This document shows positions 1-37,759 of a stretch of 37,759 nucleotides of DNA, in pieces. Numbering within the stretch: position 1 is the first letter of the stretch; the number at the start of each line of letters is the position of its first letter. Position numbers and translations under genes: made by a program. Under the pieces are notes generated by a model. The model was given only the letters and a program-made list of their open reading frames with translations, made no database searches and was not told where the DNA came from. The stretch is from Phycisphaerae bacterium (lineage in GTDB: Bacteria > Planctomycetota > Phycisphaerae > UBA1845): the NCBI GenBank assembly GCA_016929015.1, contig JAFGJQ010000481.1, positions 1 to 37,759 of the forward strand, read 5' to 3'.

Positions 1-446
1 ACGAAGGCGTTGTAGTCGTCACCGCTGTCGTCGTCCATCACGAACAGCCGCTCCTGGTCGTCATAGAGCGCAACGGAGATGTCGACGGCGCTGTCCGCGG
101 CTTCGGCGGACACGCGGAGGGCGTCGCCCGGCTCCATCGGGCCCAGGTTGAACACGTCGAAATCACCGTACACGGAAATGGAACCCTGGAGGCGGGCAAC
201 TCCGCGACCCGCGTAGACCGCGACGATGGCGTCCTCAAACGAATCGTTGGGCTCGCCCCGCGTCTTGCCCAAAAGGGATATGGCGTTGGGATCGCGATTG
301 CCGTCCTCGATTGCCCCGGAACCCCCCGCCGAGCCGGCCGGCTGACCCGTTGCCCCACAGCCGACCAGTAAGCTGCCGACGATCACGCACGGCAAGAAAT
401 GCCGAACGACGGATTTGAAACCAACCCGCTCTGCTGTTCTTTTCAC
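1..446 (-). CDS. Putative lipoprotein with PPC-like domain (3' end cut by window)
   Basis: The frame stays open from a GTG at 446 to the window edge, so the C-terminus is missing. The GTG is preceded by GAGAGGTG a few bases upstream. The N-terminus reads as a lipoprotein signal: basic residues (VKRTAERVGFK), then a hydrophobic stretch ending in LLVGC, so Cys at about residue 30 would be lipidated. A Gly/Ser/Ala-rich linker follows, then a segment with GEPNDSFEDA and YGDFDVFNLG. That pattern resembles bacterial pre-peptidase C-terminal (PPC) or DVUA0089-type beta-sandwich domains (family knowledge). The visible part is acidic and ends in a DDDSGDDYNAF stretch. It is the last visible gene of the leftward run, 77 bp after the O-antigen ligase gene. 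The function is unknown; envelope localisation is inferred. Confidence 0.7.
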   Translation of the reverse strand, partial: MKRTAERVGFKSVVRHFLPCVIVGSLLVGCGATGQPAGSAGGSGAIEDGNRDPNAISLLGKTRGEPNDSFEDAIVAVYAGRGVARLQGSISVYGDFDVFNLGPMEPGDALRVSAEAADSAVDISVALYDDQERLFVMDDDSGDDYNAF

Positions 447-523
447 GCCTTGCACCTCTCGGTTGAGCCATTCTACGGCCGCCCGGGCGTCCGGCAACAG
501 ACGCAGCAAAAGGCCCTTCTGTC

Positions 524-3500
524 TCATTCGGGGGGCACCGATGCGGATGGCGGACCAGGCTCGGAAACTGGCATTATCGGCTGGGAGGCAGCCGGGGCTG
601 TTGTCGTTCCGGGCTGTGTCGTCGGCACCGGCACGGACACGCCGAATTCACGGGACAGCCACGCGGCAAACTGCTGAAGCTCGGCGTGATCCGGGTATCG
701 GGACAGGAGCTCGGCGACAAACGCCCCCACCGCCGCGGGATCGTTGCCGGCCTGGAGGGACCGGGCGAGAGCCTCCAGACAGGCGGTCAGATCCCCTCTC
801 AGATAGGAAAGCTGCGCCGCCAACTCCCATCCGCCGGGATGGCGGGGGTCCAATTCGATCGCGCGCTCGACCCATGCCTGCACGCGCTGCATATCCACGT
901 CCGTACCGTGCGAAATCAGCAACCGGCAGAGGATCACATAGCGATTGGCGACGTCACGATCGACCGCCTCCGGGACCGGATGGCCAATGAGCGGCGCGAG
1001 CAGTTTGTCTCGCACAACGTCCTCCTGATCGGCGGCCAGTCGGTAGAGAACAAGCAGCTCATTCACGGTCCGGATCACCTCACGACCGATGTGCGAAGGC
1101 GGGGCCTCCTTCACCGCCAGTTTGGCCGTCTCGATGGCCGGCAGCGGGTCACTCGGGTTGGCGAAAAACCGGGCTTGGGACAACTCCGCGTAGCACGAAG
1201 CCAGCCCCACCGGAGCGGACTCCGGCAGCTTGCCGTACAGTCGGATCGCCTCCTGCAGCAGAGACGACGCCTGCTCATGTCGACCGAAGGCCTGGGAGAG
1301 CATGGCGCAGAGCCGCAGCCGCTCGGGCGCCCAGGGAGTCTCCCAGTCCGCGAACGAATCCACCCGGGTCGCCTGGAGCGATCGGTCCAGAACAGGCTCA
1401 TACGCCTCCGTGAACGTTTCGGCCTCGGTGATTCGCTCCAGGAAATCGTCGTACACCGGCACGATTCGGCGGTAGCGAAGCGGACGGGCCGCAATGTCAA
1501 AAAGCTCGTCCAGCGACCGCTGCCCCACGGCCATCGTGGCGTACGTCGCTGCAAAAACGGGATGGAACGGCTGCCGCCGAAGCTCGCGATCCAGGGCGTC
1601 GACCGCCGCGCCCATGTACTGGGCCGCCTCCTTCTCGTTCTGAGCGATCAGCGCCAGGCGATGCTCCAACTCCCGCAACTGGAACTGAAGCCAGCCCGCG
1701 TTCCAGAACTGCGGCGCCTTGTCCAGAAGGGCCGCCAACTGCTCGAGGCATTCACGTTTGCGCACCAGACAGCGCTCGAGGTCCTCCTGCGCTGCGGCGA
1801 TGAGCCGTGCATCGGGCGGCGACGTCTGGTACGCCCGCTGCAGCCGGCCCATCGCCTGGTCATAGTCGTGCCGCGCGGCGTAGAGGCGCACGGTCACCTG
1901 ACGGTCAACCGCCACGAGACGGCGCTGCGGAGGCAGACGCCACGCGGCGGCGTAGTCCGAACGGGCGATCGCCTCGTCCCAGCGCAGCGCCTCCGCGTGT
2001 TCGATCGCCTCGTTCTGGCCGCACGCCGCGGCAAAGTCCCGGCGGGCCAGCTCCGCGGCGGGAACGGCCAGCAGCACGCCGACGCCCAGCACCAGGCCGC
2101 GCCGCAACGGTGTTCGCTGCAGAACGCTCACGGGCGACCGGTCCCGCGTGTAGCTCATGGCCCAGATCAGCCCCCAAAGCGTGTAGAACAACGTGGGCAC
2201 GCCCGGCAGGCGCAGACCGACGCCGAGCGCCTCCTCAACCGCAAGGCCGAGCCAGGCCGATGTCAGAAGAATCAGCGACCAGCGACACCTCGCCGTCGGC
2301 AACGCCGGCAAGGCGAGCATGACCGCGCGGAAGGTCAGGCCCAGCGCACCTGCAAACAGGATGAGGCCGACCACACCCAGGTCCGCAAACACCTCCAAAT
2401 ACTCGCTGTGAGCGTGGCTCACGCGGGCGTCCAGGGCCTGCGGGTCATTCAGCACGTCCCGGACGGCCAGGGCGTCACCCTTGCGGGCAAACCCGCCCTG
2501 CCCTTGCCCGAGGAAGACCCGGTCCGCGTTGAGATCCAGAGCGTACTGCCACGCATACAGCCGAACACGCATCGAGGCGCTGCGCCCTCGCGCGGAAGGA
2601 GCGTCCTTGCTCTGCCAGACGTATGCCGCTCCCCCCAACGCCAGCAACACGGCCAGACCGACCACCACCAGACGCCCGCGAAACCGCAAAGCCAGAAACA
2701 ACACCGTCAAAAACGCCGCGCTCAGACCGACCGCCGCCCCACGCGACGACGTCAGATAGAACGCGCCGCCCAGCAACGGCAGCACCGCCAGGCCGGCCAA
2801 CGCCACCGCGACACGACGCCCGCGAGAACCATCCGTTCGACCCACGAAGAACCCCGCCGCCGCACCCATGGCCAGAATCAGCCCGGGAATCAGACACGCG
2901 GCAAGCGTCGTCGGGTTGCCGACCGGATACGACGCACGAAGGACCGGGTTGCGCTCCCGCCAGTACAACACGGCCATCAGCGCCGTGGCCACGGCCGTCA
3001 CCAGCACAACGTGCCCTGCATGGCGGGCCGTCACGCGGCTCAGGCCCAGCCCCAGGGCAAACGTCCAGAGGTAGTGCATGGCCAGCAGGGCCGAGCCGGC
3101 GAGCGCGATGTCGCGTCCGGGCTGCGACCAAGTCACGCTGGCAAATGACCACAGAACGTAAAGAACGGCAAATGCCCATGCGCCGGTCAGTGGGTGAATC
3201 TGCCGGCGGGTCACCGGGACGACCGGGCCGCCGGCGCCGTCGGCCGGGCGCTCCTCCACGATGGTGTCCGTCTCGCTGATTCCTTCCCCCCGTCGGGGTC
3301 CGCGGGCCACGGCCACAACCACGACCACCGCCGCGACGGCGGCCCCCATGCATAAAACCAGCGACTTGATGGCAACCCCGTCCGGCGTGGGATACGACGC
3401 GCGGAGATTCAGCAGGCGAACCACCGCCCAGAGCAGCGAGTCCGGCTGCCAGGAAACGGCACCGTCGGGCAGAATCTCCGGCTCACCCGCCGAGGTCAGA

Positions 3501-3595
3501 AGGCATCCGCCCGCCACTACCGCGACCACGAGAACGATGAGCACCACGTGCAATGGCCGGACATGGTCTCGATCGGCAATACGAATCAGGCTCAT
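524..3595 (-). CDS. O-antigen ligase/polymerase-like membrane protein with helical-repeat C-terminal half
   Basis: The 1023-residue product has about 12-13 hydrophobic segments in its first 510 residues. It carries two hallmarks of the Wzy/WaaL O-antigen ligase (Wzy_C) family: an SRGA motif after a membrane helix near residue 285, and HAHSEYLEVFADLGVVG near 393, the conserved periplasmic H-x-E-Y motif. The roughly 500 residues after the last helix are soluble, Ala/Leu/Arg-rich and look like TPR-type helical repeats. The last 30 residues are a Thr/Pro/Ser tail. Family members transfer or polymerise surface glycans at the periplasmic face of the inner membrane; the substrate cannot be read here. 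The ATG lies 9 bp after the adenosyltransferase stop with no clear Shine-Dalgarno, suggesting coupling to that gene. Typical ligases have 400-600 residues, so this is a long fusion-like form. Confidence 0.85.
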   Translation of the reverse strand: MSLIRIADRDHVRPLHVVLIVLVVAVVAGGCLLTSAGEPEILPDGAVSWQPDSLLWAVVRLLNLRASYPTPDGVAIKSLVLCMGAAVAAVVVVVAVARGPRRGEGISETDTIVEERPADGAGGPVVPVTRRQIHPLTGAWAFAVLYVLWSFASVTWSQPGRDIALAGSALLAMHYLWTFALGLGLSRVTARHAGHVVLVTAVATALMAVLYWRERNPVLRASYPVGNPTTLAACLIPGLILAMGAAAGFFVGRTDGSRGRRVAVALAGLAVLPLLGGAFYLTSSRGAAVGLSAAFLTVLFLALRFRGRLVVVGLAVLLALGGAAYVWQSKDAPSARGRSASMRVRLYAWQYALDLNADRVFLGQGQGGFARKGDALAVRDVLNDPQALDARVSHAHSEYLEVFADLGVVGLILFAGALGLTFRAVMLALPALPTARCRWSLILLTSAWLGLAVEEALGVGLRLPGVPTLFYTLWGLIWAMSYTRDRSPVSVLQRTPLRRGLVLGVGVLLAVPAAELARRDFAAACGQNEAIEHAEALRWDEAIARSDYAAAWRLPPQRRLVAVDRQVTVRLYAARHDYDQAMGRLQRAYQTSPPDARLIAAAQEDLERCLVRKRECLEQLAALLDKAPQFWNAGWLQFQLRELEHRLALIAQNEKEAAQYMGAAVDALDRELRRQPFHPVFAATYATMAVGQRSLDELFDIAARPLRYRRIVPVYDDFLERITEAETFTEAYEPVLDRSLQATRVDSFADWETPWAPERLRLCAMLSQAFGRHEQASSLLQEAIRLYGKLPESAPVGLASCYAELSQARFFANPSDPLPAIETAKLAVKEAPPSHIGREVIRTVNELLVLYRLAADQEDVVRDKLLAPLIGHPVPEAVDRDVANRYVILCRLLISHGTDVDMQRVQAWVERAIELDPRHPGGWELAAQLSYLRGDLTACLEALARSLQAGNDPAAVGAFVAELLSRYPDHAELQQFAAWLSREFGVSVPVPTTQPGTTTAPAASQPIMPVSEPGPPSASVPPE

Positions 3596-3604
3596 GGGCT
3601 GCGG

Positions 3605-4171
3605 TCAGCTTTCCGGGGTTTCCCGGCCGCCGGTGCGACCGGACCACAACGAGTCCTCAATTCCGGCGCGCCGGTTGGCCACGCGTGCCAGCGCGAACAG
3701 CCAGTCTCCGAGCCGGTTCAGATACACCAAAATGCCCGGATCCACCGTACCGCCGTGGGCCGCGCGGACCACGGACCGTTCGGCGCGACGACAGACGGTG
3801 CGAGCCACGTGCAGCCGAGCCGCCGGTTCGCAGCCGCCGGGAAGAATGAAATTCCGCAGCGGGCCGGCCTCTGCGTCGGCGGCGTCGATCCAATGCTCCA
3901 ACCGGGCGGCCGCGGCTGAGTCGATTCGGGCGGTCACAGGCATGTCTGATTCACAGGCCAGGGCCGCGCCGATGAGAAAAAGATCCCGCTGCACGGCGCG
4001 AAGGGGCTCCGCCAGCGCGGCATCTGTGCAGGCGACCGCCGCCAGACCGATCGCCGCATTCAGTTCGTCCACGTCACCGCAGGCGGCCACCTGGTCATGG
4101 TCCTTCGCGACGCGGCGCCCGCCGAACAGGCCGGTCCGGCCGTGGTCACCCCCGCCGGTGTAGAGCTTCAT
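3605..4171 (-). CDS. PduO-type cob(I)alamin adenosyltransferase
   Basis: The 188-residue protein matches the PduO/MMAB family, which transfers adenosyl from ATP to cob(I)alamin to make coenzyme B12. Visible family motifs are the N-terminal TGGGDHGRTGLFGG ATP-binding loop (about residues 5-19), GDVDELNAAIG, the FILPGG turn, the basic helix with ARTVCRRAER, and LVYLNRLGDWLFALAR near the C-terminus. Length is normal for a single-domain PduO N-terminal type. The ATG at 4171 has GGAAG seven bases upstream and follows the purH stop by 21 bp, so the two are probably co-transcribed. No cobalamin riboswitch fits in that gap. No B12-dependent enzyme is encoded in the window, so its client enzyme is elsewhere. 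Confidence 0.92.
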   Translation of the reverse strand: MKLYTGGGDHGRTGLFGGRRVAKDHDQVAACGDVDELNAAIGLAAVACTDAALAEPLRAVQRDLFLIGAALACESDMPVTARIDSAAAARLEHWIDAADAEAGPLRNFILPGGCEPAARLHVARTVCRRAERSVVRAAHGGTVDPGILVYLNRLGDWLFALARVANRRAGIEDSLWSGRTGGRETPES

Positions 4172-4192
4172 GCCATCACTTCCGTTTCCGGC

Positions 4193-5827
4193 TCAATGCC
4201 GAAAATGCCGAGTTCCCGTGAAGATCATGGCGGCCTGACGTTCATTACAGGCCCGAATCGCCTCTTCGTCGCGCTTGGAACCGCCCGGCTGGATGATCGC
4301 CGTGACGCCGGCGTCCAACAGGATATCCGGGCCGTCGCGAAACGGGAAGAACGCGTCCGACGCCGCCACGGCGCCGGCCAGGGATTCCGTGTGCCCGTTC
4401 TCGCGGGCGGCCCACGTGGCGATCCGGCACGACATGACTCGCGACATCTGCCCGGCCCCGTTGCCGATGAGTATGCCGTTGCGGCAGATGGAGATGGCGT
4501 TGCTTTTGGTGTGCTTGCACACCAGCCAGGCCAGCCGCAGATCTTCAAGCTCCCGCTCGTCCGGGGCGCGGTCGGTCACCACGCGCCATTCGCTCTCATT
4601 CAAGCCGACGGTGTCACGGCCCTGGATGAGAAGGTTCCCGGGCACCGAACGTATGACGTGTTCGGGCCATCCCGCCATGGACATGCCGTTCCCCACGTCA
4701 ATCAGCCGCACACGGCTTCCCCACGGCTTTCGCGTCCGGATGACCTGGACCGCGTCATCTCCGAACGACGGAGCGAGCCACACCTCCACGAAGAACGCCC
4801 CGGCGCCGGCCGCCTTGCCCCAGCGCTGGAGCGAATCCATCACGGCCTCCGCGAAGGCCGCATCCACGCAAAAGTTCACGGCCAGTATGCCGCCCATGGC
4901 CGCGTTCGGATCGCCCAGATACGCCCGGCGGTATGCCTCCACAGCGCCTTCCGCCACCCCCACACCGCAAGGGTTCGTGTGCTTGATGAAGCAGGCAACC
5001 GGAAGAATCTCCCCGTGCCATCGCGTCAACTCCGCGCAGAGTTCCAGGGCGGCGCCGGCGTCGACCAGGTTGTTGTACGAAAGGTCGGGTCCGCCGGTCT
5101 TTCCCGTGAGCCATTCCGTCAGACCGGACAGTGAGCACACCTCCGCCTTCTGGTGCGGGTTCTCACCATAGCGCAGCACTTCGCGGCTGCGAAGGTGGAT
5201 CGCGCGGAACTCCGGCTCGTCGGGATTCTGCGGATGAGCGGTCAGCCACGTGGCGATCGCGGCGTCGTATCGGCAGGTCTGCTCGAAGGCTCGCGAGGCA
5301 AGGCGCAAAGGCACGAAACTCTGTGTATCCGTCGCGCTTCGCAGGGATTCGAGCACACCCTCGTACTCCCCGGGCCCGCAGACCACGCGCACGTGGCGGG
5401 AGTTCTTCGCCGCGGCCCGCAGCAGGGACGGACCGCCGATGTCGATCATCTCAATGGCCTGCTCGAGAGTGCAGTCCGGTCGGGCCACCGTATCCTCGAA
5501 CGGGTAGAGGTTCACGACCACCAACTCGATCGGCTGAATTCCCTGCTCGGCAAGCTGCCGCATGTGCTCGGGGTTGTCCCGGTCGGCCAGGATGGCCGCG
5601 TGAATCCGCGGATGCAGGGTCTTGACCCGCCCGTCCAGCATCTCCGGAAAGCCGGTGACCTCCTCGACCAGCGTGACGGGGATGCCCGCGTCCGTCAGGT
5701 GCCGGGCCGTCCCGCCGGTCGAGAGGATCTCGAACCCGATCTCCTCGCGCAGGACCCGGGCGAAATCGACCAGGCCGGTCTTGTCGTAGACGCTGATCAG
5801 GGCTCGTCTGGCGTGGTGCTGGCTCAT
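4193..5827 (-). CDS. purH: Bifunctional AICAR transformylase/IMP cyclohydrolase PurH
   Basis: This cytoplasmic enzyme does the last two steps of purine synthesis: formylation of AICAR by 10-formyl-THF, and ring closure to IMP. The N-terminal cyclohydrolase domain shows VYDKTGLVDFA, STGGTARHL and GRVKTLHPRIHA (Lys69). The transformylase domain shows YGENPHQKAE, FIKHTNPCGVGVAE near residue 280 (catalytic Lys-His), KSNAISI and GAGQMSR, and ends in DAGVTAIIQPGGSKRDEE. The start is the ATG that begins MSQHHARRALISVYDKTG, giving 544 residues, close to the usual 510-540. The frame stays open for 78 codons upstream, but that part is Arg/Ala/Ser-rich and unlike PurH. A TATCAT box at 5890-5895 lies about 60 bp upstream, without a good -35. 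It heads the run with the adenosyltransferase and O-antigen ligase. Confidence 0.96.
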   Translation of the reverse strand: MSQHHARRALISVYDKTGLVDFARVLREEIGFEILSTGGTARHLTDAGIPVTLVEEVTGFPEMLDGRVKTLHPRIHAAILADRDNPEHMRQLAEQGIQPIELVVVNLYPFEDTVARPDCTLEQAIEMIDIGGPSLLRAAAKNSRHVRVVCGPGEYEGVLESLRSATDTQSFVPLRLASRAFEQTCRYDAAIATWLTAHPQNPDEPEFRAIHLRSREVLRYGENPHQKAEVCSLSGLTEWLTGKTGGPDLSYNNLVDAGAALELCAELTRWHGEILPVACFIKHTNPCGVGVAEGAVEAYRRAYLGDPNAAMGGILAVNFCVDAAFAEAVMDSLQRWGKAAGAGAFFVEVWLAPSFGDDAVQVIRTRKPWGSRVRLIDVGNGMSMAGWPEHVIRSVPGNLLIQGRDTVGLNESEWRVVTDRAPDERELEDLRLAWLVCKHTKSNAISICRNGILIGNGAGQMSRVMSCRIATWAARENGHTESLAGAVAASDAFFPFRDGPDILLDAGVTAIIQPGGSKRDEEAIRACNERQAAMIFTGTRHFRH

Positions 5828-6244
5828 GAACGTTCCGTCATCCTGGCGTCGGACCGCGGCAGTAGCCCGTCCGGCCGCCGCTGATCCGGATGATAGCGGG
5901 TACGTCCCGGAAGGAAAGCGGTCCCGGGCCGCGGGAAGCGACGCATCTTCCGGCGCCGACAACGGTTCCGAAGGACCGTCCGGAAGGCGCGCCAGGGCAT
6001 CGGTAGCGGGCCGTCCGTCCGGAAAATCAGCACGCCGCCCACTTGCCCGCCGCCCGGGCATCTGCTACCTTGCCGATCGGCTTGTCCCGGCGACCGGCTT
6101 CGGGCGTCCCCGCGTGCCTGGCCCGCCGTGTTTCTGCCAGGCGAATCGGTCGTATGCCCAGGGACGTAGCCCCCCGGACCGCAGGCGTGGCGGTCAAGCC
6201 GAGGTGTGGTGCGCAAGCCGAAGGTAACCCTCAGGAAAGGACGT
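5828..6244. other. Divergent intergenic region between purH and a lipoprotein gene
   Basis: This 417-bp region separates two genes that point away from each other and must hold both promoters. Frames that cross it have Arg/Pro/Ser-rich translations and no recognisable domain, so I do not call a gene. It contains a small imperfect inverted repeat around 5958-5980 and the promoter candidates described separately. I see no purine-riboswitch-like element upstream of purH. Confidence 0.6.
6043..6071 (+). promoter_or_regulatory. Candidate sigma70-like promoter for the lipoprotein gene
   Basis: TTGCCC at 6043-6048 and TACCTT at 6066-6071 are separated by exactly 17 bp. A TG dinucleotide one base before the -10 gives it an extended-10 look. 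The match is moderate for the -35 (4/6) and weak for the -10 (3/6). It would leave a leader of about 165 bases. Confidence 0.3.
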
Positions 6245-7363
6245 ATGGCGATGAAGAGCGGATTCGCGGGACGGGTCGGTCGTTTCCTGTCCGTGGCAGC
6301 CGCGCTGTGCCTGCTGGCCGGCTGTGCCAGGCAGGCAAAGCGGCTGGAGATCCACTGGTATACCCCCATGAGTGACGTGGCGGCGGACGACGACGCCACG
6401 GACCTCGATTCGTTCGTGGAAATGCGCTGGAGCCGGCACCGGTGCCCGCCCATCGCCTGGCCCGCCTCCTCGCCGGACCGCAAGGGTGACTACACGGTGT
6501 ATTCCCTGCCGGAGGGCCGGTACGAGTTTGAATACCTGGTCCCCTCCAGTGAGAAGGAGATGCTCTACGGCGAGCTGGACGTATTCGGCCCCGTGGGCAC
6601 GCGGATGCGGGAATTCCTCCGCCGAACCTTTGTGACCATCAGCCCCGGACGACCCGGGGGCGATCCCGGTTTCACGTCCATCATCACGGAGGAAGACCTC
6701 GACCGCGTCCGGCGCGGCGACATGGTGACCAAGGTCCTCTTCATTGCGGACATGCAAGCCGTTGACCGGCGGCTGGACATGATCGAGCAGGAACTCCGCC
6801 GCATCCGTGACCTGCAGACCCGCCAAACCGGACAGCTGGAGTACTGGAAGGTGAAGCTCGCGGACCGGCGGCGAAACGCCTTCTACAACAGCGAGTACGG
6901 CGTGGACATCCCCGCGTCCGGACTGGCCGCCGCCCAGACGCTCATGGGCGCCGAAACGTACCACTGGTACCGCTACACGCAGGCAGAGGACAAGGTTCGG
7001 ACCTACGAAGAACAGATTGCCGAGCTGGACGAGCCCGCCCGACGCCTGCGGGAGGAACGGGCGGCCCTGCGGGGCATCCTGTCCAACGCCAAAATCGTGT
7101 GCCGGCAAAACGAGATGATGCTCGCCACCTGCAATATGCAGGAACGCTTTACCGACATGACGGACCAGATCAACCAGACGCGGCCCACGCTCCAGGGCCC
7201 GGAATACGACTTCATACACCCGTACTTTGCCAGCGGCATGACCATGTCCCTGGGCTACTGGCGCAGCCTGGAAAACAACACGGAAATGGACAGGCGGGAC
7301 AAGCAAATCGGGAAAATCGTCATGATCATGCGACTGGGTGGTCGCGCGCCAACCGGTCGCTGA
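6245..7363 (+). CDS. Coiled-coil lipoprotein of unknown function
   Basis: The 372-residue product starts with a clear lipoprotein signal: basic N-terminus, hydrophobic core and lipobox LLAGC, with Cys27 as the likely lipidated residue. I chose ATG 6245 because AGGAAAGGA sits just upstream. ATG 6251 is also possible; an earlier in-frame start at 6206 would place the lipobox unusually far in. After about 110 residues with YEFEYLVPSS and LDVFGPVGTRMREFL, the protein has two charged helical stretches likely to form coiled coils (about residues 175-215, with RRLDMIEQELRRIRDLQ, and about 250-285, with KVRTYEEQIAELDEPARRL). It is Met- and Tyr-rich near the C-terminus. I do not recognise the family. 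It is monocistronic, with a strong terminator behind it. A role attached to a membrane face of the envelope is inferred from the signal only. Confidence 0.8.
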   Translation: MAMKSGFAGRVGRFLSVAAALCLLAGCARQAKRLEIHWYTPMSDVAADDDATDLDSFVEMRWSRHRCPPIAWPASSPDRKGDYTVYSLPEGRYEFEYLVPSSEKEMLYGELDVFGPVGTRMREFLRRTFVTISPGRPGGDPGFTSIITEEDLDRVRRGDMVTKVLFIADMQAVDRRLDMIEQELRRIRDLQTRQTGQLEYWKVKLADRRRNAFYNSEYGVDIPASGLAAAQTLMGAETYHWYRYTQAEDKVRTYEEQIAELDEPARRLREERAALRGILSNAKIVCRQNEMMLATCNMQERFTDMTDQINQTRPTLQGPEYDFIHPYFASGMTMSLGYWRSLENNTEMDRRDKQIGKIVMIMRLGGRAPTGR

Positions 7364-7422
7364 CGGCTCGACAAGGCCGAACGGGGCATCCGGTTCGGTC
7401 CTGCAATCCCCTCAGAATTCAC

Positions 7423-7452
7423 AGCCCCGGCCGGCAAAGGCCGGGGCTTTTT
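7423..7452 (+). terminator. Rho-independent terminator after the lipoprotein gene
   Basis: A perfect 10-bp GC-rich stem (AGCCCCGGCC / GGCCGGGGCT) with a six-base GGCAAA loop is followed directly by a run of T. It lies 60 bp after the stop codon. This is the cleanest intrinsic terminator in the window. Confidence 0.9.
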
Positions 7453-7610
7453 CTGCGCGCGTGCCGAACGGCCGTCCAACCGTCGGGATCGGCCCGCTGA
7501 TTTTCTGCTGGCCATCGTCCCGGGTTCGAGTACACTGATGCGGCATGATCTTTGGGGCCCCAGCCGGTGCCCGCGCGGTTTCACGTCAATTCGCAGGAGA
7601 GGATCGCACG

Positions 7611-8387
7611 ATGGACCACAAGCAACTGGACCACGCGTATCACCGCTCGCGCGTCGATGCGCACATTGGCGGCAGCGTTGTCTTCATCTTTTTCCTGCTC
7701 GCCCTGACGTTCCTGGTGGGCGACAAGTTTGAGCCGTTCCAGCAAGGCGCTAGCTTCTGGGAGCCCACCCTGCTGACTTGGCGGGCGGATTCCAACGCAT
7801 GGATTCCCGCGCGGGGAGTGCTGGACTTCGAGACCAGCCAGACGTGGCAGCGCCGGCCCGCCTCGTGCGCACCGGAAGACGCTTCACCCGAAACCCCGCC
7901 GACCACTTTTCCCGCGGGCGCGGTCGCCCGCACCATCCGTTCGGATGAGGGAGGCCGCCAGCCGAAGCCGAACCCACCGCCGGACAACCCGATCACCCCG
8001 ACCGACGAACCCGGTGCCGCAGAACACGCGTCGGGCCACGTCGAGCCGGGCATGCCGGCCGACTCAGAAGCGGAGACACCGAAACCGGCACCCGCGCCAT
8101 CGGAACCCCAGGCCGGTACACAAGCGACCATCACCACCGCCTCGCACAGCCCCATCATCACGAAGGAGTTGTACCCCGGCGTCTACTCGCTGGTGGTGGT
8201 GCTGGGCAGCCTGTTCGCCGCGTACTTCCTGTACCGCTGCGCCCAGCGGCAGGCCCGGCTGATGCTGAGCGTCTACCCGGCCAGCGACCCGAAACGCCCG
8301 TACGACCGCCCCTGGTCGGAAATCCGCATCACGTTCTGGGCGTTGTTCGTGGTGCTGATCGGCGTGTTGTTCCTGTTTCTGATGTGA
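7611..8387 (+). CDS. Three-helix membrane protein with Pro-rich loop, unknown function
   Basis: The 258-residue product has one hydrophobic segment near residues 22-38 (SVVFIFFLLALTFLVG). A long Pro/Thr/Ala/Glu-rich low-complexity region follows (about 85-185), then two further helices, LYSLVVVLGSLFAAYFLY-like near 196-215 and ITFWALFVVLIGVLFLFLM at the extreme C-terminus. The ATG at 7611 is set by AGGAGAGG eight bases upstream; the frame is open from 7545, but no ribosome site supports that start. TACACT at 7531-7536 could be a weak -10. The gene follows a terminator and ends 30 bp from the convergent GH18-like gene. I do not recognise a family. The long loop between helices 1 and 2 is probably outside the cytoplasm, but the topology is inferred. 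Confidence 0.75.
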   Translation: MDHKQLDHAYHRSRVDAHIGGSVVFIFFLLALTFLVGDKFEPFQQGASFWEPTLLTWRADSNAWIPARGVLDFETSQTWQRRPASCAPEDASPETPPTTFPAGAVARTIRSDEGGRQPKPNPPPDNPITPTDEPGAAEHASGHVEPGMPADSEAETPKPAPAPSEPQAGTQATITTASHSPIITKELYPGVYSLVVVLGSLFAAYFLYRCAQRQARLMLSVYPASDPKRPYDRPWSEIRITFWALFVVLIGVLFLFLM

Positions 8388-8417
8388 CGCCGTCTGACAC
8401 GCGAGGCAAGAAAACCG

Positions 8418-11655
<3,238 letters not shown>

Positions 11656-11666
11656 GACGAAGCGCC

Positions 11667-12605
11667 ATGACACAGCCCGCTGCGCAAGCACGTCACACGC
11701 ACGACGCGCAGTACGTCGCCGAAATCCAGCGCGTGACCTGGGGCGGGCTGGCGGCCAACGTCGTGCTGGCGGGCTTCAAGATCGCGGGCGGGCTGCTCGG
11801 TTCCAGTCAGGCAGTGGTGGCCGACGCCGTACACACCCTCTCCGACAGCGGCACGGACCTCGCCATTCTCATCGGCGTGCGTTTCTGGTCCAAGCCGCCC
11901 GACGCCGGGCACCCGCACGGCCACCGGCGGATCGAGACCATGGTCACCACGGCCATCGCGCTCATCCTGGCGATCGTGGCGGCGGGGCTGGTCTACAACG
12001 CCCTGAACACTATGCATGAACATCGCACGCAGCCGCCGGGCGGCATCGCCCTGGCCGCCGCCCTGCTTTCCATCGGAATCAAGGAAGCCATGTACCGCTG
12101 GACGGCCGCGGTCGGCCGGCGGCACAAGTCCTCCGCCCTGATCGCCAACGCCTGGCACCACCGCAGCGACGCGCTGAGTTCCATTCCGGCCGCCGTAGCG
12201 GTGGGTGTGGCCACACTCAAGCCGGGTTGGGCCTTTGTCGACCACGTGGGCGCCGTGATGGTGTCGCTCTTCGTGTTCCATGCCGCATGGAAGATCGGCA
12301 AACCCGCCCTGGGCCAGCTCGTGGACGCCGGGGCACCGCAGGCAGATCGCGAACGCATCGAGCGGTTGGTCCGGTCCGTGCCCGGCGTCCGGGACGTAGA
12401 GTCGCTCCGTACGCGCTATGTCGGTTCCGGGCTCCAGGTGGACCTGCACCTGCAGGTCGACGGCGATCTGACCGTGCGGGAAGGCCACGCCATCGCGGGC
12501 CGCGTCAAGCATCACTTGATCGACCACGGCCCGGACGTGGTGGACGTGGTAGTCCACGTGGAGCCGTACGGCGAGCACACCCGGCCACAGGGGCCGGCAA
12601 AATGA
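11667..12605 (+). CDS. Cation diffusion facilitator family transporter
   Basis: The 312-residue inner-membrane protein belongs to the CDF family of proton-coupled divalent metal exporters. Helix 2 carries DAVHTLSDSGTD (His56, Asp60, Asp64), and helix 5 carries HHRSD (His164, Asp168). Together these form the usual intramembrane metal site. The segment after helix 2, HPHGHRRIE, is the conserved basic turn with extra histidines. The C-terminal cytoplasmic domain (about residues 215-300) has VRSVPGVRDVESLRTRYVG and DLHLQVDGDLTV, the ferredoxin-like fold seen in CDF dimers. The metal (Zn, Fe, Mn or Co) cannot be decided from the motif. The ATG follows AGGACG at a suitable distance and sits 11 bp behind ligA, so the two genes are probably one transcript. 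Confidence 0.93.
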   Translation: MTQPAAQARHTHDAQYVAEIQRVTWGGLAANVVLAGFKIAGGLLGSSQAVVADAVHTLSDSGTDLAILIGVRFWSKPPDAGHPHGHRRIETMVTTAIALILAIVAAGLVYNALNTMHEHRTQPPGGIALAAALLSIGIKEAMYRWTAAVGRRHKSSALIANAWHHRSDALSSIPAAVAVGVATLKPGWAFVDHVGAVMVSLFVFHAAWKIGKPALGQLVDAGAPQADRERIERLVRSVPGVRDVESLRTRYVGSGLQVDLHLQVDGDLTVREGHAIAGRVKHHLIDHGPDVVDVVVHVEPYGEHTRPQGPAK

Positions 12606-12657
12606 ACAAGGGCCGGGGGAGGGGTTTTAGATCCCGCCGGGTCTGGTCCCTCCTTGT

Positions 12658-12682
12658 GGGGCCGGCTTTCCAGCCGGTCTGT
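12658..12682. repeat. Small inverted repeat in spacer, possible REP-like element
   Basis: CCGGCT (12662-12667), loop TTCC, AGCCGG (12672-12677) forms a tight hairpin in the 148-bp spacer between the CDF gene and the sigma-factor gene. No T run follows, so it is not a classical terminator. I suspect it is one copy of a dispersed intergenic repeat. Only one copy was noticed here, so that is a guess. Confidence 0.4.
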
Positions 12683-12753
12683 GAGCGTGGGGTAACGCCC
12701 TCCGGCGCATCGGACAGGGTGTAGGACCGGGTCCGAACGCGGGAGGCGTGACA

Positions 12754-13323
12754 ATGAGCACTCTGACGTCGTATCCCAGCCGCGAGATCAAAGCGATGGC
12801 CGATCCGGAAGCAACCGTGCAGCACACATACGCCCGCTGCGCCCAGGCGTTCTGCCGCTTTTTCACGGTCCGGGTCGGTGGCGATTCGCACACGGTTGAT
12901 GACTTGATGCAGCAGCTCTGGCTTCGCTCTCGGCTCCAGGCCCACGCCCTTCGGGACCCGAATCCGGAGCCGTGGCTCTGGCGAATTGCACGGAACCTGC
13001 TGCAAGAGCATCACCGGAAGCGCCGCCGGACGTCCGGGGACGAGCCTCTGGCCCAGCCGGACCTGGCGCGCCGCCTTGCCCAGCGCTTTGACACCGAGGA
13101 TCTGCCGCCGGAGACGCTCGCCCGCAAGGAAGTCCAGGACCAGCTCCTGCTGGCGATCACGGAATTGACCAGTGATGAGCAGGCCCTGCTCATCGGATGC
13201 TACTTTGAGGGCCGGACTCAGACGGAGTTGGCCGCGATTCTGAATATCAGTGAACGAGCCGTCGAGGGCCGACTCTACCGGGCCCGGATCGCCCTTCGCG
13301 AAAAGCTCGCTCACCTGGCGTGA
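12754..13323 (+). CDS. ECF-like RNA polymerase sigma factor
   Basis: The 189-residue protein has the two-domain layout of small sigma factors. A region 2-like part (about residues 25-85) has VDDLMQQLWLRS and PWLWRIARNLLQEHHRKRRR. After a variable linker comes a region 4 helix-turn-helix (about 130-185) with LTSDEQALLIGCYFEGRTQ and AILNISERAVEGRLYRAR. It would direct RNA polymerase to a small promoter set. ATG 12754 is chosen because GGGAGG sits seven bases upstream; an in-frame GTG lies two codons earlier. The membrane protein gene starts 14 bp after its stop with its own strong AGGAGG, as in sigma/anti-sigma pairs. The Cys residues near the N-terminus (CAQAFC) are visible, but I would not assign a role. 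The regulon is unknown. Confidence 0.88.
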   Translation: MSTLTSYPSREIKAMADPEATVQHTYARCAQAFCRFFTVRVGGDSHTVDDLMQQLWLRSRLQAHALRDPNPEPWLWRIARNLLQEHHRKRRRTSGDEPLAQPDLARRLAQRFDTEDLPPETLARKEVQDQLLLAITELTSDEQALLIGCYFEGRTQTELAAILNISERAVEGRLYRARIALREKLAHLA

Positions 13324-13337
13324 TAGGAGGACCTGTC

Positions 13338-14714
13338 ATGTTGAACGATCACGATTCCAACGACGCGATTCGACACCGCAACCTGGAGCGCATCGGCCGG
13401 GCGCTGCCGTTGCCACCGAGCGCCGACGCGGACCGTCAGGCGCGCTGGCAGAATGCCGGATTGACCCCGGGTGCCGTACACCCCGGACGAGGAGTCTGGA
13501 ACATGAAGAGATACACAAGAACGGCGCTGGCCACCACGGGCATCGCCGCAGCGCTGGCGGCGGCGGTATGGTTTGGACTGGGGCCCGCGAACATCGTTTC
13601 CGCCGCAACGGTTTTTGAGAGCTTTCGGTCCGCCCTGGCCCAGTCGCTGTCCATCCACATCGACGGCATTCAGTTCGAGCAGGCGAGCATCGAGGGAGAC
13701 ATCATCGTCGACCGTTCGGGCGAGCCCGGTGCGGAAACGCGATACGCGGAGGTGCACGTTCTGTTGGCTGCAGACAACCCGCAGTGGAACGACCTGGACG
13801 CGGTGCTGGCAATCTGTCAATCGCCGTCCGAAGCCTGGCAATACGGCCGGGGAAGCGGCGGCATGTACTCCGGAGTCGGACAGGTTGCGATGACTGAATA
13901 CCTTGTGCGCGGCCAGTCGTGGCGTGACTTCGCCCGGCAGCCACTCGACCACTTCGGCAGCATGCCCAGCGAACTCGGTTTCGGCAGCGAGGAAAGCAGT
14001 GTGACGTACCGGTTCACGCGGGAGCAGCGAATCGTTGTCGAGCAACTGCTGCGGTTCCTCCTGGATTTGACCAATGCCGAGACGGCCGGGCAGGTCATCG
14101 CGAATGTGCAGGATTCGGCCGGCGACGTGCGCGTCGAGCGAATCGAGAAGGACAGCTACGTGTTGCATGCGAGCCGGTTCACACAACTCGGCGATCTGGC
14201 GTTTGTCAAGCGGACGGCGCCCGACGTGGGCGATCTCGTAAGGCAGGCGGTGTACACTTTCGGCTACGACCCGACATCGAAGCGAATCCTGTCGACCCAG
14301 TTCGCACCGCCAACAGAGTTGTATGAAACAGGCGTCGCGATCTCGCGCGACACCGCCGAGTTCCCGCTCGACACACCGGAGGCGTTGGTTCCCTTCCTGC
14401 GGGAGCGGGCGGTCACCGTGGAGGCGGACCAGTCAAACAAGGATGAGTGGGTGATCCGCGTGACGGGCTACCCGTTCGCCACGGACTCCTCGGGGCTGGA
14501 ATGGCTCGGCGACTACCTGACCGCCCTGCGAGACTCGCTCACGCTGACCATCGAGTATGACGCCGCCGCCTCGGCGGTCCGGCGGGCGGAGTTCCGCGGA
14601 ATCGGCCCGTCCGACGGCCGTGTAACGCTCGACCTGGGTCCGGTGATCCTGGATCCGCAGCGTTTGCGATCGGAGTCATGGGTCACGCCGCAGACGAAAA
14701 TCATCGGCCGGTAA
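13338..14714 (+). CDS. Putative anti-sigma/membrane regulator partnered with the sigma factor
   Basis: The 458-residue product starts with a 55-residue polar segment containing LERIGRALPLPPSADADRQARW. A single hydrophobic helix follows (about residues 62-81), then a 370-residue, probably extracytoplasmic domain beginning AATVFESFRSALAQ. The coupling to a sigma gene and the single-span layout suggest an anti-sigma or signal-relay protein. I see no zinc-binding anti-sigma motif (HxxxCxxC), so the call rests on context. ATG 13338 has AGGAGG at 13325-13330. A second in-frame ATG at 13503 has GAGGAG eight bases upstream and would yield a form with only MKRYTR before the hydrophobic segment, so two products are possible. 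The large domain might resemble LolA/RseB-type lipoprotein sensors, but I cannot confirm this from motifs. Confidence 0.7.
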   Translation: MLNDHDSNDAIRHRNLERIGRALPLPPSADADRQARWQNAGLTPGAVHPGRGVWNMKRYTRTALATTGIAAALAAAVWFGLGPANIVSAATVFESFRSALAQSLSIHIDGIQFEQASIEGDIIVDRSGEPGAETRYAEVHVLLAADNPQWNDLDAVLAICQSPSEAWQYGRGSGGMYSGVGQVAMTEYLVRGQSWRDFARQPLDHFGSMPSELGFGSEESSVTYRFTREQRIVVEQLLRFLLDLTNAETAGQVIANVQDSAGDVRVERIEKDSYVLHASRFTQLGDLAFVKRTAPDVGDLVRQAVYTFGYDPTSKRILSTQFAPPTELYETGVAISRDTAEFPLDTPEALVPFLRERAVTVEADQSNKDEWVIRVTGYPFATDSSGLEWLGDYLTALRDSLTLTIEYDAAASAVRRAEFRGIGPSDGRVTLDLGPVILDPQRLRSESWVTPQTKIIGR

Positions 14715-14744
14715 CGAGCCGCGCCGACGAGACTGGCCGGCGCT

Positions 14745-14799
14745 CCGCGGCCGGGGATCGCCAGGGTCCACGGTTCTGGAACCGTGGACCCGGCCGCGG
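14745..14799. terminator. Long composite hairpin between convergent genes
   Basis: GGGTCCACGGTTC (14764-14776) and its perfect reverse complement (14779-14791) are separated by only TG, giving a 13-bp stem. Just outside, CCGCGGCC (14745-14752) pairs with GGCCGCGG (14792-14799), extending the structure with an 11-base bulge on one side. There is no T tract. It fills most of the 87-bp gap between the convergent membrane-regulator and histidine-kinase genes, so a bidirectional transcription barrier is likely. A dispersed repeat is the alternative. Confidence 0.6.
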
Positions 14800-14801
14800 A
14801 A

Positions 14802-17800
14802 TCACTCAGGCGGCGGGTCTGGCCGGACGCCGTCGAGCACTTCGCGGATGCGGCGCAACAGGTCGCGCCGGCTGAACGGCTTGGCGAGAAACTCAACGTT
14901 GTCGTCCAGCACGCCATGGTGGGCAATGATGTCCGCGGTGTAGCCGGACATGAACAGCGTTCTGAGGGCCGGCCGCTGCTCTTGAAGCGTTTCGGTCAGG
15001 CGTCTGCCGTTGATATCGGGCATAATGACGTCAGTGATCAGCAGGTGGATGGTTCGCTCGTGCTCGGCCGCCTGCCGCAGGGCATCTTCGCCGTTGGCGG
15101 CCGTCAGCACCGTGTAACCCGCCTGCCGCAGCATGTGGGTCACGAGTTGTCGCACGGAGTCGTCGTCCTCGCAGACGAGGATCGTCTCCGTTCCCCCCAC
15201 GGATGATTCCACCGCCGGGGCAGCGACCGGAGCGTCCTCGACCGGCGTTGTGAGCGCGGGCAGGTAGACCCGGAACGTGGAGCCGCGGCCGACCTCGCTG
15301 TACACGGTAATGTGCCCGCCCGCCTGGGTCACGATGCCGTAAACGGTGGCTAGGCCCAGCCCGGTGCCCTGGCCCACCGACTTGGTCGTGAAGAACGGCT
15401 CGAAGACCCGTTCCAGCGTTTCGCGGCTCATCCCGACGCCGGTGTCGCTGACGGCCAGCAACACGTGCGGCCCGGGGTGGGTATTGGGGTGGGCCTCCGT
15501 GTACGTCTCATCCAGCAACTCATTGCTGGTTTCGACGACGATGCGCCCGCCGTCGGGCATGGCATCCCGCGCGTTGACCACCAGGTTGACGATCACCTGC
15601 TCCATCTGGCCGCCGTCGGCCCAGACGGGAGACAGGTCCGAGGCCAGACGCAGCTCCAGCCGCACGTTCTCCGTCAGGAGCCGTTGCAGCATCTTGGCCG
15701 CATCCTCCAGCGTTTGATTGAGATTCAGGGCCTCCGGCTGGGCCAGGCCGCGGCGGCTGAACAGCAACAACTGACGCGTCAGGTCGGCGGCGCGCAAGGC
15801 GCCGCGCTCCACTTCCTTGAGTTCGATCATCGGCGCGTCGTTCGGCGGCGTTTGGGAAGCCAGGGCCTGCTGCATCAGGTCGACGTTCCCGAGAATGGCG
15901 GTAAGGATGTTGTTGAAGTCGTGTGCGACGCCGCCGGCGAGCTGCCCGACGGCCTCCATCTTCTGCGATTGCCGCAGTTGGCGTTCGAGCCTGGCGCGTT
16001 CCTCCTCGGCCGCCTTTTGCTCCGTCACGTCGCGGCAGACGGCGAAGATCAGCTCCTGTTCGAGAAGCGGATACGAATTCCAGGACAACCAGCGATACGT
16101 GCCGTCCTTGCGGCGGTACCGGTTCTCGAAGGACCGCACCTCCAGCCCCTGGCGCAGGCGATCGACGGAGGCGACGGTGGCGGGCACGTCGTCCGGATGC
16201 ACGAGATCGAGGAAGACCGGCTCCGTCAGTTCCGCGGCGCTCCAGCCCAGCGCGCGCGTCCACGCCGGATTCACCTGCTTGAAGCGCCCGTCAAACCCGG
16301 CGATGCAGAGCATGTCGATCGAGAGGTTGAACAGGCGGTCCCGCTCCTCTTCCATGCGATTCAGATCAGCGATGAAGCGGGCCTGCTGCACGTTCTGATA
16401 GGCCTTGGTGGACAGTTCCTTCGAGAGAATGAAAAGCGTGTGGGCCACCCTGCGGAACTGCTCCTCCGACATCACGGGCACTTCTTCCAGTGCCCGGCGG
16501 AACGCCTCCGGGTCCACGCCGATCTCCTCGGCATACCGGGCGATCTGCTCCAGGTCGAGACGCTCGTTGCGAACCTGACCGATCAGCCAGTTGGCCACGT
16601 GCTTGCCGCCCACCATAATGCTGGCCCCCGCGCCCCACAAACCGGCACTCAGGCACGGCCGCACCGTCGGGCCGTCGATGCACACCTGGCCCAGCGACGA
16701 GTCGGAGAGGTGGCATCTCTGGCGGCCCTTCTCGCTCTTGCGGATGAACTCCGCGCACAGGCGACAGAACCCGCTCGGACGGGTGATCGGCGTTCCGTCG
16801 GGATCGGTGATTAGCTGTGCCGTGCCGCTCGATTCCGTGAACGCATCCTGGAGTTTCTGGATCTCCTCGAGGTCGAACAAATCGGAGAAGGTGATCGTTG
16901 CGGTGTCGTCCAGCGGGCGCGTCATGGCGACCAGGCGGCTCTGCAGCGCCTGTTCCGCCCGCTTACGCTCGGTGATGTCCTGGACGGTTACGACGTATCC
17001 GGCGGCGGGATCCTCTGGGCGCAGTACGGACCCGGTCAGCAGCACGTCGATGAACGTCCCGTCCTTGCGCCGAAAGCGGCTCTCCATGCTGGCGTGCCGG
17101 CCCTGGCCGGCCTCCACGTACAAACAGCGACCGACCTCCTCATACTCCTCCGGATCGCTATAGAGCAATCGCGCGCCATGGTGAAGGAGTTCGTCCAGGC
17201 TGTAGCCGGTCAACTCGCTCATGGAGTCGTTCGCGTTCAGAATCACACGGTCCCGGGTGAACGCAATGCCGATCGGCGCCGCGCGGAAGACGCTGCGGAG
17301 CGTGGATTCACTGGCCTTGAGCTCCCGATCGGCCCGGCGGTGTTCACTCACGTCCGCCAGGATGGACATCGCCCCGACGATGTTCCCGGCCGCGTCGCGC
17401 AGGGGCGCGGTGGAAACGCTGACGTCCACCAGGCTGCCATCCTTGCGCCGGCGCACGCGGTCCTGCACGTGGATGCCGACGCCGTGCAGGGCTTGCTCGA
17501 TCGTGGAGTCAGCCTCCTTCTCATCCTCCGGCAGCGCCAGCGGGTAGGGGCGGCCGACCACCTCCGCGGCGCTCCAGCCGAAGATCTTCTCCGCCGCCGG
17601 GCTCCACTGTGTAACTTTGCGATCCGCACCGTACGTGACGATGGCCAGCGGCGAGGCCGTCACCAGCGCCTGCAGCGTCTCGTTGGTCCGGCGCAGCGTC
17701 TCCTCCGCCCGTTTGCGCTCGGTAATGTCACGCATGATCGAGGAATAATGCTCGACGTGCCCATCGGCCGCGCGGTGCGCCATGAGTAATTGCGACACCG

Positions 17801-20800
17801 AAATCTCCCGGCCGCCGGCGTCGAGAATGGCGGTCTCGCCCTGCCAGAAACCGGTCTGATTGACCGCGGGCAACGCCTCGTCGCGCAGCAGGCGATGCGC
17901 CCAGGTCGGATACAACTCGCTGAGATCGTGCGTGTCCAGCGCCGCATCCTCGTCCCATCCCAGCAGCCGCCGGCCGGCGGCGTTGAGATAGAACAAGCCC
18001 CCTCCGGGATCATTCATCACCACTACGTCGCTCGTGCTGTCCAGGATTGCCGTCAGGCGCGTCCGCTCCTCCTCGATGCGCCTGCGCTCGGTGATATCGA
18101 TGCCTACTCCCATCATGAACGGGCCGTCGGGCGTCATGAGCCGGGCAATATTGATGAGGTAAGGTACAAAGCGTCCTTTCTTGTTGACCAGAGTAGTCTC
18201 AAACGCCCCACCGACACCGGTATCGAGGACTGATTTGACAAGGGCCATGCCAACTGCCGCGTCCTCAGGCGTTTCATGCCAGTCCGCAATATACCAGTCG
18301 CGAAGCTCGTCGGCGGTGAACCCCATCGCAGTCTCGTGGGCCTTGTTCCAACGCTTCAAGTGGCAAGTCGAATCATACAGGAAGAAGATCCCCGGCAGGC
18401 TTTCCAACAGCTTTTCCGTGAACTGCTTCTCTGCCAACAGCTCCGTTTCGGCCCGCTTGCGGTCGGTCAGGTCGGTGTGCGTTCCAACCATACGCAGCGG
18501 ACGGCCGTCGGGCGTGCGACTTACGACCTTGCCTCGGTCGAGAATCCACTTCCAACGGCCGTCCCGGCAGCGCATCCGGTGCTCGCTCACGTATGTGGCG
18601 GTCTGCCCGGACAGGTGTCGTTCCAGATCGGCCCGGGCGCGCGGCAGATCGTCCGGATGCACCCTCTCTTCCCACTCCGCGAAGTTCCCCCCGACCTCGT
18701 CCTCGGCGTAACCCAACATGGCCTTCCACTGCCGTGAGAAGAAGACCTCTTTGGTCTGCGCGTTCCAGTCCCACACCCCGTCGCCGGACCCTTCGAGCGC
18801 GAACTGCCAGCGCTCCTCGGCAGCACGCAGCGCCCGCTCCGCCCGCTTGCGCTCGGTAATGTCCTGAACGGTCACGACGTGGCCCGCGGAAGGGTCGTCG
18901 GGACGCAGCACGGACCCGGTCAGCAGCACGTCAACCGCGGTGCCGTCCTTGCGGCGCAGACGGGCCTCGATATGCGCGTGCCCGCCGGCGGGCGCCGGTC
19001 CGTACAGTTTGCGACCGACTTCCTCGAATTCTTCCTGCGTGAAGTACAGGTGGCGAGATGATTCTCCCACGAACTCGGCCTGGCTGTACCCCAGCAGATC
19101 ACACAGAAACTCATTCACACTAACCGTCGTGCGATTCTTGACGAAGATGATGCCGATGGGCGCCGCCTGAAAGAGCCCCCGAAGCCGCGATTCACTCTCC
19201 TTCAACTCGCGATCCGCCCGCCGGTATTCGGTAACTTCAAATGCAATCTCGATAACGCCTGATATCTCGCCCTGATCGTCGAAGACGGGAGCGGCATGCA
19301 GCTCCCAGATCTTCCCGTTCGGCGTATCGCGATCTCCGAATTCCGGTATTCCGGAGACGAAACAGCGCTGCACGGGGCACGCTTCGCACGGTTCGGACAG
19401 GCCGTGCCGGCAGCGGTAGCAGTACTGTCCAAGCATTTCGCCGGTCTCGAAGCCCATGCTCGTATTCTTTGTATACTCGTTGGCCCAGACGACCTTCAGG
19501 TCGGGCGACAGCAGCACGAGCGAACCGGGAATGGCCCCCAGAATCGACTGGAACTCCTGGGACAGGGCGCGGTACTTCCGCTCACTCTCCCGTAGTTCGT
19601 TCTCCGCCTGCATGCGCTGCGTGATGTCGTGGTGCATGATCACCGCGTTCGTGATCGTGCCGTGCTCGTCCTTGACCGGCGAGATCGTCACCTCCAGGAT
19701 GACGTGCTTGGCCGGTCCGTGCCGGCCAAGCGTCCAGCGGGCCATGTCGTAATCCAACGTGAAACGCGCGGTTTTCCCTTCGTTGAATACGGATTCGACC
19801 AGGGGCATGAACCCCTGCTCCCGCACGATGTCGTCCTGCAGAACGTTGTATCGGTGGATGACGTCCTCCTCGGCGATGCCCAGCAGATCGCAGCAGGCCC
19901 GGTTGATGCGGATCAGCATGCCCTGAGCGTCCGAAATCCATATCGCGTACGGATTCTGCCCGACGATGTTGTCCAGCAACCGCTCGCGCCTCTGAGTATC
20001 CGCCTCGATCTGCTTGCGTTCGGTGACGTCGCGCACAACCGCGAGCAGGTCCCGGCCCGACCCCAACGACACGCGGCTCAGGGCAACGTCGGTGTCAAAG
20101 ACCGTTCCATCCCGCCGCCGATGGCGCCACTCGAAGAACACCATGCCGGTCTCCGCGGCCTGCCTTGCGTGGGCCGGGCCGATCTCCACGGATGAGGAAC
20201 CGTCTGCCTGCTGCGGGGCCCAGAAATGCGAAATGGGCAGTTCACGGATCTGCTCGCGTGTCGCACCGAACATCTCCAGGGCACGCTGATTACACTCGAC
20301 AACGTGCAATTGTCCGTTATCGCCGCGCAACAGAAGGATGGCGTCGCCCGCGGCTTCGAACAGCGCCCGGTACTTCGTCTCGCTCTCGCGCAGCTTCTCC
20401 TCCGCCTGCTTGCGCTGCACGATCCGCCACATGCCGCTCATCAGCAGCGTCAGTTGACGCACGTCAGACTCGTCATAGTCCGATTCCTTGTTGCCGACAC
20501 CGGCCACGATCACGATCCGGTCGCCGTCAAAGACCGGAACGTTCATGTGCCGCTGAACCGCGACGTGCCCGGCCGGCGTGCCCTTCTTCCACGGATTGGG
20601 CACTGCGCAGTCATTCGTGATGATCGGGCGACGCTGCCGCACCGCCTCGTCCCAAAGCCCGGTCTCGGTAACGACGTACTCCACCGGCCGGTCCTGGACC
20701 GCGCACTCAGCCATCGCGCCCTTCGACCACGCAAACATGGTCAGCGTGCTCTCGTCCTCGCCGGCAAAGGCGATGTAACCGAGTTTGCTGCGGGTCAGCC

Positions 20801-22547
20801 GCACGGCCTCCTCCATCGCGAACTCGGCAATCTCCGTAAGCGACGCCTCCGTCATCTGGTTCAGGCGCAGCAGGGCTTCCAGCCGCGCCTCGTTCAGTTG
20901 AAGCGTCTCCTCGGCCTGCTTGCGCTCCGTCACGTCCTTGATCACGCCCATCATGCGATGGGCCCGGCCGGCGTCGTCATACAGGCACGCCCCCTCGTCA
21001 CTCACGTGCATGTACGTCCCATCGGCCTTGCGGAAGCGGTACTCGCAGTGATGCGTCCGGCGGTCGCGGATCGCAACGTCCAGCACCGCCATCGCGTGCC
21101 CGAGGTCTTCCGGATGCACGTATTCCTGCCAGCCCGCCAGGCCGCGTGCGTTCATCTCGTCCGGCGCGTACCCCGTAATCTCCCGGAGCCGACCCGACCA
21201 GTGAACGGCGCCGGAGGCAAAGTCCCAGTCGTAAATGAGCTGGCCCGTGAGCTCGGCGACGCGCCGAAAACGCTCTTCGCTTTCCCGCAGGGACTCATCC
21301 GCCGCTTTGCGCTCCGTGATGTCCGAAAAGACGATCAGGCCCGCGATCAACTCGCCGTCGCGACCGCGGATCGGCGTACCGCTTATGGACGCCCAGCGCC
21401 GCGTGCCGTCCTTGCGAATCACCCCGTAGTCTGCGTTCGTGAACGTCTCCCCTTGCAACGTGCGGGCAAGTGGCAGTTTCTCCGGCGGGGTCGGCGTACC
21501 GTCCGGCAGGATGTCACGCCACGTCTGCCGCCGGTAACTCTCCGCCAGCGGCATGCCGGTGTAGTCCGGCTCGTCCGTCTTCCCCAAAAATTCACGGGCC
21601 GCTCGGTTGGCAATGCCGATCTTCCGCTCCCGTGCATGCGCCAGCACTATGGGAACGGGCGATTGCTCAACAACCGCCTCCAGCAGCAGGCGCGTGCGCT
21701 CCAGCTCAGCCTCGGCCTTCTTGCGCTCAGAGATGTCAATGCCCACTCCGATCACACACGGCTTGCCGTCCCGAATCACACGCATGCCCTGGAAACAGAA
21801 CGGCGTTTCTCGCCCATCCTTCGCAACGAGGACCGTTTCGACCCCGCCCGACCCCTGCGCAAACGTGTCCCGGATGCTCTCCGCAACCTCCTCCCAACAG
21901 TCACGCCGGATCATCTGGTACACGGTTTGCCCGGCGATCTCCTCCGCCGCGTATCCGGTGACCGTCTCCACGTTCCGGTTCCATTTCGCCAGCCGGCCGC
22001 TCTCGTCAAAAACCAGGAACACGCCGGGCATCGCCTCAATGGCCGACTCGGAGAAATGCCGTTCCTGCCGGACCGTCTCCTCCGCTTCCTTACGCTCCGT
22101 GATGTCCTCGTAGAACCCCACAACTCCACAGATCCCCCCGTCCTCCGTCCGCAGCGGCAATTTGGTCGTATCGATCCACAGACGCGTCCCATCGGCCTGC
22201 TGCAACGGCTCGACGATATGCCCGCGTGGCCGGCCGGACTCGATCACCGCACGGTCTTCGGCACGGTAGGCCTCCGCCTCCTCCCGCGGCCACGGCAGGT
22301 CGAAATCCGTCTTCCCCACGATCTCCGAAGAACTCCCCAGGCCCACGGCCTGCGCGAACCGCTCGTTGCAGCCCAGGTACACGCCCTCACAGTCCTTCCA
22401 GAACACCGGATGCGGCACGGCATCGAGAACCTGAGCCGCGATCTGCCGGCACACAAACTCCGGTGGCGGAGGTGACTTCCCCGCGCCCCCCGATCGCACG
22501 GAGGTCTTGCCGGAAACGCGACCCGAAGCGTCACCGTCTGGAGCCAT
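14802..22547 (-). CDS. Giant soluble hybrid histidine kinase: 14 PAS, GAF, PocR, HisKA, HATPase, REC
   Basis: The 2,581-residue sensor has no signal peptide or membrane helix, so it should act in the cytoplasm. PAS domains 1-4 cover about residues 36-545, each ending in a D(I/V)(T/S)ERK linker. A GAF domain follows (553-708), then PAS 5-13 (715-1863), a PocR-type domain (about 1875-2050, with Cys pairs CRLC and RCHLSD) and PAS 14 (2058-2178). The kinase core has the H box VAHDFNN (His2209), the N box NLVVNARDA near 2320, DTGVGM, FEPFFTTK and GQGTGLGLA. A receiver ends the protein, with EDDD, phospho-acceptor Asp2506 in LLITDVIMPD, and the late Lys in AKPFS. PAS 7 has a C-x2-C-x7-C-x2-C-x4-C cluster starting at Cys1043. 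ATG 22547 has GAGG seven bases upstream; GTG 22553 is the alternative. No separate response regulator is encoded nearby. Confidence 0.95.
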   Translation of the reverse strand: MAPDGDASGRVSGKTSVRSGGAGKSPPPPEFVCRQIAAQVLDAVPHPVFWKDCEGVYLGCNERFAQAVGLGSSSEIVGKTDFDLPWPREEAEAYRAEDRAVIESGRPRGHIVEPLQQADGTRLWIDTTKLPLRTEDGGICGVVGFYEDITERKEAEETVRQERHFSESAIEAMPGVFLVFDESGRLAKWNRNVETVTGYAAEEIAGQTVYQMIRRDCWEEVAESIRDTFAQGSGGVETVLVAKDGRETPFCFQGMRVIRDGKPCVIGVGIDISERKKAEAELERTRLLLEAVVEQSPVPIVLAHARERKIGIANRAAREFLGKTDEPDYTGMPLAESYRRQTWRDILPDGTPTPPEKLPLARTLQGETFTNADYGVIRKDGTRRWASISGTPIRGRDGELIAGLIVFSDITERKAADESLRESEERFRRVAELTGQLIYDWDFASGAVHWSGRLREITGYAPDEMNARGLAGWQEYVHPEDLGHAMAVLDVAIRDRRTHHCEYRFRKADGTYMHVSDEGACLYDDAGRAHRMMGVIKDVTERKQAEETLQLNEARLEALLRLNQMTEASLTEIAEFAMEEAVRLTRSKLGYIAFAGEDESTLTMFAWSKGAMAECAVQDRPVEYVVTETGLWDEAVRQRRPIITNDCAVPNPWKKGTPAGHVAVQRHMNVPVFDGDRIVIVAGVGNKESDYDESDVRQLTLLMSGMWRIVQRKQAEEKLRESETKYRALFEAAGDAILLLRGDNGQLHVVECNQRALEMFGATREQIRELPISHFWAPQQADGSSSVEIGPAHARQAAETGMVFFEWRHRRRDGTVFDTDVALSRVSLGSGRDLLAVVRDVTERKQIEADTQRRERLLDNIVGQNPYAIWISDAQGMLIRINRACCDLLGIAEEDVIHRYNVLQDDIVREQGFMPLVESVFNEGKTARFTLDYDMARWTLGRHGPAKHVILEVTISPVKDEHGTITNAVIMHHDITQRMQAENELRESERKYRALSQEFQSILGAIPGSLVLLSPDLKVVWANEYTKNTSMGFETGEMLGQYCYRCRHGLSEPCEACPVQRCFVSGIPEFGDRDTPNGKIWELHAAPVFDDQGEISGVIEIAFEVTEYRRADRELKESESRLRGLFQAAPIGIIFVKNRTTVSVNEFLCDLLGYSQAEFVGESSRHLYFTQEEFEEVGRKLYGPAPAGGHAHIEARLRRKDGTAVDVLLTGSVLRPDDPSAGHVVTVQDITERKRAERALRAAEERWQFALEGSGDGVWDWNAQTKEVFFSRQWKAMLGYAEDEVGGNFAEWEERVHPDDLPRARADLERHLSGQTATYVSEHRMRCRDGRWKWILDRGKVVSRTPDGRPLRMVGTHTDLTDRKRAETELLAEKQFTEKLLESLPGIFFLYDSTCHLKRWNKAHETAMGFTADELRDWYIADWHETPEDAAVGMALVKSVLDTGVGGAFETTLVNKKGRFVPYLINIARLMTPDGPFMMGVGIDITERRRIEEERTRLTAILDSTSDVVVMNDPGGGLFYLNAAGRRLLGWDEDAALDTHDLSELYPTWAHRLLRDEALPAVNQTGFWQGETAILDAGGREISVSQLLMAHRAADGHVEHYSSIMRDITERKRAEETLRRTNETLQALVTASPLAIVTYGADRKVTQWSPAAEKIFGWSAAEVVGRPYPLALPEDEKEADSTIEQALHGVGIHVQDRVRRRKDGSLVDVSVSTAPLRDAAGNIVGAMSILADVSEHRRADRELKASESTLRSVFRAAPIGIAFTRDRVILNANDSMSELTGYSLDELLHHGARLLYSDPEEYEEVGRCLYVEAGQGRHASMESRFRRKDGTFIDVLLTGSVLRPEDPAAGYVVTVQDITERKRAEQALQSRLVAMTRPLDDTATITFSDLFDLEEIQKLQDAFTESSGTAQLITDPDGTPITRPSGFCRLCAEFIRKSEKGRQRCHLSDSSLGQVCIDGPTVRPCLSAGLWGAGASIMVGGKHVANWLIGQVRNERLDLEQIARYAEEIGVDPEAFRRALEEVPVMSEEQFRRVAHTLFILSKELSTKAYQNVQQARFIADLNRMEEERDRLFNLSIDMLCIAGFDGRFKQVNPAWTRALGWSAAELTEPVFLDLVHPDDVPATVASVDRLRQGLEVRSFENRYRRKDGTYRWLSWNSYPLLEQELIFAVCRDVTEQKAAEEERARLERQLRQSQKMEAVGQLAGGVAHDFNNILTAILGNVDLMQQALASQTPPNDAPMIELKEVERGALRAADLTRQLLLFSRRGLAQPEALNLNQTLEDAAKMLQRLLTENVRLELRLASDLSPVWADGGQMEQVIVNLVVNARDAMPDGGRIVVETSNELLDETYTEAHPNTHPGPHVLLAVSDTGVGMSRETLERVFEPFFTTKSVGQGTGLGLATVYGIVTQAGGHITVYSEVGRGSTFRVYLPALTTPVEDAPVAAPAVESSVGGTETILVCEDDDSVRQLVTHMLRQAGYTVLTAANGEDALRQAAEHERTIHLLITDVIMPDINGRRLTETLQEQRPALRTLFMSGYTADIIAHHGVLDDNVEFLAKPFSRRDLLRRIREVLDGVRPDPPPE
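17026..17048 (-). repeat. Internal repeat inside the kinase gene (copy in PAS 13)
   Basis: These 23 bases recur exactly at 18910-18932, inside PAS 8. The flanking 100 bp are also closely similar. In both copies the encoded protein reads DVLLTGSVLRP followed by a near-identical VVTVQDITERKRAE linker, so the two PAS domains derive from a duplication. Confidence 0.85.
18910..18932 (-). repeat. Internal repeat inside the kinase gene (copy in PAS 8)
   Basis: This is the second copy of the exact 23-base repeat, 1,884 bp from the first. Its encoded domain shares the start AAPIGI, the motif EEVGR near the middle, and the DVLLTGSVLRP end with PAS 13. Confidence 0.85.
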
Positions 22548-23138
22548 ACTCACACCTCATTCGCACAAATGCCAAAACCAGCGAAGCGCCCCATCCCAGC
22601 CCGACCGAGACAGCGGAGCAACGCGTGGCACACGTATGACATGACATGCGACCGCGCAATGCCCGGTACTGCGTAGCCCGCCCACCCAGCAGGCATTATA
22701 GGACACTGCCGCCACCGAGAACATCGGAAAGTCACAGGGCGCCGCCGCACGGCGCATCGTCCGTGTTGCGGTCAGTACGGATTGTCTCAAACACGCCAAG
22801 TGGCCGGCTTTCGGACGCCTTGGCACAAACACACTCGCACCCGCTCAGTCCGCGCCGCCTTCCACCCTGTTCGACGACATGCCGCTGAAGTTGTCCCGTC
22901 TGCGTAGCGCTTGCCCGGCTATCGCGTACGACCGGCGACTCAACGTGCCCCAACGCCGCCCGAACGCTCCGCCCCCCGACGCACGAGCAAACCCCGATCG
23001 CCCGCCGCCCGTTCCACGAGTCCCAACACTGACGCGGCACCATACGCCTCTCGCCCCTGGTCCCGAATGGAAAGCTGCCGAGACCCGCGAACGCGCGACC
23101 GGTTGGCCCTGGACATCGGATCGAACGTGCAACGGCAC
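22548..23138. other. 591-bp gene-free region upstream of the kinase gene
   Basis: I see no convincing gene here. A 97-codon frame on the minus strand starts with GTG directly after the GT9 stop, but its product is Gly/Arg/Ser-rich without domain features and has no ribosome site of its own. The region holds a TATAAT box about 150 bp before the kinase start and a short ATGACATGACATG repeat near 22637-22651. It probably contains the kinase promoter and the end of the GT9 transcript; I found no clear terminator. Confidence 0.5.
22695..22700 (-). promoter_or_regulatory. Candidate -10 box for the giant kinase gene
   Basis: On the minus strand this reads TATAAT, a perfect -10 consensus in a GC-rich spacer. 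The position 17 bp upstream reads TGTTCT, a poor -35, so either an activator is needed or the match is chance. It would give a leader of about 140 bases. Confidence 0.35.
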
Positions 23139-24071
23139 TCAGTCGTCCGCAGCGAGCAAGTCGATCACGTCGCGGGCGGGCCCACCGGGCTCGGTGGACG
23201 CGGACGCGAAATCAAGCGGAAGCACCCGGACATCCGGGCCGCGGGGACGCCAGACGCGCGGGTCCGTCGGCCCGAACAGTGCGATGGTGGGCACGCCACA
23301 GGCGGCAGCCAGGTGTGTCATACCGGCGTCGTTGCCGATGAAGGCCGCGGCGGAACGGATGACCTCGGTCGCGCGGCCCAGCGACGCCTCGTATGTCACG
23401 GGTGCCGTCTGCGCAAGCCGCTGAGCGAACGCGGGCCCCTGCTGGTCCTCCTCGACCGGACCGATCATCCAGGCAACCGCGCGGCCGGCGGCAAGCAGAT
23501 GCCGCACCACCACCTCCAGCACGGGAAGCGGACAGCACTTGTCCCGTCCACCACTGCCGGGATGCACCATGACCGGCGCGGCGGGGGGAATCGGCTCGGC
23601 CTTGTGGAACAAGGCGGCATCCGTCACGCGTGCATCCAGCCCGGCCGTGGCCAGCGCATCCGACCATTGCCGCGTCACGTGCCGACCCGCAGCGAGCGTC
23701 TCCGGCGTCGGGCGCGGATCGATCGCCACAACCGTTCCAGGGCACCGGTCGCGAAGCGCAACGGCTGCCGCGGACTCCGGCCCACCCAGAAAGCTGATCG
23801 CGACATCTGCTCCGGCAAGCCGCGCGGTCAACGACGCGGACAACTCAGCCTGACCCGCGAACAGCGTATGCAGCCCGACGTCCTCCGGATCGAACGCCGC
23901 AGTCAGAAGGCCCTGCCCGACCGCCCAGCGAGCCAGCGGGCAACGCACGATCCCATCCACGCGAGCCTGAGGAGCCAGTCGGCGCACGGCCGCCACCACG
24001 TGCAATGTCAGGACGAAATCGCCGAGGGCACCACCGTGTAGGAACAGGATGTTGCGGAATGAGGGAATCAT
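23139..24071 (-). CDS. Glycosyltransferase family 9 (heptosyltransferase-like)
   Basis: The 310-residue protein fits GT9, the ADP-heptose:LPS heptosyltransferase family. The N-terminal Rossmann fold starts with NILFLHGGALGDFVLTLHV, including the typical GxLGD loop. The C-terminal half has HPGSGGRDKCCPL near residue 170, and the conserved GNDAGMTHLAAACGVP followed by ALFGPTDPRVWRP near 250-275. It likely adds a sugar to a lipid-linked or outer-membrane glycan at the cytoplasmic face; donor and acceptor are unknown. I chose ATG 24071, where the family alignment starts, 16 bp after the mnmA stop. The open frame extends further upstream, but only over mnmA. There is no clear Shine-Dalgarno, so translational coupling to mnmA is likely. 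Confidence 0.9.
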   Translation of the reverse strand: MIPSFRNILFLHGGALGDFVLTLHVVAAVRRLAPQARVDGIVRCPLARWAVGQGLLTAAFDPEDVGLHTLFAGQAELSASLTARLAGADVAISFLGGPESAAAVALRDRCPGTVVAIDPRPTPETLAAGRHVTRQWSDALATAGLDARVTDAALFHKAEPIPPAAPVMVHPGSGGRDKCCPLPVLEVVVRHLLAAGRAVAWMIGPVEEDQQGPAFAQRLAQTAPVTYEASLGRATEVIRSAAAFIGNDAGMTHLAAACGVPTIALFGPTDPRVWRPRGPDVRVLPLDFASASTEPGGPARDVIDLLAADD

Positions 24072-24087
24072 CGACCCAGGCGCCCGC

Positions 24088-25203
24088 TCAATCGTCGGGA
24101 GAATCACCCGCACGCGTGATCCAGCCGCCGCCCAAAACCATGTCCCCGTCGTAGAACACGACGGCCTGGCCCGGCGTGACGGCCCGCTGCGGCTCGTCAA
24201 ATACGACGCGCACGGCGCCATCCGCCAACCGTTCCACCGTGGCCGGCGCCGCCGTGTGCAGGTAGCGAATCTTCACGTCGGCCCGGAATGCGTCCGGCAC
24301 GTCCGCCAGGTAATGGGTCCGATCGGCGACCAGCGTGCGACTCAGCAGCCGGTCGGCATCGCCCACGGTCACCTCCTGCGTGGTCACGTCCACGCGGGTC
24401 ACGTAGATCGGCCGGCCGGCCGCGATGCCCAGCCCGCGCCGCTGCCCGATCGTGAAGTTCGGCACGCCCTCGTGCCGGCCGAGCACCCGGCCCTCGGCGT
24501 CCACGACGTTGCCCGGCACAAACGCCTCCGGATGCCGCTGGCGGACCACTCGCGCGTAATCGTCGTCCGGCACAAAGCAGATTTCGACGGAGTCCGGCTT
24601 GTCGGACACCGGCAGGCCCAGTCGCTGTGCCTCCGCCCGAACCTGCGGCTTGGTCAACTCGCCCACGGAAAACCGCACCCGACCCAGGTCACTTCGATTC
24701 AGTCCGAAAAGCGCGTACGACTGGTCCTTTGCCGCGTCCCGCGCGCGGCAGAGCGCGGGCTCACCCCCGCGCGTACCGATGCGTGCGTAGTGGCCGGTGG
24801 CAACGAAGCGTGCGCCCACCGCGTCCGCATACTCCAGCAGCTTCCCGAACTTCAGGCGGCTGTTGCAGATGATGCAGGGGTTCGGCGTGCGGCCGGCGGC
24901 GTACTCCGCGGCGAAGTAGTCGATGATCGCGTCGAAATCCTCGCGGAAGTCCATGGCCTGGAAGGGAATACCCAATATTCCGGCCACGGACTGCGCGTCG
25001 GCCGCGTGCGATCCGCCGGAGCAACCCTGGTGCGATCGCGAAGTCGCGTCGCTCGATGCCGGGTTTGGCGGCGCCGGCGTTTCCACGCCGGTTCGCATGA
25101 AGAGCCCGACCACGTCGTAGCCCTGCTCGTGCAGAAGGCCGGCCGCCACGCTGGAGTCCACCCCCCCGCTCATGGCGACCACCACTTTCTCCCGCGATGC
25201 CAT
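24088..25203 (-). CDS. mnmA: tRNA-specific 2-thiouridylase MnmA
   Basis: The 371-residue enzyme thiolates U34 of Glu, Gln and Lys tRNAs, using ATP and a sulfur relay. The PP-loop motif SGGVDSSV lies at residues 12-19. The catalytic nucleophile is in TPNPCIICN (Cys110), followed by KFGKLLEYA. The second catalytic cysteine is Cys209 in DSVEICFVPDDDY. GQRRGLGIA and the C-terminal beta-barrel with AVTPGQAVVFYDGD complete the family pattern. Residues 41-64 form a loop rich in Ser, Pro and Ala, with GCSGG where many members have GCCS. The start is fixed by AGGAGA a few bases before the ATG. A good promoter lies about 50 bp upstream, and GT9 follows in the same transcript. Confidence 0.97.
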   Translation of the reverse strand: MASREKVVVAMSGGVDSSVAAGLLHEQGYDVVGLFMRTGVETPAPPNPASSDATSRSHQGCSGGSHAADAQSVAGILGIPFQAMDFREDFDAIIDYFAAEYAAGRTPNPCIICNSRLKFGKLLEYADAVGARFVATGHYARIGTRGGEPALCRARDAAKDQSYALFGLNRSDLGRVRFSVGELTKPQVRAEAQRLGLPVSDKPDSVEICFVPDDDYARVVRQRHPEAFVPGNVVDAEGRVLGRHEGVPNFTIGQRRGLGIAAGRPIYVTRVDVTTQEVTVGDADRLLSRTLVADRTHYLADVPDAFRADVKIRYLHTAAPATVERLADGAVRVVFDEPQRAVTPGQAVVFYDGDMVLGGGWITRAGDSPDD

Positions 25204-25258
25204 GCAATCTCCTCAACACCGGCCGGCCGGAAAGCCCCCAGCCCGTCCGGAGCATGGG

Positions 25259-25287
25259 ATTGTAGAAAGGCGGTGGCAGGGGATCAA
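25259..25287 (-). promoter_or_regulatory. Sigma70-like promoter of mnmA
   Basis: On the minus strand TTGATC (25287-25282, 4/6) and TACAAT (25264-25259, 5/6) are exactly 17 bp apart. The start point would be near 25252, giving a leader of about 50 bases with a good ribosome site. It lies just after the stop codon of the Spy-like gene, so mnmA has its own promoter. Confidence 0.65.
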
Positions 25288-25302
25288 AACGGAGCGGCAG
25301 AC

Positions 25303-26316
25303 TCAGCGGTCCGGCGACTCCGCTTCCGGCACGGACGGCTGGGGCTCCGTCTGGCGATCTTCGGCGATGCGAATCTGACCGGACCTGGGAATGGGATCAA
25401 GACGTCGCTGCAGCTCGCGGAACATCTCGTCAATCGGGCCGTAAAGCTCTCGGATTTCGCGTTCGATCTCGTCGGGGTCCGCGGGCAGTTCGCCTGCAAT
25501 CATTCGTTCCAGCCGGTCCAGTTCGATGCGGCGGCGATCGTGGTAGGCCGTCGCCCGTTCCTGCATCTCCCGGAGAATGGACATCGCCGCACCCCGCTGG
25601 GCCGCATCAAGGCTGTAATAGTCGCAGAACTCCTCGACGAACCGGGCCCAGGCCTGCAACTCCTCGGCCACTTCCGCCTGGGCCGCCGGCCGGGAGGCGG
25701 GCACGGCATCGCGTTCCGCCGGGTCCGGCTGGTTTCTCGGCTGGGGCGGCGGCGCCGGAGGCTGCCGCTCCGCTCCGGGCCAGGTGGCCGGGTCAAACTC
25801 GCCGCGCTTCCACTGAGAGAGGGTGGCTCGCCAATTCTCGACGCGACGCCAGGTGCGGCGGCGGTCCTCGTCAAACCGGACGCGTTGCTCCTCCGTCAGA
25901 ATCGCCCGCAACTCGCGATCTCCCGCGCCGAGTTCCTGCTCGATGCGCTCCCACAGGGGCAAAGCGCGCGACGCCCACCGCGCCACGCGCCGCGGATCGG
26001 GCGGCGTGGACGACGATCGCGCGTCGATCATTTCATTCAGCAGGGGCTTGAGTTCCTGCTCGTTCTCCCGCATGAACTTCGGCCAGCGTTTCAGGAGAAT
26101 CGCCTCAAACTGCTGCTGCTGCGACTCCGTCAGACCCAGGGCCTCGCCCTTGATCCGCGCCGCCTGCTGAAGCTGCCGCTCGATCATCGCTTCGCTCGGC
26201 CAGAACGGATCAGAGGCGGTCGACGCCGGGCGATTCTCGGTGGGGCCGGGTGCGGAAGGCTCGTCGGCAACAACAGGAACAGCCAGAAGAAACAGGATAA
26301 CGAATCGGCGGGTCAT
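25303..26316 (-). CDS. Spy/CpxP-like periplasmic helical protein
   Basis: The 337-residue protein has a signal peptide (MTRRFVILFLLAVPVVA, cut before DEPS). The rest is almost all helical and highly charged. Two LTxxQ motifs are visible, LTESQQQQFEAIL and LTEEQRVRFDEDRR, the hallmark of the Spy/CpxP family of periplasmic chaperones and stress sensors. A Pro-rich linker (about residues 195-215) separates two helical halves, and the C-terminal half ends in REIRELYGPIDEMF and an acidic tail. It is much longer than Spy or CpxP (about 160 residues), so it may be a duplicated or extended version. ATG 26316 has GGGAG eight bases upstream; an in-frame start at 26349 lacks this and adds a poor leader. 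The function as chaperone or heavy-metal sensor is inferred. Confidence 0.65.
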   Translation of the reverse strand: MTRRFVILFLLAVPVVADEPSAPGPTENRPASTASDPFWPSEAMIERQLQQAARIKGEALGLTESQQQQFEAILLKRWPKFMRENEQELKPLLNEMIDARSSSTPPDPRRVARWASRALPLWERIEQELGAGDRELRAILTEEQRVRFDEDRRRTWRRVENWRATLSQWKRGEFDPATWPGAERQPPAPPPQPRNQPDPAERDAVPASRPAAQAEVAEELQAWARFVEEFCDYYSLDAAQRGAAMSILREMQERATAYHDRRRIELDRLERMIAGELPADPDEIEREIRELYGPIDEMFRELQRRLDPIPRSGQIRIAEDRQTEPQPSVPEAESPDR

Positions 26317-26357
26317 TGATGTCACTCCCGCGGGGCGAGCCAAGAGCACAACAAGTG

Positions 26358-26372
26358 TACGCGATTCGCGTA
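26358..26372. promoter_or_regulatory. Perfect 15-bp palindrome upstream of the Spy-like gene
   Basis: TACGCGATTCGCGTA is a perfect palindrome with 7-bp arms and a one-base centre, about 40 bp before the ATG. On the minus strand it overlaps TATACG and TACACT, which could be -10 boxes. It has the form of an operator for a dimeric regulator; no candidate regulator is encoded next to it. Confidence 0.4.
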
Positions 26373-26455
26373 TAGACGAAAGGCCCTCTTACAAGATTCG
26401 ACGCGGCGCCGCGTCCCGCCGGGCGCAAGTATGCCGCAACCCCCGGGTAGACAAG

Positions 26456-26505
26456 AAAAGGCGGTGCAGCGAGGGGAAACTGGTGGTCCCCAACGCTGCC
26501 CCGCC
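26456..26505 (-). terminator. Rho-independent terminator after the OmpA-like gene
   Basis: Reading the minus strand, CCGCC/GGCGG, CGCTGC/GCAGCG and CCCC/GGGG arms pair around small mismatches, with an 11-base loop. TTTTCTTG follows directly. The structure begins 39 bp after the stop codon at 26545. Confidence 0.78.
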
Positions 26506-26544
26506 TGGTTCGTCAAGCCGCAAACGGGCCAACCGCGATGAATG

Positions 26545-27207
26545 CTACCGCGATGCCTTCTTCACGCTGGGATCCAGCACGTAGATCTCGACGCGCCGAT
26601 TCTGCTGGCGCCCTTCCTTCGTGTCGTTCGACGCGATCGGCTGGAACTCGCCGCAGCCGGCGGACACCAGCTTGCCTCCCGTAATGCCGGAATCCAGCAA
26701 CTGCCGGACCACCGTCAGGGCGCGCTGGCTGCTCAGCTCCCAGTTGTCTTTCCACTTCGACTTCTTGATGGGATCCGCATCGGTATGCCCGTAGACCATG
26801 ACCTCTTTGTCCGGATAGGTCGACTGGATGGTCGCCACCACCTCGTCGATCTTGGGGATCGCCTCTTTGCGGAGAACGGCCATGCCGGAGTTGAAGAGGA
26901 ACTCGGCGTCCAGCGCAATCATGGCCCCGCCCGGAACGGCCGTCCAGCCTTCGGGCACCTCGGGCACCGCCGCGAGTTCGCCGCGCAGCGCGTCGTTCTC
27001 GGCCCGGGCGGCCAAATACTGATCGTGCCAGCGGTCGCGATCATTCCGCATCTGCGCCAACTGGTCGTGGCAGTTGTCCAGATCACCCTGGGCCTGCTGA
27101 TAGTTCTGCCTCAGCATGGCCATCTCTTCATTCTCGCCGCAACCCACCGTCATTACGACCATGCCGATGACGGCTGCCAGCATCATTCCACGCACATACT
27201 TCGCCAT
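26545..27207 (-). CDS. OmpA/Pal-family peptidoglycan-binding lipoprotein
   Basis: The 220-residue product starts with MAKYVRGMMLAAVIGMVVMTVGC, a lipoprotein-type signal with Cys23 as the likely lipidated residue. The lipobox is not typical, with Thr at -3. A helical, Gln/Asp-rich stretch follows (about residues 30-75). The C-terminal OmpA-like domain (about 100-215) carries YGHTDADPIKKSKWKDNW, ELSSQRALTVVRQLL and GEFQPIASNDTKEGRQQNRRVEI, which contain the diaminopimelate-binding Asp and Arg of the family. It tethers the outer membrane or envelope to peptidoglycan. The TDADPIKK and WELS form is closer to MotB/OmpA-like stators than to classic Pal. ATG 27207 has AGGAGG at a proper distance. It follows the LapA-like gene by 90 bp and ends in a clear terminator. 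Confidence 0.9.
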   Translation of the reverse strand: MAKYVRGMMLAAVIGMVVMTVGCGENEEMAMLRQNYQQAQGDLDNCHDQLAQMRNDRDRWHDQYLAARAENDALRGELAAVPEVPEGWTAVPGGAMIALDAEFLFNSGMAVLRKEAIPKIDEVVATIQSTYPDKEVMVYGHTDADPIKKSKWKDNWELSSQRALTVVRQLLDSGITGGKLVSAGCGEFQPIASNDTKEGRQQNRRVEIYVLDPSVKKASR

Positions 27208-27297
27208 TACTTTGCCTCCTTGCTTCACGAGGACGCGTTCGCCCGGTCCTCCCGAAGACCAAAAACGCCGCATACTGCCCATGCCGTTTCGGCCACG

Positions 27298-27693
27298 CTA
27301 CGACTTCATTCCGGATTCGTCCGGCGGAGTATGCGGAGGTTCCTCCCGCAAAATCTCCGCCCGCTTCGCGTCGATCCGCCGCTCCTGCTCGGCCAACTCC
27401 GCCTCCCGACGACGCCGGTCTTCCTCAAAAGCCCGTCGGGCCGACTCCTGACCCAGCTCCCGCAGGTCCCTCCAAACCGAAAACACCGTCAACGCAACCC
27501 AGTACGTGACGATGGCCCCCGCCGCCGTGGACAACAGCAGCCACAGGACGTTGACGTTCTCGTACGTTCCGAAGAACCAGAACGTTACGCGGTGGTTGCG
27601 GTTAAAGAGGATAATCAGTACGACCGCGATTGCAACCGCGACCACCAGAGCCAGTTTCACATATGTTCGCAGCCGTTTCAGCACAAGTTTCAT
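27298..27693 (-). CDS. Small two-helix membrane protein, LapA-like
   Basis: The 131-residue protein has a basic N-terminus (MKLVLKRLRTYVK) and a first helix (LALVVAVAIAVVLIILF), then a short loop NRNHRVTFWFFGTYENVNV. A second helix follows (about residues 52-75), and the cytoplasmic tail is Arg/Glu-rich and likely coiled coil (RRAFEEDRRRREAELAEQERR). This matches the LapA (DUF1049) pattern of small inner-membrane proteins in lipopolysaccharide assembly, but the loop is only loosely similar, so I treat it as LapA-like. ATG 27693 has AGGAGA about eight bases upstream. It lies 31 bp after the prepilin peptidase stop. Confidence 0.6.
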   Translation of the reverse strand: MKLVLKRLRTYVKLALVVAVAIAVVLIILFNRNHRVTFWFFGTYENVNVLWLLLSTAAGAIVTYWVALTVFSVWRDLRELGQESARRAFEEDRRRREAELAEQERRIDAKRAEILREEPPHTPPDESGMKS

Positions 27694-27724
27694 CGGAAGC
27701 TCTCCTGACACCGGCCCAGGAAAT

Positions 27725-29320
27725 TCAGGATTTCGCCCCAAGCCCCAGCAACTCAACCAGTTCGATCAGGTTCCGCACCGGCTGGAATTCCACCAGCGGG
27801 TTCAGAAACACGACCGTACCCAGAAACGCCAGCGACAACCACGGCACCAACGGAATGGCCCTCGACTGCTTGAACGGCAGCAACAGCACCCAACCGGCCA
27901 GGGCGATCAGGCACGTGATCACAAACCCCAGGGCCACGACCGGCCATCCCGCCACGCAGCCGGCCGCCCCCATCAAATGGATGTCACCGTCACCAAAAGC
28001 CTCCCGCCCGAACACGAGAGTCCCCCCGATTCGCACCGCCCACCCGATGCCCGCCGCCACCACAAGCCCGGCCGCCGCCGTCGCCAGGCCGAACACCGGT
28101 TGCCACTGCCCGGCCGCCGTCGGACTCCAGTGGAGAACGGCCCTCATCCACCGCCGACCCGGCTCGAAATGAAGGTAGACCAGCAGCGCCGCACAGGCCA
28201 GCACGATGGACGGCAGGAGTCGCGCCAACTCGCGCAGCACCATCCGCCGTGCCTGGGGCCGTTCCGAGTCAATCGCCTCGATGATCTGCACGTCGGCGGG
28301 CCGCCGAACCGCGCCCACCACCAGAATGAGCCCGAAGTAACCCAGCAGCGGCAGCCCGTACCGCAGCCAGGCGTGCCGGGCCGGGTCGTCCGAGGCGTTC
28401 GCTTTCGCGCCGGCCACGATCAGGACCGCCAGAAAGCCCGCCAGCATCCATGCCAAAAGCCATCCCCGAAGCGGACCGACGGGAGGCAACTGGTCCGGCG
28501 GGGCCGTCTCCGCCGTCTCGACCGGCAGGTCCACCGACGGGGGCGCAGCCGGGGCCGGCTCAGGGACCATCACGGACACCATCGCGCCCGCCGCTTCCTG
28601 CGGCCCGGGCCCAGGCACCTCTTGCACCGCCTCTGTCAGGGCGTCGGCGTCTGTGGCGGTCTCCTCGGGCTGCGGACGCAGCAGCTCCACCACGCCGACC
28701 ACGATCATCCCGAAGAAGGCCGCCAGGCAGGCGACGGCTGTTCCGTCCGCCGGTCGAAGCCAGCCGGCCTGCAACGTCTCACCGCCGCTGAGCCGAGCGA
28801 AGCTGTAATCGGGCGTCCACAAGGTGTGCAGAAGACATCCCGCCACAACCGCGAATAGCGCGAAAAGCGTGTCGATCCAGTAATGCTCTATGTCGATCGC
28901 CGACATCGCCAGAAGGCAGGCGAACAGAACCACGTGGGCAAGGTAAATGGGCCAATCACCGGCCAGTTGCCACGACAGACCGACGGCCATGTCGTCCAGG
29001 CCCGAGCGGACCCGCCCGATGAAAAACGCATCCAGCAGTACGACCAGCAGAATGGCCGTCGCCACCTCGATGAGAGGGTATCGTGGAGAAATCGACCCGC
29101 CACAGCAGCGTGCCCGGGCCCGCAGACATAAGTAGCTGACCAGCGGCAGGTTGTCGTACCAGCGGATTCGAGCCTGACAGTGCGGGCAAAACGACCAGAC
29201 CGGCCGGCCGATGCTCAGGCCCAGAGGAATGCGGTAGATCACCACGTTGAGAAAGCTGCCCACGCACAGCCCCACCGCGGCGAAAAAGAGAAGCCACCAC
29301 ACCGTTTCGATCGTGCTCAA
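27725..29320 (-). CDS. Prepilin peptidase (A24 family) with a large insertion
   Basis: The N-terminal part is a typical leader peptidase/N-methyltransferase: GSFLNVVIYRIP (21-32), CPHC at residues 45-48, YDNLPLVSYLCLR, then a short CC pair at 72-73 where CxxC is usual, and SPRYPLIE. The catalytic Asp residues are in SAIDIEHYWID (Asp143) and FGDGDIHL (Asp446). In known members they are separated by some 60 residues; here the gap is about 300 and includes further helices and a Pro/Glu-rich segment (about 235-282). The total is 531 residues versus 220-290 usual. It cleaves and methylates type IV pilin or type II secretion pseudopilin leaders at the inner membrane. The start codon is TTG, as the conserved N-terminus requires; a TATGAT box lies 30 bp upstream. 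Confidence 0.9.
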   Translation of the reverse strand: MSTIETVWWLLFFAAVGLCVGSFLNVVIYRIPLGLSIGRPVWSFCPHCQARIRWYDNLPLVSYLCLRARARCCGGSISPRYPLIEVATAILLVVLLDAFFIGRVRSGLDDMAVGLSWQLAGDWPIYLAHVVLFACLLAMSAIDIEHYWIDTLFALFAVVAGCLLHTLWTPDYSFARLSGGETLQAGWLRPADGTAVACLAAFFGMIVVGVVELLRPQPEETATDADALTEAVQEVPGPGPQEAAGAMVSVMVPEPAPAAPPSVDLPVETAETAPPDQLPPVGPLRGWLLAWMLAGFLAVLIVAGAKANASDDPARHAWLRYGLPLLGYFGLILVVGAVRRPADVQIIEAIDSERPQARRMVLRELARLLPSIVLACAALLVYLHFEPGRRWMRAVLHWSPTAAGQWQPVFGLATAAAGLVVAAGIGWAVRIGGTLVFGREAFGDGDIHLMGAAGCVAGWPVVALGFVITCLIALAGWVLLLPFKQSRAIPLVPWLSLAFLGTVVFLNPLVEFQPVRNLIELVELLGLGAKS

Positions 29321-29449
29321 GCCTTGCTCACCCCGCGACTGAGCGCGCCAATCATAGGTCGCACACGGACGGACAAGCCACGCCGGCCCGCACCCGCGTT
29401 GCGGCTCATGCTACGGAATGTACGAGAGGGCGGCAAGCCGGAGTGCGGG

Positions 29450-30292
29450 TTACAGCTCGCGAAGCCGATCGGCAAACTCGTTAATGATCCAGTCCGGCGT
29501 GGAGGCCCCTGCCGTCACGCCGGCAACCGTCTTGCCTTCGATCATGCCCGGCTCGAAATCGTTCCACGTCTCGAGGTGGTACGTATCCACGCCCGCCGCC
29601 CGGCACATCCGGGCCAGCTCCTGCGTGTTGGCCGAGTGCTTCCCACCCAGCACGAACATGACGTCCACTTCCGCCGCCAGCTTCACCGCGGCCTGCTGCC
29701 GCCGAATCACCTCCAGGCACAACGTGTTGACGATCTTCAGCTCGATGTACGGCCGCCGGACGATCTCCGCGATAATCTCGGCCACGTGCTCGGGGGCATG
29801 CGTCGTCTGCGCCACGATCCCCAGCCGCTCCTTGAACGGCAACTCACGCTCGACATCCTCCACGCGGTCGATGATGACGACGTTCGGTGCATATCCGATG
29901 ACCCCGCGCACCTCCGGATGGTTCCGGTCGCCGATCATCACCACCCGGTAGCCTTCCTCGTGCAGCCGCTGCACCACGTCCTGGGCCTTCTTCACCAGCA
30001 CGCAGGTGGCGTCGACCACGTTGAGCTGCTTCTGTTTTGCGCGTTCCAGCACGTCCGGCGTCACGCCGTGTGACCGGATCAGCACGTTCGCGCCCGGCTC
30101 AAGCTCCTCCAGCTCGCCCGACTGGCGCAGCCCCGCCGACTCCAGCCGCTCGACGACCTGTTGGTTGTGGATGACCGGACCCAGCGAAACCACGTTGCCC
30201 GCCCCGTATCGGGCCACGGCGCTCTGCGCAGCCTCGATGGCGTCTTCCACGCCGAAACAAAAACCCCGCTTCTCGGCGAGTTTCACGATCAT
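29450..30292 (-). CDS. ispH: 4-hydroxy-3-methylbut-2-enyl diphosphate reductase IspH
   Basis: IspH does the last step of the non-mevalonate (MEP) pathway, reducing HMBPP to IPP and DMAPP with a [4Fe-4S] cluster. The three cluster cysteines are Cys12 (GFCFGV), Cys97 (VDATCVLV) and Cys192 (VNTLCLEV). Substrate residues seen are His42 (GPVIHNQ), His75 (RSHGV), His125 and Glu127 (NHPEV), Thr163/Thr164 and the SAN triad at 220-222. The 280-residue length is normal. Small departures are CVLV instead of CPxV, KKAQ where VxxxH is common, and KHSAN where KNSSN is usual. ATG 30292 has AGGGGTG upstream. The gene has its own promoter overlapping the plsC stop, so it need not depend on plsC. Confidence 0.96.
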   Translation of the reverse strand: MIVKLAEKRGFCFGVEDAIEAAQSAVARYGAGNVVSLGPVIHNQQVVERLESAGLRQSGELEELEPGANVLIRSHGVTPDVLERAKQKQLNVVDATCVLVKKAQDVVQRLHEEGYRVVMIGDRNHPEVRGVIGYAPNVVIIDRVEDVERELPFKERLGIVAQTTHAPEHVAEIIAEIVRRPYIELKIVNTLCLEVIRRQQAAVKLAAEVDVMFVLGGKHSANTQELARMCRAAGVDTYHLETWNDFEPGMIEGKTVAGVTAGASTPDWIINEFADRLREL

Positions 30293-30327
30293 GTGGAAAC
30301 ACCCCTTGCCTGCCGAACCGGCCGGAC

Positions 30328-30356
30328 ATTGTGGCGCAGAAGACCGCATCTGTCAC
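30328..30356 (-). promoter_or_regulatory. Sigma70-like promoter of ispH
   Basis: On the minus strand GTGACA (30356-30351, 5/6) and CACAAT (30333-30328, 4/6) are 17 bp apart. The -35 box overlaps the plsC stop codon. The transcript would start near 30321, about 29 bases before the ispH ATG, and would carry the ribosome site. Confidence 0.5.
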
Positions 30357-31093
30357 GCCCGTGAAGCCGCTCCGCCGGACGTCGAGACTGCCTCATAATC
30401 GAACGGCCGCCGACCCAGCCGCCGACGCAGGCGGTTATGAAGACTACGAATCTCGACGGTCAGGCGTTCGGCCGCCGCATCCCGATCCATCCGGGAAAGC
30501 GACTCCGGCGGGAAAGGCCGGCCGTACTCGACCAGGATCGTGGCCCGGCCGGGCAGCTTGCGATGCCGCGGCCAGGCGTCAAACGCCCCCTCGATCGCAA
30601 CCGGAACCAGCGGCACGCCGGCCTTGCGAGCCAGCACGATGACGCCCGGTCGGCATGAGCAGACCCTTCCATCCTCGGTGCGGGTCCCTTCCGGGAAGGC
30701 GGTGATCACCGCGTCGTGCCGCAACCGCTCCAGCGACGCCCGCATGGCTGCCACGTCGGATGTGCCACGTCGAACAGGAAACGCGTTGAACGACTCAATG
30801 AACCGTCGAAACAGCGGGTTCCGGAAAAGGGAATCCCGCGCCATGTAGCTGCACTCGCGGGGCAGGGCCAGCGTCACGATAATCGGGTCAAGAAAGCTCT
30901 GGTGATTGCTGGCCAGCACGACGCCCCCGGTCCGCGGCACGTGGCGCAAGCCATACACATGCCCACGGGTGAGCAGCACAAACGCGCCTTGGGCGATGAA
31001 CCGGCAAGCGCGGTAATACAGCCGCATGCGCGGTTCCGGAGCGGAGGAGTCCACGGCGTGAAGGCCACGTGCGACAGCCGGCTCGTCGGTCAT
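30353..31093 (-). CDS. plsC: 1-acyl-sn-glycerol-3-phosphate acyltransferase (PlsC family)
   Basis: The 246-residue protein carries the four acyltransferase blocks. NHQSFLDP has the HX4D catalytic pair His64 and Asp69, the ARDSLFRNPLF segment fits block II, FPEGTR at 133-138 is block III, and VPLVPVAIEG is block IV. It adds the second acyl chain to lysophosphatidic acid in phospholipid synthesis, bound to the cytoplasmic side of the inner membrane. A hydrophobic stretch at about residues 32-42 may dip into the membrane. The first 22 residues before MRLYYRACRF are not conserved-looking, so Met23 is a possible start. There is no Shine-Dalgarno before ATG 31093, but a -10 box lies eight bases upstream. 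Specificity within the family is not certain. Confidence 0.9.
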   Translation of the reverse strand: MTDEPAVARGLHAVDSSAPEPRMRLYYRACRFIAQGAFVLLTRGHVYGLRHVPRTGGVVLASNHQSFLDPIIVTLALPRECSYMARDSLFRNPLFRRFIESFNAFPVRRGTSDVAAMRASLERLRHDAVITAFPEGTRTEDGRVCSCRPGVIVLARKAGVPLVPVAIEGAFDAWPRHRKLPGRATILVEYGRPFPPESLSRMDRDAAAERLTVEIRSLHNRLRRRLGRRPFDYEAVSTSGGAASRA

Positions 31094-31101
31094 GGCAGAG
31101 A

Positions 31102-31107
31102 ATCATA
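31102..31107 (-). promoter_or_regulatory. -10 box of plsC, predicted leaderless
   Basis: TATGAT (5/6) on the minus strand ends eight bases before the plsC ATG, so transcription would begin at or next to the start codon. No good -35 and no ribosome site are present. This is the second such arrangement in the window after ligA. Confidence 0.35.
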
Positions 31108-31127
31108 CTTCCCGCCGCCGCCGGGGG

Positions 31128-34100
31128 CTACCGCAGCCGCGGGCGGATCGGAACAGGCTGGGTCTGCAGAACGGCATAATCCCGCAGGTCCAGGTCTGCG
31201 TCGCCGTCGGCGTCGAGCAGGCAAAGGCACCCGTCCGACGCAGGCTGATCCGGGCCGCTGAGACACGCCGCCAGAAAACCCACGTCCGCCCCGTCCACCT
31301 GTCCGTCGCCGGTGGCGTCGCCCCAGGCATCGCACGCATCCAGCACCTGGTTGGAATTGCAGTCCTGCCCGGTCACGGGGCCGAACAGCTCCATCGACAT
31401 GTTGACCAGCGGGTCGGCGAGCCAGGACACCCCCGGGGCCTGAAACGCACCGCCGATCCCGAGTGTGTGCCCGTGGAGGGCCCGTTCCCAGGCAAAGGTG
31501 TCGGGGCCGCCCGTCGTGTCGTTCAGAATCTCCACGAAGAACGTGCCCGCCGGCAGCGGCACGCCCGTGTCGAACACCAGCGTGTATTCCCACTCGTCGA
31601 TGTTTCGAGCGGTGAACGTCACGCCCGTCTTCGCCCGATCCGCCACCACCTGCGCTCGCTCTGCCAAAACCGCTCCCGGCAGCCCCGCCGCGTCCTCATG
31701 GAAACGAACGGTGAAGCGATCCACGGGAATCGGCTGGTTGTTCGGATAGTACCCGCCCCACAGACGGATGGACTCGATGCTCTGCGGACGCAACAGGATG
31801 AAGTTGTCCGCAATAGCCGTCACGCCGGACCAAGGGTCCAAGTCGCTGGGAAACGATGAGGAATGATTGGGCGGCTGGCTGACCGGCGCGTCCCGGTGAA
31901 CGCCGCCGGCCAGGTCCACGTCATCTGCCACGCTGTTCCCGTCACAGTCCGTTGCGTCGGGACAGTGGTAGACCTCCACATCATCCACGTACCAGCCCGT
32001 GAGGCCGTAACACCAGTCCTTGGAGAACTCGAACCGAACCTCCACGATGTCGCCGCCGCCGACGTACGGGCCCAGGTCCACCAGGCTGACGCCCCAGTTG
32101 CCGTCCGCTCCGCTGAACGCGAGTTGGCCCGCATTCGGGTTCGTGTTGCCCTGGCTCGAAGTGAACAGCGTGATGTTGTATCCGTTGTACCGGAACGCCG
32201 GTGCGGGCATGGTCTGCCACGTGCCCCCGTTCACGCGAATCATCACCTGGCCGCCGTCGTAGCGGGCCTCCGTCTCGATGTAGTGCCGAAACCGAAGCGT
32301 CGGCAGGTGCACGTCCGCCGGCATCTGGATCGGAGGGCTCACCAGCGAATGCGTGCCCATCTCCGGAACGCCGTCCGTGGAACAATCCCCGATCAGCAGA
32401 TCGGGACAGAACCACGCCGCACCCGGTCGGCCGGCGGGCAGGGAATCGGACGTTCGAGCCCAGTCATACGGCGTCGGCGGACCGGAGTTGAACACCATCC
32501 AGCCGTTCGTGCCCGCCTCCATGTCATCCGCGAACAGGACCGCGCGGTCCTCGCATTCCACCGGCGGCGCGGGGTCCAGAATCGTGGCCGTGGCGCCGCA
32601 GGCGCCCGGCGTGTCCATCTCGACCGCCAGCAGCGCCTTGTCCACCTCGACCGCATCGGCGGCCGTGAAGGGGTCGCCCGACGGCAGCCCGGTGCGGGGA
32701 TCGTTCGGATCAGTCCCGACCAGATCAGCCGCGGCCTGGTTGAACGCGGCATACGCGTCCTGGAAGTCGGAGGCCGGTGTGAGGTAGACCGTCAGGGCGC
32801 GGTACCAGACGGCCCCCGCCTTGATCGGTCCGATCGGATTGATCGTGTAGCCGTTGAACACCTTGCCGTCGCAGAGCATGGCAAAAGCGTGGTTGGGTAC
32901 GCCGTTTCCGCTGTGGACGCCGCCATTGTCGATCAGGCTGCACGTCTGCAAGGGGCTGTTGGCCCGGTCCGGATCGCCCATGCAAACGGGGTCCCAAAGG
33001 TCGCGGATGGCCCCGTTCCACGCGGGCGCGTCCTCGGCGAACAGCCAGCGGACGCCGTCCGGATAGCTGGGTGATGCACTGCAGGCGGTCCGGGGCTGAT
33101 TGTCTACGTCGGTCCCGGGCCCTGTCGCGTGCGACGACCAGGCCGGCGGCGGCTCCGGCGTGCCCGGAAACGCCGCGCCGCCGTTGAACAGGTCCACCAA
33201 CTCGCCGAACACGTCGGAAAATGATTCGTTGAGCTGGCCGGACTGGTTCTGATAAACCAAATTGGCCGTGTGCTGCGTCAGGCCGTGGGTCAGCTCGTGT
33301 GCCACAACGTCGTCACCCACAAGACCCGTGCACATCCCGACCTGGCGGAGGGAGCCGGACCAGAACGCGTTCGGGCAATTGACGGCCCCGGTGTTGACGG
33401 TGATCACGAGGGGCAATCCCGCGTCATCCAGACTGTCCCGGCCAAAGGCGTGCCAGTAATACGCGTACGTGTCGCCCGCATAGTCATAGGCCGCGTTGAC
33501 GTCCGCATCCGCCGCGGGTGGATCGCCCTCGCCCCGTGCCAGCGGGCCGGGAAGGTCCGCTGCGCCGCCGCCGTCGTGTACGGCCCGAGCCAGGGCGGTG
33601 CAGACCATCGGCCAGCGATCCAGCACCTCGCCCGTGTGGGCGTCAATGAAGAAGGCCTCATGCCAGCCGGTGTCGCTCTGGCCGGCAGTCACATGGTAGG
33701 CCAAGCAGGCACCGCGCGGGGTGTCGCCGTACCAGCCGGGATCCACGATCACCAACTCGCACGACTCCACCTCGGCACCACCTCCGAGGGCGGCTGCCGC
33801 CACGGCTTTCGTCCTTGCCGCATCCAGCGACGGAACTACACTCAACTTGGGAGAAATCGGATACACGTCGCCGTTGGCGCACCGGACTCGCCCGGCCGCA
33901 TCCTGGTGGATCTTCAGCACGCCGGAGAACACCGGAATGCCGCGGTGTACCTGCTCATAAGTGGTGTGGCGATAGCCCAGCGAGTCATCCTGCACACGTT
34001 GCCGGCGCAGTTGGCGGGCCGCATCGTCCACGCCAAACAGTCCCCCGTGTCGCCGCAGGAACTCTTCCGGCTGCGTGATACGGCTGCTCTCCGGCGAAGT

Positions 34101-34262
34101 GACGAAGGATGCCTGCCCCGTGATGGGCGATCGCCGCACACGTGGTTGTTCAGCCGATTCCCCGGCCCACGCGTCCCCGACCGCAAGAATCGCAAACAAG
34201 ACGGTGAAGACCGCGAAACGCGGCAGCCGACGCCGGGCCGCCCGGCACGAGTGAAACGTCAT
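31128..34262 (-). CDS. Secreted M4 (thermolysin-type) metallopeptidase with C-terminal dockerin
   Basis: A long signal peptide (basic CRAARRRLPRF, hydrophobic AVFTVLFAILAV, cut near AWA) is followed by a FTP/PepSY-type propeptide (about residues 60-200) with FEGVL-like HRGIPVFSGVLKIH. The M4 catalytic domain has HELTH (zinc ligands His322 and His326, base Glu323) and NESFSD (third ligand Glu346). It also has YQNQSG and, downstream, NGGVHSGNGVPNHAF, the thermolysin His231 region. A galactose-binding or MAM-like beta domain follows (about 590-770), with GWMVFNSG and GWYVDDVEV. Then comes an EF-hand-like DCDGNSVADD, a second beta domain, and a dockerin (about 985-1040) with two Ca-binding loops. 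ATG 34262 has GGGGGA eight bases upstream. The 1,044-residue product is exported; its target is unknown. Confidence 0.92.
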   Translation of the reverse strand: MTFHSCRAARRRLPRFAVFTVLFAILAVGDAWAGESAEQPRVRRSPITGQASFVTSPESSRITQPEEFLRRHGGLFGVDDAARQLRRQRVQDDSLGYRHTTYEQVHRGIPVFSGVLKIHQDAAGRVRCANGDVYPISPKLSVVPSLDAARTKAVAAAALGGGAEVESCELVIVDPGWYGDTPRGACLAYHVTAGQSDTGWHEAFFIDAHTGEVLDRWPMVCTALARAVHDGGGAADLPGPLARGEGDPPAADADVNAAYDYAGDTYAYYWHAFGRDSLDDAGLPLVITVNTGAVNCPNAFWSGSLRQVGMCTGLVGDDVVAHELTHGLTQHTANLVYQNQSGQLNESFSDVFGELVDLFNGGAAFPGTPEPPPAWSSHATGPGTDVDNQPRTACSASPSYPDGVRWLFAEDAPAWNGAIRDLWDPVCMGDPDRANSPLQTCSLIDNGGVHSGNGVPNHAFAMLCDGKVFNGYTINPIGPIKAGAVWYRALTVYLTPASDFQDAYAAFNQAAADLVGTDPNDPRTGLPSGDPFTAADAVEVDKALLAVEMDTPGACGATATILDPAPPVECEDRAVLFADDMEAGTNGWMVFNSGPPTPYDWARTSDSLPAGRPGAAWFCPDLLIGDCSTDGVPEMGTHSLVSPPIQMPADVHLPTLRFRHYIETEARYDGGQVMIRVNGGTWQTMPAPAFRYNGYNITLFTSSQGNTNPNAGQLAFSGADGNWGVSLVDLGPYVGGGDIVEVRFEFSKDWCYGLTGWYVDDVEVYHCPDATDCDGNSVADDVDLAGGVHRDAPVSQPPNHSSSFPSDLDPWSGVTAIADNFILLRPQSIESIRLWGGYYPNNQPIPVDRFTVRFHEDAAGLPGAVLAERAQVVADRAKTGVTFTARNIDEWEYTLVFDTGVPLPAGTFFVEILNDTTGGPDTFAWERALHGHTLGIGGAFQAPGVSWLADPLVNMSMELFGPVTGQDCNSNQVLDACDAWGDATGDGQVDGADVGFLAACLSGPDQPASDGCLCLLDADGDADLDLRDYAVLQTQPVPIRPRLR

Positions 34263-34309
34263 GGCTTCCATCCCCCGGTTTCGTTCAGCGCCGCCGGCCC
34301 GGACACGAC

Positions 34310-34351
34310 AAAACATAGCCGGGGCCGCCTCGACTCGCGAGCAGCCCCGGC
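34310..34351 (-). terminator. Rho-independent terminator after the TIGR03790-like gene
   Basis: On the minus strand an 8-bp stem, GCCGGGGC with GCCCCGGC, encloses an 18-base GC-rich loop and is followed by TATGTTTTG. It starts 57 bp after the stop at 34408. The T run is broken, so efficiency is uncertain. Confidence 0.6.
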
Positions 34352-34407
34352 CGTCACGGCTCGCTGTCGATTATCGCAGGATCCCCTCCGAAAGTCGAGC
34401 CCGCACG

Positions 34408-36045
34408 TCATCGGACGGGCACGACGGCGCCTTGGTCGGGATCGATCGCGATCAGCATGGCCGCGACGTCGCGCAGGTCCACGTCCAGATCGAAATCCGC
34501 GTCAAAGTGGTAACACCCGTGCCCGAAGACTTCGCTCGATGGGCCCGGCCCCCACATGCAGTCGAGCATGGCGTTGAAGTCGTAGACGTCCACCTGGCCG
34601 TCCTCGTCGTGGTCAAACGTCACCTCGCCCGCCGGACCCCCTTCATAAACCCTCTGGAAACCGGCCAGGTCCCACAGGTCCACGTCCTCGTCGTCGTCGA
34701 AGTCCAGGGGCGCGCAGACCGGATCGGCGTGCCGGCCGATCCCGCTCATGCACGCGCGGAACGCCGCCAGGTCCCGCTCGTTGATCACGTCGTCCCCGTT
34801 GATGTCGCCGTGGGGATCCGGGATCTCGATTTCGTCAAACCAGTTCGGCAGGGTGAGGAACGGGTCGCCGACGAGGTTCCACATCCAGTCGTCATGCGGA
34901 TTGGCGAGGTAATACGCCTCGCCCAGCGTCCAGCCCTCACGCAGCGCTGCCACCAAAGTATCCGGGAACGGCGCTCCCGTGGCCAGCTGGGGCTCTCCCG
35001 TTGCCCCGATCGCAGCGGCAAACCCGGCAGCCAGCGCGTTGGGAACGTAGCACGCGTTGGGGTCAGTCAGGCTACGAACCGTAACCGCGCCGAAACTGTT
35101 GTAGTGGAAGCCGAGCACCCGATTGCCCGGCGGGCTGCTGACGAAATCATCAGCCGACCAGCCGAAGAGCTTGTAGATGGCGAATCGAAACGCCGCGGAC
35201 GGCGTGTCCGGGACTGCTTCGATCCCGTCGATGTCGAACTCGGCCCATGCTTCGGCAGCCAGCAGGGGATTCTCCACCGCAGCGCGCAACCAGTACCACT
35301 GGCGAGAAGTACTGGGAAAGCCCGGATCATAGTAGTCGTACCAGATGAAGTCGCCGTGCAGGGTGTGGTCCGGCGCCGCCAGGACCTTCGCCCGCAGAGT
35401 CAGCGCCTTGGCATCATCCAGGGTTGGCGCATCGATCCGGGCCGACATGTAGCGGCCCGCAGCCATCGTTGCCCGGGTCAAACGACCTCCGGGCGGAAGA
35501 ATCTGACCCGTGCAGTGGGGATTGTCATAGTTCGTTCCCATCTGTTTGCGGGGCTCCGACAGATCGTCGGTCATGTCCGTCAGGGCATCTGCCACCGAGT
35601 ATCCCCCGATCGACGGCGTAACGAAAGGCGTGTCGTAGTGCCCGGGCAATGCGTAGCCCAGCACGATCCCCATGACCGACTCCTGCACCTCCGGGTTGGC
35701 GGCCAGGTAGTCCCGCACGGGGCCGATGACCTGCGATTGAACCGCCGCCAGGTTCGGCAAGTGCTCCGTCGTGGCAGCGTCCAGCCCGACCAAGTGGCTC
35801 GCCGGGATGCCCCACTGATCGGCGTACCACTGCGCCCACTCAATGCTATCCGCGCTATTGAGGTTGTAGAGTACCAGCCAGCTATCCGGCAGGTCTGCGG
35901 TGCGATCAGCGGGCGGAACGTCCGCCTGCACCGCGCTGACCATCACGCATGTGACGGCCAGCCAGCCTGAACCTGCGAATCGTGCGCTCGGGATTCCCCA
36001 CGCCCAAGCCATTACGGCACTCCGCTCCATCGCGACGACAGACAA
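34408..36045 (-). CDS. TIGR03790-like secreted protein with four EF-hand/dockerin loops
   Basis: The N-terminal 390 residues look like the TIGR03790 family of uncharacterised bacterial exported proteins. The clue is LYNLNSADSIEWAQWYAD followed by QWGIPASHLVGLD near the start, a pattern of that family; later motifs are FIWYDYYDPG and LVGDPFLTLP. Four Ca-binding loops follow (DINGDDVINERDL, DFDDDEDVDLWDL, DHDEDGQVDVYDF, DADFDLDVDLRDV), twice the usual dockerin content. The start is uncertain. TTG 36045 has GAGGAAGAG five bases upstream and gives a signal peptide ending AVQA. ATG 36030 and ATG 36012 lack a ribosome site but would still keep the hydrophobic segment. The gene sits 145 bp upstream of the M4 peptidase gene. 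The role is unknown; a surface or secreted location is inferred. Confidence 0.75.
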   Translation of the reverse strand: MSVVAMERSAVMAWAWGIPSARFAGSGWLAVTCVMVSAVQADVPPADRTADLPDSWLVLYNLNSADSIEWAQWYADQWGIPASHLVGLDAATTEHLPNLAAVQSQVIGPVRDYLAANPEVQESVMGIVLGYALPGHYDTPFVTPSIGGYSVADALTDMTDDLSEPRKQMGTNYDNPHCTGQILPPGGRLTRATMAAGRYMSARIDAPTLDDAKALTLRAKVLAAPDHTLHGDFIWYDYYDPGFPSTSRQWYWLRAAVENPLLAAEAWAEFDIDGIEAVPDTPSAAFRFAIYKLFGWSADDFVSSPPGNRVLGFHYNSFGAVTVRSLTDPNACYVPNALAAGFAAAIGATGEPQLATGAPFPDTLVAALREGWTLGEAYYLANPHDDWMWNLVGDPFLTLPNWFDEIEIPDPHGDINGDDVINERDLAAFRACMSGIGRHADPVCAPLDFDDDEDVDLWDLAGFQRVYEGGPAGEVTFDHDEDGQVDVYDFNAMLDCMWGPGPSSEVFGHGCYHFDADFDLDVDLRDVAAMLIAIDPDQGAVVPVR

Positions 36046-36194
36046 ACGCGCTCTTCCTCTCCCGTCGCTATCGGATGGAAACGCCGCTAACCAAAAACCT
36101 CATCCAGGGGGGTGGGCCAGAGGCCCGCAGAGGAGCCGGCCCGAAGAACTCCCCGGTCCACCATGGCCGGCCGACCGGAGCCGGTACGAGCAAT

Positions 36195-36220
36195 GGGGAG
36201 CCGATTCACTCGGCGTCCCC
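36195..36220. repeat. Imperfect hairpin in the PEP-CTERM to TIGR03790 spacer
   Basis: GGGGAGCCGA and TCGGC-G-TCCCC pair around a five-base loop with one bulged G. It lies about 115 bp after the PEP-CTERM stop, with no T run on either strand. It may be a weak terminator or a dispersed repeat. The rest of the 289-bp spacer holds no gene I can support. Confidence 0.35.
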
Positions 36221-36334
36221 ATCACTCCCGGAATTCCTCTTCCGATGTTGGTGCCGACAGCCCGGGCCGCCCGGACACACCCGGCATCCTTCTTCCCCCA
36301 GGGAGACATCGGCAGCGTTCGGTCTCCGATGCCG

Positions 36335-37003
36335 CTACCAGCGCCGACGAAGCAGTCCCAGACCGCCCAGCCCGAGCAGCGCCAGCGAGGCCGGCTCCGG
36401 GACAATCCCGAAGCTGATCTCCAGGCTTTCGAACTGAACGTTGATCTCGGCGCCTCCCGTTGCGCCGGCAAACGCGCCGATAACGCACGACAAGTCCACG
36501 TGAACCTGGTTCTCCGGCGTGGGGAACTCATCCTCCACGCTCACTCCGGCATCCCCGCTCCAGTCGCCGTTGCCCATGTAGATCGGGAACGCCGGCGTCG
36601 TGCTCAGCACACCGCTCCAGGTGCGCTCCATACCGACGTTCTCCTTCAGGGTGATGCCCGAACCAAGAGTCACGTATGACCCATCACCGACGAGGTTGTA
36701 GCTGCCATTCGCCGTCACCGTCATCGAACTGAAAAAGAGCCCCGGCTTGACGGTCACGTCGAAGGACGTGGTGTCCTGCTGGCTTTCGGACCCACCGTTG
36801 CTGGCTTCGGCCAGGAAGGTGGCTCCGTCAAACAGGAACGTGTTGCCAGAAACGTATGGGCTGCCAAACAGCCCGTTTGCGTCCGTGCCGTTTGCATAGT
36901 CGAAGTACTCCGTACTCCCCGTGGGGTAGTCCCACACACCGCCCAGCGCGGACGGCACGCACACCATCAGCCCAATCAACAAAGTGCCCGCAATACTCTT
37001 CAT
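36335..37003 (-). CDS. PEP-CTERM sorting-domain protein (paralogue 2)
   Basis: The 222-residue protein has a signal peptide (MKSIAGTLLIGLMVCVPSALG) and ends in the PEP-CTERM signal: VPEPAS, a hydrophobic helix LALLGLGGLGLL, then RRRW. Such proteins are exported and processed by exosortase (family knowledge), usually ending in the outer envelope or extracellular matrix. The body is Gly/Ser/Thr-rich and likely beta-sandwich, without Cys except one pair-less residue near the middle. It contains LFGSPYVSGNTFLFDGATFLA, closely matching a motif of the next gene. ATG 37003 has AGGAGAGG upstream; the open frame to 37075 has a poor leader. No exosortase gene is in the window. Confidence 0.88.
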   Translation of the reverse strand: MKSIAGTLLIGLMVCVPSALGGVWDYPTGSTEYFDYANGTDANGLFGSPYVSGNTFLFDGATFLAEASNGGSESQQDTTSFDVTVKPGLFFSSMTVTANGSYNLVGDGSYVTLGSGITLKENVGMERTWSGVLSTTPAFPIYMGNGDWSGDAGVSVEDEFPTPENQVHVDLSCVIGAFAGATGGAEINVQFESLEISFGIVPEPASLALLGLGGLGLLRRRW

Positions 37004-37043
37004 GTTCCAATTCCTCTCCTTGCGCTGTGAACGGCCGGCGGAC

Positions 37044-37745
37044 TTAGCGACGCCGCCGGATCGCCAGAGAACCAATACCCACCATCAAGAGAGCCACTGT
37101 TGCCGGTTCAGGGACAATGATCTGCATGCCCTGCTTCTCGATAAACGAACCCGACGGCGCCTCACCATCCACCTGGATCGAGTTCGACACCTTGAGCCGG
37201 AAATACTGCCACGGCTGGTCTGCGTTGGGGGGAACGGTCACCCCCGCGTTCAGCGTGTAGCTCGCCTCCCACGTACCGTCCCCATGGAACGTCGGGGCAA
37301 TGTCGATTACACCCGTGCCTCCCGCAGGCTCCGGCAGATAGCGAGTCACGGAGAAATCCAATTTGAACCCGAAGTCCGTCGCCGGATCGCTGATGCCCTG
37401 CGACCATGTCCCCCATTCTCTCACCGTGATGAACTCGATCGCCGGGGCCCCACCCGGAACGGAATTCGCAACATTCAACCTTACTGACGCAATGTCCGAC
37501 TTGGTCGCGCTGACCCCGCCGCCACCGGCCGCCAGAAAGTCCACCGGGCTGGAAAACAAAAACCCGGAATCGCTGACCACCGGCGACCCGAATCGGTCCG
37601 CCGTATTACTCCCGTCAGACCAGCCGAACGCCGCATTGGCGCCCGAGGCGTTCGACCACGCACCGGCCCACGCCGGCGCCGCCGCCACGCACACCAGACC
37701 AATGACCACCGCCACCGCCATCGAGTATCGAGAGCCGTGAATCAT
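37044..37745 (-). CDS. PEP-CTERM sorting-domain protein (paralogue 1)
   Basis: The 233-residue protein has a signal peptide (MIHGSRYSMAVAVVIGLVCV, cut near AWA) and a C-terminal PEP-CTERM signal (VPEPATVALLMVGIGSLAI then RRRR). The body holds RFGSPVVSDSGFLFSSPVDFLA, which aligns with a motif of the downstream gene, so the two are tandem paralogues. It lies 40 bp upstream of the other, and both are probably on one transcript. ATG 37745 has AGGAG just upstream, at the very edge of the window; Met9 is a possible later start. The sorted product's role is unknown; matrix or envelope is inferred from the family. Confidence 0.88.
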   Translation of the reverse strand: MIHGSRYSMAVAVVIGLVCVAAAPAWAGAWSNASGANAAFGWSDGSNTADRFGSPVVSDSGFLFSSPVDFLAAGGGGVSATKSDIASVRLNVANSVPGGAPAIEFITVREWGTWSQGISDPATDFGFKLDFSVTRYLPEPAGGTGVIDIAPTFHGDGTWEASYTLNAGVTVPPNADQPWQYFRLKVSNSIQVDGEAPSGSFIEKQGMQIIVPEPATVALLMVGIGSLAIRRRR

Positions 37746-37759
37746 TCCCCACTCCTCTC

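Follow-up and report, generated by a model that had tools for sequence, protein, structure and literature searches.

An expanded prepilin peptidase with additional predicted membrane helices between its catalytic aspartates in a Phycisphaerae bacterium

Gene, domains and genomic neighborhood

The analyzed stretch of DNA, hereafter the window, comprises 37,759 nucleotides of a contig (JAFGJQ010000481.1) from a Phycisphaerae bacterium. On its minus strand, positions 27725..29320 encode an expanded A24 prepilin peptidase of 531 amino acids with a TTG start codon. The initial annotation had placed a prepilin peptidase here, and its coordinates, strand and family assignment were right, as seen from the open reading frame, the N-terminal domain and full-length homologues within the order. 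The Pfam search located this domain, PF06750 (A24_N_bact), at residues 16-95 (29036..29275, minus strand) with an E-value of 1.4e-28 and 99.3 bits, compared to a cut-off of 23. It covers TM1, the cytosolic zinc/methylase loop and the start of TM2, and strands were predicted by AF2 around the Cys pairs. The peptidase domain PF01478 (Peptidase_A24) was matched at residues 406-475 alone, which correspond to the second half of the model. With 23.1 bits the match is below the cut-off of 26.5 bits, since the insert splits the domain; an unexpanded member of the class (L190) passes this cut-off across the full model. None of the NCBIfam models matched the window protein, and at E≤1 only PF06750 and PF01478 were found by Pfam, the presenilin/SPP profile being absent.

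Matches to the window protein were found in 58 of 60 relatives, with no internal stops among the matches listed. PF06750 could be identified in 57 of the 60, with a single match per genome apart from three exceptions, namely split or partial second matches in two genomes (G006 and G024) and a weak extra match in a third (G043).

The upstream neighbor is IspH/LytB (29450..30349, minus strand; PF02401, 4.6e-85), which was found in 16 of 30 loci compared with flanks of 1.5 kb. Downstream, a small membrane-protein ORF (27298..27756, minus strand; no Pfam family over cut-off) overlaps the end of the peptidase gene and is present in 21 of the 30 loci, followed by a gene for an OmpA-family protein (26545..27282, minus strand; PF00691, 5e-18) in 20 of the 30; the window's own copy is included in each of these counts. 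The order IspH, peptidase, small membrane protein and OmpA protein is therefore a recurring one, and the latter two are possible functional partners of the peptidase. With PF06750 present and with these neighbors, the window gene differs from the CpaA/TadV type, a short A24 protein without PF06750 encoded in a Tad locus.

Three further genes on the minus strand of the window were recorded. Positions 14802-22553 encode a hybrid histidine kinase of 2583 amino acids with many PAS domains, GAF, a PocR sensory domain and a receiver. A protein with a PEP-CTERM sorting signal over the Pfam cut-off is encoded at 37044-37745, and a weak dockerin match below the cut-off was found at 34408-36045.

Catalytic aspartates and their spacing

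Both aspartates named in the initial annotation are located in recognizable motifs, D143 within SAID143IEHYWID150 at the start of TM4 (28892..28894, minus strand) and D446 within AFGDGD446IHLM. The latter is the second catalytic Asp of the GxGD motif G-D-G-D446 (27983..27994, minus strand), which is followed by I-H instead of x-K. The distance between the two, given there as about 300, was determined to be 303 residues.

For the alignment of the order, 55 distinct ORFs of at least 400 amino acids were used, including the window protein and excluding L033. Asp occupies both positions, 143 and 446, in 55 of 55 sequences, with a spacing of 236-341 residues, so that the expansion is shared by the A24 peptidases of relatives. 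A wider comparison set of the class and phylum consisted of 185 distinct ORFs in which both motifs were located. It leaves out 8 of 193 ORFs with the N-domain whose second motif could not be located (L023, L066, L130, L216, L219, L224, L228 and L231). In all 185 sequences the first Asp is conserved.

The segment between the aspartates had been described as about five times the usual size. This holds relative to PilD, in which the spacing is about 64 residues. Compared to the other classes of the phylum the factor is only about 3.6, the median there being 84, a value that is indicative only, as it is based on 39 sequences used from 46 loci picked by score or in part as long frames.

The K of GxGDxK is present in all 39 sequences from other classes of the phylum; within the class it is absent, with H, Y, P, D, L or F in its place. 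Since this applies to the unexpanded class families as well, the loss of K is independent of the insert; it could mean an altered catalysis across the class. In three expanded proteins of class family f11 (L178, L189 and L200) the GxGD motif reads G-A-A-D (VAMGAADAPLMA), with Ala for the Gly before the catalytic Asp.

Architecture of the insert

The expansion comprises residues ~169-405 (28106..28816, minus strand), as determined by comparison to a spacing of 72-96 residues in most unexpanded relatives. Hydropathy averaged over the 55 homologues revealed 12 TM-like segments with approximate bounds, four of them within the insert. The core helices are present, but the usual layout of eight TM segments with a single one between the Asp helices was not found, and the enzyme was therefore filed as a variant. 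Using hhalign, the profile of the canonical TM4-TM5 region was aligned to residues 404-446 with 97.5% and to the first inserted helix with 3.7%, which locates the insert between TM4 and TM5 and identifies residues 408-436 (28013..28099, minus strand) as the canonical TM5.

On the minus strand, the inserted segments TM a (residues 196-212; 28685..28735), TM b (290-306; 28403..28453), TM c (321-337; 28310..28360) and TM d (365-381; 28178..28228) were all assigned from the family-averaged hydropathy. A Pro/Glu-rich variable loop with many gapped alignment columns (213-289; 28454..28684) lies between TM a and TM b, and a conserved amphipathic segment (D343-E364; 28229..28294) precedes TM d. The extra helices and the Pro/Glu-rich loop reported between the aspartates were thus recovered. 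Both the loop and the amphipathic segment are predicted to be cytosolic and are acidic, with on average 7.7 and 6.9 D+E compared to 3.1 and 3.7 K+R per sequence, respectively. As the number of inserted helices is even, the topology would be kept.

Conservation in the order alignment is found in the second half of the insert, at D343 (54/55), E353 (51/55), A357 (53/55), R358 (53/55), E364 (55/55) and P370 (54/55). An origin by duplication of TM4-TM5 received only 0.6-3.7% in the comparison of this canonical region with the inserted helices; the 45% obtained for TM5 and the first inserted helix is only a hint of a possible duplication trace. A PDB search with the insert alone returned no convincing relative, and no second copy of the insert was found in the own genome.

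A conserved motif within the insert

The conserved residues of the second half include the signature R358-x5-E364-x5-P370 (28211..28249, minus strand). Counted over the 185 homologues, R-x5-E-x5-P occurs between the aspartates in 124 of the 139 expanded class members, in none of the 40 unexpanded sequences and in one of six that were expanded independently. By group, it was identified in 54 of 56 sequences of the order, 2 of 2 of family f14, 9 of 13 of f11, 5 of 6 of f10 and 54 of 62 other expanded class members. It mostly lies 69-94 residues N-terminal to the second Asp. When the segments of the expanded class groups were shuffled, 3-8% contained it. A comparison of motif profiles by hhalign gave a match of 96.5% between the order and the forms with one added hairpin.

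Distribution and history of the expansion

The PF06750 search matched 118 of 120 genomes of the class and 152 of 157 genomes of the phylum. Outside the class, the 39 sequences of the phylum have 72 to 176 residues between the aspartates. Two class families, f9 and f18 (6 sequences), have a spacing of 80-88 residues and two TM segments between the aspartates. Most class families show a spacing of ~160-220 residues with four TM segments, i.e. one added hairpin. In f10, f11, f14 and the order of the window (56 sequences) the spacing is 228-341 residues, mostly with five or six TM segments, corresponding to two added hairpins. Single outliers from the family pattern occur elsewhere. Six proteins from the rest of the phylum (L141, L148, L220, L229, L230 and L232) have 151-176 residues between the aspartates and keep the K; these are apparently independent expansions.

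A tree was built on 256 columns without the insert. Families f9 and f18 group as one clade (0.999), with all expanded members next to it; a further, expanded clade unites the order and f14 (0.997). Support for the node of the class itself is weak (0.392). Families f10 and f11 were placed outside the clade of the order and f14, so that the second hairpin must have been acquired repeatedly or else lost repeatedly. The profile comparison of this hairpin between the order and f11 gave 16.5%. On the basis of these alignments, one gain followed by losses and parallel gains both appear possible.

The expansion is real and inherited, and it grew stepwise within one class. The enzyme had been proposed to be possibly lineage-specific, and this is supported: the expansion is spread by inheritance across one class and reaches its greatest extent in the order of the window and in a few further families.

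The second Cys pair

The second Cys pair had been noted as CC rather than CxxC, and this reading was borne out. The motif is A70-R71-C72-C73 (29102..29113, minus strand), in which the alignments and codons show Ala in place of the first Cys and an extra Cys beside the last. The zinc site of four Cys in the form CxxC...CxxC is thus incomplete in the window protein, whereas 184 other homologues of the 185 have C at the position of A70. In addition, A68 is found where Gly stands in 50 of the 55 order homologues. The codons around this site (cgg gcc cgg gca cgc tgc tgt) read cleanly, so a single base error cannot explain the change. Being private to the window among the 185 homologues, it is separate from the insertion.

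A relative of the same genus (L004) reads CRCC. Two A24 proteins carried by IMG/VR contigs, L263 and L265, read RTACC and RSSCC, respectively, and share the xxCC pattern. A shifted site therefore recurs elsewhere and may, judged from these sequences, still bind metal. The gene on contig L263 (1459-2598) encodes an A24 peptidase with a different, apparently soluble insert of ~110 residues between TM5 and GxGD as well as the xxCC pair. The CxxC zinc site is also missing from some other prepilin peptidases.

In PilD, zinc is described as bound by four Cys and as required for methylation but dispensable for cleavage; next to the third Cys, a basic residue and a Gly also contribute to methylation (PMC3584216). 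The absence of the third zinc-site Cys and of the neighboring Gly from the window copy points to a changed site for pilin N-methylation with cleavage intact. The altered zinc site could thus separate pilin methylation from cleavage in nature; the significance of this methylation is called a mystery in one account of the family (PMC10191384).

Pilin-like proteins of the genome

The own genome contains a single PF06750 gene, which makes the window enzyme its only peptidase of the PilD/GspO type. The other A24 gene (G000:C387) is CpaA-like and is located amid matches to Flp_Fap, TadE, RcpC and Secretin, i.e. in a Tad locus. N_methyl matches number 61 at E≤1, 56 over the cut-off and 52 at E≤0.001, and 15 matches to the T2SSE ATPase were found. 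In 40 relatives, 9 to 66 pilin-like genes per genome were counted. Given a sole PF06750 gene and dozens of N_methyl matches, the window enzyme is likely to process dozens of pilin-like proteins. This reasoning does not explain two genomes (G002, 90% complete, and G049, 99%) with 22 and 33 N_methyl matches, respectively, and no PF06750 match.

The initial annotation had also suggested a search for pilin-like proteins with leader peptides, for which the 52 matches at E≤0.001 with typical leaders give a positive answer. Leaders were recovered from 30 N_methyl loci of the own genome and from four gene clusters. They are ordinary type III signals with G or A before F-T/S-L-x-E, and mostly carry F at +1 and G or A at −1. 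The 33 leaders counted, which include one that is not pilin-like, had medians of 12 residues in length and +3 in net charge. Two of the 35 leaders are not pilin-like, namely L236, which begins with MTPS, and the first of L256. The suggestion that the enzyme is substrate-adapted therefore found no support at the cleavage site.

Structure prediction

An AF2 model based on six sequences, of which the five others are very distant, reached a pLDDT of 56.7 and a pTM of 0.55; without alignment the pLDDT was 46.7. In the model from six sequences the core blocks mostly range between 64 and 86, and the insert blocks are at most 60 and mostly below 55. Among the 128 chains compared by VIA-align, the best match was chain B of gamma-secretase 5a63, which we take to be presenilin (88 residues, 3.5 Å), with a Z of 6.0 that is within the chance range for helical bundles according to the note of the tool. 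The match spans residues 127-511 of the model, with helices on both sides of the insert, and the chain range 241-455, which presumably covers both catalytic Asp of presenilin. This chain ranked top and is the sole GxGD protease recognized among the VIA-align rows; FlaK is absent from them, which carries no weight. Foldseek of the model against the PDB and BFVD found nothing at E≤0.001, and a PDB sequence search with a profile of 15 relatives found no A24 chain.

The presenilin match is consistent with, and not proof of, Asp helices that meet. A model in which the two aspartates cannot approach, named earlier as an outcome that would speak against the assignment, was not obtained, although the model itself is weak.

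Interpretation and alternative explanations

We consider it probable that the window gene encodes a working peptidase of the PilD/GspO type in which hairpins were added stepwise at the TM4-TM5 turn and now form a side bundle that carries a conserved helix on the cytosolic side, close to the active site. According to this proposal, TM4 with D143 and TM6 with D446 would still pack together, so that the active site would form in the manner common to GxGD proteases. Being even in number, the added four helices would constitute a side bundle that leaves the topology elsewhere unchanged. This bundle would present the short, acidic and amphipathic R-x5-E-x5-P helix at the cytosolic face, near the catalytic GxGD in sequence. 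To judge from its conservation, the helix would most likely aid in docking or positioning the prepilin leader, which is positively charged, or hold a partner from the pilus or secretion machinery. An extended form of this proposal, in which the bundle is a built-in accessory subunit that gates or docks prepilins and couples cleavage to a partner machine via the helix at the rim of the active site, is regarded as rather unlikely. If true, a bundle within one chain would do the work of separate presenilin subunits or loops.

Several other explanations were weighed against this proposal. Regulation as in presenilin, with the Pro/Glu-rich cytosolic loop blocking the active site of an inactive precursor until it is displaced or cut, is likewise rather unlikely. 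It would agree with the membership in the same GxGD superfamily, with the top rank of presenilin among the solved structures matched by the model and with the acidic, variable character and low predicted order of the loop. Presenilin is likewise described as a protein that undergoes endoproteolysis and has a loop between TM6 and TM7, the helices bearing its aspartates (PMC4326451). However, conservation would be expected of a plug or cut site, whereas within the insert this loop, with its many gapped columns, is conserved least; the conserved part is the later R-x5-E-x5-P helix. The idea that the insert serves unusual prepilins of the lineage draws on the large number of pilin-like genes in the own genome and the 40 relatives. 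We judge it improbable, since the recovered leaders are ordinary; the Ala frequently found at −1 is known from prepilin leaders elsewhere.

A degenerate or moonlighting homologue without peptidase activity might be suspected from the PF01478 score below the cut-off, the class-wide loss of the K from GxGDxK and the altered zinc site of the window copy. Against this, the first Asp is invariant in 185 of 185 and the second in 55 of 55 sequences, and the protein is the only enzyme of the PilD type for dozens of pilin-like proteins, which makes inactivity very improbable. The enzyme is most likely active, an expanded form of a known one. Finally, an assembly, frameshift or gene-fusion artefact, which had been named as a possible refutation, could be considered because the genome is fragmented into 530 contigs, of which the window is one. 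It was excluded for all practical purposes by a further 54 homologues of full length in which the same architecture is found, by the lack of internal stops among the matches listed and by the conserved motif within the insert.

Comparison with known systems

The literature search found no assay of such an expanded enzyme and, judged by title and abstract, no description of such an insertion. The sole PilD-type enzyme of the class gained two and then four helices between its aspartates, and the intermediate grades persist. It represents a natural experiment on the way in which an insertion is first tolerated and later conserved by a GxGD protease, with R-x5-E-x5-P as a defined motif for mutation. 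The insert also explains why these enzymes are under-scored by the Pfam peptidase model.

PilD/GspO is classified in MEROPS as A24A. The window enzyme shares with it the PF06750 N-domain, the two catalytic Asp with GxGD, the C-terminal TM helices and a Cys zinc site, as well as the occurrence of one enzyme per genome for many prepilins. It differs in the 303 residues between the aspartates, compared to 72-96 in most unexpanded relatives, in the four extra TM helices and the R-x5-E-x5-P helix, in H for K after GxGDx and in A-x-C-C for the second CxxC. CpaA/TadV of the Tad pili has the Peptidase_A24 domain in common with it, but lacks PF06750 and the insert.

Prepilin peptidases are introduced as a family with eight helices in a source that also indicates an A24 peptidase core common to the archaeal FlaK/PibD (PMC10191384). 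FlaK/PibD has neither the zinc/methylase domain nor such an insert. The GxGD motif and a long segment between the Asp helices are also features of presenilin/gamma-secretase. The segment in presenilin is a loop, however, whereas that of the window protein consists mainly of predicted membrane helices, and presenilin has no PF06750. Moreover, presenilin cleaves within the membrane, whereas a prepilin peptidase cleaves the leader at the membrane rim.
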